Of a stretch of DNA of 64,000 bases, positions 1 to 64,000 are shown piece by piece. Source of the DNA: Parabacteroides distasonis ATCC 8503. Lineage in GTDB: Bacteria; Bacteroidota; Bacteroidia; Bacteroidales; Tannerellaceae. Under the pieces are notes generated by a model, which did not search any database, was not told where the DNA came from, and saw only the letters and a list, made by a program, of their open reading frames with translations. The DNA is taken from NCBI RefSeq assembly GCF_000012845.1, contig NC_009615.1, positions 767,501 to 831,500 of the forward strand, given 5' to 3'. The position numbers and the translations under genes are program-made. Every line of letters begins with the position of its first letter. Position 1 is the stretch's first letter.

Positions 1-13
1 GTTGAACAACCAT

Positions 14-43
14 TTTGTAAAATAGGGGCTGGAGCTATTTTTG
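14..43 (+). promoter_or_regulatory. Bacteroidota-type promoter of the rclA-gnd-zwf-pgl operon
   Basis: TTTG lies at 14-17 and TATTTTTG at 36-43, separated by 18 bp. This fits the Bacteroidota sigma-ABfr consensus (TTTG, then TAnnTTTG). Transcription would start near 50 and leave a leader of about 68 nt before the ATG at 118. It is the only clear promoter before four tightly spaced genes. Confidence 0.7.
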
Positions 44-117
44 CGATATGAAATTCGCAACAATTAGGTTAAAACGAATGTTATTTTAATGTCTAACGAA
101 AAGAAGATAAATCAGAG

Positions 118-1497
118 ATGAAAAAGTACGACGCGATTATTATTGGTTTTGGGAAAGGTGGAAAAACCTTGGCGGCGGATTTGGCCAACCATGGATGGAA
201 TGTAGCTGTGGTGGAGCGTTCGACGGGTATGTACGGAGGTACTTGTATCAATATCGGCTGTATACCGACGAAAGCGCTTGTACATAACGCTCAAGTGACA
301 GGGTATCGCAGACCTTCTACCTTCGAGCAATATGCGGAGGAGTTTAAGCAGGCGATCCTCGCCAAGGAGAAACTGACCTCTTTGCTTCGTGAGAAGAATT
401 TCAAGAATCTGGATGATCGGGAGACCGTAACGGTCTATACCGGAGAGGCTTCTTTTCGTTCCCCTTATGAGATTGTCGTGAAAACGGATACGGACTCTTT
501 CTTGCTGGAAGGCGAGAAGATATTCATCAATACCGGAGCCACGACGATTATTCCTACGATAAGCGGTATCGAGGATAATCCTTACGTATATACAAGTACT
601 TCCATTATGGAACTGGAGAAACTGCCACGGCATCTGGTTATTGTCGGAGGCGGATATATCGGGCTGGAATTCGCTTCCATGTTCGCCGGTTTTGGATCGA
701 AGGTAACGATCTTGGAGGCTGGGGAGGTGTTCATTCCTCGTGAGGACCGGGACATCGCCGATTCGGTGAAGTCCACGCTAGAGAAAAAAGGGATCACCAT
801 TCATTTGAATACGGTCGTGCAGACTATCGAGCAGGATGCCGAGCGGGCTACGGTGATCTGCCGTAACGCTATCTCGGGAGATACCTTGCGGCTGGATGCC
901 GAGGCGGTGCTTTTGGCTACCGGCCGTAAACCGAATACGGAAAGCCTAAATCTGCAAGCCGCCGGAATACGGACGACTAATCGTGGCGCTATCGAGGTGG
1001 ATAGTAAGTTGCGTACCAATATCCCTAATATCTGGGCGATCGGGGATGTACATGGCGGATTACAATTTACCTATCTGTCTTTGGATGATTACCGTATTAT
1101 CCGGGAAGAGCTGTTTGGTAATGGTTTCCGGAGCTTGGACGATCGGGAAGCAGTGGCTTATTCCGTATTCATCGATCCTCCGTTGGCCCATGTCGGGTTG
1201 AACGAGACGCAAGCCCGTAAGATGGAGAAAAATATAAAGGTGGCCAGCCTGCCCGCCGCCGCCATGCCTCGTACCCGTACCATCGAGCAGACGGATGGCT
1301 TACTGAAAGCCGTGGTAGATGCGGATACCGGGAAGATCCTAGGATGTACCTTATTCTGCGCCGAGTCCAGCGAAGTCATAAATACGGTTAGCTTGGCGAT
1401 GCGTCTCGGGCAAGATTACACGTTCCTCCGGGATTCGATATTCACCCATCCGTCGATGAGTGAGGCTTTAAATGATCTATTTGGATTAATAAAATAA
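118..1497 (+). CDS. rclA: RclA-like pyridine nucleotide-disulfide oxidoreductase
   Basis: This is a 459-residue class I flavin disulfide reductase. It has an N-terminal FAD-binding glycine motif (IIIGFGKGGKT), the redox cysteine pair C43/C48 in GGTCINIGCIPTK, a second Rossmann motif (VIVGGGYIGLEFA) and the C-terminal dimer motif FTHPSMSEALNDLF. These segments and the overall length match E. coli RclA (YkgC), which protects against reactive chlorine and reduces Cu(II) with NAD(P)H, better than dihydrolipoamide dehydrogenase. A separate true lpdA lies at 52798-54147. The gene ends 10 nt before gnd, so it is probably cotranscribed with the NADPH-generating pathway. The family is certain. The RclA assignment is by remembered sequence resemblance. 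Confidence 0.85.
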   Translation: MKKYDAIIIGFGKGGKTLAADLANHGWNVAVVERSTGMYGGTCINIGCIPTKALVHNAQVTGYRRPSTFEQYAEEFKQAILAKEKLTSLLREKNFKNLDDRETVTVYTGEASFRSPYEIVVKTDTDSFLLEGEKIFINTGATTIIPTISGIEDNPYVYTSTSIMELEKLPRHLVIVGGGYIGLEFASMFAGFGSKVTILEAGEVFIPREDRDIADSVKSTLEKKGITIHLNTVVQTIEQDAERATVICRNAISGDTLRLDAEAVLLATGRKPNTESLNLQAAGIRTTNRGAIEVDSKLRTNIPNIWAIGDVHGGLQFTYLSLDDYRIIREELFGNGFRSLDDREAVAYSVFIDPPLAHVGLNETQARKMEKNIKVASLPAAAMPRTRTIEQTDGLLKAVVDADTGKILGCTLFCAESSEVINTVSLAMRLGQDYTFLRDSIFTHPSMSEALNDLFGLIK

Positions 1498-1507
1498 AAA
1501 CATAAAT

Positions 1508-2968
1508 ATGAAAACATCAAATATTGGATTAATCGGCTTGGCCGTGATGGGCGAGAACCTTGCGTTGAACATGGAAAGCAAGGGGTTCACCGTATCCGTT
1601 TATAATCGTACAGCGCCGGGAGAGGAAGGCGTGGTAGACCGCTTCATGAGCGGTCGTGGAAAAGGAAAGAATTTTATAGGAACCCATACGATACAGGAAT
1701 TTGTCGAGTCTATCGAGCGTCCTCGCAAGATCATGCTGATGGTAAAAGCGGGTGCCCCGGTGGATGAGCTGATGGCTCAATTGATTCCTTACTTATCACC
1801 CGGTGACGTGATTATCGATGGTGGCAACTCGGACTTCCATGATACGGAACGACGGGTGAAGGAGATGGAGGCGCATGGGATGTACTTCGTAGGTACCGGA
1901 ATCTCCGGAGGGGAGATCGGTGCCTTGTACGGACCTTCCGTGATGCCGGGTGGCTCGCCTGCCGCTTGGCCTTTGGTGAAGGATGTCTTGCAAAGCATCG
2001 CCGCCAAGCTGGACGACGGGACGCCTTGTTGCCAATGGATTGGTCCGGGTGGAGCCGGCCATTTCGTGAAAATGGTACACAATGGTATCGAGTATGGAGA
2101 TATGCAGTTGATTTCCGAGGCGTATTCTTTATTGAAGAATCGTCTGGATCTGGACAATGAGGCCTTGGCTCGTATTTTTGAGGATTGGAACACGGGAGAG
2201 CTGGATAGCTACCTGATCGGTATTACGGCCGATATTCTCTGCTTCAAGGACGAGGCGGGAGAGGGCTATCTGCTAGATAAGATATTGGATGCCGCCGGCC
2301 AGAAGGGCACCGGTAAATGGAGCGCTATCGCCGCTATGGACGAGAATGATCCGCTGACATTGATTACCGAGGCTGTTTATGCCCGTATGCTTTCTTCCAT
2401 GCAGGAAGAACGGAAAAAAGCGTCCTCGCTTTATCCGAAGAGTGGCGCGTTGGGGCAGACCTTGATCTCGGAGAAAGAGATCAAGCAGGCTTTGTATGCT
2501 GCTAAGTTGGTTTCCTACGCACAGGGATTCTCTTTGTTGTGCCAAGCCTCCAAGCGATATGATTGGCAGTTGGATTACGGTACGATCGCCAAGATCTGGC
2601 GGAAGGGATGTATCATACGCTCTGTCTTTTTGGAGAAAATTACGCAGGCTTATGAGAAGAACCGGAATCTGGAGAACCTCTTATTCGATGAGTTCTTTAT
2701 TCAAAAGATCGAGTCTTCCTTGTTGGCTTGGCGGCAAGTGGTAGCCGAGGGTGCCTTGCATGGAGTGGCTTTGCCGGCAATGAGCTCGGGGTTGAGCTAT
2801 TTCGATGGATTGTCTACCCCACATTCTGCCGCTAACCTGATTCAAGCTCAGCGGGATTATTTCGGGGCTCATACCTATGAGCGGGTCGATTGGGAGCGTG
2901 GTAAGTTTTTCCATACCAACTGGACGGGCGAGGGAGGAAAGACGGTTTCTGGAACTTATAACGTATAA
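1508..2968 (+). CDS. gnd: 6-phosphogluconate dehydrogenase, decarboxylating
   Basis: The enzyme converts 6-phosphogluconate to ribulose 5-phosphate plus CO2 and reduces NADP+, in the cytosolic oxidative pentose phosphate pathway. The 486-residue product starts with the cofactor motif GLAVMGENLALNM and carries the catalytic signature KMVHNGIEYGDMQ, with K188 and N192 matching E. coli K183 and N187. Length is normal for the long form. It is the second gene of the operon, 10 nt after rclA and 4 nt before zwf. Confidence 0.97.
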   Translation: MKTSNIGLIGLAVMGENLALNMESKGFTVSVYNRTAPGEEGVVDRFMSGRGKGKNFIGTHTIQEFVESIERPRKIMLMVKAGAPVDELMAQLIPYLSPGDVIIDGGNSDFHDTERRVKEMEAHGMYFVGTGISGGEIGALYGPSVMPGGSPAAWPLVKDVLQSIAAKLDDGTPCCQWIGPGGAGHFVKMVHNGIEYGDMQLISEAYSLLKNRLDLDNEALARIFEDWNTGELDSYLIGITADILCFKDEAGEGYLLDKILDAAGQKGTGKWSAIAAMDENDPLTLITEAVYARMLSSMQEERKKASSLYPKSGALGQTLISEKEIKQALYAAKLVSYAQGFSLLCQASKRYDWQLDYGTIAKIWRKGCIIRSVFLEKITQAYEKNRNLENLLFDEFFIQKIESSLLAWRQVVAEGALHGVALPAMSSGLSYFDGLSTPHSAANLIQAQRDYFGAHTYERVDWERGKFFHTNWTGEGGKTVSGTYNV

Positions 2969-2972
2969 AGGT

Positions 2973-4439
2973 ATGAAGAAAGCAGATAATCAATTATTAG
3001 TTATATTCGGGGCGTCGGGCGATCTTACCAGTCGCAAGTTGCTTCCCTCTTTGTTCGAGTTATATGTCCGGGGCTTGCTGCCCGACCGCTTCTGCATCTT
3101 GGGGGCCGCCCGTACCGCTTATGGTGATGAGGAGTTCTGTGCGGAGCAACATACGCATATCTTGGAGGCACAGAAGGGAAAGACTTACGACGAGGGCTTG
3201 ATCGATGACTTCTTGGAGAATGTCTATTACCTCGCCTTCGATTCCACGAACGCCGATGAATACTACAAATTGCGTGAGCGCATCGAGTTCTTGCAAGAGA
3301 AACATGACTTGCCGGATAAGATCATCTATTACTTGGCTACCCCGCCGGTGATGTACGAGATCGTCCCGCAATGTTTGCTGGAGAGCGGTTTGAACAAGAC
3401 CGAGTCTCCAGATGGTTTCAGGCGGATCATCGTAGAGAAGCCGTTCGGTACCAGCTTGGAGTCTGCCCGCCAGTTGAACGATCATTTACGACATATCTTC
3501 CATGAGGAGGAGATTTATCGTATCGACCATTATCTGGGGAAAGAGACCGTGCAGAATATCTTGGTATTGCGCTTCTCGAACGGTATTTTCGAGCCATTGT
3601 GGAATCATAATTATATCGATTCCATCGAGATCAGCGCTACCGAGACTTTGGGGGTGGAGAATCGAGGGAAATATTATGATGGAGCCGGGGCGATGCGGGA
3701 TATGATCCAGAATCACTTGATGCAATTGATGTCGTTTATCGCCATGGAATCTCCCTCTATATTCGAGCCGGAACCGATTCGTGACGAGATCGTGAAAGTA
3801 TTCCGCTCCATACGTCCGTATACGGTGTTGGATATGGATAAGATGGTTGTCCGCGGACAATATATCGGTTATCGGGAAGAGAAGAACGTAGCTCCCGACT
3901 CGAATACCGAGACGTATGTGGCGATGAAATTCTTCATCGATAACTGGCGCTGGAGCGGTGTGCCCTTCTATTTCTATACGGGAAAGAAGTTGCCGGAGAA
4001 GTCATCGGAGGTAGTGATCCACTTCAAGTCTACGCCCCATCAACTGTTTGTCGGTCAATGTTCGGGAGGTTCCTGCAATAAATTGACCATCCGTATCCAA
4101 CCGAACGAGAGTATATCCTTGAAGTTCGGGCTGAAAATGCCGGGAGCCGGTTTCGAGGTGAAGCAAGTCAGCATGGACTTCCGCTACGATTCCCTCTCGA
4201 AGAGCTATCTTCCTGACGCTTACGAGCGTCTGTTGCTGGATGCCATGCTGGGCGATTCCACCCTGTATGCTCGTAGCGACGCTTTGGAGGCTAGCTGGAA
4301 ATTTATCGATCCGATCTTGCTCCATTGGAAAGAGGAGGGTTCGAAGAACTTATTCTTCTATGAGCCGGGCGAGGACGGACCGGAGGAAACTGTTATTTTA
4401 GGTGCGGAAAAGAAAGTCTGCGCCTGCCAAAGAAGATAA
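2973..4439 (+). CDS. zwf: Glucose-6-phosphate 1-dehydrogenase
   Basis: This enzyme oxidises glucose 6-phosphate to 6-phosphoglucono-lactone and produces NADPH. The reading frame is open from 2877, but the ATG at 2973 gives the family's normal N-terminus with the nucleotide motif IFGASGDLTSRKLLP and avoids a long overlap with gnd. The product is then 488 residues. The active-site signature RIDHYLGKE is at residues 183-191. The gap to gnd is 4 nt and to pgl also 4 nt, so translation is probably coupled. Confidence 0.96.
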   Translation: MKKADNQLLVIFGASGDLTSRKLLPSLFELYVRGLLPDRFCILGAARTAYGDEEFCAEQHTHILEAQKGKTYDEGLIDDFLENVYYLAFDSTNADEYYKLRERIEFLQEKHDLPDKIIYYLATPPVMYEIVPQCLLESGLNKTESPDGFRRIIVEKPFGTSLESARQLNDHLRHIFHEEEIYRIDHYLGKETVQNILVLRFSNGIFEPLWNHNYIDSIEISATETLGVENRGKYYDGAGAMRDMIQNHLMQLMSFIAMESPSIFEPEPIRDEIVKVFRSIRPYTVLDMDKMVVRGQYIGYREEKNVAPDSNTETYVAMKFFIDNWRWSGVPFYFYTGKKLPEKSSEVVIHFKSTPHQLFVGQCSGGSCNKLTIRIQPNESISLKFGLKMPGAGFEVKQVSMDFRYDSLSKSYLPDAYERLLLDAMLGDSTLYARSDALEASWKFIDPILLHWKEEGSKNLFFYEPGEDGPEETVILGAEKKVCACQRR

Positions 4440-4443
4440 TTTT

Positions 4444-5145
4444 ATGGAAATAAAGAGATATAATGAGATGAAAGAGGCGCTTCGGTCGATGACGGAGGAT
4501 ATGATGGCGATGATTCGCCGGAAAGACTTCGCTCCGTTTAACCTAGCGCTCTCGGGAGGAGAGACGGCGAAGCATATGTTTTCCCTCTGGGTAGATGAGT
4601 ATAAGGATAAGATTGACTGGAATAACATCCGTTTCTTCTGGGTGGACGAGCGTTGCGTTCCACCGACAAGCCCGGATAGTAATTACGGTCATGCGAATCG
4701 TTTGCTTTTTACGCCTTTGCGTATCCAGGCAGACCATATTCACCGGATCAAGGGCGAGAACGAGCCGGGTACCGAGGCGATGCGTTATTCATGGGTCGTA
4801 AAGGAATTCTTGCCGTTGTTCAATCAAATGCCTACGTTCGATTGCATCATCCTCGGCGTAGGTGAGGATTCCCATACGGCATCCATTTTCCCTACCACCA
4901 TGGAGCTATTGTCGGATAGCCGTAACTATGCGGTATCCCAGCAACCTTCTACCGGCCAATACCGGATCACCATGACGGGACCGCTTATCTTGAACGGCGC
5001 CCCCTTATTGGTCCCGATACTGGGCACGAACAAGGAACCCGTAGTCCAGAGGCTCTCCAAAGGCTATTCCCCCTCAAACGATACGCCTGCGGCCTATATC
5101 TTATCGCATGCCGTACAGGCTACGATTTATGGGCTGAACCCATGA
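4444..5145 (+). CDS. pgl: 6-phosphogluconolactonase
   Basis: The enzyme hydrolyses 6-phosphoglucono-1,5-lactone, the step between zwf and gnd. The product is a 233-residue member of the glucosamine-6-phosphate isomerase/6PGL (DevB) family, with LALSGGETAKHMF near the N-terminus and the FFWVDERCVP and CIILGVGEDSHTASIF motifs. The frame opens at 4402 inside zwf. The ATG at 4444, 4 nt after the zwf stop, gives the normal family start. It is the last gene of the operon and is followed by the palindromic cluster at 5177-5306. Confidence 0.93.
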   Translation: MEIKRYNEMKEALRSMTEDMMAMIRRKDFAPFNLALSGGETAKHMFSLWVDEYKDKIDWNNIRFFWVDERCVPPTSPDSNYGHANRLLFTPLRIQADHIHRIKGENEPGTEAMRYSWVVKEFLPLFNQMPTFDCIILGVGEDSHTASIFPTTMELLSDSRNYAVSQQPSTGQYRITMTGPLILNGAPLLVPILGTNKEPVVQRLSKGYSPSNDTPAAYILSHAVQATIYGLNP

Positions 5146-5176
5146 TTTTGCTACATGCCGAGTCCTTCCCAAAAAC

Positions 5177-5306
5177 ATGTACGTGTTTTCGAAAAAACAC
5201 GTACATATACTCCTCTCCTTGGAGAAGATATACTGCAAGTACCCTAGGAGATATACTTCACCGTCCAAGTAAGTACTACTTCTCGTGATATCCTATTAGT
5301 ATATAC
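5177..5306. repeat. Intergenic palindromic repeat cluster, about 23-bp period
   Basis: A 13-bp stem with a 4-nt CGAA loop spans 5177-5206 and could also end pgl transcription, although no U-run follows. Three direct units of 23 nt follow at 5205-5227, 5228-5250 and 5251-5273. Each begins ATATACT, and further ATATAC copies occur near 5301. Small palindromes of TACT/AGTA type lie inside or across units (for example TACTT at 5254 pairing with AAGTA at 5267). The rest of the 5146-5394 gap shows no gene. The design resembles the arrays at 27120 and 47770 but is more degenerate. Confidence 0.6.
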
Positions 5307-5394
5307 AAGACTGTTGCCCACATTTAAAGTGAATGTATTTGTTGGATTCATGTTTTTTTGCGAAGTTTGTTGCTTGAAAAGTAAGCTTTGAGAC

Positions 5395-5919
5395 ATGAAT
5401 ACGAGAAATATTGTACTGTGTATATTATATTTGTTTTTGGTGCCGATGGGAGGGTTTGCCCAATCTGAGGTCGTTGTCTTGTATCCCGATACTGAAAATA
5501 AGGATTTGGATGAAGCAGTATACCAAAAAATCTTTTTGGCCGGCACGATCGATATGGGGAAAAGTGTGGATTGGCAGAAGGCTACCTGCGACTGGTTCCG
5601 AGCGCTTCCGGAGGGACGGTATCTCTTGTTCAATCCTCGTAGGGATAAAGGGTTGAGCGGGGAGATGTCCGATTTTGAGCATCAAGTGAATTGGGAACTG
5701 GAGCATCTGGAGAAAGCCGATCTGATTATCATGAACATTCTGGCGAGCAGCAAATCCCCGATAACTTTATTGGAGATGGGGCTGTTTATGCGCTCCGGAA
5801 AGTTGCGGGTGATTTGCGAGCCCGGCTTTTACCGGTATGATAATGTGCGCTTAACTTGTGCGCGCTATGGCGTCCCATTGTATCAGAATATGGACGATTT
5901 TTTGAAAACCATGCGCTAA
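5395..5919 (+). CDS. Nucleoside 2-deoxyribosyltransferase-like protein with signal peptide
   Basis: The 174-residue product has an apparent signal peptide (MNTRNIVLCILYLFLV, cleavage likely after GGFAQS). A compact Rossmann-like domain follows, with motifs typical of the nucleoside 2-deoxyribosyltransferase-like family PF15891: IFLAGTIDMGKSVDWQ, LFNPRRD, LEKADLIIMNILA and SPITLLEMGLFM. The glutamate in LLEMGL is the expected nucleophile. Known relatives transfer deoxyribose between bases or hydrolyse nucleosides and are normally cytosolic. Export would be unusual. No partner gene is adjacent. The domain call is fairly firm, and substrate and location are inferred. Confidence 0.7.
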   Translation: MNTRNIVLCILYLFLVPMGGFAQSEVVVLYPDTENKDLDEAVYQKIFLAGTIDMGKSVDWQKATCDWFRALPEGRYLLFNPRRDKGLSGEMSDFEHQVNWELEHLEKADLIIMNILASSKSPITLLEMGLFMRSGKLRVICEPGFYRYDNVRLTCARYGVPLYQNMDDFLKTMR

Positions 5920-6007
5920 TCTATTATTATTTGTTTAACTTTGTATAGTTTTAGGGACGGTGTGGAATCGATCCTAAGCGAGTATTGTCGAACAAAATGG
6001 AAAGAAT

Positions 6008-6883
6008 ATGAAAGGTATAGTTTTAGCCGGTGGATCGGGTACCCGCTTGTATCCGATCACTAAAGGAGTTTCCAAGCAACTTCTACCTATTTATGATAAG
6101 CCGATGATTTTTTATCCGGTATCCGTGCTCATGTTGGCGGGGATACGGGAGATTCTTATTATATCGACCCCTCAGGATTTGCCGGGCTTTCGTCGTTTAC
6201 TGGGCGATGGCTCCGATTATGGCGTTCGTTTTGAATATGCCGAGCAGCCTTCGCCGGACGGATTGGCGCAAGCTTTCATCATTGGAGAGCGCTTTATCGG
6301 CGATGACTCCGTTTGCTTGGTACTTGGCGATAATATCTTTTACGGACAGAGCTTTACCCGTATGTTAAAAGAGGCCGTTGACAAGGCGGAGAACGAACAA
6401 AAAGCGACCGTGTTCGGTTACTACGTAAACGATCCGGAACGCTATGGCGTGGCCGAGTTCGATGCGGATGGGAACGTCCTCAGTATCGAGGAAAAACCGA
6501 AGGAACCGAAGTCGAATTACGCCGTGGTAGGATTGTATTTCTATCCGAACAAGGTGGTGGGCGTGGCCAAGAATATCAAGCCATCCGCCCGTGGAGAGCT
6601 GGAGATCACTACCGTGAACCAGTGGTTCTTGAAGGATGGGGAGTTGAAAGTGCAGCTATTGGGACGTGGATTCGCTTGGTTGGATACCGGGACTCACGAC
6701 TCGTTGTCTGAGGCATCTACTTTCGTGGAGGTGATCGAGAAGAGACAGGGACTGAAGGTGGCTTGTCTGGAGGAGATCGCTTTCAAGCAAGGATGGATTG
6801 ATGAGAAGCGACTTGAGCAAGTGGCTTTGCCGATGATTAAGAATCAGTACGGCCAGTATTTGATGAGGTTGATTAATAAGTAG
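6008..6883 (+). CDS. rfbA: Glucose-1-phosphate thymidylyltransferase
   Basis: The enzyme makes dTDP-glucose from glucose 1-phosphate and dTTP, the first step to dTDP-rhamnose and related sugars for surface polysaccharide. The 291-residue product is of normal RmlA length and has the nucleotide-binding motif [11 protein letters not shown], the [12 protein letters not shown] segment and [10 protein letters not shown]. The rfbB, rfbC and rfbD partners are not in the window. It heads a run with fcl and gmd. A TAACTTTG -7 element is visible at 5936-5943, but I see no good -33 element. Confidence 0.95.
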
Positions 6884-6908
6884 AAGTAGTTCAGAATACG
6901 AGATATCG

Positions 6909-7985
6909 ATGGAAAAAGACAGTAAAATATTTGTTGCCGGTCACCGGGGCTTGGTAGGCTCCGCCATTCTGAATAATTTGCGAAGCAAAGGGTATACGAA
7001 CTTCCTGCTTCGTACGCATGCGGAACTGGATCTGACGGATCAAGCCGCTGTGAACGAGTTTTTTGCCGCTGAACGGCCGGACTATGTGTTCTTGTCGGCG
7101 GCGCACGTCGGCGGTATCATGGCGAACAGTCTGTACCGTGCCGATTTTATCTACAATAATTTGATGATCCAGAATAATGTCATTCATGCCTCTTGGAAAA
7201 ACGATGTAAAGAAATTATTATTCTTGGGAAGCACCTGCATCTATCCCCGTGAGGCTCCGCAGCCGATGCCGGAGGATTGCTTGCTGACATCTCCCTTGGA
7301 ATATTCCAATGAGCCTTATGCGATCGCCAAGATAGCGGGTATCAAGATGTGCGAGAGTTACAACCTGCAATACGGTACGAACTATATCGCCGTGATGCCT
7401 ACTAACCTCTACGGGCCGAATGATAATTTCAATCTGGAGACCTCGCATGTGTTGCCAGCCATGATCCGTAAGATCCATCTGGCGAAATGCCTGCATACAG
7501 GAGATTGGGAGGCCTTGCGTAAGGATATGGACATTCGTCCGGTAGAGGGCGTGTCTGGGAAGGCCTCCGAGCCGGAGATACTCTCCGTATTGGATAAACA
7601 GGGTATCCGTCCGGGCGAGGTGGAGCTGTGGGGAACCGGCAAGCCGCTTCGTGAGTTTTTATGGAGCGAGGAGATGGCCGACGCTTCTGTTTATATCATG
7701 GAACACGTGGATTTCGAGGATGTCCGCCAGAAGGAGGGCGAGGTCCGGAATACACATATTAATATAGGTACGGGTATCGAGCTTTCGATCCGTGAGGTCG
7801 CCGAACTGATCCGGCGAGAGATCGGGTTCGAGGGCGAGTTGAGGTTTAACTCGTCCAAGCCGGACGGTACGCTTCGTAAGCTGACGGATGTAAGCAAGTT
7901 GCATGCCTTGGGTTGGCGCCATACGATCGAGATCGAGGAGGGCGTGAAGCGACTCTATGAATGGTACTTGGGAATTGAAAAATGA
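6909..7985 (+). CDS. fcl: GDP-L-fucose synthase
   Basis: This epimerase-reductase converts GDP-4-keto-6-deoxymannose, the product of Gmd, to GDP-L-fucose with NADPH. The 358-residue short-chain dehydrogenase has the Rossmann motif GHRGLVGSAI and the active-site segments STCIYP and EPYAIAKIAG (Tyr-x3-Lys). An extra segment around residues 195-235 makes it longer than the E. coli enzyme, as I recall for Bacteroides homologues. It precedes gmd, the reverse of the E. coli order. Its last codons fall in an AATTGAAAAT microrepeat. Confidence 0.94.
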   Translation: MEKDSKIFVAGHRGLVGSAILNNLRSKGYTNFLLRTHAELDLTDQAAVNEFFAAERPDYVFLSAAHVGGIMANSLYRADFIYNNLMIQNNVIHASWKNDVKKLLFLGSTCIYPREAPQPMPEDCLLTSPLEYSNEPYAIAKIAGIKMCESYNLQYGTNYIAVMPTNLYGPNDNFNLETSHVLPAMIRKIHLAKCLHTGDWEALRKDMDIRPVEGVSGKASEPEILSVLDKQGIRPGEVELWGTGKPLREFLWSEEMADASVYIMEHVDFEDVRQKEGEVRNTHINIGTGIELSIREVAELIRREIGFEGELRFNSSKPDGTLRKLTDVSKLHALGWRHTIEIEEGVKRLYEWYLGIEK

Positions 7986-8004
7986 GAATTGAAAATTGAA
8001 AATT
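7972..8004. repeat. AATTGAAAA microrepeat at the fcl-gmd junction
   Basis: Three near-identical copies of AATTGAAAA lie in tandem across the fcl stop codon and the short gap before gmd. Such A/T-rich copies are common between genes in Bacteroidales. Here the repeat supplies the last fcl codons and opens a false TTG start for gmd at 7996. Confidence 0.55.
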
Positions 8005-8010
8005 AGAGAA

Positions 8011-9162
8011 ATGGGCAAAGTAGCGTTAATAACGGGTATTACGGGACAGGATGGGGCTTATCTTACCGAGTTCTTGATCAAGAAAGGATATACGGTACAC
8101 GGTATCAAGCGTCGTTCTTCCATGTTCAATACGGACCGTATCGATCATTTGTATCAAGACCCGCATGTGGAAAACCGTAATTTGATTTTGCATTATGGCG
8201 ATTTAACGGATAGTTTGAATCTTACACGTATCATTGGCGAGGTTCAACCGGACGAGATCTATAATCTGGCCGCCATGAGCCATGTAAAAGTAAGTTTCGA
8301 CACTCCCGAATATACTGCGAATGCGGATGGTTTGGGCGTATTGCGTATCCTAGAGGCGGTCCGTTTGCTGAACTTGATCCCGAAGACGCGTATTTACCAG
8401 GCATCTACATCCGAGTTGTATGGCTTGGTGCAAGAGGTGCCGCAGAGGGAGACTACTCCTTTCTATCCGAGAAGCCCTTATGCGGTAGCGAAACTATACG
8501 GTTACTGGATTACGGTGAATTACAGGGAGGCCTATCATATGCACGCTTCCAATGGCATCTTGTTTAATCACGAGTCTCCATTAAGGGGAGAGACATTCGT
8601 GACCCGTAAGGTAACCCGGGCGGTTTCACGTATCGTTTTGGGTATGCAAAAAAAGGTTTATATGGGTAATCTTTCCTCCAAACGGGATTGGGGACACGCA
8701 AAAGATTACGTGCGTGCCATGTACGCTATTTTGCAACAAGATGAACCCTCGGATTATGTCATAGCTACCGGGATTACTACCACGATTCGGGACTTTATCC
8801 GTATGGCTTTTGAGGAAATTGGCGTGGGAATCCGCTTTAAAGGAGAAGGGATAGACGAGGTCGCTATCATAGAGTCGATAGACGAGGGATTGTTCGTCAA
8901 GAAGGTTGGTGATGCCTATCTGGAAAACTTTAAGAAACGTGTGGGTGAGGAAGTTGTGGGAGTAGATCCGCAGTATTTCCGCCCTACGGAAGTAGAGTTG
9001 CTGATCGGTGACGCTACGAAGGCACGTACTCGTTTAGGGTGGGAACCGGAGTATTCATTAGCGGCTTTAATTGAGGATATGATGAAGAACGATATAAAAC
9101 TAATGAAGAAGGAGTCTTATCTGAAAGAGGGGGGCTATAAAATTTTGAACTATTTCGAGTGA
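8011..9162 (+). CDS. gmd: GDP-mannose 4,6-dehydratase
   Basis: The enzyme converts GDP-D-mannose to GDP-4-keto-6-deoxy-D-mannose, the substrate of the preceding Fcl. The extended short-chain dehydrogenase has the NADP motif [14 protein letters not shown], the STSELYG active-site serine/threonine region and the [11 protein letters not shown]yr-x3-Lys motif. The ATG at 8011 gives 383 residues and the normal start (MGKVALITG). The TTG at 7996 lies in the microrepeat and is unlikely. Together with fcl it makes GDP-fucose for capsule or glycoprotein glycans. Confidence 0.95.
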
Positions 9163-9186
9163 GTTCGAAACAATTTGAAGATTTTA

Positions 9187-9217
9187 TTTGTTGTAATTAC
9201 AAAAAGAGTTAAATTTG
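9187..9217 (+). promoter_or_regulatory. Strong Bacteroidota promoter of the OmpA-family gene
   Basis: TTTG at 9187-9190 and TAAATTTG at 9210-9217 are separated by 19 bp, a near-perfect consensus. The expected start is near 9223, with a leader of about 47 nt. This suits a highly expressed outer-membrane protein. Confidence 0.8.
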
Positions 9218-9269
9218 TGCCAATTTTAAGATATTAGGTAATTGATTGTTTAATTAAAATGTTGAAAAT

Positions 9270-10415
9270 ATGAAGACTAAGGTTTTACTTTTAGCTTTGT
9301 TATCAGGTTTTGTATTCTCTGTGACAGCACAGGAATATCAACCGCAGGTGGGGTTCAGCAATGAGGCTGGTTATAAGACTAATTTCAAGAAGAATAAAGC
9401 TCGCGACAATTGGTTTATTTCAATTGCGGGTGGAGCCAGCGTATTGTTAGGGGACCAAAATGGAGAGGCTGATTTCAAGAATCGTTTAAACTTCGCTCCA
9501 CAAGTATCTTTTGGTAAGTGGTTTAATCCGTATTTAGGATTCCGTACCCAGTTAAATGGTGGTATTATCCACGGTTTTGAAGGTGATGGCGCACAGTTTA
9601 TGCAACATAATAAATATGTAGCCGCTCACGTAGACTTGTTGTGGGATGTTACTAACTTTTGGGCTCCTTACAGAGAATCTAAAGTGTTCCGCTTGATTCC
9701 TTGGGTCGGTTTTGGTTATGCGCAGCGTTTCAAGACTACAGAGTCTTATGATCGTCCAAGAACGGAGTCTCCTACGTTGAACGCTGGTATCTTAACCGCT
9801 TTCCGTTTGAGCAAACGTGTTGATTTGAACGTTGAGATCCAAGGTTCTTTGTTGAACGAGCAGTTTAACCGCGTCGAGATGAATCACCTGACAGATGGTA
9901 TCGTTCAGTTGAGCGCTGGTTTGACATTCAAATTGGGTAAGACAGACTTCGAGGTATTGGAGCCGATGGATTACGCTTTGTTGAACGACTTGAACGGCCA
10001 GATCAACTCTTTGCGTGCTGCTAACGATGAGTTGAGCAAACGTCCGGTTTCTTGCCCTGAGTGCCAAGAGACAGTTACTGAAGTTGTAAATAACTACGTT
10101 GACAATGTGGTTTACTTTCGCATCAACAGCGCTAAGATCGACAAGAACCAGCAGATCAATATCTATAACACAGCTGAGTTCATGAAGAACAACAACGCTC
10201 CGATCAAGGTAGTTGGTTACGCTGACAAGAAGACGGGTACTTCTGATTATAACATGGGTCTTTCTGAGAAACGTGCTAGAGCGGTCGCTAAGGAACTTAT
10301 CGATAAATACGGTATCTCTTCTAGCCAGATCACTATCGAGTGGAGAGGTTCGGACGAACAACCTTATGGCGAAAATAGCTGGAACCGTGTAGTAATTATG
10401 AGCGCTAATAATTAA
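9270..10415 (+). CDS. OmpA-family outer-membrane protein
   Basis: The 381-residue product has a signal peptide (cleavage likely after FSVTAQ). An N-terminal beta-barrel-like region of about 200 residues follows, then a short linker with a cysteine pair (SCPECQE). The C-terminal OmpA peptidoglycan-binding domain (about 265-380) shows YFRINSAKID, VGYADKKTG and the NMGLSEKRARAV helix. It probably links the outer membrane to peptidoglycan. Codon use is restricted and the promoter strong, both typical of an abundant protein. It stands alone between a consensus promoter and a terminator. Confidence 0.93.
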   Translation: MKTKVLLLALLSGFVFSVTAQEYQPQVGFSNEAGYKTNFKKNKARDNWFISIAGGASVLLGDQNGEADFKNRLNFAPQVSFGKWFNPYLGFRTQLNGGIIHGFEGDGAQFMQHNKYVAAHVDLLWDVTNFWAPYRESKVFRLIPWVGFGYAQRFKTTESYDRPRTESPTLNAGILTAFRLSKRVDLNVEIQGSLLNEQFNRVEMNHLTDGIVQLSAGLTFKLGKTDFEVLEPMDYALLNDLNGQINSLRAANDELSKRPVSCPECQETVTEVVNNYVDNVVYFRINSAKIDKNQQINIYNTAEFMKNNNAPIKVVGYADKKTGTSDYNMGLSEKRARAVAKELIDKYGISSSQITIEWRGSDEQPYGENSWNRVVIMSANN

Positions 10416-10433
10416 TTTACGAATTAATACTTT

Positions 10434-10468
10434 AAAAAGGCCGTACTTCTAAGTGCGGCCTTTTTTTT
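10434..10468 (+). terminator. Rho-independent terminator after the OmpA-family gene
   Basis: GGCCGTACTT at 10439-10448 pairs with AAGTGCGGCC at 10451-10460 (one G-U pair), and eight T residues follow. It isolates the OmpA-family gene from the WcaJ-like gene. Confidence 0.9.
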
Positions 10469-10511
10469 GCGCCGAAAAATACTTACTTTTGTGAGAATTT
10501 ATCGAATTGCT

Positions 10512-11909
10512 ATGATATTGAACAAAAAACATGGTTATTTAATCCAATGGCTGATTGGTGTAGGAGATTTGATCGTATTGAATCTCTTGTTTATGGCCGT
10601 TTTTCATCTGCTTGGCCCGAAATACACGGAAGCGATATCCTATAATTTGAGAGAGGTTATTTTGTTATTGAATTTCTGTTATTTCTTCTCTTTATATTTT
10701 ATCCCGATTCAATTGCATCAGGCGGTCGTGTTTATCGACAAGATTGTGCAACGGGCGTTCGGATTGGTTACCGTACTTATCTTTTTATTCGCTACTTGCT
10801 TGATCTTCTTGAATGTAGGGGATATTCTGGCTACCTTCCTCTTGGTCTATTACGGGGTTTCTATCATCTTGTTTTCGCTTTGGCGGGTTTTTGTGCGCTT
10901 ATCCTTAAAGTTTTATAGGCGAAAAGGCTATAACTTTAAGAAGGTGGTGATTGTGGGTGCGGGAAAGAATGGTATGGAGCTTTACCAAGTTATGAAAGAT
11001 GATTTGAGCTATGGGTTTAGTGTAAAGGGGTTCTTTGATGACAATGACTCGTTGAAAGACGTTTTACCTAATTATTTGGGTAAGACGAGTGAGGTGGAAG
11101 CGTATGTGCTGGAGCATGATATTGATGAGATTTATTGTACCTTGCCGGGTACGAACAACGGAAAGATCGTACGGCTTCTGAATTTCGCCGAGAAGAAGAT
11201 GGTGCGCTTCTATATCGTGCCCGAGTTTTACCGGGATGTAAAGAAGAGTATGGTGATGGAGGTGATGGAATCGATCCCATTGCTGACGGTCCGCCGGGAG
11301 CCTTTGCAATCCGCCTATAACCGGTTCTTGAAACGGACGTTCGATATATTTTTCTCTTTGGTGATTTTGCTCACGATTTATCCGATCCTGTACATCGTGG
11401 TCGGTATAATGATCAAGTTAAGCTCACCCGGCCCGATTTTGTTTAAGCAGAAACGTACGGGATTGTATGGGCATGACTTCGAATGTTTTAAATTTCGTAC
11501 GATGAAGGTGAACGCGCAGGCCGATACCTTGCAGGCCGTCAAGGATGATCCCCGGAAGACCCGGATCGGCGATTTCTTGCGCCGGACGAATCTGGATGAG
11601 TTCCCTCAGTTCGTGAACGTCTTGCTGGGCGATATGTCCGTGGTAGGCCCTCGTCCGCATATGTTGAAGCATACCGAGCAGTACTCGGCGTTGATCGATA
11701 AGTATATGGTGCGGCATTTGGTGAAACCGGGAGTAACGGGGTGGGCGCAAGTCACCGGTTACCGGGGTGAGACCAAGACGCTGGAGCAGATGGAAGGACG
11801 TGTGAAGAGAGATGTGTGGTATATAGAGAATTGGACGTTCTTCCTTGATTTAAAGATTATTGTGGTTACGGTACTGAATATGTTCAAGGGAGAGAAGAAT
11901 GCGTATTGA
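10512..11909 (+). CDS. Undecaprenyl-phosphate sugar-1-phosphate transferase (WcaJ/CpsE-like)
   Basis: This polyprenyl glycosylphosphotransferase starts exopolysaccharide or capsule repeat units on the lipid carrier at the inner membrane. The N-terminal half has four or five membrane segments and then a CoA-binding-like Rossmann part (VVIVGAGKNGMELY). The C-terminal catalytic domain has KRTFDIFFSL, FKQKRTGLYG, CFKFRTM and RRTNLDEFPQF..GDMSVVGPRPH. The ATG at 10512 gives 465 residues. An upstream TTG start would sit in the terminator of the preceding gene. A TACTTTTG -7 element is at 10484-10491. The sugar transferred cannot be read from sequence. Confidence 0.92.
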   Translation: MILNKKHGYLIQWLIGVGDLIVLNLLFMAVFHLLGPKYTEAISYNLREVILLLNFCYFFSLYFIPIQLHQAVVFIDKIVQRAFGLVTVLIFLFATCLIFLNVGDILATFLLVYYGVSIILFSLWRVFVRLSLKFYRRKGYNFKKVVIVGAGKNGMELYQVMKDDLSYGFSVKGFFDDNDSLKDVLPNYLGKTSEVEAYVLEHDIDEIYCTLPGTNNGKIVRLLNFAEKKMVRFYIVPEFYRDVKKSMVMEVMESIPLLTVRREPLQSAYNRFLKRTFDIFFSLVILLTIYPILYIVVGIMIKLSSPGPILFKQKRTGLYGHDFECFKFRTMKVNAQADTLQAVKDDPRKTRIGDFLRRTNLDEFPQFVNVLLGDMSVVGPRPHMLKHTEQYSALIDKYMVRHLVKPGVTGWAQVTGYRGETKTLEQMEGRVKRDVWYIENWTFFLDLKIIVVTVLNMFKGEKNAY

Positions 11910-11932
11910 TCCGATTCGTTGCACACTTTTTG

Positions 11933-11949
11933 CGGATTTGTGTAATCCG
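11933..11949 (+). terminator. Possible weak terminator hairpin before ruvX
   Basis: CGGATT at 11933-11938 pairs with AATCCG at 11944-11949 around a 5-nt loop, and T-rich sequence follows. The stem is short, so it may be an incidental hairpin. Confidence 0.35.
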
Positions 11950-11978
11950 TATTTATATTTATGCTATATTCGCGCTCG

Positions 11979-12401
11979 ATGGGAAGAATAATTGCAATAG
12001 ATTACGGCCGGAAACGTACGGGGATAGCCGCTACGGATATTTTACAGATGATCGCTAACGGCGTGGCGACAGTCCCAAGTGGAGAGGTTGTGAAGTACCT
12101 ATCGGATTACATATCACGGGAACCGGTGGATTTATTTGTGGTCGGGCTTCGGAAGCAAATGAACAATGAGCCTTCTGAGAACATGAAGTATGTGGAGGCG
12201 TTCGTGACCCATCTGAAAAGGACGATACCAAGTATCCCGGTAACTTATTACGACGAGCGGTTCACGTCGGTCTTAGCTCATAAGGCCATGTTGGAAGGCG
12301 GTTTAAAGAAAAAGAAACGGCAAGATAAAGGATTGGTCGATGAGATTAGCGCCGTTATTATTTTGCAAGCTTATTTAGAAAGTAAAAAATATCAGTTATA
12401 A
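11979..12401 (+). CDS. ruvX: Putative pre-16S rRNA nuclease / Holliday-junction resolvase-like YqgF
   Basis: The 140-residue RNase H-fold protein has the N-terminal catalytic aspartate in RIIAIDYGRKRTG, the FVVGLRKQMNN segment, YYDERFTSV and a C-terminal VDEISAVIILQAYL. YqgF proteins are implicated in 16S rRNA 5' maturation. The resolvase name is historical. The frame opens at 11961, but the ATG at 11979 gives the family's usual MGR start. It ends 3 nt before def, so the two are probably coupled. Confidence 0.92.
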   Translation: MGRIIAIDYGRKRTGIAATDILQMIANGVATVPSGEVVKYLSDYISREPVDLFVVGLRKQMNNEPSENMKYVEAFVTHLKRTIPSIPVTYYDERFTSVLAHKAMLEGGLKKKKRQDKGLVDEISAVIILQAYLESKKYQL

Positions 12402-12404
12402 CTT

Positions 12405-12962
12405 ATGATTTTACCCGTATTTTTATATGGTCAGCCCGTACTAAGAAAAGAGGCTGAGGATGTACCTAAAGATTATCCCGACTTGAAACAGTTGGTTGCC
12501 AATATGTTTGAAACGATGTATAATGCTGATGGGGTAGGGCTTGCCGCTCCTCAGGTGGGCTTGTCTATCCGTTTGGTGGTTATAGACGGTGATGTGATGG
12601 GAGATGACTTCCCTGAATGCAAGGGTTTCAAGCGTGCGTTGATTAATCCCGAGTTTTTGGAACGTAGCGAGGAGGAAATAGCTATGGAGGAAGGCTGCTT
12701 GAGCCTGCCGGGTATACACGAGAAAGTGTCTCGCTCGAAAACGGTTCGTGTGAGATATTGGGATGAGAATTGGGAGGAGCACGAGGAAGTGGTGGAAGGT
12801 TTCGCCGCCCGTATCGTGCAGCATGAGTGCGAGCATCTGACGGGGCATGTCTTTATCGACAATGTCTCCGCTATTCGCCGCCAATTGAACAAAGGCAAAT
12901 TAAATAGTATTATTAAAGGGACGGTTCGTTGCTCTTACCGGGCAAAAGCCGTTGGTAAATAA
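12405..12962 (+). CDS. def: Peptide deformylase
   Basis: The enzyme removes the N-formyl group from nascent proteins. All three metal-site motifs are present: [10 protein letters not shown] (residues 43-52), EEGCLSLPG with the metal cysteine C98, and QHECEHLTG with metal histidines H140 and H144 and catalytic E141. Cys at position 142 replaces the more usual Tyr/Ile/Phe, which need not affect catalysis. The length of 185 residues is normal. It lies between ruvX and mmdA. Confidence 0.96.
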
Positions 12963-12982
12963 TAAATCTATAAATAATCAAT

Positions 12983-14530
12983 ATGACAGATTTAAGTAAA
13001 AACATTGAGGCCCTCAGGGAAAAGAAAGCCGTTATCGAGATGGGCGGTGGTGAGGCTGCTATCGAAAAGCAAGTGGCGATGGGTAAGCTTACTGCCCGGG
13101 AGCGTATCTTGGCTTTGTTGGATAAGAACTCTTTCCATGAGTATGACATGTTCGTGAAACACGATGGCCGTGATTTCGGTATGGAGAAGAAGGTTCTGCC
13201 GGGTGATGGTGTGGTTACCGGTACGGGTACGATCTTTGGTGCCCCGGTTTGCATCTATGCGCAGGACTTTACGGTTGCCGGTGGTTCGTTAGGTTTGCAG
13301 CATGCTCGTAAGATCACCAAGATCATGGATCATGCGTTGAAGATGAAATGTCCGATCATCGGAATCAATGACTCGGGTGGCGCACGTATCCAAGAAGGTG
13401 TTGGTGCTTTGGCTGGTTATGGTGAAATATTCTATCGCAATACGATCGCCTCGGGCGTGATCCCTCAGATTTCCTTGATCCTCGGTCCTTGTGCCGGTGG
13501 TGCCGTTTATTCTCCGGCGTTGACGGACTTCGTGTTTGTGGTTGAGAACATCTCTAAGATGTTTATCACGGGACCGAACGTTATCAAGACCGTGCTGGGT
13601 GAGGATATCTCTATGGAAGACCTTGGTGGCGCACGTGTTCATGCGGAGACTACAGGTAACGCTCATTTCTATGCCTTGAGCGAGCAAGAATGTTTCGATC
13701 AGGTGAAACGTTTGGTTAGCTTCATCCCTTGGAATAATCAGGAGCGTGCGAAAGTGGTTGAGCCGAAAGAGCCGTCCGCTATGCTGAATATCGAGCAAGT
13801 AGTTCCGGCGGACCCGAAACAACCGTATGATGTGCGAGACGTTATCAGATGTATCGTCGATGACTCGGACTTCTTGGAGATTCAAGAGTTGTGGGCCGCT
13901 AATATTGTGATCGGTTTTGGTCGTATGGCAGGAGAAACGGTAGGTTTCGTTGCCAATCAACCGATGGTTTTGGCCGGCGTGCTTGATTGTGATAGCGCTG
14001 ACAAGGCCGCTCGTTTCATCCGTTTCTGCGACTCATTCAATATTCCTATCATCACGTTGGAGGATATGCCGGGTTATCTGCCGGGCGTAGATCAAGAGCA
14101 TGCGGGTGTGATTCGTCATGGGGCTAAGGTTCTGTATGCGTATTCGGAAGCTACTGTTCCTAAGATCACGGTTATCTTGCGCAAGGCGTACGGTGGAGGT
14201 TATATAGCTATGAACTCCCGTCACTTGGGCGCTGACTTCATGTTCGCTTGGCCGAGCGCGGAGATCGCTGTTATGGGTCCGGAAGGCGCAGCTAACATCA
14301 TATTCCGCAAGGAGATCATGGAGGCGGAAGATCAGAACGCTATGCGTCAGGAGAAGGTGAAAGAATATATCGAGAAATTCGCGAACCCGTACGTGGCGGC
14401 TTCCAAGGGATTTATCGACTCTGTGATCGAACCGAAAGAAACCCGTTCATTATTGCTACACGCACTGAAGCTTTCCATTCTAAAAGAGGAATACAGACCG
14501 GCCAAGAAGCACGGTTTGCCTCCGTTCTAA
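12983..14530 (+). CDS. mmdA: Methylmalonyl-CoA decarboxylase / propionyl-CoA carboxylase carboxyltransferase subunit
   Basis: The 515-residue acyl-CoA carboxyltransferase transfers CO2 between methylmalonyl-CoA and biotin. It has the crotonase-fold halves typical of the family: AGGSLGLQHARKI, INDSGGARIQEGV, GPCAGGAVYSPAL, and the second half with VDDSDFLEIQ and LRKAYGGGYIAM. In Bacteroidales it works in succinate-to-propionate fermentation. A biotin carrier follows 12 nt downstream. No membrane beta subunit is adjacent, so whether it acts as a Na+-pumping decarboxylase or a carboxylase subunit is not settled here. Confidence 0.92.
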   Translation: MTDLSKNIEALREKKAVIEMGGGEAAIEKQVAMGKLTARERILALLDKNSFHEYDMFVKHDGRDFGMEKKVLPGDGVVTGTGTIFGAPVCIYAQDFTVAGGSLGLQHARKITKIMDHALKMKCPIIGINDSGGARIQEGVGALAGYGEIFYRNTIASGVIPQISLILGPCAGGAVYSPALTDFVFVVENISKMFITGPNVIKTVLGEDISMEDLGGARVHAETTGNAHFYALSEQECFDQVKRLVSFIPWNNQERAKVVEPKEPSAMLNIEQVVPADPKQPYDVRDVIRCIVDDSDFLEIQELWAANIVIGFGRMAGETVGFVANQPMVLAGVLDCDSADKAARFIRFCDSFNIPIITLEDMPGYLPGVDQEHAGVIRHGAKVLYAYSEATVPKITVILRKAYGGGYIAMNSRHLGADFMFAWPSAEIAVMGPEGAANIIFRKEIMEAEDQNAMRQEKVKEYIEKFANPYVAASKGFIDSVIEPKETRSLLLHALKLSILKEEYRPAKKHGLPPF

Positions 14531-14542
14531 ATTGATGAGAGT

Positions 14543-14875
14543 ATGGAAAAGAAACACCAGCAAGAAGAATATGTAGACTTTGTGGTGACGGCACGTAAAT
14601 ATAAGACGTTGCTGACAGCGAAGTATAAGAGCCGACCGATGTGGCATAAGCCGTCGGCTGGTGACGTGGTTTCTCATCTTCCCGGAACGATTATCAAGAT
14701 TATGGTAGAGGAAGGACAGGCTGTGGAGGCCGGGCAACTTCTGCTAATCCATGAGGCGATGAAAATGCAGAACCGGGTGATCGCTCCCATATCGGGAGTC
14801 GTTGTCGAGCTCAATGTAAAAGAGGGCGATAAGATAACGAAGAATCATTTAATGGTAAAAATAGAGTCTAAGTAA
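14543..14875 (+). CDS. Biotin carboxyl carrier protein
   Basis: The 110-residue protein has a C-terminal biotinyl domain (about 45-110). The biotin-accepting lysine is K74 in EAMKMQN, with the usual glycine-rich PGTIIKIMVEEG turn before it. The N-terminal 40 residues are lysine- and tyrosine-rich and not the Ala/Pro linker of longer carriers. It probably carries CO2 for the MmdA protein encoded just upstream. Confidence 0.9.
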   Translation: MEKKHQQEEYVDFVVTARKYKTLLTAKYKSRPMWHKPSAGDVVSHLPGTIIKIMVEEGQAVEAGQLLLIHEAMKMQNRVIAPISGVVVELNVKEGDKITKNHLMVKIESK

Positions 14876-14916
14876 GATAATTTACTTATTTTTGCCTCTC
14901 AATCATTTTTAATAGG

Positions 14917-17040
14917 ATGAAGAAGGCAACACTCTTTTTGATATTACAGATATTTACGATTTCGCTTTTTGCGCAGATTAATACGGACCGTGTATTGGCC
15001 ATTGGCAGGAACGCCCTTTATTTTGAGGATTATGTTCTTTCCATTCAGTACTTCAATCAGGTTATCAAATCCAAACCTTGGTTGGCGGAACCTTATTTTT
15101 ACCGTGCGGTGGCGAAGATAAATCTGGACGATTTTAAGGGGGCCGAGGAAGACTGTACTTTATGTCTTCAGCGGAACCCTTTTTTAACGCAAGCGTATTA
15201 CGCTCGCGGCATCGCCCGTCAAAGCCAGGAGAAATACGACGAGGCGATCGACGATTACCAGAAAGGACTTGAGTTCAAACCCGAGGACCGCCAGATGCTG
15301 GTGAATATGGCGGTGGCTTTTATCCAGAAAAAAGACTACAACGGGGCGGAGAAGACATTCGATGATTTAATGACCGCCCATCCGAAATATTCCATGAATT
15401 ATATGACACGGGGCGCTATGTATCTGGAGAAAGGGGATACGTTGAAAGCCTTGGCCGATTATAATAAGGCGATCGAGATGGATCCTTATTATGCGCCGGC
15501 GTATGGCAATCGTGCGATCCTTCATTATCAAATGGATGATTACAAGGACGCTTTGGCCGATTTGAACGAGGCTCTACGTCTGGATACCCGTGAGAGCGGA
15601 TATTATATTAACCGGGGGCTAGTTCGTTATCAGATGAATGACTTGAGAGGTGCGATGGCCGATTACGATCAGGTGATCAGCATGGATAGCCGGAACTTGA
15701 TCGCACGATTCAACCGAGGTTTGCTTCGGTTCCAAGTCGGGGATAATAACCGTGCTATCGAAGACTTCGATGTCGTTATCCAGCAAGAGCCAGATAACTA
15801 TATGGCTTATTACAACCGTGCGTTGCTCCGTTTCGAGACGGGCGACTACCGGGGGGCCGTGCAGGATTACGACGTGGTCTTGAAGCAATATCCTACTTTC
15901 CTGCCAGGCTTTGTGAGCCGTTCGGAAGCAAAGCGTAAGCTGGGGGATAACGTGGGGGCAGACCGTGATTATTGGGCGGCCATAAAGATGGAGGAGCAGG
16001 CCAAGAACGGACAGATCCCGAAGACATCGTCTTCGGGTTCCAATACAGCGGTGAACGGAGATGCCAAGACGGACGATTCGGAGGAGAATACTCGTGAGCA
16101 ATCCGATAAGAATATCAATAAGTTCAACCGCTTGGTGGTATACGATAAGGAGCAGGAGCGTAAAAGTAAATACCAAAGCGAGGTCCGTGGGCGTGTACAA
16201 GACCGGAATGTCCATGTGGATCTGGAACCCCAGTTTGTCTTGACCTATTACGAGAAGGCGGATCCCGTAAAGAAACTTGTTTATTACGACAAGATGGTGG
16301 AGGATTACAATGGCCAGATGGTCTTGAAGCGTAAATTGCGTATCACGAACGAGGAGGCCGCTTTGACCGAGGACCAGATCGCCGTGCATTTCGCCTCCAT
16401 CGACGAGTATTCGGCGGAGATCGAGCGTGATCCGAACAACGCTAACGCTTATTTCGGTCGTGCGATGGACTTCATGTTGGTGCAGGATTTCTCGGAGGCG
16501 ATCAAGAGTTTCTCGGAAGCGATCGAGCGAGACCCCTCGTTCACGATGGCCTATTTCAATCGTGCCGTAGAACGTTATAAGCAATTGATGTACACCCAAT
16601 CCCAGCAGGCAAACAAGGATACATACGACTTGAGTGGCTCGGGGATGAACTTGAATATCGGTAAGTCCGCACAGTCGCAGGTAAACGCCAACACCTCGGT
16701 AGACCCTCGTAGCGCTATGTTGAAGGATAATAAGCGAGCCTATGAGCATGAGCAGATCATGAGGGATTACGATATGGTGATCAAGCTGAACCCGGGTTTT
16801 GTGTACGCCTACTTTAACCGTGCGAACCTGCGTTGCGCCCAGCGTGATTTCCGTGCCGCTATCGTTGATTACAACGAGGCGATCGAGCGAGACCCTGAAT
16901 TTGCCGAGGCTTACTACAACCGTGGGTTAGCCCGTCTGTCGCAAGGTGACGTGAACCGGGGCATCGCCGATTTGAGCAAGGCAGGGGAATTGGGTATCTA
17001 CAACGCCTATAGTATCATCAAGCGAATGACAAGCCGGTGA
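14917..17040 (+). CDS. Exported tetratricopeptide-repeat protein
   Basis: The 707-residue protein has a signal peptide (cleavage likely after SLFAQ). About eight or more TPR units fill residues 20-340, with motifs such as AYYARGIARQSQEKYDEAIDDY and ADYNKAIEMDP. A central charged stretch (about 365-470) lacks repeats, and more TPRs follow at 500-560 and 610-700. TPR arrays bind other proteins, and no partner or enzyme domain is visible. A TATTTTTG promoter element at 14887-14894 suggests its own transcript. The specific function is unknown. Confidence 0.85.
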   Translation: MKKATLFLILQIFTISLFAQINTDRVLAIGRNALYFEDYVLSIQYFNQVIKSKPWLAEPYFYRAVAKINLDDFKGAEEDCTLCLQRNPFLTQAYYARGIARQSQEKYDEAIDDYQKGLEFKPEDRQMLVNMAVAFIQKKDYNGAEKTFDDLMTAHPKYSMNYMTRGAMYLEKGDTLKALADYNKAIEMDPYYAPAYGNRAILHYQMDDYKDALADLNEALRLDTRESGYYINRGLVRYQMNDLRGAMADYDQVISMDSRNLIARFNRGLLRFQVGDNNRAIEDFDVVIQQEPDNYMAYYNRALLRFETGDYRGAVQDYDVVLKQYPTFLPGFVSRSEAKRKLGDNVGADRDYWAAIKMEEQAKNGQIPKTSSSGSNTAVNGDAKTDDSEENTREQSDKNINKFNRLVVYDKEQERKSKYQSEVRGRVQDRNVHVDLEPQFVLTYYEKADPVKKLVYYDKMVEDYNGQMVLKRKLRITNEEAALTEDQIAVHFASIDEYSAEIERDPNNANAYFGRAMDFMLVQDFSEAIKSFSEAIERDPSFTMAYFNRAVERYKQLMYTQSQQANKDTYDLSGSGMNLNIGKSAQSQVNANTSVDPRSAMLKDNKRAYEHEQIMRDYDMVIKLNPGFVYAYFNRANLRCAQRDFRAAIVDYNEAIERDPEFAEAYYNRGLARLSQGDVNRGIADLSKAGELGIYNAYSIIKRMTSR

Positions 17041-17065
17041 TAACGCAAATTATTCGAGTTAAATG

Positions 17066-17096
17066 TTTCGCTGATAGAAAAGAAATATTAACTTTG
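17066..17096 (+). promoter_or_regulatory. Promoter of the thrS-infC-rpmI-rplT operon
   Basis: TTTC at 17066-17069 and TAACTTTG at 17089-17096 are separated by 19 bp. The start would be near 17102, about 29 nt before thrS. I see no T-box structure in this short leader. Confidence 0.6.
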
Positions 17097-17130
17097 TGGG
17101 CTGAATATAAAGAATTTTAGAGAATAGAAT

Positions 17131-19086
17131 ATGATAAAGATTACATTTCCGGACAATTCCGTAAGAGAATATGCAAAGGGAACGACTGCTATGCAGATAG
17201 CGGAAAGCATTAGTTCTCGTTTGGCACAGGAAGTCCTAGCCGCAAGCGTGAATGGGGAGGTTTGGGACTTAAGCCGTCCTATCAACGACGACGCTACGGT
17301 GAAACTTTTGAAGTGGGAAGACGAGGAAGGTAAACATGCGTTCTGGCATTCCAGCGCTCACCTTATGGCAGAGGCTTTGCAGGAATTATATCCGGGTATT
17401 AAATTCGGTATCGGTCCGGCGATCGAGAACGGTTTCTATTATGACGTGGATCCGGGCGAGGCCGTGATCAAAGAGGGTGATTTCGCTGCTATCGAGGCTA
17501 AGATGCTTGAGCTGGTAGCCAAGAAAGAAGAGATCAAACGTCAGGACATTACCAAGGCGGATGCCATGAAGATGTTCGGCGATAGAGGTGAAGAGTATAA
17601 AACAGAGCTTATCAGTGAGTTGGAAGACGGTACGATCACTACCTATACACAGGGTTCTTTTACGGACTTGTGTAGAGGGCCGCACTTACCGAATACCTCT
17701 TATCTGAAAGCTGTCAAGATATTGAGCGTAGCCGGCGCTTATTGGCGTGGCGATGAGAAACGCAAGCAATTGGTTCGTTTGTATGGTATCACTTTCCCGA
17801 AAAAGAAGATGTTGGATGAGTATCTGACATTGTTGGAGGAGGCCAAGAAACGTGACCACCGTAAGATCGGTAAGGAAATGGACTTGTTCATGTTCTCCGA
17901 TACGGTAGGTAAGGGCTTACCGATGTGGTTGCCGAAAGGTACCGCCTTGCGTTTGCGTCTGCAAGAGTTCTTGCGTCGTATCCAAGCTCGTTATAATTAT
18001 CAAGAGGTAATGTGTCCGCCGATCGGTAATAAATTATTGTATATTACCTCCGGCCACTACGCTAAATACGGAAAGGATTCTTTCCAACCGATCCATACAC
18101 CTGAGGAGGGTGAGGAATACTTCTTGAAACCGATGAACTGTCCTCATCACTGTATGATCTATAAAAACTCTCCTCGTTCGTATAAGGACCTGCCGTTGCG
18201 TCTCGCTGAGTTCGGTACGGTTTGCCGGTATGAGCAGAGCGGAGAGTTGCACGGATTGACCCGTGTACGTAGCTTTACGCAGGATGATGCTCATATTTTC
18301 TGCCGCCCCGATCAAGTAAAGCAGGAATTCTTGAACGTGATGGACATCATCTCGATCGTATTCAAGACGATGAATTTCGAGAACTTCGAGGCTCAGATCT
18401 CCTTGCGTGACAAGGTGAACCGTGAGAAATATATCGGTAGCGACGAGAATTGGGAGAAGGCTGAGCAAGCGATTGTAGAGGCTTGTGAGGAAAAAGGCTT
18501 GAAAGCTAAGATCGAATATGGAGAGGCCGCTTTCTACGGTCCGAAACTCGACTTCATGGTGAAAGACGCTATCGGCCGCCGTTGGCAGTTAGGTACGATT
18601 CAGGTAGACTATAACTTACCGGAACGTTTCCAATTGGAATATACGGGTGCCGACAACCAGAAGCACCGTCCGGTTATGATCCACCGCGCGCCGTTCGGTT
18701 CCATGGAACGATTCGTTGCCGTATTGATCGAGCACACCGCCGGAAAGTTCCCGTTGTGGTTGACTCCGGAGCAGGTATGTATCATGCCGATCAGCGAGAA
18801 GTTTAATGATTACGCTTGGCAAATCGCGCGTGAGTTGGGTAATCAGGAAATCCGTGCTATCGTAGATGACCGAAATGAGAAGATCGGTCGTAAAATTCGT
18901 GACAATGAATTGAAAAGAATCCCTTATATGCTCATCGTTGGAGAAAAAGAAGCAGAAAATAGTGAAGTTTCTGTAAGAAAACAGGGCGAAGGTGATAAAG
19001 GTTCGATGAAAATTGCTACCTTTGCAGCGCTTTTGAATGGCGAGGTAGAGGAAATGATGAATCGCTGGCAAAAAAGTAATGATTAA
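17131..19086 (+). CDS. thrS: Threonyl-tRNA synthetase
   Basis: The enzyme charges tRNA-Thr. The 651-residue product shows the full bacterial architecture: a TGS domain (1-60), the editing domain with [11 protein letters not shown] and a later metal-site segment, and the class II catalytic core with MNCPHHC (zinc cysteine), motif 2 ([14 protein letters not shown]) and motif 3 ([10 protein letters not shown]). A C-terminal anticodon-binding domain completes it. Length is normal. Gene order thrS-infC-rpmI-rplT is the classic bacterial one. Confidence 0.98.
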
Positions 19087-19119
19087 ATAACTAATAACGA
19101 GGAGAATAAATCTTTTTGA

Positions 19120-19746
19120 ATGAAGAATGACAATCTGAAAGAACAGTATAGAATCAACGAACGTATTCGTGTTCGTGAAGTTCGTTTAGTAGGTGACAAT
19201 ATTGAGACGGGTGTTTATCCGATCGCTCAAGCGCTGAAAATAGCGGAAGAGCAGGGGATGGATCTAGTCGAGATTTCACCAAATGCTGCGCCCCCCGTTT
19301 GTAGAGTAATCGACTACCAAAAATTCCTCTATCAGCAAAAAAAGCGTCAGAAAGAGCAAAAAGCGAAATCTGTGAAAGTGGTCGTGAAGGAGATTCGTTT
19401 CGGACCTCAGACAGATGATCATGATTACAATTTTAAATTGAAGCACGCTAAGGGATTTTTGGAGGAAGGTTCGAAGGTCAAAGCCTACGTGTTCTTTAAA
19501 GGCCGTTCTATCCTTTTCAAGGAACAGGGAGAAGTCTTGCTGCTTCGTTTTGCCAACGATTTGGAGGATTATGGAAAAGTAGAGCAGTTGCCGGTTTTAG
19601 AGGGAAAACGTATGATTATCATGCTTACTCCGAAGAAAGCGGGCACTGGTTCAGCCCCGGCTGCGGCCGCAGCTCCGAAAGTTGTAAAGAAAGTGATTAC
19701 GACACCTAAGCCTAAAAGCGAGGGTGATAAGAAAACAGAAGAATAA
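19120..19746 (+). CDS. infC: Translation initiation factor IF-3
   Basis: IF-3 binds the 30S subunit and checks start-codon selection. The 208-residue product has the N-terminal domain motif [18 protein letters not shown] and C-terminal domain segments [16 protein letters not shown] and [17 protein letters not shown] tail of about 25 residues rich in Ala, Pro and Lys extends the usual length. The start is an ordinary ATG, so the rare AUU start behind E. coli IF-3 autoregulation is absent. Confidence 0.97.
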
Positions 19747-19801
19747 AATCCGTCCCTGATAGAAGGGAGGTTAAGTTTAATAATTAAAATATAATTGGAA
19801 A

Positions 19802-19999
19802 ATGCCTAAGATGAAGACTAATTCCGGTGCCAAAAAGAGGTTCGCCCTTACCGGATCAGGAAAGATCAAAAGAAAACACGCTTTTAAGAGTCATATCTTA
19901 ACAAAGAAGACTAAGAAGCAAAAGAGAAATCTTACTCACACGGGTTTGGTAGCTAGTGTTGACGTAAGCAACGTAAAGCAGATGCTTTGCATGAAGTAA
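19802..19999 (+). CDS. rpmI: 50S ribosomal protein L35
   Basis: The 65-residue basic protein begins [20 protein letters not shown], a typical bL35 start, and has the expected length. It lies between infC and rplT. The 105-nt gap to rplT holds a nested hairpin. Confidence 0.97.
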
Positions 20000-20041
20000 T
20001 CTTTATTCATTAAGCGAGTTTTATAACGATTTTTATTAACC

Positions 20042-20088
20042 GAATGCATTAGCAATCAAGTTCATCCTACGAGATGACGCTAACATTC
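20042..20088 (+). promoter_or_regulatory. Nested hairpin between rpmI and rplT, possible L20 control element
   Basis: Three stacked helices can form. GAATG (20042-20046) pairs with CATTC (20084-20088). TTAGC (20049-20053) pairs with GCTAA (20079-20083). TCATC (20062-20066) pairs with GATGA (20073-20077). The internal loop is asymmetric (8 nt against 1 nt) and the cap is a 6-nt loop. L20 is known to repress its own operon by binding mRNA in other bacteria. That this hairpin does so is inference. Confidence 0.45.
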
Positions 20089-20104
20089 AAAACAGATTAG
20101 AATT

Positions 20105-20449
20105 ATGCCTAGATCAGTAAATCATGTTGCTTCAAGAGCAAAAAGAAAACGGATTTTAAAACTAACCCGCGGTTATTATGGTGCACGTAAGAACGTTTGG
20201 ACCGTAGCGAAGAATACATGGGAAAAAGGTTTGACTTATGCTTTCCGCGACCGTCGTAACAAGAAACGTAATTTCCGTGCTTTGTGGATTCAGCGTATCA
20301 ACGCTGCCGCTCGTATGGAAGGTTTGTCTTACTCTCGCCTAATGGGTGCTTTGCACGCTGCCGGTATCGAGATCAACCGTAAGGTTTTGGCAGACTTGGC
20401 CGTTAACCATCCGGAAGCATTCAAGGCTATCGTAGCTAAAGTAAAATAA
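20105..20449 (+). CDS. rplT: 50S ribosomal protein L20
   Basis: The 114-residue basic protein begins [20 protein letters not shown] and has the bL20 core with [10 protein letters not shown] and [17 protein letters not shown]. It is an early assembly protein of the 50S subunit and, in several bacteria, the autoregulator of its operon. A strong terminator follows at 20471. Confidence 0.98.
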
Positions 20450-20470
20450 GATTTTTGCTATATAGTTAAT

Positions 20471-20503
20471 AAAGAGCCTCCCCGAAAAGGAGGCTCTTTT
20501 TTT
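20471..20503 (+). terminator. Terminator after rplT
   Basis: The 11-bp stem AAAGAGCCTCC (20471-20481) with GGAGGCTCTTT (20489-20499) has a 7-nt loop and is followed by T residues. Confidence 0.93.
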
Positions 20504-20513
20504 GTTGTTTTTG

Positions 20514-20545
20514 TTTGGTCATGTCGATACGATTACATATCTTTG
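20514..20545 (+). promoter_or_regulatory. Promoter of the 6S-like RNA
   Basis: TTTG at 20514-20517 and TATCTTTG at 20538-20545 are 20 bp apart, a consensus Bacteroidota promoter. No convincing ORF follows, which supports a non-coding transcript starting near 20552. Confidence 0.8.
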
Positions 20546-20551
20546 TAACAA

Positions 20552-20755
20552 GAAAAAAGATAAACAGGGAATGAGTTAAGCCGCACTTGTTCGATTGGGA
20601 AACTCATCAGTTTATTTTAATTCCGAGACATAGCTCTTGTCGCCAATGGCGGGCCGCGCCCTTCGGGGTATGCTTAGCACGGCGGATTACAAAGGTGGCA
20701 AAGCACTCAAATCCTGTCATACGGAGTTTGTTCATATCTACAGTGCGGCTTTTTC
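20552..20755 (+). ncRNA. Probable Bacteroidales-1 / 6S-like RNA
   Basis: A perfect 10-bp closing helix joins AAGCCGCACT (20578-20587) to AGTGCGGCTT (20742-20751), and U residues follow. A second helix (AAACTC 20600-20605 with GAGTTT 20724-20729) leaves a large bubble of about 12 nt on each side, a 6S-like layout. The interior holds GC-rich hairpins such as CCCTTCGGG. A consensus promoter precedes it. Its position just downstream of rplT is the one reported for the Bacteroidales-1 motif, which I recall being proposed as the Bacteroidales 6S RNA. 6S RNA binds the RNA polymerase holoenzyme. A covariance-model search would settle it. Confidence 0.72.
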
Positions 20756-20762
20756 AAATAGG

Positions 20763-20796
20763 GAAGAGGATCTTTAATTAGATTCTCTTCTTTTTT
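20763..20796 (+). terminator. Terminator downstream of the 6S-like RNA
   Basis: GAAGAGGATC (20763-20772) pairs with GATTCTCTTC (20781-20790), with one G-U pair, and TTTTTT follows. The primary transcript may run to here and be trimmed to the closing helix. Confidence 0.8.
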
Positions 20797-21054
20797 ATGC
20801 GGTTCACGCAGATAGTCTCGTTAGCTCATATAAGTAGTCTTCTGAAGATAAAGTGAATTATTTTGAAAATAAATTAGGTTTTATAGTTGGTAATCCAAAA
20901 AGAATGCTTTCCTTTGTAGCAACAAACAAAAGATAGTTTGTCTTGCTCTTTATCTTCGAGTTTCTATTCTCAGTAATGATAATATATTCTTCTAGAAATC
21001 GATCTTCACTAACATCACTTGTTTTATTATTAATTTATTTTTAATTTTTTTCGT

Positions 21055-21300
21055 ATGAATATTTACATTGGAAACTTGAGTTATCGAGTAAGAGAATCTG
21101 ATTTGCAACAAGTATTAGAAGAGTATGGTATTGTTGATTCAGTAAAGTTAATTGTTGATCGTGATACTAGACGTTCTAAGGGTTTCGCTTTCGCTGAAAT
21201 GCCTAACGTTGATGAGGCTCAAAAAGCTATCGAGGAATTAAACCAAGCTGAGTACGAAGGTCGTCAGATGGTTGTAAAAGAAGCAATTCCTAGACGTTAA
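21055..21300 (+). CDS. RNA-binding protein with a single RRM domain
   Basis: The 81-residue protein is essentially one RNA recognition motif. RNP-2 is IYIGNLSYRV near the N-terminus and RNP-1 is RSKGFAFAEM at about residues 42-51. It matches the small Rbp proteins of Bacteroides, which act as post-transcriptional regulators in a phylum lacking typical Hfq. Upstream, 20797-21054 holds no gene and is A/T-rich. A long 5' leader is likely, with a near-consensus element TTCCTTTG around 20911. RNA targets are unknown. Confidence 0.93.
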   Translation: MNIYIGNLSYRVRESDLQQVLEEYGIVDSVKLIVDRDTRRSKGFAFAEMPNVDEAQKAIEELNQAEYEGRQMVVKEAIPRR

Positions 21301-21332
21301 TTTTAGAAGATATACATCTTAAAATAACTCTG

Positions 21333-21366
21333 AAGCGGGGAGACGATAGTCTTTCCGCTTTTTTGA
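21333..21366 (+). terminator. Terminator after the RRM gene
   Basis: A 12-bp stem joins AAGCGGGGAGAC (21333-21344) to GTCTTTCCGCTT (21349-21360) around a GATA loop, and a T-run follows. Confidence 0.9.
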
Positions 21367-21392
21367 TATTGTCTATTATTGTTGTATATTTA
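21362..21392 (+). promoter_or_regulatory. Promoter of the GH20-GH92 pair
   Basis: TTTG (21362-21365) overlaps the T-run of the preceding terminator. TATATTTA (21385-21392) follows after 19 bp and differs from TAnnTTTG only in the last base. Confidence 0.5.
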
Positions 21393-21427
21393 CGCACCAA
21401 GAATAACACAACTAAAAAATAAGTATT

Positions 21428-23605
21428 ATGACGTTGCCAAAACGGTCTTGCATGAAAGTAACCGGACTTGCTCTCGCTTGTTCCTCACTACTTTTTTCCT
21501 GTGCTCCCAAGGAGGTTCCGCAGGTGAATTTAATCCCTAAGCCGGCCCATATCGAGGTGACTGGCGGTTATTTCAAAGTAGATAGTAATCTCATATTCGG
21601 GAATGATCAATCGGGTACGATCCGTTACGTGGTCGATGAGTCTTTTAATGGCGGGAATCCGGAAGGATATGCGTTGGACGTGACCGAGAAGGGGATTGAG
21701 TTGAGAGCCGCCTCTAAATCCGGATTGTTTTACGGGGAACAAACGTTGCGCCAGCTGTATACGTCGAAAGGGATTCCTTGCGTATCGATCCAAGATAATC
21801 CCCGTTTCCCGTATCGTGGCTTGCATCTGGATGTCTCCCGTCATTTCTTCCCGAAAGAGGAGGTGATGAAGTTATTGAACGTCATGTCTTATTATAAATT
21901 GAATACGCTTCATATGCATTTGACGGATGCCGGTGGTTGGCGTATCCAGATGGATAAATACCCGAAACTGACTACGGACGTGGCTTTCCGTACGGAATCC
22001 GATTGGCAGAAATGGTGGGATGGAAAGGATCGCAAGTATCTGCCGGAAGGAACTCCGGGGGCATATGGCGGTTATTTTACGAAAGAAGATATCCGTGAGA
22101 TCGTGGATTACGCTACGGCCCGGCATATTAATATAATACCGGAAATCGAATTCCCGGGGCATTCGGACGAGGTGTTCGTGGCGTACCCGGAGTTGAGTTG
22201 TGCCGGCAAACCTTATACGACGGGTGATTTCTGCATCGGCAACGAGAAATCGTTTACGTTCATGGAGGATGTATTGTCCGAGGTGATCGAGTTGTTCCCT
22301 TCCGAATATATCCATATCGGGGGAGACGAGGCCGGGAAGGGAGCTTGGAAGACCTGCCCGAAATGTCAAGGCTTGATGCGCCGGAACGGGATGAAGGACG
22401 TGGATGAGTTGCAGAGCTATATGATTCATCGTGCCGAGGAATTCCTGATTTCCAAAGGCCGCAAATTGATCGGTTGGGATGAGATTCTGGAAGGGGGCTT
22501 GGCTCCGGAGGCTACCGTCATGTCTTGGCGGGGTGAGGAAGGGGGAATCAAGTCCGCTCGCATGGGACACAACGTGGTCATGACACCGGGTGGTTATATG
22601 TATTTCGATTTCTATCAAGCCGATCCGAAGACACAGCCGTATGCCATCGGCGGTTATACGCCGATTAAGCGGGCGTACAGTTATAATCCGGTGCCTATGG
22701 ATTCGTTGACTGCCGAGGAAAGTAAGCATATCCTAGGGGTACAGGCGAATACATGGACGGAGTATATCAAGGATGAGAAGCATCTGGAGTATATGATGTT
22801 CCCTCGTGCCTTGGCGGTCGCCGAGATTGGATGGACTCCGCAAGAGGATCGTAGTTGGGAGGATTTTAAGCCTCGTATGAACGCTAATATCCCGGTTCTG
22901 CAACGGATGGGTATCCATACGTTCACGCTCTCGGACGAGATTGAGACCACGATGGAGGTAGATACCTTGCGGCGAGAGATCAAGGTCATGTTGGATGCGG
23001 AGAAATATCCGGCGGAGATACGTTACACGACAGACGGCTCTATTCCCACCGCCTCTTCCCGGGTCTATAACGGCCCGATCGTGGTGAAAGACTCCGCTGA
23101 TATCAAGGCCGCTATCTTCCGTGACGGGCAGCTTCAAGGAACGCCTACCGAGAAGAAGGTGGATTATCACCGGGGTATCAATAAGCCTATACATTATAAT
23201 AGTAAGCTGTATAGCGGTTATATGGCGGGTGGCATGAACGCCTTGCTGGACGGTTACAGGGGAGGCTTGACTTATCTGGACGGTCGTTGGCAGGGTTATT
23301 TGAATGACTTGGATTGCGTGGTGGACATGGGCGAGGTGACGGATATCCATAAGGTATCGTCCCGCTTTATGCAATTGATCGGCCCGGGCGTGTACCAACC
23401 GGGAGAGGTGGAGTTGCTGACATCGGAAGACGGGGAGAGCTATATCTCGCAGGGAGTTATCCCTACTACGATATCCAATACGGATAAAGACCTGTCTTTT
23501 CAGGAATACACGTTTAACGGCGATTGGAAAGCCCGTTATATCCGTATCAAGGCAAAAGAGGCGAATAAGGGTTTCATCTTCACGGATGAGATCGTGATCT
23601 GGTAA
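21428..23605 (+). CDS. Beta-N-acetylhexosaminidase, GH20 lipoprotein
   Basis: The enzyme releases terminal N-acetylhexosamine from host or bacterial glycans by substrate-assisted catalysis. The 725-residue product has a lipoprotein signal (lipobox LLFSC, about residues 21-25), so it probably sits on a membrane. A GH20b-like domain (about 30-135) is followed by the GH20 barrel with RGLHLDVSRHFFP and the catalytic pair D300-E301 in HIGGDEAG. The C-terminus has a chitobiase-like segment (TTDGSIPTASSRVYNGP) and a beta-sandwich. The GH92 gene lies 40 nt downstream, so both probably act on the same N-glycan-type substrates. Confidence 0.94.
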   Translation: MTLPKRSCMKVTGLALACSSLLFSCAPKEVPQVNLIPKPAHIEVTGGYFKVDSNLIFGNDQSGTIRYVVDESFNGGNPEGYALDVTEKGIELRAASKSGLFYGEQTLRQLYTSKGIPCVSIQDNPRFPYRGLHLDVSRHFFPKEEVMKLLNVMSYYKLNTLHMHLTDAGGWRIQMDKYPKLTTDVAFRTESDWQKWWDGKDRKYLPEGTPGAYGGYFTKEDIREIVDYATARHINIIPEIEFPGHSDEVFVAYPELSCAGKPYTTGDFCIGNEKSFTFMEDVLSEVIELFPSEYIHIGGDEAGKGAWKTCPKCQGLMRRNGMKDVDELQSYMIHRAEEFLISKGRKLIGWDEILEGGLAPEATVMSWRGEEGGIKSARMGHNVVMTPGGYMYFDFYQADPKTQPYAIGGYTPIKRAYSYNPVPMDSLTAEESKHILGVQANTWTEYIKDEKHLEYMMFPRALAVAEIGWTPQEDRSWEDFKPRMNANIPVLQRMGIHTFTLSDEIETTMEVDTLRREIKVMLDAEKYPAEIRYTTDGSIPTASSRVYNGPIVVKDSADIKAAIFRDGQLQGTPTEKKVDYHRGINKPIHYNSKLYSGYMAGGMNALLDGYRGGLTYLDGRWQGYLNDLDCVVDMGEVTDIHKVSSRFMQLIGPGVYQPGEVELLTSEDGESYISQGVIPTTISNTDKDLSFQEYTFNGDWKARYIRIKAKEANKGFIFTDEIVIW

Positions 23606-23645
23606 GTATGAATCAATTAATTATCAACTAAAATACATTTATCAA

Positions 23646-25889
23646 ATGAAGAAACAGCTAATGACCTTCCTGTTGTGTGGTAGCCTGTTCGCTACGGCAC
23701 AGCAACCGGTAGATTATGTGAACCCCTTCATCGGTACGAGCAATTACGGTACGACGAATCCCGGCGCGGTTTGTCCGCAGGGTATGATGAGCGTGGTTCC
23801 TTTCAACGTCATGGGGTCGGAGAAGAATCGTTTTGACAAGGATAGTCAATGGTGGTCTACTCCTTACTCGGCAGACAATAAATTCTTTACGGGATTCGCC
23901 CACGGTAGCTTGAGCGGCGTGGGATGCCCGGAGCTGGGAGGTTTGCTATTGATGCCGACAACGGGCGAGTTGAACGTGGACTATAAGGCTTACGGCAGTG
24001 AGTACAAGGACGAGGTGGCTCACCCCGGTTATTATAGCAATACCTTGACCAAGTATAATATCAAGGCGGAGGCTACTGCCAGCATGCGTACGGGCTTGAG
24101 CCGTTTTACCTTCCCGAAAGGGAAGAGCCATATCCTCTTGAACCTAGGCGAGGGCTTGACGAACGAGACCGGCGCCACGGTACGTATCGTGAATGATACG
24201 GAGATCGAGGGGAGTAAGCTTTTAGGTACGTTCTGCTATAATCCACAGGCCGTATTCCCGGTTTACTTCGTGATGAAGGTAAACAAGGCCCCGAAGAAGA
24301 TGGGTTATTGGAAGAAACAACGTGAGATGAAGGGGGTAGAGGCCGAATGGGATATCTACTCCGGCAAGTATAAGTTATATACCAGTTATACCCGTGAGAT
24401 GAGCGGAGACGATGTCGGCGTATGGTTCGATTACGATACGGACGAGGGCGAGGCTATCGAGGTGAAGATGGGTATCTCGTACGTGAGCATCGAGAACGCC
24501 CGCCTGAACATGAATACGGAGCAGCCCGGCTTCGATTTCGACAAGGTCCGTACGGCGGCTAGTACGATGTGGAACAAGGATCTTTCCAAGGTACAAGTGG
24601 AAGGGGGTACGAAAGACGAGAAAACGATATTCTATACCGGTATGTATCATTTGCTGATCCATCCGAATATCCTGCAAGACGTGAACGGCGAGTACCCGAT
24701 GATGGAGAGCCTGAAAGTAGGCCATACCACCGGAAACCGTTATACGGTCTTCTCCCTGTGGGATACGTACCGCAACGTAAGTACCCTGATGACCTTGCTC
24801 TATCCGGAGCGTCAATTAGATATTATCCGTACGATGCTGGATATGTACCGGGAAAACGGTTGGTTACCGAAATGGGAGCTTTACGGACGTGAGACCTTTA
24901 CGATGGAGGGCGATCCCTCGATCCCGTATATCGTAGACGCATGGATGCGCGGCTTGCGTGACTTTGATGAGCAAACCGCTTATGAGGCGATGCGTAAAGG
25001 CGCTACTACCCCGGGAGAGTTCAACCTGCTTCGTCCGGACGCGAACGATTATTTCAGCAAGGGCTATGTTCCTTTGCGTGAGCAATACGATAACTCCGTA
25101 TCTCATGCGCTGGAATATTATATCGCCGACTGGAACTTGGCTAATTTCGCTCAAGCCTTGGGTAAGAAAGAGGATGCCAAGTTATTCCGTGACCGTTCTT
25201 TAGGTTACAAGCATTATTATAGCAAGGAGTTCGGAACGCTGCGTCCGATCTTGCCGGACGGCACCTTCTACGCTCCGTTCGATCCGAAACAAGGCGAGAA
25301 CTTCGAGCCTAGTCCCGGTTTCCATGAAGGCAACGCATGGAATTATACGTTTTATGTTCCTCACGATATCAAGGGACTGGCCAAATTGATGGGAGGCGAT
25401 AAGAAATTTGTCGATCATTTGCAGAAGGTATTCGATGACGGCAATTATGATCCCGCCAACGAGCCGGATATCGCTTATCCTTATTTGTTTAGCTATTTCA
25501 AGGGAGAGGCTTGGCGTACCCAGAAGTTGGTCCGTCAGTTGTTGAAGGATTGCTATCATAACGCCCCGAACGGTGTCCCGGGTAACGAGGATACAGGCAC
25601 GATGTCCGCTTGGGCTATTTTCTCCATGATGGGCTTCTACCCAGCTTGTCCGGGCGACGTGAACTATGTATTGACTTCCCCGACTTTCGATAAGGTTACG
25701 ATCCAGCTCGACAAGAAATTCTATCCTAAAGGCGAATTGGTAATCGAGTCTAAGCATAGTAATCCGGAAGCGATCTACATCAAGGACGTTTTCGCCGGCG
25801 ATAAAAAGCTAAAGGGCTACACCATCTCGCAAGAGGAATTGGTGAATGCCGGAACCTTGCGTTATATCCTCGAGGATACGCATAAGTAA
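23646..25889 (+). CDS. GH92 alpha-mannosidase (probably alpha-1,2)
   Basis: This calcium-dependent exo-alpha-mannosidase is 747 residues long with a signal peptide (cleavage likely after LFATAQ). GH92 hallmarks are the N-terminal VDYVNPFIGTSNYGTTNPGA and GFAHGSLSGVGCPELGG, and in the catalytic half FSLWDTYRN, MEGDPSIPYIVDAW and GVPGNEDTGTMSAWAIFSMMG. Linkage preference within GH92 cannot be read with certainty. It is cotranscribed with the GH20 gene and ends at a strong convergent terminator. Confidence 0.94.
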   Translation: MKKQLMTFLLCGSLFATAQQPVDYVNPFIGTSNYGTTNPGAVCPQGMMSVVPFNVMGSEKNRFDKDSQWWSTPYSADNKFFTGFAHGSLSGVGCPELGGLLLMPTTGELNVDYKAYGSEYKDEVAHPGYYSNTLTKYNIKAEATASMRTGLSRFTFPKGKSHILLNLGEGLTNETGATVRIVNDTEIEGSKLLGTFCYNPQAVFPVYFVMKVNKAPKKMGYWKKQREMKGVEAEWDIYSGKYKLYTSYTREMSGDDVGVWFDYDTDEGEAIEVKMGISYVSIENARLNMNTEQPGFDFDKVRTAASTMWNKDLSKVQVEGGTKDEKTIFYTGMYHLLIHPNILQDVNGEYPMMESLKVGHTTGNRYTVFSLWDTYRNVSTLMTLLYPERQLDIIRTMLDMYRENGWLPKWELYGRETFTMEGDPSIPYIVDAWMRGLRDFDEQTAYEAMRKGATTPGEFNLLRPDANDYFSKGYVPLREQYDNSVSHALEYYIADWNLANFAQALGKKEDAKLFRDRSLGYKHYYSKEFGTLRPILPDGTFYAPFDPKQGENFEPSPGFHEGNAWNYTFYVPHDIKGLAKLMGGDKKFVDHLQKVFDDGNYDPANEPDIAYPYLFSYFKGEAWRTQKLVRQLLKDCYHNAPNGVPGNEDTGTMSAWAIFSMMGFYPACPGDVNYVLTSPTFDKVTIQLDKKFYPKGELVIESKHSNPEAIYIKDVFAGDKKLKGYTISQEELVNAGTLRYILEDTHK

Positions 25890-25921
25890 GCCAAGATAAA
25901 GATATACCGAATTTGATATTT

Positions 25922-25977
25922 ACCGGACGCAGATGACACCGACAAGCACGGGTGATCTGCGTCCGGTTTATTTTTTG
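25922..25977. terminator. Bidirectional terminator between GH92 and corA
   Basis: A 13-bp perfect stem joins ACCGGACGCAGAT (25922-25934) to ATCTGCGTCCGGT (25955-25967). The T-rich tail on the + strand ends at 25977. The two genes converge here. Confidence 0.88.
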
Positions 25978-25982
25978 ATATC

Positions 25983-26909
25983 CTAGAACCATTTGATCTT
26001 CCTGAATATAAAAAAGGCCGTAGCGGATAGCAAGATCGAGAGCAAGATGATAACCACGAAACCATGCGGCATATCCTCCATGTAGATCGGGACGTTCATC
26101 CCGTAGAAGCTAGCGATTAATGTCGGAACCATTAAGATAATGGAAAGTGATGTCATACGTTTCATGATCGTGTTCACGTTGTTGGAGATGATAGAGGCGA
26201 AAGCGTCCATCGTACCCGTAAGAATATCGCTATAGATATTTACCGTGTTATGGGCCTGTTTCAACTCGATCTCCACGTCCTCCACCAAATCCTTGTCGAT
26301 ATATTGCGGCTCTTGGAAAATATTCTGGAGCTTGGCCAGCATCACCTCATTCCCGCGGATGGAGGTGTTGAAGAATACCATGCTCTTCTCCAGCTTCATC
26401 AACGCTAGCAGATCCTCGTTACGGATGCTTTTCTCTAACGCCTTTTCCGCCTCGGTGACGGCGTAATTGATTTGTTTCAGGTATTTAAGGAACCATACGG
26501 CCGATGAGTGGATCAGCCGGAGGATCAACTCATACTTGTTTTTAATCTGGAGTTCCTTCCGTTGGGTATAGCGGATGAAATCGGGGATCAAGTCCGTCTT
26601 ATGGTAACATACGCTTACGATGATCTCATTGTTCGTGATGATACCGATCGGCACCGTATTGAACGGGATGTCATGATCTTGGTTCTGCAACGGGATACGT
26701 AAGATGGTAAGCAACCAATTCCCCTCGTACTCGATACGGGGACGCTCGTCCGTATCGGCTATATCGCTCAAGAATGATTCGGGTACGTTAAATCGATCCA
26801 TCAAGAATTGAAGATCTTCGGGAGTCGGGCACTCTACGTTTACCCAACTGTTAGGAAGCCATTGGTTCTTCTCCACATAACCGGCCTCACAATAAAGAAA
26901 TTGTCTCAT
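25983..26909 (-). CDS. corA: CorA-family divalent cation (Mg2+/Co2+) transporter
   Basis: The 308-residue protein has a large N-terminal cytoplasmic domain, a long helical stalk and two C-terminal membrane segments. The family's pore signature YGMNVPIYMED lies between them. CorA forms pentameric Mg2+ channels gated by intracellular Mg2+. The ATG is preceded at 5 nt by AAAGGAGG (26915-26922), a strong Shine-Dalgarno that is rare in this phylum. The leader of about 120 nt contains a short ORF and a hairpin. Confidence 0.93.
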   Translation of the reverse strand: MRQFLYCEAGYVEKNQWLPNSWVNVECPTPEDLQFLMDRFNVPESFLSDIADTDERPRIEYEGNWLLTILRIPLQNQDHDIPFNTVPIGIITNNEIIVSVCYHKTDLIPDFIRYTQRKELQIKNKYELILRLIHSSAVWFLKYLKQINYAVTEAEKALEKSIRNEDLLALMKLEKSMVFFNTSIRGNEVMLAKLQNIFQEPQYIDKDLVEDVEIELKQAHNTVNIYSDILTGTMDAFASIISNNVNTIMKRMTSLSIILMVPTLIASFYGMNVPIYMEDMPHGFVVIILLSILLSATAFFIFRKIKWF

Positions 26910-27064
26910 TATTGCCTCCTTTCGTGTTTAATCCGAGCAGAGGATCAATGAAACCCTCCGCCTCGTTAGTTCATACTCTGTTTTGTTTCTAGCGGGATAC
27001 TGTCGTCCATAATTTGATAATTACTTATTACGGCGCAAAGATAATACTTTTTTACGTAAGTAAA
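26910..27064 (-). promoter_or_regulatory. corA promoter and structured leader with a 14-codon upstream ORF
   Basis: On the minus strand, TTTA (27064-27061) and TATCTTTG (27043-27036) are 17 bp apart and form a promoter. The leader then holds an ATG at 27010-27008 opening MDDSIPLETKQSMN, with its stop at 26968-26966. Right after the stop, CGAGGCGGAGG (26965-26955) can pair with CCTCTGCTCG (26943-26934), with one bulged G. The Shine-Dalgarno of corA is at 26922-26915. The arrangement resembles leader-peptide control, but translation of the small ORF is unproven. Confidence 0.5.
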
Positions 27065-27119
27065 GTTATGTCGCTGTATGCTGACAGCAATATTGTTGCC
27101 AGTTTACGTTAGCATAGGC

Positions 27120-27230
27120 TTACTTCTCTGAGAGTATTGCGATACTTCTGGTAATAGTACTGGAGTACTTTCACGAAAGTACCCGAGTACTTCCTAAGAA
27201 GTACTCCAATACTTCTTAGGAAGTACTGGC
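27120..27230. repeat. Tandem array of five 22-bp palindromic units (GTACTTC/GAAGTAC type)
   Basis: Units lie at 27120-27141, 27142-27164, 27165-27186, 27187-27208 and 27209-27230 (22, 23, 22, 22 and 22 nt). The last three begin (G/A)TACTT and contain perfect or near-perfect inverted arms: GTACTTTC with GAAAGTAC, GAGTACTTC with GAAGTACTC, and AATACTTC with GAAGTACT. Flanks at 27065-27119 and 27231-27286 hold nothing recognised. The array lies between the stop of the lipoprotein gene and the promoter of corA, both on the minus strand. Confidence 0.75.
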
Positions 27231-27286
27231 CGTCTATTCAATCCCGCATTTTCCCTCTTCGTTGAAGTAGAAGAAGAGCCCGGTAT

Positions 27287-28180
27287 CTATGCTGACCGGG
27301 CCATGGCTTCTCTTCCTCCCTTGAACTCGGCCATGGGGCGAGGCTCGTGGAGCCGGCTGGCGAAGCGTGTGTATTCCTCATAATCTTCCGGGTTATCGGA
27401 TAGGTAGAATGTGGCGGTTAAAGGGTAATGGACGAGGCCGGCGCCATGTCCGGTGCTGACGCTCTTATGCACCCGGTACAATCCCGGTGGGTTTTCCTTG
27501 AGTTCGGGTAGCAAGGTGGCCGAGAAATCGTCTCTTGTCTGGTTAGGAAAGATCGGATAGCCGAGAGCGACGAAGGCGGTGGGTTGCGGGATTCCTTTCC
27601 ATGCCCTCCCGTCGAAACGCTCGATGAAATACTCTTCGCCTCCCATCCCTTCCAGGTCGGTATGGTTGGTGATAGCGATCTCGATCCGCTCGATGTTGGT
27701 TGGGTAGACGTTCGGTCTTACTCGCATGGAGAAGTGGGTGGTGTCCATGCTGATAGCTTCCTCGGGTGGCCGGTCGTAAGGGCCTCCGCCGATCCGGATG
27801 AGGGGCGAGTCGAATACGTACGTCTTAAATGCTTTTACATACGGAGCTTCCACTATGATAAGCTGTAGGAAGACGGAGTCGTCCGTGTTCCAGAGGGAGG
27901 CCATGTTTCTGCGGATCTTCCGGAGATGCGGGGGAAGGGTATCGTATTCCTTGCCGAAGAACAATTCTATGCTGTCCCGTATCTGCTTGGCGGTCCATCC
28001 TTCCGTGGAAACTGAAGATGCGGCATGGGTATCAGTCGGTAACGGTAGGGTATCTTGCCGTGCTATGGATTGGGAGTCGGCTGAGTAGTCGCTACTGTTT
28101 TCCCCTTTCTTTTGTTTGGTATGGCAGCCGTATAATAGGCAGCCGCCCATGATAACTAATCCGATAAAATACGCTTTCAT
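27287..28180 (-). CDS. Lipoprotein with bacterial Ig-like domain
   Basis: The 297-residue protein has a lipoprotein signal (lipobox LLYGC around residues 15-19), then a Ser/Thr-rich linker to about residue 60. A helical part follows, then a beta-rich domain (about 145-265) with MRVRPNVYPTNIERIEIAI, YFIERFDGRAWKGIPQPTA and PPGLYRVHKSV. These patterns resemble the bacterial Ig-like family often called Big_14. The C-terminal 30 residues are charged. It probably faces the periplasm or the surface. The ligand is unknown and no operon partner is visible. Confidence 0.75.
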   Translation of the reverse strand: MKAYFIGLVIMGGCLLYGCHTKQKKGENSSDYSADSQSIARQDTLPLPTDTHAASSVSTEGWTAKQIRDSIELFFGKEYDTLPPHLRKIRRNMASLWNTDDSVFLQLIIVEAPYVKAFKTYVFDSPLIRIGGGPYDRPPEEAISMDTTHFSMRVRPNVYPTNIERIEIAITNHTDLEGMGGEEYFIERFDGRAWKGIPQPTAFVALGYPIFPNQTRDDFSATLLPELKENPPGLYRVHKSVSTGHGAGLVHYPLTATFYLSDNPEDYEEYTRFASRLHEPRPMAEFKGGREAMARSA

Positions 28181-28216
28181 GATTCGACAGGTTTTAATTC
28201 CTAAATATAAAGAATC

Positions 28217-28249
28217 TTTTTCAGAAATGGGTAAAAGATATTACCTTTG
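28217..28249 (+). promoter_or_regulatory. Promoter of dnaB
   Basis: TTTT at 28217-28220 and TACCTTTG at 28242-28249 are 21 bp apart. Because the -7 element contains the TTG at 28247, that codon cannot be the start of dnaB. Confidence 0.6.
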
Positions 28250-28267
28250 ACTCCCCAAATAGAAAGA

Positions 28268-29788
28268 ATGATGGCAGAAGGAACAAGAAATACAGGAAGA
28301 GGAAGGAAAAAGCCTGTGGAGATGCTCCCCGATATGGGGCGTCTTCAGCCACAGGCCCGTGAGTTGGAGGAGGCTGTGTTGGGTGCGTTGATGCTGGAGA
28401 AAGATGCGTACTCGATCGTCAGCGAGATCTTGAAGCCGGAGTGTTTCTATGAGAAAGCGCATGAGAAGATTTATGCCGCTATCGTAGACTTGGCGTTGAG
28501 CCAACGTCCCGTGGATATGCTTACCGTAACGGAGCAATTGAAGAAACGGGGAGAATTGGAGGATGTAGGCGGACCGTTCTATATCTCTCAACTTACCAGC
28601 AAGGTGGCCAGCAGCGCCCATATCGAGTATCACGCCCGTATCATCGCCCAGAAATATCTGGCGAGGGAGTTGATCTCTTTCACGGCGATGATCCAAGGAA
28701 AGGCATTTGATGAGACGCTCGATGTAGAGGACCTGATGCAAGAGGCGGAGGGCAAGTTGTTCGAGATCTCGCAACGTAACGTAAAGAAGGATGTCACCCA
28801 GATCAACCCCGTCATCAAGGACGCTATGGAGATGTTGCAAAAGGCGGCCCTCCAGAAGGAAGGTCTGAGCGGATTGCGTACGGGCTTCGAGGGGTTGGAT
28901 AAGATGACTTCCGGTTGGCAGAATTCAGACCTTATCATTATCGCCGCCCGTCCGGCCATGGGTAAGACGGCTTTCGTCCTTTCCATGGCGAAGAATATGG
29001 CGGTGAATTTCAATACGCCTGTCGCCCTGTTCTCGCTCGAGATGAGTAACGTGCAGTTGGTAAACCGTCTGATCGTGAATGTTTGCGAGATACCGGGCGA
29101 GAAGATCAAGAGCGGACGTTTGGAGAGCTACGAGTGGGAACAGCTGGATTTTAAGATCAAGGAGCTTTACGACGCCCCGATCTTCGTGGACGATACCCCG
29201 AGCTTGTCCGTCTTCGAGCTGCGGACGAAAGCCCGTCGTCTGGTGCGTGAGCATGGCATTAAATGTATCATTATCGACTACCTTCAGTTGATGAACGCCA
29301 GCGGTATGAACTTCGGTAGCCGTGAGCAGGAGGTGAGTACGATCTCCCGCTCGTTGAAGGGATTGGCTAAGGAATTGAATATCCCGATCATCGCCTTGTC
29401 GCAGTTGAACCGTGGTGTGGAAGCCCGTCAAGGCGTGGAAGGTAAGCGTCCGCAGCTAGCCGACTTGCGTGAGTCCGGAGCTATCGAGCAGGATGCCGAT
29501 ATGGTATGTTTCATCCACCGTCCCGAATATTATAAGATTACGGAAGACGAGCGGGGAAATTCCCTGATCGGCCTCGCCGAGATCATTATCGCCAAGCATC
29601 GTAACGGTGCCGTGGGGGATGTCCGGCTGCGCTTTAAGAGCGAGTTCGCCAAGTTTATGAACGTAGAGGAAGATATAGCGGTAAGGGAATTCTCCTCAAC
29701 CATGAACGGTGGAGACCCGATGCCCCCGATCCCATCGCCGGGAGCTGACTTCTTGAGTCAAGGTAGCAGTAACGAGGTTCCGTTTTAA
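28268..29788 (+). CDS. dnaB: Replicative DNA helicase DnaB
   Basis: DnaB is the hexameric 5'-3' helicase that unwinds DNA at the fork. The ATG at 28268 (506 residues) or the adjacent ATG at 28271 is the likely start, since the frame upstream runs into the promoter. The N-terminal DnaB domain begins at ARELEEAVLGALML. The RecA-like domain has Walker A RPAMGKTAF, Walker B CIIIDYLQLM and ALSQLNRGVEAR. There is no sign of an intein. A terminator follows. Confidence 0.97.
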   Translation: MMAEGTRNTGRGRKKPVEMLPDMGRLQPQARELEEAVLGALMLEKDAYSIVSEILKPECFYEKAHEKIYAAIVDLALSQRPVDMLTVTEQLKKRGELEDVGGPFYISQLTSKVASSAHIEYHARIIAQKYLARELISFTAMIQGKAFDETLDVEDLMQEAEGKLFEISQRNVKKDVTQINPVIKDAMEMLQKAALQKEGLSGLRTGFEGLDKMTSGWQNSDLIIIAARPAMGKTAFVLSMAKNMAVNFNTPVALFSLEMSNVQLVNRLIVNVCEIPGEKIKSGRLESYEWEQLDFKIKELYDAPIFVDDTPSLSVFELRTKARRLVREHGIKCIIIDYLQLMNASGMNFGSREQEVSTISRSLKGLAKELNIPIIALSQLNRGVEARQGVEGKRPQLADLRESGAIEQDADMVCFIHRPEYYKITEDERGNSLIGLAEIIIAKHRNGAVGDVRLRFKSEFAKFMNVEEDIAVREFSSTMNGGDPMPPIPSPGADFLSQGSSNEVPF

Positions 29789-29806
29789 TATAGCATGAAT
29801 GAACGA

Positions 29807-29850
29807 AAGAGGCGAAAACGTTTGCGGTAGATTTTTCGCCTCTTCTTTTC
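29807..29850 (+). terminator. Terminator after dnaB
   Basis: AAGAGGCGAAAA (29807-29818) pairs perfectly with TTTTCGCCTCTT (29833-29844), and CTTTTC follows. Confidence 0.9.
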
Positions 29851-29917
29851 TGTTTCGTTGGCGAATCCGATTCGAATCTTCTATCTTTGTGATTGAAAAC
29901 AAATTACTGAATCAGCC

Positions 29918-31915
29918 ATGACGAGACACTTAGTTCCGGTATCTATATACCTGTCGCTGTTGCTTAGCTGCAACTCGCCGAAAGAATACAAATCCTTTGA
30001 TGAATACCCTTCCTATGAGGGAGACGATCTGGAGTTGTTCTATTCCCCCACGAAATCCGTGTTCACCCTTTGGGCCCCGACGGCGGAAGAGGTCCGCTTG
30101 AATCTTTACGCCTCCGGTGAGGGAGGGGAGCCTGTCCGCCGGTTGCCGATGAAATCCTCGGACAAGGGTACGTGGCGTATCTCCGTGAGCGAGGATCTGA
30201 AAGGCTCCTTCTATACCTTCCAGATCCGTATCGGCGATAAGTGGCTGGACGAGACTCCCGGTATCTGAGCGAAAGCCGTCGGGGTGAACGGAAACCGTGC
30301 GGCCGTGATCGATTGGGCGGCTACCGATCCGGAGGGCTGGGAGGCGGATAAATCTCCCGAGTTGAAAAGCTTCTCCGATATTATCATCTACGAGATGCAT
30401 CATCGGGATTTCTCGATCGCCGCGAACTCCGGCGTGACGCATAAAGGTAAGTTTCTCGCCTTGGCGGAGGAGGGCACGAAAGGGCCGGGCGGCGTGGCTA
30501 CCGGCGTGGATCATCTGAAGGAGTTGGGCGTTACCCATGTCCATATCCTTCCTTCCTATGATTATGGCTCGGTGGACGAGACTCGCTTGCAAGATAATGT
30601 GTACAATTGGGGGTATGATCCCAAGAACTATAACGCCCCCGAGGGGAGCTATTCCACCGATCCTTACAATCCCGAGGCTCGTATCCGTGAGTTCAAGGAG
30701 ATGGTGCGGGGATTGCACCGGAATGGTATCCGTGTGATCATGGACGTGGTTTACAATCATACCTTTGTGGGTGACGGGTCGAATTTCAGCTTGACCGTCC
30801 CCGGTTACTTCTACCGTCATAAACCGGACGGAAGCTATTCGGATGCCTCCGGCTGTGGTAATGAGACCGCTTCGGAGCGGGCGATGGTACGCCGTTATAT
30901 CGTGGAGTCCGTGAAATATTGGGCCGAGGAATACCACGTGGATGGTTTCCGTTTCGACTTGATGGGCATCCATGACGTAGAGACCATGAACGAGGTAAAA
31001 GCCGAGTTAGCTAAACTAGATCCTTCCATCTTCGTATACGGCGAGGGCTGGACCGCCAGCGATTCCCCGCTACCGGAGGGCCAGAGGGCGATCAAGGTAA
31101 ACGCCCCGAAACTGAATGATGTGGCCGTATTTAGCGATGACCTGCGGGATGCTTTAAAAGGAAGCGTATTCGAGACTACACAGGCCGGTTTCGCCTCCGG
31201 AAAGCCGGAAGGTAACGAGGAGTCTATTAAGTTCGGTATTGTAGGCGCTATCCGCCATCCGCAAATCGACTATAACCAAATATTATATTGCAAAGCGCCT
31301 TATGCGAACAAGCCTACGCAAGTGATCAACTATGTCTCTTGCCACGATGATCTTTGTTTGATGGATAAGTTGAAGCTCTCGGCCCCGAAAGACGCTACCC
31401 CGGATGAGTTGATACGATTCGGCAAGCTGGCCCAGACCATCATCTTCACCTCGCAAGGAGTACCCTTCATGCGGGCAGGAGAGGAGTTGCTGCACGATAA
31501 GAAGGGCGTACATAACAGCTATCAATCGCCCGATTCAATCAATGAGATCGACTGGTCTTTGAAGGCAAAAAACAAGGATGTTTTCAACTATTACAAGGAT
31601 TTGATCGCCCTTCGTAAGTCACACCCGGCTTTCCGTATCGCCACGGCCGAGGGAGTGAGGGAGGCCCTTCAATTCAAAGAAGTGAACCAGCCCGGTGTCG
31701 TAGCGTATACCTTAGGGGAACATGCGAACGGGGATAGTTGGAAGAAGATTATGGTTATCTTTAACGGGAACCGGAAGGCGGTAACGGTTTCTCTGCCGGA
31801 AGGAACATGGATTCCGGTTTGTAAAGACGGTCGGATTTATCTGGACGGTAAAGGTTCCGTACAGGGTAAAACTACCGTAAGCGCCTCTTCCGCCTTGATC
31901 TTGAAACAAGATTAA
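29918..31915 (+). pseudogene. pulA: Type I pullulanase (GH13) lipoprotein interrupted by an in-frame TGA
   Basis: The frame is open for 665 codons except codon 117, TGA at 30266-30268, between DETPGI and AKAVGVNG. Pullulanases normally have Trp here (GIWAKAVG-like), so one G-to-A change (TGG to TGA) explains it. The N-terminal part has a lipobox (LLLSC) and a CBM48-like domain. The larger part keeps all GH13 motifs: VIMDVVYNHTF, GFRFDLMG with the nucleophile Asp, YGEGWTAS with the acid Glu, and NYVSCHDD. No other damage is visible, so the change is recent, a sequencing error, or tolerated by readthrough. An internal GTG at 30284 could start the second part but would lack the signal peptide. 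Confidence 0.85.
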
Positions 31916-31935
31916 TACGGAACTAAATCAAAGAA

Positions 31936-31986
31936 AATCCCCCGGGACATCTCGATGAATACCGAGCGTCCCGGGGGATTTTTTAT
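31936..31986. terminator. Bidirectional terminator between the pullulanase locus and pgk
   Basis: AATCCCCCGGGAC (31936-31948) pairs perfectly with GTCCCGGGGGATT (31968-31980), and an inner CTCG/CGAG helix extends it. A T-run follows on the + strand and A residues precede it for the minus strand. Confidence 0.92.
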
Positions 31987-32006
31987 TAAATCACTTACTT
32001 ATCTGA

Positions 32007-33278
32007 TTATTTGTAAGCCTCGCCTTTTACAGCTGCGATACCCGGAAGAACCTTACCTTCGATAGCCTCAAGAAGAGCGCCACCACCTGTAGAAACGTAA
32101 GATACGCCGTTAGCCAAACCGAATTTGTTAACGCAAGCAACAGAGTCGCCACCACCTACTAAAGAGAAAGCGCCGTTCTTCGTAGCCTCAACGATAGCCT
32201 CGCCAACCGTGCGAGATCCGTGCGTAAAGTTCTCGAACTCGAATACACCCGTAGGACCGTTCCAAAGGATCGTCTTAGAGTTCTTGATAACGTCAGCGTA
32301 GATAGCCTCGGTCTTCGGACCTATGTCAAGACCTTCCCAACCATCAGGAATCTGATCTACCGGAGCGAAATCAGTCTTAGCGTCGTTGCTGAAATCGTCA
32401 GCGATCTTAGCGTCAACAGCCAATACCAAGTTTACGCCTTTTTCTTTCGCTTTCTTGATCAAATCAAGAGCAAGATCCAACTTATCGTCCTCGCAGATAG
32501 ACTTACCGATCTTACCGCCTTGCGCTTTCGTGAAAGTATAAGTCATACCACCCGTGATGATCAAGTTGTCTACCTTGTTCAACAAGTTCTCGATGATCTC
32601 GATCTTAGAGGAAACCTTAGAACCACCCATGATAGCCGTGAACGGACGTTGGATGTCGTTCATAACCTTATCGACAGCCTTCACTTCTTTCTCCATCAAA
32701 TAACCGAACATCTTGTTGTCCGTATCGAAGTAGTCAGCGATCAAAGCCGTAGAAGCGTGAGCACGGTGAGCGGTACCGAATGCGTCGTTTACATAACAGT
32801 CAGCGTAAGAGGCCAATCTCTTCGTGAACTCTTTCTGGCTTTCTTTAACGGCTTTCTTGGCAGCCTTCTTCTCCTCGTCGGAAGCGTCTTCAGCCAAACC
32901 TCTTGGTTTGCCTTCTTCCTCAGCGTAGAAACGAAGGTTCTCAAGCAACAAAGCTTCGCCCGGTTGCAAAGCGGCAGCCTTAGCGCCGGCTTCTTCGCCA
33001 ATACAGTCGTTTGCAAACTGAACATCTACGCCTAACAACTCAGAAAGGTGCTTCAATATGTGCTTTAAGGAGAACTTATCAGTAGCGCCTTTCGGACGAC
33101 CTAGGTGAGAACCGATAATTACGCTACCACCATCCGCTAAGATCTTCTTTAATGTAGGAAGAGCGGCACGCATACGAGTGTCGTCGGTGATGTTGAAGTT
33201 TTCGTCCAATGGAACGTTAAAGTCAACTCTTACAAATGCCTTTTTGCCGGCAAAATTGAAATTGTCAATTGTTTGCAT
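32007..33278 (-). CDS. pgk: Phosphoglycerate kinase
   Basis: The glycolytic enzyme transfers phosphate from 1,3-bisphosphoglycerate to ADP. The 423-residue product has the N-domain signature [30 protein letters not shown] and [16 protein letters not shown], and the C-domain nucleotide motif [13 protein letters not shown]. Length is slightly above the usual 395-400 because of a Lys/Ala/Glu-rich insertion near residue 130. Codon use is typical of a highly expressed gene. A minus-strand TAAGTTTG element lies at 33333-33326. Confidence 0.98.
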
Positions 33279-33375
33279 AACTATTGTATTTAATGTCTGT
33301 ATTAAAATGTTCCTTTAATCGCTTGCAAACTTACATAAAATATTTTTATTTGACCGTTTGCGCTTGCTTTAAATT

Positions 33376-33837
33376 TTATACCAATTTGAAACGTAGCCGT
33401 AATCTCCCGTCGGCATAGTCGTAATTCAACAGCTTGAAATGTCCGATCTCGGATGTATTCGCCACGTGCGATCCGATACATGCGCAGGCATCGTAATCGC
33501 CTATGCGTACGATACGTAATGTATCGCTGGCATCGTCGGGCAATTTACTTAAATCCACGATATCTCCGGCCTCTTCTTTCGGCATGAACTCGATGGTTAC
33601 GGGCAGGTGCCGGTCGATCACCTCGTTTATCTTCTTCTCAACCTCGGCCATGACCTCCGCGCTGGGCTCTTCCGCCAATAGATAATCGCATTTAGACTTC
33701 TTCCTCTCTATGTGCGCGTTCTTGGATCTGGGACATCCGAACATCCGTACCATTGTCTGGTTTAAGATATGTTCCGCCGTGTGCATAGGAGGATACTCTT
33801 GCTTGTTGTGTTCGTTCAGTTGGATTTCTTGTTTCAT
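33376..33837 (-). CDS. AlaX-like tRNA editing-domain protein
   Basis: The 153-residue product is a free-standing threonyl/alanyl-tRNA synthetase second additional domain (tRNA-SAD). The metal motif HTAEH is near the N-terminus and the partner CIGSHVANTSEIGHF near the C-terminus, giving the expected HxxxH and CxxxH metal ligands. Such proteins hydrolyse mischarged tRNAs, usually Ser- or Gly-tRNA-Ala. The ATG at 33837 gives a normal N-terminus, and 14 codons upstream to 33879 lie in the promoter region. It reads toward pgk with a 97-nt gap. Confidence 0.85.
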   Translation of the reverse strand: MKQEIQLNEHNKQEYPPMHTAEHILNQTMVRMFGCPRSKNAHIERKKSKCDYLLAEEPSAEVMAEVEKKINEVIDRHLPVTIEFMPKEEAGDIVDLSKLPDDASDTLRIVRIGDYDACACIGSHVANTSEIGHFKLLNYDYADGRLRLRFKLV

Positions 33838-33937
33838 ATATTTGATGTTTTGATTGTATTTCGTGAAAAATATGCTCAAATGTACGAAATAAATCTTTAG
33901 TTTTGTAAAGTCATAGAAAACACCTTAAAGGAACGAT

Positions 33938-36253
33938 ATGCCAGCTAAGCGCTTATTTGGAATAATATCCATCATATTTCTCTTTGTTACCTGTATATCA
34001 TGTAAATCCTCTACAGACTTATCGGAGGAGAAGCGTATACTCGTGATTCAATCTTACGAAAAACATTTTCCCGCCTATGAGAAGATGAAGGAAATCATGT
34101 CGAGTGATTTGCGGAAGAAGGGGATACATGCGAGTGTCTATTCTTTTTATTTGGATTGTGAGCAATATTCGGAGAAGCAACAGCGACAGAAATTATTCAA
34201 GAAACTGAATGAGTTATCGACATGGAACCCGGATATTATTCTGGTCAATGACGATCAAGCCTTGAACGCTTTGATAAATAGCAGGCATCCCCTCGCTAAA
34301 TCGATCCCGGTCGTGTTTATGGGGGTTAGTTATCCCAATATCCCGATCATCCGGAAATATCCGAATATGACGGGCTTTTATGATAAACCGGATTATAAGA
34401 GGAATATAGAATTGATACGGCGGCTTGTTGGTAATTGCATTGTCATAAGAGTCTCGGACGATACCTTTCAGGATAATATGATGCTGGCGGACATGAATGC
34501 GCAGATTCAGGATATTTGTGCCGTGAACAATATATATTCCTTGGATCGGGTACGTTTATCCGGAAAGAACGGGATTTCGATATCGGATATACCTAAGATA
34601 AAGCCGGATACGATGTATATAAGCACACTCAGTACGAAATCGGCGAATGCCCTGATTAAGGGATTTGGCGAGAATTATTATAATAAAGCGTATCTGGCAA
34701 CCAAGAGGGATTATATGACAATCTCGTTGGGGCGGCTCAGCGCCTTTCCATGTTTTTCCGTGATCAATGAGTTGATCGGTAATCAGAATGGCGTAGTTGG
34801 CGGGTATGTCACTGTCTTTAAGGATGAGGTAGAGGCAGCTGTAAACCGGGTCGTCTCTATCTTGAAAGGAACGCCCCTGTCCGATTTTCCGCAAATCGAA
34901 GAGAGTAACAAGGCTTATGTTTTTGATTACGGTGTGTTAGAACGTTGGGGCATTGATAGTAGTAAATTGCCGGAAGGAGCTATTATCGCGAATATGCCGT
35001 TTGTCATTCAATATAAATATTATATATGGGCTGCCGGCTTTGTTCTGGTGGTGATGTTGCTTCTGCTTTTTAGTTACCAAAGAAAGCGATATATACAGGA
35101 GGCTTTACATAAGAAGGATGCGCAGGAGAAGTTAAAAAGGGAGAAGACTTTTCTTTCTTTTGCGTTGGATAGCGGCAACATTTTCGCTTTTCGGTATAGC
35201 AAAGGGGTATTCGAGTTTGATAATAGATTCTACCATTACTTAGGTATGCCCTGTGTGCCGATGAAAATCGAGGAGTTTCAGGATGCTATACATCCTGAAG
35301 AACTGGATAATTTCCTTCGAGACCGGAATCTGCTGGATAGTGGCTTTCTATCCCGGAAAGTGACGCAACGTCGTTGTAACTTTAATAAGAAGGGGTATGA
35401 GTGGTGGGAATTTCGCTATGCCCAAAATAAGAATGAGAAAGATTTGGTTTCCGGTGACGAAGCTGTTGAGGTAAGTGGCTTATGCTTGAATATCCAGCGG
35501 ATAAAAGACACGGAGAATAGCCTTATAGCCGCCCGCCGGAAAGCGGAGGAATCCGATCGGATGAAATTAGTCTTTCTGGCGAATATGAGCCATGAGATAC
35601 GTACGCCTCTGAATGCGATCGTAGGCTTCTCCCAATTGCTCAATTCGGATATGCCTTTGGAACCGGAGGAAAAGGCGGAGTTTATAGATCTGATTACCAA
35701 AAACAGTGACCTGTTGCTTAAGCTGATCAACGATATCTTGGATCTATCACGCATAGAATCCGGTAGCATGTCTTTCTCTTATGAGAACCTCGATCTGAGT
35801 AAACTGATGGGAGATATCTTCCATACGCATCAATTGATGATGCCGGAGGGAGTGGAGTTAAAGATAAGGGTTCCCCATGAACCTCTTATCATCCGTTCGG
35901 ATCATTTCCGGTTGACGCAGGTTTGTACCAATTTCATTAATAATGCGGTGAAGTTTACCGCTAAGGGATATATCGAGATCGGATACGAACTTAGCGCAGA
36001 TGGAAAATCGATCCTTATTTCCGTGAAAGATACGGGTAAGGGCATTCCTGATGATAAAAAGGAAAAGGTATTCGAGCGTTTCCAGAAACTGGATGAGTTT
36101 GCCCAAGGTACAGGCTTGGGGTTAGCGATCTGCCAGAGTATCGTTCATACGTTTCATGGAAGCATATCGCTGGAATCCGAGGTTGGCGTAGGTAGTATGT
36201 TTACGATCTCGCTACCTTATACCCCGGGATTGGAGCTGGAGGAAAGAACTTAA
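33938..36253 (+). CDS. Membrane sensor histidine kinase with periplasmic substrate-binding-like domain
   Basis: The 771-residue protein starts with a lipoprotein- or signal-like segment (FLFVTCISC). A periplasmic domain (about 30-345) resembles ABC substrate-binding proteins (ILVIQSYEKHFPAYEKM, IPVVFMGVSYPN). One membrane segment (about 362-382), a PAS-like region (about 400-510), HisKA with phosphoacceptor H552 in NMSHEIRTPLNAIVGF, and HATPase with FINNAVKFT, DTGKGIPDD and GTGLGLAIC follow. There is no receiver domain and no response regulator beside it, so it is an orphan kinase. Its stop overlaps the convergent nrfA stop. The signal is unknown. Confidence 0.88.
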   Translation: MPAKRLFGIISIIFLFVTCISCKSSTDLSEEKRILVIQSYEKHFPAYEKMKEIMSSDLRKKGIHASVYSFYLDCEQYSEKQQRQKLFKKLNELSTWNPDIILVNDDQALNALINSRHPLAKSIPVVFMGVSYPNIPIIRKYPNMTGFYDKPDYKRNIELIRRLVGNCIVIRVSDDTFQDNMMLADMNAQIQDICAVNNIYSLDRVRLSGKNGISISDIPKIKPDTMYISTLSTKSANALIKGFGENYYNKAYLATKRDYMTISLGRLSAFPCFSVINELIGNQNGVVGGYVTVFKDEVEAAVNRVVSILKGTPLSDFPQIEESNKAYVFDYGVLERWGIDSSKLPEGAIIANMPFVIQYKYYIWAAGFVLVVMLLLLFSYQRKRYIQEALHKKDAQEKLKREKTFLSFALDSGNIFAFRYSKGVFEFDNRFYHYLGMPCVPMKIEEFQDAIHPEELDNFLRDRNLLDSGFLSRKVTQRRCNFNKKGYEWWEFRYAQNKNEKDLVSGDEAVEVSGLCLNIQRIKDTENSLIAARRKAEESDRMKLVFLANMSHEIRTPLNAIVGFSQLLNSDMPLEPEEKAEFIDLITKNSDLLLKLINDILDLSRIESGSMSFSYENLDLSKLMGDIFHTHQLMMPEGVELKIRVPHEPLIIRSDHFRLTQVCTNFINNAVKFTAKGYIEIGYELSADGKSILISVKDTGKGIPDDKKEKVFERFQKLDEFAQGTGLGLAICQSIVHTFHGSISLESEVGVGSMFTISLPYTPGLELEERT

Positions 36254-37710
36254 TTACCTTCGATGAATCGTTTATTGGCCCTCGCTTCTTCCTGCCATTG
36301 GGGGATGACGGTTTCTAAAAACTTTTGTTTGGCCTGTTGCTCGGCTTCCATATCGAGGCCGATATATTGCTGGGCTTTCGCTTTTGTGGAGATATCCGGC
36401 ATCGGAACATCTTGGGTATAGCCTAGCTGCGCTAAGACCTTCATGATCTGGATGCGGGCTTGGGTAGCCTTATCGAGTCCGCTGCCCAAGATACGTGTGA
36501 CTTCTTGGGGCGCGTGGAAAGCCGCCCCGTGTGAGGCCACGGCGAAGTCCCAACGCCATTGTGCCTGCCGGAGCAGTTTTAATACGTTTTTCATTTGAGA
36601 TTCCGTAGCGCCTTTGTCCCAAGCGAATTTCGCTTCTATATGGGCTTTTGTCAATTCTTCCTCTACACGCATGCGTATGGCGTAGACTTTGTTTTGCCGT
36701 TCATAAACATCCTTGCGTAAGGTCTCCTCACTTTCCCGGTGGCAGGCTTGGCAAGTACGGTCTATCATCGCCAACGGGCTTTTGATATGATGGTTGTTGT
36801 ACCGGTTCTCATCTTCCCCGACAGCAGGCATATGGCATTCTCCGCAGGAAACGCCTCTTTGCCCGTGAATGCCCATCTGGAATAACTCGAAATCCGGATG
36901 TTGCGCCTTTATCAAATGTGCCCGGCTTAATTTATGGGTGAAATCGGTGAAGTTTATGCTATCGTAATAGGCTTCTATATTTTCTACCGTATAACCTTGA
37001 TCCCAAGGTAAGGTTAGTATACGATCTTCTCCTTGGAAATAATATTCGGCGTGGCATTGGGCGCATACTAGAGATCGCATCTCTTGCTCGGTTGCGTCCT
37101 CTATACGTAATCCGTTGCGCTTATAGGCACTTTTCAAGAATGAGCGGGTCACGCGCAATCCCATGCTTTGCGGTTCATGGCAGTCTGCGCATCCGATTGG
37201 ATTTACGATCTCGTTGCCTAGCTCCGCCCATTTCTTCTTATATAAGGTCTTGGCATCGGTGGTCGTTAATAAGCGGGGTATGTCCGGACTTTTACATGCC
37301 CAGCATGCGGCAGGCTGGGGACCACTCGTCGGGGTCATGGGAGCGCCGGTCCGCAGGCTTTTGTATAGATCTTCTATGGAATACATATGCCCTCTGGGAC
37401 TTAGATAATCTTTGGAGAAAGCGTATCCTGCCCATAATACCATCATTCCGGGATGTTCGGCCAAGATATCAGCTTGTTGGTTCCCATTAAACAAACTGCG
37501 GAAAGTCGTGTCCGAGGTTTGTTTCCAACTTTGGTACTCATTGGAATAACGAAGGTCTATAGAGTCGCTGTTTTGTTGATCGATTGGCTGATCATCGGTA
37601 TCGTCGATGAATTTGATGCTATCTTGTCCGGTAACAGTGGTACGTAAGATCACTAATACGATAATGACGATTAGACTTATGGCTATAGAAGTTTTATAGT
37701 GTGCTTTCAA
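36250..37710 (-). CDS. nrfA: Ammonia-forming cytochrome c nitrite reductase
   Basis: NrfA reduces nitrite to ammonium with six electrons in the periplasm. The diagnostic active-site heme motif CWACK is present, with four CxxCH motifs (CADCH, CAQCH, CGECH, CQACH), giving five hemes. No ATG precedes the conserved region, and the open frame upstream runs through tRNA genes. The best start is TTG at 37710 (486 residues), giving a charged tip and hydrophobic segment (SIAISLIVIIVLVIL) that may be an uncleaved anchor. The usual partner nrfH and the cytochrome c maturation genes are not adjacent. Confidence 0.9.
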   Translation of the reverse strand: MKAHYKTSIAISLIVIIVLVILRTTVTGQDSIKFIDDTDDQPIDQQNSDSIDLRYSNEYQSWKQTSDTTFRSLFNGNQQADILAEHPGMMVLWAGYAFSKDYLSPRGHMYSIEDLYKSLRTGAPMTPTSGPQPAACWACKSPDIPRLLTTTDAKTLYKKKWAELGNEIVNPIGCADCHEPQSMGLRVTRSFLKSAYKRNGLRIEDATEQEMRSLVCAQCHAEYYFQGEDRILTLPWDQGYTVENIEAYYDSINFTDFTHKLSRAHLIKAQHPDFELFQMGIHGQRGVSCGECHMPAVGEDENRYNNHHIKSPLAMIDRTCQACHRESEETLRKDVYERQNKVYAIRMRVEEELTKAHIEAKFAWDKGATESQMKNVLKLLRQAQWRWDFAVASHGAAFHAPQEVTRILGSGLDKATQARIQIMKVLAQLGYTQDVPMPDISTKAKAQQYIGLDMEAEQQAKQKFLETVIPQWQEEARANKRFIEGN

Positions 37711-37794
37711 GTGTTTACCTTTTATCTTAAATAAAATATTCTTTGTATTAACTGCGAATATATGAATAATAATGATACGACCGGTAGAAATTGA

Positions 37795-37843
37795 AAAAAT
37801 CCTTATTTCATTGCTTCCGAAGACGCTGGATGAAATAAGGATT
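37795..37843 (-). terminator. Terminator of the tRNA-Arg cluster
   Basis: On the minus strand AATCCTTATTTCA (37843-37831) pairs with TGAAATAAGGATT (37810-37798), and TTTTTC follows. It lies just after the last tRNA and before nrfA. Confidence 0.85.
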
Positions 37844-37849
37844 CTCAAG

Positions 37850-37923
37850 TGACTCGCATAGGATTCAAACCTATAACCTTCTGATCCGTAGTCAGATGCT
37901 CTATTCAGTTGAGCTAGCGAGCC
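37850..37923 (-). tRNA. tRNA-Arg (anticodon ACG), third in the cluster
   Basis: The 74-nt cloverleaf has acceptor GGCTCGC pairing with GCGAGTC (one G-U pair). The anticodon loop is CTACGGA with ACG at 37889-37887, and the T-loop is TTTGAATCC-like. No CCA is encoded. Its body is nearly identical to its two neighbours, but the acceptor stem differs. Confidence 0.95.
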
Positions 37924-37951
37924 AATCTGTAAATGAATTTGAATATTCAAG

Positions 37952-38025
37952 TGACTCCTAAAGGATTCAAACCTTTAACCTTCTGATCCGTAGTCAGATG
38001 CTCTATTCAGTTGAGCTAAGGAGCC
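37952..38025 (-). tRNA. tRNA-Arg (anticodon ACG), second in the cluster
   Basis: The 74-nt cloverleaf has acceptor GGCTCCT pairing with AGGAGTC and the anticodon ACG at 37991-37989. D-arm and anticodon arm are the same as in the gene at 37850-37923. No CCA is encoded. Confidence 0.95.
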
Positions 38026-38055
38026 AAGATATATTCTATTGCTATCTTCGAATGG

Positions 38056-38129
38056 TGACCGCGACAGGATTCAAACCTGTAACCGGCTGATCCGTAGTCA
38101 GCTACTCTATTCAGTTGAGCTACGCGGCC
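38056..38129 (-). tRNA. tRNA-Arg (anticodon ACG), first in the cluster
   Basis: The 74-nt cloverleaf has acceptor GGCCGCG pairing with CGCGGTC and the anticodon ACG at 38095-38093. It is the promoter-proximal copy. Acceptor, variable-loop-adjacent and T-stem bases differ from the other two copies. Confidence 0.95.
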
Positions 38130-38150
38130 ATTGTTTCGTGATTGCGAGTG

Positions 38151-38181
38151 CAAAGGTACGTTTTTGTTTTAAATATGCAAA
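38151..38181 (-). promoter_or_regulatory. Promoter of the tRNA-Arg cluster
   Basis: Minus-strand TTTG (38181-38178) and TACCTTTG (38158-38151) are 19 bp apart, an exact consensus. The start would be near 38146, about 16 nt before the first tRNA. Confidence 0.85.
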
Positions 38182-38205
38182 CGTTTCGACTACTTTTTTG
38201 CGAAT

Positions 38206-40524
38206 TTAATCTAACATTTTTGGATTGAAGATCAGGTAACCAATGTTTAAGCCAAAGTTGAAATTCTCCTTCGGATAACTGTATCCGTTGGCGTACAGAC
38301 TGATACATAAGAATGGCAATTGCAATACGACCGCCGCTTCACCCATATAATTAAACGAGTGCAAAAACTTACCATAATGCGGGATTCCGACATACGGGTT
38401 GTTTTCCGGCACCGTCTTTTGTATTTCATAGAGTGGAGCGAAGCCATACATATCCAACCGGAAGTGCAGAAGCTTGCTTAACTTCAAGATCGGGGAAAGC
38501 CCAAAAGCCACATATTGGTTCGCCCGGAACGCCTCGTTGAATACAATCTCGCTATGGGGTGTCGGGGTAAACGCCGGGGCCTGTAATACGCTAGCCGTAT
38601 AGTTATTCATGAGGTTCTTGCTGGATATGACCATTTCCGCCAAATAACCTAAGTTGAAACGGTTGCTCAGCGTCTGGTATTGGTTCCAGCGCCCTTTCAG
38701 TTGCAGCCAGCTATGCACTTTGCGACCAATCGGGGCTTCCGTCGTGGCGGAAGTGGGGGATGGGGTATACTTCTCCGTACCGGTTACGTATTGGGCGATT
38801 AGGAATTGCTGTTTTCCGCTTATCGGGTATTGTTTGGTGTTGAGTGAGTTTTGCTCGATACTTAACGAGCCGCTGAATAAATCGTACCAGCTATGGTCGA
38901 AAGAGGCATTCGGGAAAGGTATCGTGGTGCTCTGCAAATAGAAATCGTTCAACCGTCCGTAGGCGAACCCGATCTCCGCTTTCGCGTGGTTGAGGAAGGG
39001 GAAGCCTAATTTTAGTTTCATGTACAGTTCTTTCTGCTTAATCATGGCGGGCACTATATCCTCATAAAAGAGGGATTGGCTTTCCGTGTATTTCTTGTCC
39101 GAGAAGACTCCTTGCCAATTTAAATAAGTGGGGATTTGCGTTTGCAGGTACATCCGGCCACTCAACATGACACCACTAAAGGAGTTACCCACTTGAAAGT
39201 TCGAGTTTACGTCGGCGGCGAACCGTCCCAGATATTGATACCCCAATCCTAGGTATAATTGATTCGCTTGATGAGACGATACGTTTCCACCGAAGCCAAC
39301 CGTGATCTCTTCTTTCATCTTCACGTCCAGGTAAAGATCGAATTTCTTCTCTTTCCGGTTATAAACGGCATGCGGCATGATTTCCCTAATCTTGGAATAG
39401 GTCAGCATCTTGAAATAAGCCCGCTTGAACTCTTCCATGGAGAACTCGTTATTGATATCCCTGTGTAATTGGGCCTCTATGTATTTACGCTGGGCCTCGG
39501 ATACGCCCGTCACGTAAATATTGCGGAAGATCAGCGGGGGAAGGTTCTCTTTATAGGCTTTTCTTCTTTCGGTAACCTCATTTAAAGGCACTTCCCGGGG
39601 AACCCGTTGCTTGATGGAGTCGATCATGGAAAGGGTACGTTTATACCCGATGTCCATAAGCTCCTTACCTTTCTGGAAATCCAATAAGGAGACGGTGGGA
39701 AAACTGAATTTAATCATCATGCCATCTTCCTCCGGTACCTCGTAATCGGTCTTTTGCATGATCATGGTCTCGATCTGGTTATAAGGATTCTCCGAAGGCT
39801 TTTTATTCCCTCCCGATACCGTCGATCCGAAAATGAAATCCGGGTGGAACGCGTCTTTCATCGGGCCTACCGGGAAATTATCGTAGATACCTCCATCGAA
39901 TAAAGGAATACTGTCTTTCCATATGGGCTGGAAGAAAAACGGGAAAGTCATGGAGGCACGTACGGCGTCTCCCAGATCCCCATTCTTAAAGATGATCGGC
40001 TTTTTAGTATATATATCCGAGGCCACGCAACGGAAAGGGACAAACAGGTTGTCGAAATTCCACCCCGCCTTTGCCGTCGCCTGCGAGAACAAGGCCATGA
40101 ACGCCTGATTCATCTGTATGGGATTGATCAAGCTTTGCGGTAAGAAGCTAGCCTTGATCTGTAGGGAATCGGACATATCGATGGAGAAATGCGCGAATTC
40201 CGGGGTCGGGTAAGGCTCCTTGAAATAATAGGTATATTGCTCCTCCACCGTACCTGTTTGCCAATAGGAGAACTCCTTGGAAAGCATTAGCTCCAGCATC
40301 TCCTCGGGGGAATACCCCATGGCGTATAAACTACCGATAATCGCCCCGATGGAGGTACCGGTAATGTAATCGATCGGTATATTATTTTCTTCCAGCGCCT
40401 TGATCACTCCGATATGTGCCGCTCCTTTGGCACCGCCGCCACTGAGTACCAACCCTACTTTCTGGGCGGAAACAATCTGAATGGCAGCAAGGAATAAGGC
40501 TATGATAACTGTTATTTTCCTCAT
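38206..40524 (-). CDS. Patatin-like phospholipase with BamA-like outer-membrane domain
   Basis: The 772-residue protein has a signal peptide (cleavage likely after IVSAQ) and a patatin domain (about 22-215). The oxyanion motif SGGGAKGAAH, nucleophile serine in GTSIGAIIG and catalytic aspartate in FDGGIYDNFPV are all present. A POTRA-like segment near 330-400 (LPPLIFRNIYVTGVSE) and a C-terminal region of amphipathic strands fit a 16-strand BamA-type barrel. This is the layout of PlpD-like type Vd autotransporters. The phospholipase activity is predicted from intact residues. Export of the patatin domain is inferred. Confidence 0.88.
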   Translation of the reverse strand: MRKITVIIALFLAAIQIVSAQKVGLVLSGGGAKGAAHIGVIKALEENNIPIDYITGTSIGAIIGSLYAMGYSPEEMLELMLSKEFSYWQTGTVEEQYTYYFKEPYPTPEFAHFSIDMSDSLQIKASFLPQSLINPIQMNQAFMALFSQATAKAGWNFDNLFVPFRCVASDIYTKKPIIFKNGDLGDAVRASMTFPFFFQPIWKDSIPLFDGGIYDNFPVGPMKDAFHPDFIFGSTVSGGNKKPSENPYNQIETMIMQKTDYEVPEEDGMMIKFSFPTVSLLDFQKGKELMDIGYKRTLSMIDSIKQRVPREVPLNEVTERRKAYKENLPPLIFRNIYVTGVSEAQRKYIEAQLHRDINNEFSMEEFKRAYFKMLTYSKIREIMPHAVYNRKEKKFDLYLDVKMKEEITVGFGGNVSSHQANQLYLGLGYQYLGRFAADVNSNFQVGNSFSGVMLSGRMYLQTQIPTYLNWQGVFSDKKYTESQSLFYEDIVPAMIKQKELYMKLKLGFPFLNHAKAEIGFAYGRLNDFYLQSTTIPFPNASFDHSWYDLFSGSLSIEQNSLNTKQYPISGKQQFLIAQYVTGTEKYTPSPTSATTEAPIGRKVHSWLQLKGRWNQYQTLSNRFNLGYLAEMVISSKNLMNNYTASVLQAPAFTPTPHSEIVFNEAFRANQYVAFGLSPILKLSKLLHFRLDMYGFAPLYEIQKTVPENNPYVGIPHYGKFLHSFNYMGEAAVVLQLPFLCISLYANGYSYPKENFNFGLNIGYLIFNPKMLD

Positions 40525-40636
40525 ATGAACCCAATCTGTTTTTCTTCTCCAAATGTAAGAAGTATTTCTTTAGAAACATAAACATTTTGTTTTTTCGTAT
40601 TGTTGAGTTATCAATACAATTAAAACAGAAGATGTT

Positions 40637-40960
40637 ATGAAAGAGAAAGAATTGAATAGGGAAGAGCGGAATAAGACCGTTATGGAGACTGGTGCTTTGG
40701 TCATGGCTGAGTTTTATGCGGATTGGTGCCCTCATTGCCAGAAAATGATGCCGATCGTGAAGGAGTTCAAGGAATTGGAGAAAGGAAAATTAGAAGTGGT
40801 ACAAATCAATATCGAGGAGGAGAGCGCTCTTGCCGATTTGTATACGGTGGAATCGATTCCTACTTTTATCCTGCTACGGAAAGGGGAGGCTTTGTGGAGA
40901 CAATCCGGCGAGATGAACTTGGATAGGTTGCGGAAAGTGGTCGAGGATGTCGTGGGCTGA
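40637..40960 (+). CDS. Thioredoxin-fold protein with WCPHC active site
   Basis: The 107-residue single-domain protein has the redox centre W30-C31-P32-H33-C34 in FYADWCPHCQKMMPIV and the cis-proline region ESIPTFILL. The CPHC dipeptide is that of oxidising DsbA rather than CGPC thioredoxin, but no signal peptide is present, so a cytosolic role is likely. It is transcribed divergently from the patatin gene and ends at a bidirectional terminator shared with htpG. Confidence 0.9.
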   Translation: MKEKELNREERNKTVMETGALVMAEFYADWCPHCQKMMPIVKEFKELEKGKLEVVQINIEEESALADLYTVESIPTFILLRKGEALWRQSGEMNLDRLRKVVEDVVG

Positions 40961-40964
40961 AACT

Positions 40965-40999
40965 AAAAAAACCGTTCCCCCGAGAAGGAACGGTTTTTT
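40965..40999. terminator. Bidirectional terminator between the thioredoxin gene and htpG
   Basis: AAACCGTTCC (ending 40978) pairs with GGAACGGTTT (starting 40987), with A-run and T-run flanks, so it works in both directions. Confidence 0.9.
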
Positions 41000-41017
41000 A
41001 TATATGTGAGGATTGGT

Positions 41018-43072
41018 TTATCCGATCAGTTCTACGCTACGTTTGATGAATTGGCTTAAGGCCTCTCCCTTCAGCATACCGTTTCCTAACAAAGCAAGGT
41101 CGATCAACTGACTAACTGTCTTGTTCGTACCGGCGTACTCGGCGAGAACTTGGTTGCGTTGCTCACGAAGCTCATCCAGCTTATGGTTGGTGTTGGTCAT
41201 ATCCTCTTTCTCTTGCGCCGTGATCTCATCTTCTTTCTTTTTGCTTTGAGCCTCACGTAAGTCGGCTTGACGAGCCTCCCATCCTTTGATATCGCTAAGG
41301 ATCGGTTTTAACTTCTCGTCGCAAGCTTGCTCCTCTTCAGTTAATACTTTCTTGATCAACGGATGATCCGTATTCAATACGAAGTTGAAGCTATCCGGCA
41401 TCTCGCCATAGAAAGACATACCCGGTTGCATAGCGGACATCTCACGCATTCTTCGCATATACTCGCTTTGTGTCAACATGACAGGGTTCGCGTTTTCGCC
41501 CAATGCCTCGAATGTTACGTAGAACTCGGTCTTGTTCAATTTCGGCATCTGACTCTTGAATACTTCCTGCATGGCCATTTTCTGCTCCTCGCTCAAGGTT
41601 ACCTTATTCGAGTCTTCCTTGCGGATCAGGTTATCGATCGTATCGCTATCCACACGAACGAAGCGGCTCTTCTCGAACTTCTGCTCCAATTGTCCGATCA
41701 AGTGTACATCCAATTGTCCGTCCATTTCCAAGACGCTGTAACCTTTGTCCTTTGCGGCTTGTATATAGCTGTATTGCTCGTCTTTATTGGTGGTATACAG
41801 ATAGATTAAGTTACCCTCTTTGTCTGTCTGGTTGTCCTTGATTAAGTTCTTGTATTCCTCGAAAGTGAAGTATTTGCCTTCGACGTCCTTGAATAAGGCG
41901 AACTTAACCGCACGGTCGTAGAACTTCTCATCAGTCAACATACCATATTGGATGAATAGTTTCAAGCTATCCCATTTCTCCTCGAACTGCGGGCGGTCGT
42001 TCTTGAAGATCTCTTCCAAGCGGTCTGCCACCTTCTTCGTGATGTGGTTGGAGATCTTCTTCACGTTCTGATCGCTTTGCAAATAGGAACGGGATACGTT
42101 CAACGGGATATCCGGCGAATCCAATACACCATGCAATAATGTCAAGAACTCAGGAACGATACCCTCTACGGAATCCGTAACGAATACTTGGTTGCAATAT
42201 AACTGGATCTTGTTACGATGCAAGTCGATATTGCTCTTGATGCGAGGGAAATATAAGATACCGGTCAAGTTGAACGGATAGTCTACGTTCAAGTGAATCC
42301 AGAACAACGGCTCATCCGTCATAGGATATAAGTCACGATAGAACTTCTTGTAATCCTCGTCGGTCATATCGGCCGGTTTGCGAACCCATGCCGGTTTGGT
42401 GTCGTTGATTACGTTATCTTCGTCCGTATCTACATATTTGCCATCCTTCCACTCTTGCTTCTTGCCGAATGCGATAGGAACCGGTAAGAAACGGCAGTAT
42501 TTTGTCAATAAGCCATTGATCTTATCCTTGTTCAAGAAATCTTTATTCTCGTCGTCTATATACAGGATAATATCGGTACCACGATCCTCTTTCGTCGTTT
42601 CCTCCAAGGAGTATTCCGGTGTACCGTCGCAGCTCCATTTCATGGGAACAGCGCCTTCTTTGTACGATTTCGTCACGATCTCTACTTTCTTGGAAACCAT
42701 GAAAGAGGAGTAGAAACCAAGACCGAAGTGACCGATGATAGAAGCGGCGTCGTTCTTGTATTTCTCAACGAACTCCTCGGCGCCGGAGAAAGCGATCTGG
42801 TTGATGTACTTATCGATCTCCTCGGCTGTCATACCGATACCCCGGTCAGAGATCGTGATCGTTTTGTCATCGAACTTAACCTGTACGGTCAAATCACCGA
42901 GTTCGCCTTTAAACTCGCCTACGGAAGAAAGCGTTTTTAACTTCTGGGTAGCGTCTACCGCATTAGAAACAAGTTCACGAAGGAAGATTTCGTGATCACT
43001 GTATAAGAACTTCTTGATAATCGGAAAGATGTTTTCCGATGTTACTCCGATGTTACCTTGTTTACTGCTCAT
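41018..43072 (-). CDS. htpG: Molecular chaperone HtpG (Hsp90)
   Basis: HtpG is the bacterial Hsp90 ATPase. The 684-residue product begins with the N-terminal ATP-binding fold (IFLRELVSNAVDATQKLK, ISDRGIGMTAEEIDKY, GHFGLGFYSSFMVS) and continues through the middle domain (NVSRSYLQSD) to the dimerisation domain. It is longer than the 624-residue E. coli protein because of inserts in the middle and C-terminal parts, which is usual for Bacteroidota. The 170-nt upstream gap shows no clear heat-shock element. Confidence 0.97.
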   Translation of the reverse strand: MSSKQGNIGVTSENIFPIIKKFLYSDHEIFLRELVSNAVDATQKLKTLSSVGEFKGELGDLTVQVKFDDKTITISDRGIGMTAEEIDKYINQIAFSGAEEFVEKYKNDAASIIGHFGLGFYSSFMVSKKVEIVTKSYKEGAVPMKWSCDGTPEYSLEETTKEDRGTDIILYIDDENKDFLNKDKINGLLTKYCRFLPVPIAFGKKQEWKDGKYVDTDEDNVINDTKPAWVRKPADMTDEDYKKFYRDLYPMTDEPLFWIHLNVDYPFNLTGILYFPRIKSNIDLHRNKIQLYCNQVFVTDSVEGIVPEFLTLLHGVLDSPDIPLNVSRSYLQSDQNVKKISNHITKKVADRLEEIFKNDRPQFEEKWDSLKLFIQYGMLTDEKFYDRAVKFALFKDVEGKYFTFEEYKNLIKDNQTDKEGNLIYLYTTNKDEQYSYIQAAKDKGYSVLEMDGQLDVHLIGQLEQKFEKSRFVRVDSDTIDNLIRKEDSNKVTLSEEQKMAMQEVFKSQMPKLNKTEFYVTFEALGENANPVMLTQSEYMRRMREMSAMQPGMSFYGEMPDSFNFVLNTDHPLIKKVLTEEEQACDEKLKPILSDIKGWEARQADLREAQSKKKEDEITAQEKEDMTNTNHKLDELREQRNQVLAEYAGTNKTVSQLIDLALLGNGMLKGEALSQFIKRSVELIG

Positions 43073-43196
43073 AGTCTGAATATCTTATTATTTTTATTGT
43101 TATTTTGTGCGTATTCCTGATCCTGATCATTCTCAAGATCCGCCTATTCCTATACAAAACGAATGCCAAAATGTTTCGGATAAACTATAAATGACA

Positions 43197-43234
43197 AAAA
43201 GGCAGATGCCGGCTGATAGATTTGCAGCCGGGCA
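43197..43234 (-). terminator. Terminator of the efflux operon
   Basis: On the minus strand a GCCCGGCTG/CAGCCGGC hairpin lies right after the MFS stop, and TGCCTTTTTG follows. The T-run is at 43201-43197. Confidence 0.75.
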
Positions 43235-43242
43235 TAGTTTGA

Positions 43243-44847
43243 TCAAACCATATCATCTCCTGTCTTGGCGAATGTAACACGGATGGTTTTATGGAATGGG
43301 ATAAAACGAGATACGATCGCTATGAATAAGGAGATGACTAATAAATACCCCAGTATCTCTTTTAACGCCAATAATAAGCTTTGTTGCTGTAACGTATTAT
43401 AGAGTGTATTGGTAGCCATTTGCGCTGCCTCGTCGTAGGGATGCCCTTGGGTCAAGGCGTTGCCAAGCGCCTGATTATAGCGTGAGGCGGCTAGAGGATC
43501 GGCCAGCGTAACGGTTTCTGATAAGGAATACATATATTTTTGTTCCAAGCGATATAGTATATTACTGTAAAAAGAAGTCGCCATGATAGGGGATAGTACC
43601 GAACGGAAAATGATGAGAAAGAAAGCGTTTGACAATAAATATTTAGGATTTAAATCTTCCACGGCAAATAAGGCGAAAGCTATGATTAGAATCATCATGC
43701 CCAATCCCCTGAGGAATATAGGAAAGTAGAGCATCTCGTATCTGCTATCCGGTGAGATCCCGAAATAAAGGCTCCCGAAGAACAGGACGAAACAACTCAT
43801 TCCTCCCGCTATCAAGAAACGAAACCGCCAACGTTGCCACCGGAACCACCAAAAACAGATGAACGCCCCCAAGACATATCCCGGAAGCAAATAAGTATAA
43901 AGGGAATAGGTATGGGTACTGTCTACCTTTAAGATACTGGTCAGGTAGCTGGTCAACAAGGTAGTCGAAGTACTGAAAAACATGACAAGCATCATATAGA
44001 AATAACCGATAATGGCTTTCGGCTGGTATAAAGGCGCCAGATTCACGTACGGACGTTCCGAATGATATTGATACCAAATAAATAAAGCGATCAATATCGG
44101 GGCGATCATGATATAAAGGCAAATCTTGGGGGATGCCATCCAGTCGAGTACTTTCCCGTAATTAATGACATACATAAGCATTAACAATCCGGTGGATATG
44201 ATGAACATTTCCCGGATGTGTAGATCGGCCAAGGGGATGGACTTGATCGGCCGGTTATGGCGGAAGCAGATGATTACCATTACTATGGCCAATAAAATCA
44301 TTAGCATCATGAAGTAATACATATATTTCCAGTCGTAATGGTAGGCTAACTGTGCGGTAACAAGCATGGACGCTTGTCCCCCTCCGAAAACAAAAGGATA
44401 GAAGTAGGAATAGAATTGGCTACGTATATTTTTAGGGCTGAATATCTTTTGTGCGTACCGGATAAACCACAGCATGAGAAACCCTTTCAGGAAACCGATC
44501 GCGAAACTACAGACGATCAATATGTCGGCGTTCTGGGAGCGGGCACAGATCCAGCTTAAGAAGAACTGGGCGACTAAATCCGCTAACAATAAGAATTTTA
44601 TAGAGAAGGCTTCTAATATCTTCGGAATAATCGGATAGGATACCGCCATTCCCGCCGCTGCCGCGTAATATCCCATGGTTATATCCTCGGTGTTCGTGCC
44701 TAGCGTGTTTGATACCTCCAGCATACTGCCGGTGTACGAACCGTTTAGCATCGTAACCGGAAGGATAACGATGAAGATGCAAATCAATCCTAACCAGTCC
44801 GGCACCCATTGGCGGATCGGTGCCCCAAGCTCTTTCATCGTGATCAT
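43243..44847 (-). CDS. MFS drug efflux transporter (EmrB-like)
   Basis: The 534-residue polytopic protein has about 12-14 membrane segments spread over the whole length, with a basic cytoplasmic loop near the middle. It resembles the DHA2-type permeases paired with HlyD adaptors. The start overlaps the adaptor stop by 4 nt (ATGA), a mark of coupled translation. With the adaptor and TolC-like protein it should form a tripartite pump. The substrate is unknown. Confidence 0.9.
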   Translation of the reverse strand: MITMKELGAPIRQWVPDWLGLICIFIVILPVTMLNGSYTGSMLEVSNTLGTNTEDITMGYYAAAAGMAVSYPIIPKILEAFSIKFLLLADLVAQFFLSWICARSQNADILIVCSFAIGFLKGFLMLWFIRYAQKIFSPKNIRSQFYSYFYPFVFGGGQASMLVTAQLAYHYDWKYMYYFMMLMILLAIVMVIICFRHNRPIKSIPLADLHIREMFIISTGLLMLMYVINYGKVLDWMASPKICLYIMIAPILIALFIWYQYHSERPYVNLAPLYQPKAIIGYFYMMLVMFFSTSTTLLTSYLTSILKVDSTHTYSLYTYLLPGYVLGAFICFWWFRWQRWRFRFLIAGGMSCFVLFFGSLYFGISPDSRYEMLYFPIFLRGLGMMILIIAFALFAVEDLNPKYLLSNAFFLIIFRSVLSPIMATSFYSNILYRLEQKYMYSLSETVTLADPLAASRYNQALGNALTQGHPYDEAAQMATNTLYNTLQQQSLLLALKEILGYLLVISLFIAIVSRFIPFHKTIRVTFAKTGDDMV

Positions 44848-45914
44848 TTGCGTAAGGCTTCTGTTTCAACCATCATGCCTGCTCTTAAGTATTGCGTATC
44901 TTCTTGCGATAGATTTTCCAAGTCTATCCGTACCGGGATACGTTGTTGTACCTTGACGAAGTTTCCGGCGGAATTGTCGGTCGGGACCAATGAGTATTTG
45001 GAGCCTGTGGCGTCGGAGATTGCGGTTACCTCCCCGTTGAATATCTTTCCCGGCAACGCGTCTACCTTGATACGTACTTTTTGCCCGATATAGATGTGGG
45101 GGATCTGGGTCTCCTTGTAATTGGCCGTGATCCATTTGTCTTTATCTCGTACGAGGTAGGATATCGTTTGTCCGGCTTGCACGTATTGTCCGGGCTCTAA
45201 GGTCCGTCTGCCTACATGACCGTCGTAAGGGGCGGTTATAACGGTATAGGAAAGGTTTAACCTCGCTAAATCCAGATCCGCTTCTTTTCGTAAGATCGCC
45301 GCCTCGGCTCCTGTTGTCTTCTTGCTGGTTTCGGTGAATTGGGAGAAAGCGGCTTTCTTTTGTTCCACCAACGCCTGATATCGGGCTTGCGCCGCCTCGA
45401 AAGCGGCTTTGGATTGCTCGTATTGTTGCTCGGGGACCGATTCTTCTTTCAGCAGCCGCTCAAATCGGTGATAATCCTGTTCCAGTTGCCAAAGCTTGGC
45501 TTTAGCTTCGGCGATGTTGGCGTCTTGTACGGCGATGTTCGTATGGGAGGTCTCGATACCGGAACGAAGTACGTCTTGTGATCCTTGGGCATCGATCAAC
45601 GCGGCCTCTGCCTCTTTTAACTTGATCCGATATTCCCGATCGTCCAGTATGAGAAGTGTGTCCCCTTGGTGAACGTACTGGTGTTCCTTGAAACGGACCT
45701 CTTTTATGTAGCCGGAGGCACGTATATTTAGTGGGGCGATATATTGGTCCACAAAGGCATCGTTTGTCACCTCATAATTGATGTAACGCCAGAAATAATT
45801 GGCTGTCCACCAAATGCCGGAACCGGCTAAAAGGATACATATGGAGTTTAATACTATATTCCGTGTCCTTACTTTCTTTAGTCTTTGATGTTTCTCTTTT
45901 AATTCGTTTGCCAT
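44844..45914 (-). CDS. HlyD/EmrA-family membrane-fusion protein
   Basis: The 356-residue periplasmic adaptor has one N-terminal membrane helix (NSICILLAGSGIWWTANYF) and a split biotinyl-lipoyl-like domain (APLNIRASGYIKEV, ITAPYDGHVGRRTLEPGQYV). A long alpha-helical hairpin at about 95-195 is rich in Ala, Glu and Gln. It bridges the MFS permease and the TolC-like channel encoded beside it. Overlap with the permease gene is 4 nt. Confidence 0.93.
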   Translation of the reverse strand: MANELKEKHQRLKKVRTRNIVLNSICILLAGSGIWWTANYFWRYINYEVTNDAFVDQYIAPLNIRASGYIKEVRFKEHQYVHQGDTLLILDDREYRIKLKEAEAALIDAQGSQDVLRSGIETSHTNIAVQDANIAEAKAKLWQLEQDYHRFERLLKEESVPEQQYEQSKAAFEAAQARYQALVEQKKAAFSQFTETSKKTTGAEAAILRKEADLDLARLNLSYTVITAPYDGHVGRRTLEPGQYVQAGQTISYLVRDKDKWITANYKETQIPHIYIGQKVRIKVDALPGKIFNGEVTAISDATGSKYSLVPTDNSAGNFVKVQQRIPVRIDLENLSQEDTQYLRAGMMVETEALRK

Positions 45915-45929
45915 AGTCGTTGTTTCTTT

Positions 45930-47249
45930 TTAGAGACGGCCGCAAGCCTTCTGTAGTTGATAGTAAGTGTAAATCACGTGGGTACGGGCATTCGTGAGCT
46001 GTAGCTCCGCGTTGAGGAGAACCGAGTTCGCGTCGAGTAAGTCGGTTAGGATCGCCAATTGGTTTAAATAGCGGTTTTGCATGATCCTGTAGTTCTCTTG
46101 AGCTTGCCGTACGGATAACTTCAAGGCTTCCACTTCTTGTAGGGCCTCCTTATGACGTAAGAACGCGGTGCGTACTTCCATGCGGATTTTCTGCTTTTTC
46201 TGTTCCTCCTCGTTTTTATGTAACGAGACCATCCATTTGCTTTCCTTTATTTTATGGTTGTTTTTATATAAAGAGGATAAAGGGTAGGAGAGCGACAGTC
46301 CTATGTTCCAGTTGTTATTGTACATATCCGCTAATGTTCGGGAGACTGGACGTGCCAATGTGTTCGACGCATATAGCGATAGGCTGGGTAGCGAGGAGGC
46401 TTTAGTCAAACGTATATCATTTTGGGCTAACTCTGTTTGTTTCCGGAGTAGACGTATCGCCGGATCATTGGAATAGGCTTGGGCTACATAATCTTCGTAA
46501 GTTTCTAAAGATACGGTTTGGTCCAGTAACGTGGTATCTGGTTTGAGCAATAGATTCTCATCGAGACCGATCAGGATATCCAATTGCTGTGATACCAGTA
46601 TGAGGCTATTATCCGTTTCTTGCAAGGATAGGCGGTCGTTGGTTAATTGCATCTCGCTTCTTAATACGTCGTTATTGGTTATCAGTCCCTCTTTTTTCAT
46701 ACGCCGGATATCTTGTAGGCGGCGTTCCGATTCCTCGATATTACGGGAAAGCACCTCACGTTGTTTAAACAGGCTGAAAAGACCGATGTATTGATTTAAT
46801 AGACCGAGCTTGATCTCACTCTGGTCTGTGAGCGTTTGTAAAGAGGCGACTTCTTTCTCCAGATCCGCTTTCCGGATGGAATACCGGATTTTACCGCCTT
46901 GGTATATCGGTTGGGTAAGGTCGATGGCATAGTTCTGGGACCAATCGGGCGCTTCCGGGCGAGTCGGATGGGCGAGTCCTTGCTCAAAGAGGATCGGTTG
47001 CCCTACATATCCACCTTTCAAGCCGATTTGCAGGTCTGGCAATTGTGCGGAACGTGCCGTATGGGTTCTCTCTTGCGCTATCGATTCTTTTAAGACGTCT
47101 GCTTGGATCTGCAGACTATGCCGTACGCCTCTCTCGAAAAGCTGGTCGATGGTCAAGAAGAGCGAATCGGTTTGGGCGATTGCCGGAAATGTAGCGACCG
47201 TCATACAAAAGAGGCTCAATACGTGCTTTTTATATATTCTCAAGGACAT
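45930..47249 (-). CDS. TolC-family outer-membrane efflux protein
   Basis: The 439-residue protein has a signal peptide (cleavage likely after FPAIAQ). Two repeats of the outer-membrane efflux protein family (about 30-220 and 240-435) are made of long coiled-coil helices with heptad Leu/Gln/Glu patterns. It probably forms the trimeric exit duct of the pump. The start overlaps the marR 3' end by 20 nt, and the adaptor gene follows after 15 nt. Confidence 0.92.
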   Translation of the reverse strand: MSLRIYKKHVLSLFCMTVATFPAIAQTDSLFLTIDQLFERGVRHSLQIQADVLKESIAQERTHTARSAQLPDLQIGLKGGYVGQPILFEQGLAHPTRPEAPDWSQNYAIDLTQPIYQGGKIRYSIRKADLEKEVASLQTLTDQSEIKLGLLNQYIGLFSLFKQREVLSRNIEESERRLQDIRRMKKEGLITNNDVLRSEMQLTNDRLSLQETDNSLILVSQQLDILIGLDENLLLKPDTTLLDQTVSLETYEDYVAQAYSNDPAIRLLRKQTELAQNDIRLTKASSLPSLSLYASNTLARPVSRTLADMYNNNWNIGLSLSYPLSSLYKNNHKIKESKWMVSLHKNEEEQKKQKIRMEVRTAFLRHKEALQEVEALKLSVRQAQENYRIMQNRYLNQLAILTDLLDANSVLLNAELQLTNARTHVIYTYYQLQKACGRL

Positions 47250-47670
47250 TATGTACTGCTTTTAATTCGGATAACATGGTTTCTACGTTCTCTATTCCGA
47301 TAATATGCTCCGCATGTACATAAACCTGATCAAGGATCGGGCGAATTTGCTTTTTGAATTCTTCTCCTTCCGGGGTTAGGAAAACCAGTTTGTTCCTCCG
47401 GTCCTCGGGATCTTCTTTCCGATGGACGTAGCCTTTCTTCTCTAAATTGTTCATTAGGTTTGTCAGACAAGCCTTATCCTTTGCCGTTCTCTCTGCCAAG
47501 ACCTGTTGGGTGATACCTTGTTCGTGCCATAGGCAACTCAAGATTTGAAGCATCTCAAATGTTATACCGGCGTTGTTCTTTTTCAGCGTTCGTTGCATAG
47601 ACCGACGAAATGCCATGCGTGTGCGGACAACTTGTAACATAAGTTCCCGGAATTCTTTACCTTCTACCAT
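47230..47670 (-). CDS. MarR-family transcriptional regulator
   Basis: The 146-residue protein is a winged-helix MarR repressor. It shows a recognition-helix region (GITQQVLAERTAKDKACLTNLMNNLEKKG, about 70-98), the wing EDPEDRRNKLVFLT, and flanking dimerisation helices. It is the first gene of the efflux operon and very likely represses it. A 22-bp inverted repeat sits over the -33 element of its promoter. Confidence 0.93.
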   Translation of the reverse strand: MVEGKEFRELMLQVVRTRMAFRRSMQRTLKKNNAGITFEMLQILSCLWHEQGITQQVLAERTAKDKACLTNLMNNLEKKGYVHRKEDPEDRRNKLVFLTPEGEEFKKQIRPILDQVYVHAEHIIGIENVETMLSELKAVHNVLENI

Positions 47671-47700
47671 TACTTATAATTCTTTTAAACTTGCTGGGCG

Positions 47701-47744
47701 CGAAGATAGCGTTTTTTCTCGGATTAGTCAAATGTTTAACTAAT
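47701..47744 (-). promoter_or_regulatory. Efflux operon promoter with overlapping MarR-type operator
   Basis: Minus-strand TTTG (47732-47729) and TATCTTCG (47708-47701) are 20 bp apart. An imperfect 22-bp inverted repeat, ATTAGTCAAAT with GTTTAACTAAT, spans 47723-47744 and is centred on the TTTG. Repressor bound there would block the promoter. Confidence 0.65.
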
Positions 47745-47769
47745 TAGTGTCTCGCTAATAAAGTATGTT

Positions 47770-47886
47770 TGCCATCTAGGTGGCACAGCTTTGCCATCGG
47801 CGTGGCACGGGCTTGCCATCACTATGGCACGGGTATGCCATCAGCGTGGCACAGCTGTGCCAAGGCGATGGTAGATGTTGGCACAG
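47770..47886. repeat. Tandem array of 22-bp palindromic units (TGCCATC..TGGCA type)
   Basis: Four exact-length 22-bp units start at 47770, 47792, 47814 and 47836, each reading TGCCATCnnnRTGGCAC plus a 5-nt spacer. A fifth, longer unit runs from TGCCAA (47858) to TTGGCA (47883). Each unit is an inverted repeat (TGCCA with TGGCA), and the spacers CAGCT(T/G) and CGGG(C/T) vary. The array lies between the 3' end of the flavodoxin gene and the MarR promoter. The rest of 47671-47994 holds the promoter, operator and an inverted repeat at 47920-47951. Confidence 0.8.
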
Positions 47887-47919
47887 TATGTGTATGAAAG
47901 ACAGGTGTATAGAATGAAG

Positions 47920-47951
47920 GCGTAACAAACCCGTGGAGTGATTCGTTACGC
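47920..47951. terminator. Possible terminator-like hairpin downstream of the flavodoxin gene
   Basis: GCGTAAC (47920-47926) pairs with GTTACGC (47945-47951) around an 18-nt loop. There is no good U-run on the minus strand, so its role as the flavodoxin terminator is uncertain. Confidence 0.4.
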
Positions 47952-47994
47952 TTTCTGTTTAGTTCTCGTTTACGAGTTTAAGATGCATTCTTCT

Positions 47995-48498
47995 TTATCC
48001 AAACGCCTCCTTCAATTGCTTCACCCATCGCTCGATTCGTTTGTCGGTTTGATCCGGTTGGTTTTCCAAATCGAGGACTAAGCCTAGTAGTTTGCCATTT
48101 TTCAAGGCTTTGGAGGCATTAAAGAAATAATCATCCGAAGAGGTCTCGCCTACTAAAGTCGCTCCACAGGAGGTGAAAGCGTCCGCCAATATGCCGACTC
48201 CATCGGCGAAATTATCCGGATAATTCGTTTGATCTCCAAGACCGAAAATAGCGACCTTCTTATTTTTAAGGTCTAAAGTGACCAGTTCCGGGATGATCTC
48301 GTCCCAATAGGTGGGAAGCTCGCCATCGAACCAAGTAGAGGTTCCTGCGATTATATGGTCGTAAGCCTCGAAATCTCTTTTCCATGCGCTTTCAATAGGG
48401 ATGATATCGATCTGATCCTCCCCGAAAGCTTTTCTTATTTTATTGGCGACAAAGGTTGTTTTCTCTGTGCCCGTTCCGTAAAATAATCCTGTTTTCAT
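47995..48498 (-). CDS. fldA: Flavodoxin
   Basis: The 167-residue protein has the FMN phosphate loop YGTGTEKTTFVA, the isoalloxazine-contacting segments GTSTWFDGELPTYWDE and FGLGDQTNYPDNFADG, and the long-chain insertion typical of the E. coli type. It carries low-potential electrons. It follows the 2-oxoacid dehydrogenase E1 gene by 33 nt on the same strand and may share the transcript, although the E1-E3 complex itself does not need flavodoxin. Confidence 0.95.
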   Translation of the reverse strand: MKTGLFYGTGTEKTTFVANKIRKAFGEDQIDIIPIESAWKRDFEAYDHIIAGTSTWFDGELPTYWDEIIPELVTLDLKNKKVAIFGLGDQTNYPDNFADGVGILADAFTSCGATLVGETSSDDYFFNASKALKNGKLLGLVLDLENQPDQTDKRIERWVKQLKEAFG

Positions 48499-48531
48499 TG
48501 TGATGCTTTTAAAGATTTAACGAATGTGGAT

Positions 48532-50565
48532 CTAATAAAGCAGCAGTTCTTTTGCCGCATGATAGATGGTCTCCTCGTTGGGGAGGATGGCCCGTTCCAA
48601 GACCGGATGGAAACCAACCGGAGTGAATAGGGAACCTACCCGTTGGATCGGAGCATCCAAGTACTGGAATAGTTCCGAGCCGATGATGCCGGCAATTTCC
48701 GCTCCGAAGCCAGAGAAGACCTTGTCCTCATGTACGATCAATACTTTACTGGTTTTCTTCACCGAGTTGAAGATCGCCTCTTTATCCAATGGTATCAAGG
48801 TACGAAGATCGATAACCTCCAGTTCCCAGCCTTTCTCCTTGTAAAGAAGCTCGGCTACGTTGAGGCAAAGATGGGTCGTATTGCCATAAGTGATGATTGT
48901 CAGATCTTTTCCCGGACGGCGGATACGGGCTTTCCCAAACGGAACCTCGAAATCCTCGGGGACAAAGGTGGAGGCTTCTACCGCGTTGTAGAGCGCTTTC
49001 GGTTCCAGATAGAGCGTAAAGCCTTTAGAACGCATACTCGTCCGCAACAGTCCGGCGGCATCATCCGCGAAAGAGGGATAAACAATCCGGGCACCGGGTA
49101 ATGAGGTCAATGCGCCCTCAATGGTCTGGGAATGATAAAGCCCTCCTCCGATATAGCCTCCGGAGGCTAGGCGCAAAGTGATGTTTGGGGTAAATTGCCC
49201 GTTGCTGCGCCAATACTCATGCGTACATTCCACGTATTGCTCGACGGCCGGCCAGAAGTAATCGGCGAATTCCGCGCCCTCGATCACTACATGGATCTTC
49301 GGGTCAAAGCGGCACATACCGTTCGCTGTCCCTACGATATAATCCTCGGCGATAGGGGCGTTGAAGACTCGCTCGATACCGAATTCTTGCTGCATGCCTT
49401 TCGTGATGTTGAATACGCCACCCTTTTCTTTATTGGCTACATCCTGTCCCCAGATAAACGTATCCGGGTTGTGCCGGAACTCCGCTTTCAACGTCTTGTT
49501 GATCGCCGTAACTAGCGTTTCTTTCTCTCCTTCCTCGTTTTGAACACCTTCTTTGTATTTTTGAGGTTGATAAGGTTCCGGGAGGACGTAATCCTTGACG
49601 GTAGACGGATCGGGATCGGGGGCGGCCATCGCTTTCCGATTGGCGGCTTTCAGGTCTTTAGCCGCTAGATCCGCGATCTCTTTCAATTCTTCCTCGGTGA
49701 AACGTCCGTAACGAATCAGCATGCGATGGAATTTGTATAAAGGATCGGCGGATTTTACATAGGTAAGCTCGTTCTCATCACGATACAAGGTATGTTTATC
49801 GGAGTTTGAGTGGGAGCCTATCCGTACGCAATTGGCCTGAACGATTACGGGAGTCCGGTTGGCGATCGCGTACTCTTTGGCCTCGGTCATGGCATTCATG
49901 GAATCGAACACGTCTTTTCCATTGCAATGGATAATACGTAAATTCTTGAAGCCAGAGAAGTTATCGGCAACTTTACGATTGGCCGTCTGGTCCTTTTTGG
50001 GGACAGAGATACCATATCCATTGTCTTGGAAGACAAAGATAACCGGCAGTCGCTCATTGCTGGCGCCATTGATTGCCTCATACACATAGCCTTCGGAAGC
50101 GGCCGATTCACCGTGCGAGGTAATCGCTACGCCTTTCTGTCCATAGTAAACCATCGCCCGTGCCACGCCGGCGGCATGGAGATCGTGAGTCGCCGTAGCG
50201 GAAGAAACGTTCTCGATATGCCATTCCATCTTAGAGAAGTGGTTAGACATGTGGCGGCCGCCACTGGTCAGATCGGTCGCCTTGGAGATACCGTTCAGGA
50301 TGATCTCCTCGGCGGTCATTCCCGCCGAGAGAACCGTCAACATATCCCGGTAATAGGGGAAGAGAAAGTCCGTATCCTTATCGAATACTTGTCCCATGGC
50401 GAGTTGTATCCCGTCGTGCCCGGCATACGGGGCATGATAAGACCAGCCGAGAGATTGCAATAAATAGGAGGGAGCCTTCTCATCGATCGCCCTTCCGAGC
50501 GTCATAAGGTAAAACCATTTCCTGAGAGTCTCCTTATCTGTTGTTTTTATATCATACTTTTTCAT
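48532..50565 (-). CDS. Branched-chain 2-oxoacid dehydrogenase E1, alpha-beta fusion
   Basis: The thiamine-diphosphate enzyme decarboxylates a 2-oxoacid and transfers the acyl group to E2. The 677-residue product fuses the alpha subunit (about 1-330, with GGRHMSNHFS, GHGESAASEGY-like TSHGESAASEG and DNGYGIS cofactor segments) to the beta subunit (about 350-677, with EDYIVGTANGMC, RLASGGYIGGGLYHSQ and VHEDKVFSGFGAEIAG). In many bacteria these are two genes. The branched-chain type is inferred from the alpha/beta architecture and E2 form. It follows E2 by 22 nt. Confidence 0.92.
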   Translation of the reverse strand: MKKYDIKTTDKETLRKWFYLMTLGRAIDEKAPSYLLQSLGWSYHAPYAGHDGIQLAMGQVFDKDTDFLFPYYRDMLTVLSAGMTAEEIILNGISKATDLTSGGRHMSNHFSKMEWHIENVSSATATHDLHAAGVARAMVYYGQKGVAITSHGESAASEGYVYEAINGASNERLPVIFVFQDNGYGISVPKKDQTANRKVADNFSGFKNLRIIHCNGKDVFDSMNAMTEAKEYAIANRTPVIVQANCVRIGSHSNSDKHTLYRDENELTYVKSADPLYKFHRMLIRYGRFTEEELKEIADLAAKDLKAANRKAMAAPDPDPSTVKDYVLPEPYQPQKYKEGVQNEEGEKETLVTAINKTLKAEFRHNPDTFIWGQDVANKEKGGVFNITKGMQQEFGIERVFNAPIAEDYIVGTANGMCRFDPKIHVVIEGAEFADYFWPAVEQYVECTHEYWRSNGQFTPNITLRLASGGYIGGGLYHSQTIEGALTSLPGARIVYPSFADDAAGLLRTSMRSKGFTLYLEPKALYNAVEASTFVPEDFEVPFGKARIRRPGKDLTIITYGNTTHLCLNVAELLYKEKGWELEVIDLRTLIPLDKEAIFNSVKKTSKVLIVHEDKVFSGFGAEIAGIIGSELFQYLDAPIQRVGSLFTPVGFHPVLERAILPNEETIYHAAKELLLY

Positions 50566-50587
50566 GTTGTTCTATTATAATAATGTA

Positions 50588-51922
50588 TTAAGCGTTCCAA
50601 TTCTCTAGTTCGTCGGCGATGGAACGTAAAAAGGCTCCCGCCAAAGCTCCGTCCACGATACGATGATCGTAGGAGAGTGAGAGGTACATCTTGTGACGGA
50701 TAGCGATCGTGTCTCCCTCGGGCGTCTCTACTACCGCAGGCTTCTTCTCGATATAACCGACGGCTAGGATCGCTACTTGAGGCTGATTGATGATCGGGGT
50801 GCCGAACAGACTCTTGAAGGTTCCGAAATTCGTAATCGTGAACGTTCCGCCTTGGATGCTATCCGGGGCGAGCTTATTCTCACGGGCTTTAGCCGCCAAG
50901 GTATCTATTTGTGAGGCGAGGCCACTTAGGTTCAGCTTATCGGCATCGTGTATAACCGGGACAATTAAATTTCCGTCGTTTAAGGAAACCGCTATACCTA
51001 TATTAATAGGCTTCTTTAGGATGATATTGTAACCGTCCACGGATGAATTTACTAATGGATAGGCTTTCAACGCTTTGGCGGTCGCTTCGGTAATAGCCGG
51101 CATATAAGTTAGGTTGATGCCTTCTTGCTTGAAGAATTGATCCTTCACTTTTTTACGCCAGTTAACCAGTCGGGTCACGTCTACCTCGATAACCGACGTC
51201 ACATGCGGAGATACTTTTTTCGATAATACCATATGGTCCGCAATGATCTTACGTACACGATCCATTTCTCTCACCTCGTCTCCTTGGGCGAGTGGAGCGG
51301 ATGGAGTGGCCGCTGTCATAGGCATGGAAGGAGCGGTCGGCGGCGCTACCGTAATTGTTGGCGTGCTCGTAGCCGTTTGCTGCATGGAAGAAACAGGAGC
51401 CTGTTTCGGCTTCGGCATTTCCGTACCTTTATTTTTGTGATCGATATACGTTTGAATATCTTTCTTGCTGAGACGTCCTAGGTATCCGGTACCCGGAATA
51501 TGATCCAGTTCATCTTGCGATACACCGGCCGTTTTCGCTAATTGCAATACGACGGGAGAATACCAACGATCTTCCTCTTGGGAATTCTTTGATAATTCCT
51601 CTGAGGCGGGAGCGGTGACTTGTTCTTTCGGTTGAGTAGCCTCCGAGGTTTCCGGCTGAGCTCCGTTATCCTCTCCTTCACCTTCGATCTCAAGGATCGC
51701 TACGACTGTACCGACCGCTACGGTGTCTCCCTCATTAAAAAGAAGTTGTTTTACTTTTCCCTCAACGGGGGATGGAATCTCAGCGCTTACTTTCGCTGTG
51801 CTTACTTCGAAAAGGACATCATCTTCCTCTACGGTATCACCTACCTTTACCGACCATGAGATGATGGTTCCTTCTGTAATACTTTCGCCCAACTTAGGCA
51901 TCTTTATCTCAAATGTAGCCAT
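50588..51922 (-). CDS. 2-oxoacid dehydrogenase E2, dihydrolipoyl acyltransferase
   Basis: The 444-residue core protein has one lipoyl domain with lipoylated K44 in STAKVSAEIP. An acidic and Gln/Ser/Pro linker, an E3-binding domain (about 120-165, YSPVVLQLAKTAGV), a second Pro/Thr/Ala linker and the acyltransferase domain follow, with catalytic H420 and D424 in DHRIVDGA. The lipoyl motif and single lipoyl domain fit branched-chain or pyruvate-type E2. The gene is embedded between lplA and E1 in one operon. Confidence 0.94.
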   Translation of the reverse strand: MATFEIKMPKLGESITEGTIISWSVKVGDTVEEDDVLFEVSTAKVSAEIPSPVEGKVKQLLFNEGDTVAVGTVVAILEIEGEGEDNGAQPETSEATQPKEQVTAPASEELSKNSQEEDRWYSPVVLQLAKTAGVSQDELDHIPGTGYLGRLSKKDIQTYIDHKNKGTEMPKPKQAPVSSMQQTATSTPTITVAPPTAPSMPMTAATPSAPLAQGDEVREMDRVRKIIADHMVLSKKVSPHVTSVIEVDVTRLVNWRKKVKDQFFKQEGINLTYMPAITEATAKALKAYPLVNSSVDGYNIILKKPINIGIAVSLNDGNLIVPVIHDADKLNLSGLASQIDTLAAKARENKLAPDSIQGGTFTITNFGTFKSLFGTPIINQPQVAILAVGYIEKKPAVVETPEGDTIAIRHKMYLSLSYDHRIVDGALAGAFLRSIADELENWNA

Positions 51923-51954
51923 ATTTTGATTTTTTAATTACTGTTATATAGTGG

Positions 51955-51976
51955 GAGACGGGGCGTGCCCCGTCTC
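51955..51976. repeat. Dispersed GAGACG palindrome, copy 1
   Basis: GAGACGGGGC pairs perfectly with GCCCCGTCTC around a GT centre, followed by TAC. It lies in the 103-bp gap between lplA and the E2 gene. Related copies are at 55752 and 58894. Confidence 0.65.
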
Positions 51977-52025
51977 TACAAACGGTATATAATAAGAACA
52001 AAGATCAAGAAGGTAAGTTTCTGTA

Positions 52026-52769
52026 TTATAGTGTATAAGTGTTAAAGTTCCAGCTGGCTGTAGCATATTTCTGCTCTTTAAGCCGATAGATGGCTTCCAA
52101 GTCTGCTTGTGTGAAGGAATAATCCTGTATGCCGGGATTATTGATCGTGAAATAGTAAAGAAGCGCTTTCTTAAAATGCTGGATAGAGATAGAAGCCGGA
52201 AGATGGGCGCTGATATTCGTGACCGGACTCCGTACAGATTTAACGAATGTCGATCGTTTACCTCCTGTTTTCTCTGGTGCTTGACGGGATGTACTTTTCA
52301 AGGAGGTGACAAGCCTATCCAGATCGGTGGAAAACAATAAGGTCGCATGGTGCATATACCGATTCTTATGGATACTCTGTGCGCTACCCGATATTTTAAA
52401 TCCTCCGATAGTTAATCCTTTCCGTTCATCCACCTCGACATGTACTCCCAATGTCTTGAGAAAATTCATGATCTGGATGGTATATTTGTCGGTCTGCATA
52501 ATCTGGCCGGTCTCTATAAATGTAAGATTCAGGTTTCCCGGATCATGGTAAACGGCACCACCACCGGAAAACCTGCGTGCTATCTTGATTTGTTGGTCTT
52601 GTACGAATTTGAGATTTACCTCGGCCCATACATCCTGATGCTTACCGATCACGATTGATGGTTCATTCTGCCAAAGCATGAAAATATTCTCTTTGAAATT
52701 CTTGAGCAGATACTCTTCGGCGGCCAAATTGAAGTATGGATCCGTTTGTGTATTGTGAATGCAAAGCAT
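52026..52769 (-). CDS. lplA: Lipoate-protein ligase A, single-domain form
   Basis: The enzyme activates lipoate with ATP and attaches it to lipoyl domains, here presumably K44 of the E2 encoded downstream. The 247-residue product has the biotin/lipoate ligase fold with ARRFSGGGAVYHDPGNLN and the catalytic lysine in GGFKISGSAQ. It is shorter than the 338-residue E. coli LplA and lacks the C-terminal accessory domain, which may be encoded elsewhere or not needed. It sits between the E3 and E2 genes. Confidence 0.92.
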   Translation of the reverse strand: MLCIHNTQTDPYFNLAAEEYLLKNFKENIFMLWQNEPSIVIGKHQDVWAEVNLKFVQDQQIKIARRFSGGGAVYHDPGNLNLTFIETGQIMQTDKYTIQIMNFLKTLGVHVEVDERKGLTIGGFKISGSAQSIHKNRYMHHATLLFSTDLDRLVTSLKSTSRQAPEKTGGKRSTFVKSVRSPVTNISAHLPASISIQHFKKALLYYFTINNPGIQDYSFTQADLEAIYRLKEQKYATASWNFNTYTL

Positions 52770-52797
52770 CAGGAAACTGTTTTAGTTAGGCGTTTTA

Positions 52798-54147
52798 TTA
52801 GATATATAAACTTTCGTGGAGGATCTCACTGACTGTCGGATGCGGGAAAATATTTTTCTTAAATTCATCGACTGTATAACCATTCTCGACAGCGATTCCG
52901 GCGGTGACGATAATCTCGGATGCCGGATTCCCTAGTAGATGGCAACCGATGATACGATCCTCGTCGTCCGTGATCAGTTTACATAAACCATTACCATTCT
53001 CGTTCTCTGCGACGAAACGTCCGGAATAGGTCATCGGGATCTTTTGAACACGAAAACTTTCCCCATTCGCTATCAATTCCTCTTCTGTCTTACCCACGCT
53101 CGCCAATTCCGGATTCGTATAAACTACCGCCGGAATGGCTTTATAGCTCATCTCGTCCGGTATGCCTAGGATATGGTGTATGGCAACTTCCGCTTCCCGG
53201 TAAGCCGTATGTGCCAGCAGGGAAAAACCGGTAATATCTCCAGCCGCATATACATGTGGATGGGAAGTCAGCATATGTTCGTTTACCTTTACACCGGCCC
53301 CTTGTATTTCGATCGCTAGATTTTCGAGTCCCAGACTCTTTGTAATCGGACGGCGGCCCACGCTCACCAATATTTTATCGGCTTCAATCGTGTCTGCCTT
53401 GCCATTTTTCTCAACAAAGACTTTCTCTGCCGATACCTCTGTAACTTTGGTATTCAAGAAAAACTCTACGCCTTTTTTCTTATACTCGGATCGAAGCATC
53501 GCTGAGGTTTCTTTATCCATATTCCCTAATATCTCGGGTAGCATCTCGATTACCTTCACCTTTACGCCCATACTGTTAAAGAATGAGGCGAACTCCATTC
53601 CGATCACGCCACCACCGATAATCGCTAACGATTTTGGCAAATCGTTGAGATCAAGGGCTTCCCGGGAAGTCCAATACTTGACCTCTGATAACCCTTTGAT
53701 AGGAGGGATCACGGTTTCAGAGCCTGTGCATACTAACACATTCTTCACTAAATACTCTTTTCCATCGCAGTGAATCCGTATATTTCCAAACTCCTCTCCG
53801 GTGATTCGTGCCTCTCCTTCTACGATGGTGACGCCGTTACCCGTAAGCCGGGCTTTTACCCCGAGCGTAAGTTTACGGACGGTCTTGTTCTTCCGGTCGA
53901 TAATCTTTGCCAAGTCGAAACTTGGGTCTTTCATCGCCACTATACCATATTTGGAGGCACTTTTGATACTGTCTAGTATCTTGGCGGAGTATAAAAGAGT
54001 TTTTGTCGGGATACATCCCTCGTTTAGGCAGACGCCACCGATAGCGTTCTTCTCGAAAAGGATCGTTTTTAATCCATTCTCCGAAGCCCTTTCGGCGGCG
54101 GTGTAACCCGCAGGTCCACCGCCTATGATTGCTATGTCATATTCCAT
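52798..54147 (-). CDS. lpdA: Dihydrolipoyl dehydrogenase E3
   Basis: E3 reoxidises dihydrolipoyl groups of E2 and reduces NAD+. The FAD motif IAIIGGGPAGYTAAERA, redox cysteines C40 and C45 in GGVCLNEGCIPTK, the NAD motif LAIIGGGVIGMEFASFF, and the C-terminal FPHPTVSE are intact. The frame opens at 54279, but the ATG at 54147 gives the exact family start (MEYDIAIIGGG, 449 residues), and upstream codons overlap the nitroreductase gene. An alternative ATG is 6 nt upstream. Confidence 0.95.
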   Translation of the reverse strand: MEYDIAIIGGGPAGYTAAERASENGLKTILFEKNAIGGVCLNEGCIPTKTLLYSAKILDSIKSASKYGIVAMKDPSFDLAKIIDRKNKTVRKLTLGVKARLTGNGVTIVEGEARITGEEFGNIRIHCDGKEYLVKNVLVCTGSETVIPPIKGLSEVKYWTSREALDLNDLPKSLAIIGGGVIGMEFASFFNSMGVKVKVIEMLPEILGNMDKETSAMLRSEYKKKGVEFFLNTKVTEVSAEKVFVEKNGKADTIEADKILVSVGRRPITKSLGLENLAIEIQGAGVKVNEHMLTSHPHVYAAGDITGFSLLAHTAYREAEVAIHHILGIPDEMSYKAIPAVVYTNPELASVGKTEEELIANGESFRVQKIPMTYSGRFVAENENGNGLCKLITDDEDRIIGCHLLGNPASEIIVTAGIAVENGYTVDEFKKNIFPHPTVSEILHESLYI

Positions 54148-54161
54148 ATACATTATTATAA

Positions 54162-54764
54162 TTATTTGAATACTAAAATTCGTTCCTCTAATGGGGCGAA
54201 TTGTTTTTCTCCCGGTTCCTGGGTAGAGGTTCCGAACGGCATCTCGGCGATCAGTTTCCAGTTCGGATTGATATGCCATTGTTTAGCGACCGCCTCGTCG
54301 ATCAACGGGTTGTAATGTTGCAAAGAAGCGCCGAAGCCGGCGTCTTCCAGCATAGTCCATACCGCGAATTGATGCATAGCCGATGTCTGTTGGGACCATA
54401 CCGGGAAATTCTCTTTGTAAGAAGGAAATTGCTTCTGTAAGCCTTCTACTACCGCTGTATCCTCGAAAAAGAGGACCGTGCCATAGCCAGCCTCGAAAGA
54501 ATTATCTATCTTTACCTCGGTAGCCTTATAGGCTTCGGCGGGGACGATTTTACGAAGCGTGTCTTTTACGATTTCCCAAAGCTTCTTGTGGCTTTCACCC
54601 AGTAGCAGTACGATTCTCGTAGACTGCGAATTGAATGCGGAGGGAACGTGAGTGACCGCTGTCTTAATAATCTCATGAATCTCGTTGTCGGAAATGGGAG
54701 AGTTGTTACCTATTCCATAATGTGTCCGGCGATGCTGGATCGCTTCTTTAAAACTTCTTGCCAT
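54162..54764 (-). CDS. Nitroreductase-family FMN oxidoreductase
   Basis: The product is 200 residues from the ATG at 54764 (MARSFKEAIQHRRTHYGIG). It has the nitroreductase N-terminal helix with the RRTHYG phosphate-contact region, HVPSAFNSQSTRIVLLLG, and the later SAMHQFAVWTMLEDAGFGASLQHYN helix. It resembles the HBN/Frm2-like branch often annotated as nitroreductase-like. It is the first gene of the E3-lplA-E2-E1-fldA run, 14 nt before lpdA. The physiological substrate is unknown. Confidence 0.88.
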   Translation of the reverse strand: MARSFKEAIQHRRTHYGIGNNSPISDNEIHEIIKTAVTHVPSAFNSQSTRIVLLLGESHKKLWEIVKDTLRKIVPAEAYKATEVKIDNSFEAGYGTVLFFEDTAVVEGLQKQFPSYKENFPVWSQQTSAMHQFAVWTMLEDAGFGASLQHYNPLIDEAVAKQWHINPNWKLIAEMPFGTSTQEPGEKQFAPLEERILVFK

Positions 54765-54844
54765 AATGAATATCATGTTATGTTGTTATATACCTATAAC
54801 TAATTTAAGACATGATTTGTTGAGGAAAAAATATTTGAGAATTC

Positions 54845-54876
54845 TTGCGGATAAATCAAAATAATTCTTACCTTTG
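54845..54876 (+). promoter_or_regulatory. Promoter of rpmB-rpmG-DUF4295
   Basis: TTG at 54845-54847 and TACCTTTG at 54869-54876 are 21 bp apart. The start would be near 54882, leaving a leader of about 117 nt before rpmB, long for a ribosomal-protein gene and possibly regulatory. Confidence 0.7.
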
Positions 54877-54998
54877 CACCCTGTAAAGATAAGACTCTAT
54901 TAGAATCTTCGTTTTTGTTCATGATGCTAGTTCAGAAAGGGAAGACACATAGCAGGAGTTGACTTAAATTTCGTATAATTTAAAAGAACAGATTAGAA

Positions 54999-55238
54999 AT
55001 GTCTAAAATTTGTCAAATTACTGGAAAGAGAGCAATGGTTGGAAACAACGTTTCTCACTCAAAGAGAAGAACGAAGCGTAAGTTCAATGTCAACCTGTTT
55101 ACGAAGAAGTTCTACTGGGTAGAGCAGGATTGCTGGGTTAGCTTGAATATATCTGCGGCTGGCTTACGTACAATCAATAAGTTAGGTTTGGATGCGGCTA
55201 TCAAGATGGCGGCTGAAAAAGGTTATTTGAACGCATAA
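54999..55238 (+). CDS. rpmB: 50S ribosomal protein L28
   Basis: The 79-residue basic protein has [21 protein letters not shown] and [11 protein letters not shown], typical of bL28. It is the first gene of the three-gene ribosomal operon. Confidence 0.97.
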
Positions 55239-55257
55239 TTTGTGGAGGATATAGAAA

Positions 55258-55446
55258 ATGGCAAAAAAAGCAAAAGGAAATAGAGTACAGGTAATCCTTG
55301 AGTGTACAGAGCACAAGGAAAGTGGAATGCCGGGTATGTCTCGCTATATCACTACGAAGAATAGAAAGAATACTACTCAGAGATTGGAATTGATGAAATA
55401 CAATCCGGTTTTGAAGAAGATGACGTTACACAAAGAAATTAAGTAA
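55258..55446 (+). CDS. rpmG: 50S ribosomal protein L33
   Basis: The 62-residue basic protein matches bL33 ([35 protein letters not shown]). Only one cysteine is present, so it is the zinc-free form. Downstream partner: DUF4295 gene after 16 nt. Confidence 0.96.
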
Positions 55447-55462
55447 TAGGAGATTTTAAACG

Positions 55463-55615
55463 ATGGCAAAAAAAGCAGTTGCAACATTTAAGAAAGGTGA
55501 CGGTCGTACTTATTCCAAAGTGATTAAAATGGTTAAGTCTCCGAAAACAGGTGCATACATCTTCCAAGAAGAAATGATCCCTAACGAAGCGGTAAAAGAT
55601 TATTTCGCTAAATAA
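55463..55615 (+). CDS. DUF4295 small basic protein, probable ribosomal protein bL38
   Basis: The 50-residue protein begins MAKKAVATFKKGDGRTYSKV and ends KDYFAK. It is too short for many gene callers. It is conserved after rpmG in Bacteroidota. I recall that structural work on the Flavobacterium ribosome assigned a Bacteroidota-specific large-subunit protein, bL38, to this family. Operon position and basic charge support a ribosomal role. The terminator follows at 55646. Confidence 0.85.
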   Translation: MAKKAVATFKKGDGRTYSKVIKMVKSPKTGAYIFQEEMIPNEAVKDYFAK

Positions 55616-55645
55616 TTAAGTAGCGAATAATAAAGAATATAAGAG

Positions 55646-55681
55646 GCTTCTCTCCGATAAAGCGGAGGGAAGCTTTTTTTG
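55646..55681 (+). terminator. Terminator of the rpmB operon
   Basis: GCTTCTCTCCG (55646-55656) pairs with CGGAGGGAAGC (55663-55673), with one U-G pair, and an eight-T run follows. Confidence 0.92.
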
Positions 55682-55705
55682 TACCCTAAACTTTTGAAAG
55701 TATAG

Positions 55706-55737
55706 TTGGTTACAAATAAAATATTTTCTTAATTTTG
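55706..55737 (+). promoter_or_regulatory. Promoter of dnaN
   Basis: TTGG at 55706-55709 and TAATTTTG at 55730-55737 are 20 bp apart. The start would be near 55743, just before the imperfect GAGACG palindrome in the leader. Confidence 0.6.
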
Positions 55738-55751
55738 TTGGGTTAATTTGT

Positions 55752-55775
55752 AGAGATGAGGCATGCCGCGTCTCT
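55752..55775. repeat. Dispersed GAGACG palindrome, copy 2 (imperfect)
   Basis: AGAGATGAGGC pairs with GCCGCGTCTCT around AT, with one G-T pair and one mismatch. It would lie in the dnaN mRNA leader as a hairpin. Confidence 0.5.
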
Positions 55776-55835
55776 TCCTATCCAAATGGTAGTTTGTGTG
55801 AAATAATAATATAACAAGATAAAATAATTAAAGCT

Positions 55836-56960
55836 ATGAGATTCGATGTATCCAGCACTGCGTTATTATCACGTTTACAGTCTATAAGCAAGGTTATCGC
55901 TTCCAAGAACTCTTTACCGATTCTGGACAGCTTCCTTTTTAACCTAGAAGGAAATACGCTTACGGTGACAGCTTCCGATGCCGAGACCCGGTTGGTGACT
56001 TCCGTAGACGTCATGAATGCCCAAGGTGCCGGACTCTTTGCGGTTTCCGCCAAGATACTGCTCGATCCGCTGAAAGAGCTTCCCGAACAACCGCTTACTT
56101 TTGATATCAATGATGAGAATTTGGAGATTTTCATTCATTTCCAGAATGGTAAGTATAATTTTATCGGTCAGAAAGGGGACACATATCCGCAGCAGAAGCC
56201 GTTGAATGATAACGCTATCTCTATCTCGATGGATGCCCAGATGCTGTTAAACGGCATCAGTCGTTCCTTGTTCGCCACGGCCGATGATGAGCTTCGCCCT
56301 GTAATGAATGGTGTCTATTTCGATATCCATACGGATGATTTGACGTTCGTGGCATCAGACGGACATAAATTGGTTCGCTTGCGTAACTTGGCGGTGAAAT
56401 CCCCGGAACGGGCTTCTTTCATTTTGCCGAAGAAGCCGGCTAATTTATTGAAGAATTTGTTGGCGAAGGAGTCGGAGCAAGTATTGATTAAGTTTGATGA
56501 TAACAATGCGTATATTACTTGCACGAACTTCGAGATGGTTTGTCGTTTGATCGAGGGGCGTTACCCGAACTATAATAGTGTGATTCCTCAAGAAAACCCG
56601 TTTAAGGTAACGATCGATCGTATCTCTTTCTTGAATGCTTTAAAGCGTGTTTCTGTCTTTTCTAATCCGGCGAGCAGCTTGGTGAAGTTGCACTTGAAGG
56701 ATAGCTTGATTACGGTTTCCGCCCAAGATATCGATTTCTCCACTTCTGCGGAAGAGCGTATTGTTTGTCAGTTTGACGGGACGGAGTTAAGCATCGGTTT
56801 TAAGGCTACATATCTGATCGAGATCCTTGGAAATATCAGCTCGGAAGAGGTTGTATTAGAATTAGCGGACCCTTCACGTGCCGGCTTGATCGTTCCTTCT
56901 GAGAATGATGAGGACGAGGACTTGCTCATGTTGCTGATGCCGATGATGTTGAATGACTAA
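55836..56960 (+). CDS. dnaN: DNA polymerase III beta sliding clamp
   Basis: The 374-residue product has the three-domain clamp pattern, beginning MRFDVSSTALLSRLQSISKVIASKNSLPILD and with RPVMNGVYFDI in the middle domain. The C-terminus ends DLLMLLMPMMLND, in line with the MPMRL-type ending that contacts partners. It tethers polymerase to DNA. It heads a run with the dnaQ-like exonuclease 10 nt downstream. It is not next to dnaA, in contrast to many phyla. Confidence 0.97.
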   Translation: MRFDVSSTALLSRLQSISKVIASKNSLPILDSFLFNLEGNTLTVTASDAETRLVTSVDVMNAQGAGLFAVSAKILLDPLKELPEQPLTFDINDENLEIFIHFQNGKYNFIGQKGDTYPQQKPLNDNAISISMDAQMLLNGISRSLFATADDELRPVMNGVYFDIHTDDLTFVASDGHKLVRLRNLAVKSPERASFILPKKPANLLKNLLAKESEQVLIKFDDNNAYITCTNFEMVCRLIEGRYPNYNSVIPQENPFKVTIDRISFLNALKRVSVFSNPASSLVKLHLKDSLITVSAQDIDFSTSAEERIVCQFDGTELSIGFKATYLIEILGNISSEEVVLELADPSRAGLIVPSENDEDEDLLMLLMPMMLND

Positions 56961-56970
56961 TAAATAAATA

Positions 56971-57741
56971 ATGCAGTTAAACTTAAGGAACCCGCTGGTC
57001 TTTTTTGATTTAGAGACCACGGGTATAAATATCGTAAAGGACCGTATCGTAGAGATTTCCTACGTGAAGGTCTTCCCAAATGGGAAAGAAGAAACGAAGA
57101 CACGCCGGATAAATCCCGGTATGCCTATTCCCCCCGAATCTACCGCTATTCATGGCATAACCGATGAAGATGTAAAAGATTGTCCGACCTTTAAGGAGAT
57201 CGCTAAATCTTTGGCAACCCAGATCGAGGGTTGTGATTTGGCCGGATATAATTCCAACCGTTTTGATATACCCATGCTTGCCGAGGAGTTTCTGCGTGCG
57301 GGTGTGGATATCGATTTGAACCGGCGCAAATTTATCGATGTACAGACGATTTTCCATAAGATGGAGCAACGTACGTTATCTGCCGCTTATAAATTCTATT
57401 GCAATAAAAGCTTGGAGAACGCTCATACGGCTGAGGCTGATACGTTGGCTACATATGAGGTGTTGAAAGCGCAGCTGGATCGCTATCCGGATTTGAAGAA
57501 TGACGTTGCTTTCCTTTCCCAATATTCCTGCTACTCGAATAATGTGGATTTCGCCGGACGTATGGTTTACAACGATAAAGGCGAGGAGGTTATTAACTTC
57601 GGTAAGTATAAAGGCCGTTTGGTAACGGAGATCTTGAAGTCGGATCCGGGTTATTATTCTTGGATCATGAATGGCGATTTCCCGTTGAATACGAAGAAAA
57701 TGTTGACAGAGATCCGTTTGAGAGACTTTAATTCAAAATAA
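56971..57741 (+). CDS. DnaQ-like 3'-5' exonuclease
   Basis: The 256-residue DEDDh exonuclease has D13 and E15 in FFDLETTG, IHGITDEDV, GYNSNRFDIPML and HTAEADTLATYEV. The C-terminal part (about 195-255) has the small domain VINFGKYKGRLVTEI..YSWIMNGDFP seen in some ExoX-like proteins. Adjacency to dnaN suggests the proofreading epsilon subunit or a repair exonuclease. The C-terminal domain is not found in classic E. coli epsilon. Confidence 0.9.
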   Translation: MQLNLRNPLVFFDLETTGINIVKDRIVEISYVKVFPNGKEETKTRRINPGMPIPPESTAIHGITDEDVKDCPTFKEIAKSLATQIEGCDLAGYNSNRFDIPMLAEEFLRAGVDIDLNRRKFIDVQTIFHKMEQRTLSAAYKFYCNKSLENAHTAEADTLATYEVLKAQLDRYPDLKNDVAFLSQYSCYSNNVDFAGRMVYNDKGEEVINFGKYKGRLVTEILKSDPGYYSWIMNGDFPLNTKKMLTEIRLRDFNSK

Positions 57742-57745
57742 GGCG

Positions 57746-58897
57746 ATGAATAATTTTGAGTTTTGCAATCCTGTAAAGGTTGTGTTCGGCAAAGGAAGTA
57801 TTGCCCGTTTGTCTGCGTTACTTCCAGAAGGAAGTAAGGTTCTGGTGGTATACGGTGGCGGTAGCATTAAGAAAAATGGCATTTATGAGCAGGTGACGGC
57901 AGCTTTGAAAGACTTCCATACCTATGAGTTTGGTGGTATTGAGGCGAATCCCCGTTATGAGACTTGTATGAAGGCTGTTGAGTTGGTGAAGGGGGAGAAT
58001 ATCGATTTCTTGCTGGCGGTAGGCGGCGGATCAGTGATCGACGCTACGAAATTTATCGCTTCGGCTACGTTTTTCGAGGGAGATCCTTGGGATATCTTGT
58101 CGAAAGGTGGCGTGATAAAGAAAGCGCTTCCTTTAGGAGTAGTGCTGACTTTGGCCGCTACCGGTTCGGAAATGAATGAACGGGCGGTAATTTCCCGGGA
58201 ATCTGTCCATGAGAAATTAAATTTCATGTCTCCGTTGGTGTTCCCTAAGTTCGCTATCTTAGATCCGCAGGTAACTTATTCTTTACCTGAGCGACAGGTG
58301 GCTAACGGTGTCGTTGACTCGTTTATCCATGTGGTCGAGCAATACCTGACTTATCCGGTGAACGCTAAGGTTCAAGATTATTTTGCCGAGGGATTGATGA
58401 AGACAATTGTGGAAGAAGGCCGCAAGGTCTTGCAAAATCCGAATGATTATGATATTCGTGCTAATTTGATGTGGGCGGCTACGAATGCCTTGAACTGTTG
58501 GATCGGCCAAGGAGTACCCCAAGACTGGTCCTCACACCGTATGGGATATGCATTGACGGCGCAGTTCGGCTTGGATCATGCCCAGACTTTGGCGGTTATC
58601 TTGCCGGGTGTCATGACCTATATGCGTAAGGAGAAAGCGGCGAAACTGATCCGGATGGGAGAGGTCATATTTGGTATTACCGAAGGATCTGCCGATGAAA
58701 AGGCGCAAAAGTCAATAGAGGCTACGGAAGATTTTTTCCATTTCATGGGATTAAAGACCCGTCTTTCCGACTATGGGATCAAGGAGTCCGACTTGGATGC
58801 TTTGGTGGAACCTATCGATCGAATGGGATGGAAACTTGGCGAATATGGCAATATAAACTCAAAAGTAGCCAAAGAGATTCTTTTGTTGAGGTTGTAG
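57746..58897 (+). CDS. Iron-containing alcohol dehydrogenase (BdhA/YqhD-like)
   Basis: The 383-residue group III dehydrogenase has the NAD(P) segment GGGSIKKNG, VGGGSVIDATKFIA, and the metal-binding region with HVVEQYLTYP and DWSSHRMGYALTAQFGLDHAQ. It resembles NADPH-dependent butanol/aldehyde dehydrogenases. It starts 4 nt after the exonuclease gene. Its stop codon lies inside the GAGACG palindrome at 58894-58921. The physiological aldehyde is unknown. Confidence 0.93.
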   Translation: MNNFEFCNPVKVVFGKGSIARLSALLPEGSKVLVVYGGGSIKKNGIYEQVTAALKDFHTYEFGGIEANPRYETCMKAVELVKGENIDFLLAVGGGSVIDATKFIASATFFEGDPWDILSKGGVIKKALPLGVVLTLAATGSEMNERAVISRESVHEKLNFMSPLVFPKFAILDPQVTYSLPERQVANGVVDSFIHVVEQYLTYPVNAKVQDYFAEGLMKTIVEEGRKVLQNPNDYDIRANLMWAATNALNCWIGQGVPQDWSSHRMGYALTAQFGLDHAQTLAVILPGVMTYMRKEKAAKLIRMGEVIFGITEGSADEKAQKSIEATEDFFHFMGLKTRLSDYGIKESDLDALVEPIDRMGWKLGEYGNINSKVAKEILLLRL

Positions 58898-58921
58898 AGA
58901 CGCAACGTGCTACGTCTCTAC
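58894..58921. repeat. Dispersed GAGACG palindrome, copy 3, overlapping a stop codon
   Basis: GTAGAGACG (58894-58902) pairs with CGTCTCTAC (58913-58921) around a 10-nt centre. The TAG stop of the alcohol dehydrogenase gene is part of the left arm. Confidence 0.65.
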
Positions 58922-58946
58922 TGGCAAAGATAAATTGATTCGATAT

Positions 58947-60152
58947 ATGATATTGAAAGATAAACATATTATATTAGGGATTACGGGGAGTATAGCCGCA
59001 TACAAAGCCGCTTATATCATCCGGGGATTGGTGAAAAAAGGAGCCGAGGTACAAGTGGTTATCACGCCGGCGGGAAAAGAGTTTATCACTCCGCTTACGT
59101 TATCGACGTTGAGTAGCCACCCTGTAATCAGCGAGTTTTTTTCCAATAGGGATGGTACATGGAATAGTCATGTGGATCTGGGGCTTTGGGCGGATGCCAT
59201 GTTGATTGCTCCGGCTACCGCTTCCACGATCGGTAAGATGGCGAACGGAATCGCCGATAATATGCTGATAACTACTTATCTTTCTTGTAAAGCCCCTGTA
59301 TTCGTGGCTCCGGCCATGGATTTGGATATGTTCTCTCATCCGAGTACCCAACAGAATCTGGAGCGCTTGCGTTCATTCGGTAACCGGATTATCGAACCTG
59401 CCGAGGGGGAATTGGCGAGCCATTTGGTTGGTAAAGGCCGGATGGAAGAACCCGATAAGATTATCGAGGTTTTGGAAGACTTCTTTTCCGCTCAAAAAGA
59501 TCTTGAAAAAAAAAAGATCTTAATAACAGCAGGTCCGACATATGAAAAGATAGATCCCGTACGTTTTATAGGTAATTACTCTTCCGGTAAGATGGGGTTC
59601 GCTTTAGCGGAAGCTTGTGCGGAGAGAGGGGCGGAGGTGACTTTGGTCGCTGGTCCAGTCTCTTTAAAAACACATCATCCAGCTATTAAACGAATCGATG
59701 TTGAGTCTGCCGGGGAAATGTACCAAGCGGCGATGACCGCATTCCCGAGTAGCGATGCTGCCATATTATGTGCCGCTGTCGCCGATTACCGTCCGGAGAA
59801 TGCTTCCGAGCAGAAGATCAAACGGGAAACGGAGAGAGAGATGACGCTTCATTTGGTTCCGAACCCGGATATCGCCGCCTCTTTGGGTGCGATCAAGCGG
59901 GAAGGACAGGTCATGGTGGGGTTCGCCTTGGAGACGAACGACGAGGCTACTCATGCCGAAGGTAAACTGAAGAGGAAGAATCTCGATTTCATCGTCTTGA
60001 ATTCTTTACGAGACCAAGGTGCCGGTTTCCGTTGCGATACCAATAAGATCACGATTATCGACAATGCCGGAGGAGTAACGAGCTATCCGCTCAAAACGAA
60101 GCGGGAGGTAGCCTGTGATATCGTAAATAAGTTGGTAACATTATTGAAATGA
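58947..60152 (+). CDS. coaBC: Bifunctional phosphopantothenoylcysteine decarboxylase/synthase
   Basis: The protein performs two steps of coenzyme A synthesis. The ATG at 58947 gives 401 residues. The N-terminal flavin domain (CoaC) has ILGITGSIAAYKAAY, ASTIGKMANGIADNM and PAMDLDMFSHPSTQ. The C-terminal CoaB domain has ILITAGPTYEKIDPVRFIGNYSSGKMG and AAVADYRP. The TTG at 58935 in the same frame is a less likely start. It overlaps the next gene by 4 nt. Confidence 0.96.
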   Translation: MILKDKHIILGITGSIAAYKAAYIIRGLVKKGAEVQVVITPAGKEFITPLTLSTLSSHPVISEFFSNRDGTWNSHVDLGLWADAMLIAPATASTIGKMANGIADNMLITTYLSCKAPVFVAPAMDLDMFSHPSTQQNLERLRSFGNRIIEPAEGELASHLVGKGRMEEPDKIIEVLEDFFSAQKDLEKKKILITAGPTYEKIDPVRFIGNYSSGKMGFALAEACAERGAEVTLVAGPVSLKTHHPAIKRIDVESAGEMYQAAMTAFPSSDAAILCAAVADYRPENASEQKIKRETEREMTLHLVPNPDIAASLGAIKREGQVMVGFALETNDEATHAEGKLKRKNLDFIVLNSLRDQGAGFRCDTNKITIIDNAGGVTSYPLKTKREVACDIVNKLVTLLK

Positions 60153-61060
60153 GAAAAGTAAGAAGACTGTTTTATCTATTCATGCTTTGCGCCGCTCCTT
60201 TTTGTGGGAAGGCGCAAGAGTTGAACGCCCGTATCACGGTGAACGGAGACAAAATTGCGACCGCTAACAAGCAAATCTTCACGACCTTACAGAACTCCTT
60301 GACTGAGTTCGTGAATAACCGGAAATGGACGGATGCCACGTTTGCCGTCAATGAGAAGATCGATTGTACGATGACGATTATCGTGAATGAATTGGATGAG
60401 ACGAACTTCAAGAGCGAGATCCAGATACAAGCCCGCCGTCCGGTCTATAATTCCAGTTATACAACTACTCTTCTGAATTTCAGGGATCAACAGTTGGATT
60501 TTGAGTATACGGAGGGCGAGCCGTTGGACTATAACTCAAATACGCTGACCAGCAATCTTACGGCCACTATCGTGTTTTACGTCTATGTGATCTTGGGGCT
60601 TGATTTCGATAGTTTCGCTCCGAAAGGTGGAACTACCTATATACAACAAGCCCAGCAAATCGTGAACATGGCCCAGTCTGAGATGTCGTGGACGGGCTGG
60701 AAAGCTTTTGATAGCAACCAGAACCGCCATGCCGTAGCGACGGCTTTGCAAGATAACGCATCCGACGCTTTCCGGGAAATGTGGTACACGTATCACCGGA
60801 AAGGACTCGATGAAATGGCAGCAAATCCGGATCGTGGACGTACGACGATCATTAGTGCGCTTCCCGCCTTGCAGGAAGTAAAGAAAGCCCGGCCTACCTC
60901 TGTGCTTCTACAAATGTTCGCCGACGCTAAATTAGATGAGATTATCGCAATTTATTCGAAAGCGACCACACAAGAGCGGCAAGAGGGCTATAAGATGCTG
61001 TTCGAGATCTATCCGGCACAATCCACTCGCTTGGAAGAGCTTCAAAAACCAGTAAGGTAA
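60149..61060 (+). CDS. DUF4835 family protein
   Basis: The 303-residue protein has a signal peptide (cleavage likely after FCGKAQ) and begins its mature part ELNARITVNGDKI. I recognise it as DUF4835, a Bacteroidota family that is often beside coaBC and recN and has no known function. Aromatic and Asn/Thr-rich segments suggest a beta-rich periplasmic or outer-membrane-associated protein. Its ATG overlaps the coaBC stop (ATGA), so translation is probably coupled. Confidence 0.88.
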   Translation: MRKVRRLFYLFMLCAAPFCGKAQELNARITVNGDKIATANKQIFTTLQNSLTEFVNNRKWTDATFAVNEKIDCTMTIIVNELDETNFKSEIQIQARRPVYNSSYTTTLLNFRDQQLDFEYTEGEPLDYNSNTLTSNLTATIVFYVYVILGLDFDSFAPKGGTTYIQQAQQIVNMAQSEMSWTGWKAFDSNQNRHAVATALQDNASDAFREMWYTYHRKGLDEMAANPDRGRTTIISALPALQEVKKARPTSVLLQMFADAKLDEIIAIYSKATTQERQEGYKMLFEIYPAQSTRLEELQKPVR

Positions 61061-61067
61061 AATAGTT

Positions 61068-62732
61068 ATGTTGAAATCCTTATTTATACAGAACTTTGTC
61101 TTGATAGACAATTTGGATATCCGCTTTGATAAAGGCTTCTCGGTGATAACGGGTGAGACCGGAGCGGGAAAATCAATTATATTAGGAGCCTTGTCTTTGG
61201 TGCTGGGACAGCGTGCGGATGGCAAGAGTATAAAGAAAGGTTCGGATAAATGTGTGATCGAGGCCGTATTTGATGTCTCAAAATATCAGTTGGAGCCTTT
61301 CTTCCTAAGTAACGACCTTGAGTACGACGCGGATAGCTGTATCTTGCGTCGGGAACTTTATGCCTCCGGCAAATCCCGTGCCTTCGTCAATGATTCTCCG
61401 GTTTCCCTTACGATCTTAAAAGAGTTGGGAAGCCGCTTGATTGATATCCATTCGCAGCATCAGAACCTATTGTTGGGCGACAACCGTTTCCAGCTGAAAG
61501 TGATCGATGTAATGGCCGAAAATGAGATCTTGCTCATTCTTTATAAGAAGGAATTTACTCGTTATCAGGCGTTGCGAAGGGAACTGAAAGATTTGAGGGA
61601 CAAAGCGGCTCAAAGCAAGCAGGAGGAGGACTATATCCGTTTTCAATTGGAACAATTGGACGAAGCCAACCTTCAACCGGATGAGCAGGATGAGTTGGAG
61701 CAAGAGCAAGAAACTCTCTCGCATGCGGAGGAGATCAAAAGCTCTTTATATAAGGTAACCGAACTCTTGGACGGCGAGGAGCAAGGAGCCATCCAAATAC
61801 TCAAGGAAGCCCTTTCCACCGTGGATTCCTTAGAAAGATATTTCCCGAAAGCCAAGGAGATCTCCGAGCGAATCCGCTCGGCTTATATCGACTTGAATGA
61901 TCTGGCTTCCGAGACAGACGTTTTAAAGGAAGATGTAGAGTTCAACCCGGAACGATTGGAATGGGTGAATGAACGCTTGAATATCCTTTATACACTTCTG
62001 CAAAAACACCGTGTCTCCACCGTGGATGAATTGATTGCTATACGGGATCAATACCAAGAGCAATTGCGTGCGATCGATTCTTTCGATGAGCAAATCGGTT
62101 TGTTAGAAAGTCAATTGGATGCCTCGTATAAAGAGTTGCTTCAACAGGCCTCCGTGCTTAGCGAGCAGCGTAAAGTCGCTTCCACGGCGATGGCCTCGCA
62201 ATTGGTCAAGATGATTATTCCGTTGGGGATGCCGAATACCCGTTTCCGTGTGGACATCCTTCCTCGCAAAGAGCCGGAGAGCGATGGAATGGACGATATC
62301 CGATTTATGTTCTCCGCCAATAAGAGCGCGGAATTGCAGCCGGTAGCCCAAACCGCTTCCGGAGGTGAGATCTCCCGGTTGATGCTCTGCATTAAGGCTA
62401 TGATTGCCGGGTTCACCGCTTTACCTACTATTATCTTTGATGAGGTAGATACGGGGGTATCGGGTGATATCGCCGATAAAATGGGGGATATCATGCAAGA
62501 ACTCGGAACAAAGATGCAAGTTTTCGCTATCACTCACTTACCTCAGATAGCGGCGAAGGGGCAAGCTCATTATTTTGTTTATAAGAAGGATACCAAAGAC
62601 CGTACGCTGACCCGTATCAAGCAATTAGAGGGGGAGGAACGTGTGAACGAGGTGGCCCGTATGTTGAGCGGAGCCTCGTTGACAGAGGCTTCTCTTGCCA
62701 ATGCGAAAGATTTGTTGGGTATCAAGGATTAA
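61068..62732 (+). CDS. recN: DNA repair protein RecN
   Basis: The 554-residue SMC-like ATPase acts in double-strand-break repair. Walker A is GETGAGKSIILGAL near residues 29-42. Two coiled-coil arms (about 155-370) are rich in Gln, Glu and Leu. The C-terminal lobe has the ABC signature TASGGEISRLML and Walker B IIFDEVDTGVSG. It follows the DUF4835 gene by 7 nt and has no clear terminator. Confidence 0.96.
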   Translation: MLKSLFIQNFVLIDNLDIRFDKGFSVITGETGAGKSIILGALSLVLGQRADGKSIKKGSDKCVIEAVFDVSKYQLEPFFLSNDLEYDADSCILRRELYASGKSRAFVNDSPVSLTILKELGSRLIDIHSQHQNLLLGDNRFQLKVIDVMAENEILLILYKKEFTRYQALRRELKDLRDKAAQSKQEEDYIRFQLEQLDEANLQPDEQDELEQEQETLSHAEEIKSSLYKVTELLDGEEQGAIQILKEALSTVDSLERYFPKAKEISERIRSAYIDLNDLASETDVLKEDVEFNPERLEWVNERLNILYTLLQKHRVSTVDELIAIRDQYQEQLRAIDSFDEQIGLLESQLDASYKELLQQASVLSEQRKVASTAMASQLVKMIIPLGMPNTRFRVDILPRKEPESDGMDDIRFMFSANKSAELQPVAQTASGGEISRLMLCIKAMIAGFTALPTIIFDEVDTGVSGDIADKMGDIMQELGTKMQVFAITHLPQIAAKGQAHYFVYKKDTKDRTLTRIKQLEGEERVNEVARMLSGASLTEASLANAKDLLGIKD

Positions 62733-62807
62733 ACCTTTCTGAAGTAGGGCAGTCTTAGATAAAAGAACAAACGATTCGCTTTATTATTAACTTAAAATTG
62801 AAAAGAC

Positions 62808-63440
62808 ATGAAACGATTCAGCTTACTATGTGTGTTGGCTATATTGTGCAGTTTACCCGCTTACAGCCAGTTTTGGATCAGTTTTGGGTGGAATGAACCG
62901 CATTGTCAAAATTGTCTTTGGATGGAGCAAGCGATGCATTTGCCCGCTCGCCAAGCAGCGGAATACCATAAGATTATCCATAAGTACGGACAGAAAATAG
63001 AGAAGGAGGCCCGCCGTGACTATCGGTATTGGGACCGTGCGGCTCGCCGTATTTACGATTTGCGTATGGAAAGGGATCGTAAGATCCAACGTCTATTGAC
63101 TCCGGCCCAGTTCAATCTATATGTCCGTTTTGTAAGGGAGCATCCGCAACGTATCCATGATTATCGGGGATGGTATGCGAATCCGAGATATCCGGATCGC
63201 CGCCCGTCCCATGACTGCCGTCGATATGAGGATAACTATTGGAATTACCGCTGGGGTACCATTCACCATGACAATCATTGGAGAGACGACCGGCATGACT
63301 CAGATAGACATTGGGATCGTGACAACCATCGTCATGACTATCGGAAACCAGCGAAACCGGATAAGCCCAAACCTAAAAAGAATAAGAAGGATCGGGACGA
63401 TAGAAAAGAACGGTATTATAGCAATGGGCGAAAGGTCTAA
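62808..63440 (+). CDS. Exported His/Asp/Arg-rich protein of unknown function
   Basis: The 210-residue protein has a signal peptide (cleavage likely after LPAYSQ). Residues 20-115 form a charged, probably helical region (EYHKIIHKYGQKIEKEARR, LTPAQFNLYVRFV), somewhat like Spy/CpxP-type stress proteins. Residues 120-210 are low-complexity, rich in His, Asp, Arg, Tyr and Trp, ending in a Lys/Pro-rich tail. The cysteine pair in HCQNCLW and the His-rich part suggest metal binding, which is only inference. Its stop overlaps that of the convergent response regulator. Confidence 0.75.
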   Translation: MKRFSLLCVLAILCSLPAYSQFWISFGWNEPHCQNCLWMEQAMHLPARQAAEYHKIIHKYGQKIEKEARRDYRYWDRAARRIYDLRMERDRKIQRLLTPAQFNLYVRFVREHPQRIHDYRGWYANPRYPDRRPSHDCRRYEDNYWNYRWGTIHHDNHWRDDRHDSDRHWDRDNHRHDYRKPAKPDKPKPKKNKKDRDDRKERYYSNGRKV

Positions 63441-64000
63441 TAATTCAACCATAGCTTGAAAGAGGCCCATTTTTCTTTGCTGACCAATATTTTCTCTTTA
63501 TGTTCCGGCTTTATGTGGACAATGACCTTATTCTGAAAATAGGGCTCTATTTTCACGATGGATTCGATATTTATGATCGTCTGCCGGTTCGTCCGGAAAA
63601 ATTTATCGGGATCTAATTGTTCCATGAGTTTATCCAGCGGGAAATCGATTATGTACTCCTTGTTTTGGCGTGTGACAGCGAAGGTGATCTTGTTTAATGA
63701 ATAAAAGTGGGGATATCCTCCACCTGTAAAGTGATCAGTTTCTCGTTGCCGGAAATAAGGAAACGGGTCCTGTATTTCTTGCCGGGATACGTGAGGGAAT
63801 GGAGTACTTCCAATAAATCATTTTGCTCTAAGAGCTTCTGGTTGTACTTAGACGTGACATGCTCGAATTTTTGGATGGCTTCCTCCAATCTCTCTTGTCG
63901 TATCGGTTTGAGTAGATAATCAATACTGTTTACCGTAAAGGCCCGGACTGCATATTCATCGTAAGCGGTCGTAAAGATAATGAGACTTGTAGGACAAGCC
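63437..64000 (-). pseudogene. LytTR-family response regulator, frameshifted and cut by the window edge
   Basis: In one frame, from the window edge, lies the end of a receiver domain (IIFTTAYDEYAVRAF, DYLLKPI), a linker and the start of a LytTR domain (ITLQVEDIP), stopping at 63694. The next frame continues the same domain (FYSLNKITFAVTRQNKEYI, FFRTNRQTIINIESI) to the stop at 63437. One extra C in the run of four (G at 63709-63712 on the + strand) would rejoin them. LytTR regulators bind DNA under control of a LytS-type kinase, which would lie beyond the window. The break may be natural or a sequence error. Confidence 0.8.

Follow-up and report, generated by a model that had tools for sequence, protein, structure and literature searches.

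What kind of element repeats a palindrome every 22 bp between a flavodoxin gene and a marR efflux operon of Parabacteroides distasonis ATCC 8503, and to which of these neighbors does it belong? The question is sharpened by a second array elsewhere in the window (i.e., the whole stretch of 64,000 nucleotides analyzed here), which the initial annotation had described as sharing period 22 and a position between co-directional genes with the first one, in an unrelated sequence; this description proved correct. By direct reading and dyad-array scoring, the array at window 47769-47884 consists of four 22-bp units following the pattern (T/A)TGCCATC-nnn-(G/A)TGGCAC, with a 4-nt linker after, and then of a widened fifth, the unit starts (47769, 47791, 47813, 47835 and 47857) being spaced by exactly 22 bp:

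47769..47790, no strand: unit 1, TTGCCAT-CTAG-GTGGCAC-AGCT (direct reading and dyad-array scoring)
47791..47812, no strand: unit 2, TTGCCAT-CGGC-GTGGCAC-GGGC (dyad-array scoring)
47813..47834, no strand: unit 3, TTGCCAT-CACT-ATGGCAC-GGGT (dyad-array scoring)
47835..47856, no strand: unit 4, ATGCCAT-CAGC-GTGGCAC-AGCT (dyad-array scoring)
47857..47884, no strand: widened last unit, GTGCCAA...TTGGCAC, its closing half-site ~22 bp past the last forward half-site
27120..27230, no strand: second 22-bp array, AGTACT family (Tandem Repeats Finder, period 22; sequence search)

The linker AGCT is present twice, and closing half-sites like this one also end several other arrays of the same family (GTGCCAY, below). 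Four units and an expanded fifth had been proposed before and are confirmed: the 324-bp intergenic region has a dyad-array score of 0.93, which 300 dinucleotide shuffles never came near (top score 0.67). Tandem Repeats Finder reports period 22 over 47768-47862, and TGCCATCNNNRTGGCA, when as many as 2 mismatches are allowed, is matched 12 times in the window vs 1.71 expected (maximum in 100 shuffles, 6), 9 of these matches falling inside the array. Regarding the layout of the unit, its dyad nature stands but the 5-nt spacer does not, the family-wide organization being an arm GTGCCAY/RTGGCAC, a loop of 4 free nt and a linker, also of 4 nt, that is mostly free. Neither of the two arrays has an Rfam match at gathering thresholds.

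The immediate surroundings of the array comprise the following features:

43249..47766, minus strand: operon of MFS pump, HlyD, outer-membrane efflux protein and marR (Pfam; operon also given as 43243-47670), missing here in the sister genome G016
47724..47747, no strand: TTAGTCAAATGTTTAACTAATTAG, putative MarR operator, separate from the array and counterpart of a palindrome at relatives' marR promoters
47995..48498, minus strand: flavodoxin gene (Pfam Flavodoxin_1), the array lying downstream of its 3' end

In G016, which is ~92-99% identical in most aligned blocks, the flavodoxin side and the array are kept while the marR operon is missing. Indeed, G016 runs from window 43248 straight into the array edge and lacks the 4.5-kb operon, the right edge of the missing segment being the array. 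Since the array is present in G016 although the operon is not, and since the break falls right at the edge of the array, genome comparison assigns the array to the flavodoxin 3' end. The comparison of the flavodoxin-marR region among strains proposed in the initial annotation thus retrieved the array in G016, along with periodic orthologous arrays, while a link of the array to marR was not upheld. Among 22 Bacteroidales marR relatives (five partial Lachnospiraceae matches being left out), no 22-bp array was found within 420 bp upstream for 20, one of which (L062) has a 21-bp array upstream. The two exceptions, a Bacteroides MAG (L049) and Phocaeicola plebeius (L050), have a 22-bp array of the AGTACT type upstream of marR, and array families beside marR hence differ between species. 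In nearly all of the 22 relatives (L041-L062), the marR promoter is overlapped by a AGTCAAATATTTGACT-like palindrome (degraded in L059), which is also found, in changed form, at window 47724-47747 and is the likely MarR operator. The array itself was rejected for this function because 20 of the 22 relatives do without a 22-bp array, another palindrome is kept and G016 has the array without the operon. As the window MarR is 83-85% identical to its best Bacteroides and Phocaeicola relatives and at most 61% to same-genus relatives, the efflux operon was probably acquired horizontally, the alternative being a loss in G016.

The GTGCCAY half-site forms 11 arrays in the 4.81-Mb genome (BLAST and pattern search). 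Their period is nearly invariant, 27 of 31 successive unit starts being 22 bp apart (two are at 11, a shifted match, and two at 45) and same-orientation cores being spaced by 22 in 52 of 66 cases. Most places matching the pattern (42/57) lie inside the 11 clusters, and the 15 lone places represent no excess over a reversed-pattern control (28 forward, 27 reverse). Across 44 units from 10 of the 11 arrays, the arm core holds 1.2-2.0 bits per position, the loop 0.05-0.23 and the linker 0.19-0.65. The remaining array-bearing locus L093, with mixed 22/23-bp spacing, escaped period-22 detection and is excluded from the unit-tally, placement, arm-change, mismatch and terminator counts. Identity of loops and linkers is 0.339 within arrays vs 0.329 between them, and that of arms 0.778 vs 0.766; units of one array are no nearer kin than units of other arrays. 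Because loops and linkers are equally different within and between arrays while arms are kept, selection on arms and spacing seems to be needed. Local amplification, put forward in the initial annotation, is in line with the 22- and 44-bp steps that do occur but, on these same identities, fails on its own for this family. The AGTACT family, with 8 arrays and 28 units in this genome, is likewise conserved at its arm positions (1.1-2.0 bits; identity 0.887 within vs 0.869 between arrays), its inner and linker positions being more alike within arrays (0.538) than between them (0.404). That the arrays are not copies of one repeat therefore holds in that the families are unrelated, but each of them is itself dispersed.

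These two families belong to a much larger class. A sequence-blind scan of 1.06 Mb of this genome, 17 stretches of which had been picked around GTGCCAY matches, detected 52 arrays (37 at period 22 and 6 at 23) vs 1 in one shuffled copy. Without the targeted stretches, and with 400 kb from four same-genus genomes added (1.32 Mb), 50 dyad arrays were found, 34 at 22 and 9 at 23 and the other 7 one each at seven further periods, these counts containing the window, itself selected for its arrays. Weaker arrays escape the detector, which requires three units and 6-bp arms; extrapolation from 34 arrays in 0.92 Mb gives ~175 arrays per genome. Half-sites sorted by eye include GTGCCA, AGTACT, TTGCAGT, GTGAAA, GTTTC, AAACACGT, GATGAAAA, TTACAATG (23-bp) and others, and in the two families read closely they recur each 11 bp, with 3-6 units per array. 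The shared form without shared sequence noted for two arrays is hence far more general, extending to 50 arrays and several unrelated families. When the 34 other arrays are pooled, ~4 bp about one axis are variable (identity 0.35-0.37 for the 30 arrays whose axis falls between bases) and positions 4.5-8.5 bp from it are conserved (0.73-0.86), a descriptive profile since the axis was picked as the lower-identity one. Further arrays were seen in Bacteroides sp. GM023 (L043) and another MAG (L041), and 20 stretches of distant genomes (0.31 Mb) gave a single 22-bp case, with a score of 0.86. The class looks little-described: a literature search, from whose coverage subscription journals were mostly absent, found no account of 22-bp palindromic arrays in Bacteroides or Parabacteroides.

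Regarding placement, which relies on crude gene predictions, only one of 46 arrays with a period of 21-23 lies inside a predicted gene and one at a stretch edge. In same-direction settings, 22 of 24 arrays are nearer the 3' end of the upstream gene (14 of 16 outside targeted loci). Arrays are present in 8 of 33 convergent intergenic regions of at least 120 bp, compared with 16 of 172 tandem and 6 of 85 divergent ones, a modest convergent enrichment (p = 0.02 vs divergent and 0.03 vs tandem). The AAACACGT family, as sorted by eye, departs from the 3'-end rule with 3 of 7 arrays in divergent regions. A regulon was rejected, the genes flanking the arrays having no common theme; none emerged either from 20 proteins beside 10 GTGCCAY arrays, 3 of these proteins having no Pfam match.

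A location at gene 3' ends suits an RNA function. REPs have been proposed to block exonucleases or to help termination at mRNA 3' ends, and the arrays might similarly be transcribed as rows of hairpins. Symmetric units would work in both directions, and the RNA modeling suggested earlier did yield a strong predicted transcript fold (z -5.6 and -5.0), a long nested hairpin whose opposed loops are mostly non-complementary by eye. The arms themselves tell against this explanation, which we consider unlikely. In 60 arrays, arm deviations within units are one-sided in 165 of 1383 cells, compensated in 9 and double non-matching in 4; across linkers, 123 of 1025 are one-sided, with no compensated or double ones. 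Mismatches on the sense strand display no G-U preference (18 G-U vs 26 A-C), both these and the arm-deviation counts including the orthologous arrays of G016. Since arm changes are mostly uncompensated and show no such preference, RNA pairing is probably not the conserved property, and the two counts favor DNA recognition over RNA pairing despite 9 compensated cells within units where ~2 are expected under independence (calculated by hand). At the innermost pair of the GTGCCAY arms, 43 of 72 units, orthologues included, have T/G or C/A and 14 a complementary T/A or C/G, and 44 GTGCCAY loops contain no excess of stable tetraloops (0 GNRA and 2 UNCG, on either strand). Furthermore, an RNA does not require an exact period. 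Selected RNA stems are thus disfavored by the uncompensated changes, the missing G-U preference and the arm-only conservation. Intrinsic terminators were also rejected: a hairpin followed by a T tract within 150 nt of the stop codon is found at 13 of the 36 gene ends that have arrays and at 74 of the 239 that have none, i.e., no excess across families, and at none of the 10 gene ends with GTGCCAY arrays.

We tentatively favor, at somewhat less than even confidence, a genome-wide class of phased dyad arrays that would serve, in the manner of REP/BIME, as boundary elements at the 3' ends of genes and be bound by putative sequence-specific proteins. Each sequence family would be read by its own putative DNA-binding protein, the proteins of all families sharing one oligomer geometry; bound dimers would line up on one helix face and cooperate only when several in-phase sites are present; and the complex, just after genes and between converging genes, may prevent read-through or restrict how far supercoiling spreads. 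Cooperative putative DNA-binding proteins fit because half-sites are under selection, the two-turn period is near-fixed, lone dyads are not in excess and placement is at 3' ends. The period of 22/23 across unrelated families, the arm-only conservation, the clustering, the 3'-end bias and the G016 orthologues support such boundary elements. Counting against them, several families would need several putative binders, the convergent enrichment is modest, AAACACGT arrays occur in divergent regions, AGTACT units resemble each other within arrays and compensated changes exceed independence. A more specific proposal, which we regard as rather unlikely, is that Parabacteroides and some relatives possess boundary elements made of many unrelated operators with one geometry (~18-bp dyad and 4-bp linker), the reader of each belonging to an unrecognized, fast-diversifying putative DNA-binding family whose members would polymerize along DNA at gene ends. 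Phage stoperators, which are repressor sites located after genes and stopping transcription, offer a parallel; however, they are single sites for one repressor in phage genomes, while the arrays are chromosomal, multi-unit and of several families.

Several known repeats bear comparison, within what the cited passages cover. REP/BIME palindromes (GTAG- and CGTC-tagged) are many-copy and intergenic, with several types per organism, and lie downstream of genes, between convergent or co-directional ones (PMC3733652). The arrays are also intergenic, dispersed, multi-family and 3'-end biased but, in contrast to REP/BIME as described there, are near-strictly phased at 22 bp, with conserved arms and unconserved loops. 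Position tallies of 44 GTGCCAY units revealed neither a GTAG nor a CGTC tag at the palindrome foot, and G000 has no RAYT match (Y1_Tnp, PF01797), the positive control matching in 5 of 14 well-known genomes; RAYT-driven REPs are hence rejected for this genome. Because the tag and RAYT tests fail, the arrays may be called BIME-like in their working but are not assigned as BIMEs, their placement being that of REP/BIME. In Porphyromonas gingivalis, the BrickBuilt MITE and other 22-, 23- and 41-nt tandem repeats have been reported, with earlier reports of 22-nt tandem repeats cited (PMC4596501). They share the phylum, intergenic 23-nt tandem repeats and unit gain or loss at conserved loci; however, BrickBuilt is described as direct repeats that follow each other with no spacer and belong to a MITE having a leader, a tail and terminal inverted repeats, and the passages considered mention neither palindromes nor many sequence families. 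With such a leader and tail in mind, the flanks of GTGCCAY arrays share nothing by eye. Finally, the TAACTGA heptamers of Beggiatoaceae and some Bacteroidetes (PMC4679880) are likewise a short conserved word repeated in numerous intergenic sets, with no gene-function pattern and a putative binder, but are direct repeats mostly right before start codons.

Selfish palindromic repeats, spread by a non-RAYT enzyme and having no host role, would account for dispersed families of patchy range and for different families adjoining marR in different species. The GTGCCAY family is found in 10 of the 38 genomes sampled in the genus, this genome being one of them, in 3 of 197 in the order sample (own, one same-genus and one same-family) and in 3 of 296 in the phylum sample (own and two with a single weak match each), and the AGTACT family in 2 of 197 (this genome and another with one match at 3 mismatches) in addition to Phocaeicola plebeius. 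Dead copies should nevertheless decay evenly, yet arms are kept while loops and linkers are nearly random, and GTGCCAY arrays have no common flanks by eye; we deem this origin quite unlikely.

Between genomes, the array positions are shared with G016, the number of units differing by gains or losses in 22- or 44-bp steps; the divergence of orthologous arrays spans almost none (L098) to much more than that of their flanks (L093). Such steps, with 44 bp extra in L197 relative to L100 and repeated 44-bp blocks in L205, are what neutral minisatellites arising by slippage would produce. The near-fixed period across unrelated sequences and the arm-only conservation already disfavor that origin, to which we give hardly any credence. 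The arrays could otherwise mark joints of gene gain or loss. Between G000 and G016, 10 array loci were compared (not among them L095, L097, L099, L200, four array loci of G041 and the first array of L199), and a hand count gives 7 with an indel or a synteny edge no more than 80 bp from the array; the missing marR operon of 4.5 kb and the losses on both sides of the 27-kb array are among these cases. G016 keeps this array but misses the adjoining window 26119-27078 and 27307-28160, i.e., most of the CorA gene and of the Big_14 protein gene that flank it (26119-28160). Since the ends of both genes remain in G016 and the CorA side is retained in two further genomes, these losses are probably deletions in G016. 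Set against such hot spots, L093 and L098 are unbroken over 8 kb, the nearest break to L096 is 514 bp off, 3' intergenic DNA tolerates indels and palindromes are known to promote deletion. Because five other large indels in the compared stretches lie away from detected arrays and a random-region baseline is lacking, the association of breakpoints with arrays is a lead, and recombination or deletion hot spots appear very unlikely as the explanation of the arrays.

For the boundary elements favored here, a length constraint (22 bp, about two helical turns) across unrelated sequences would point to common machinery with readers of changing specificity. Were this true, gut bacteria would gain a chromosome-organizing or transcript-ending system, in this case in a genome that gave no RAYT match.

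Additional observations were made in individual genomes. In G524 (another genus of the same family), a GTGCCAY variant has a near-fixed palindromic AAASTTT-like linker and varied loops, which suggests that the linker-centered dyad is the true site. The GTGCCAY-like array of L205 (4263-4400), with its 44-bp blocks, apparently underwent a recent two-unit duplication; G000 has no array at the matching place, and the left flank of the L205 place (1.1 kb searched) was not found there. The 27-kb array of G016 contains a compensated arm change (by eye), which counts against the boundary elements favored here. A 23-bp family of TTACAATG-SS-CATTGTAA occurs at L108, L130, L131, L132, L143 and L147. Elsewhere in the window, at 20579-20756, Rfam identifies a Bacteroidales-1 RNA (6S suggested) with a score of 192.7.
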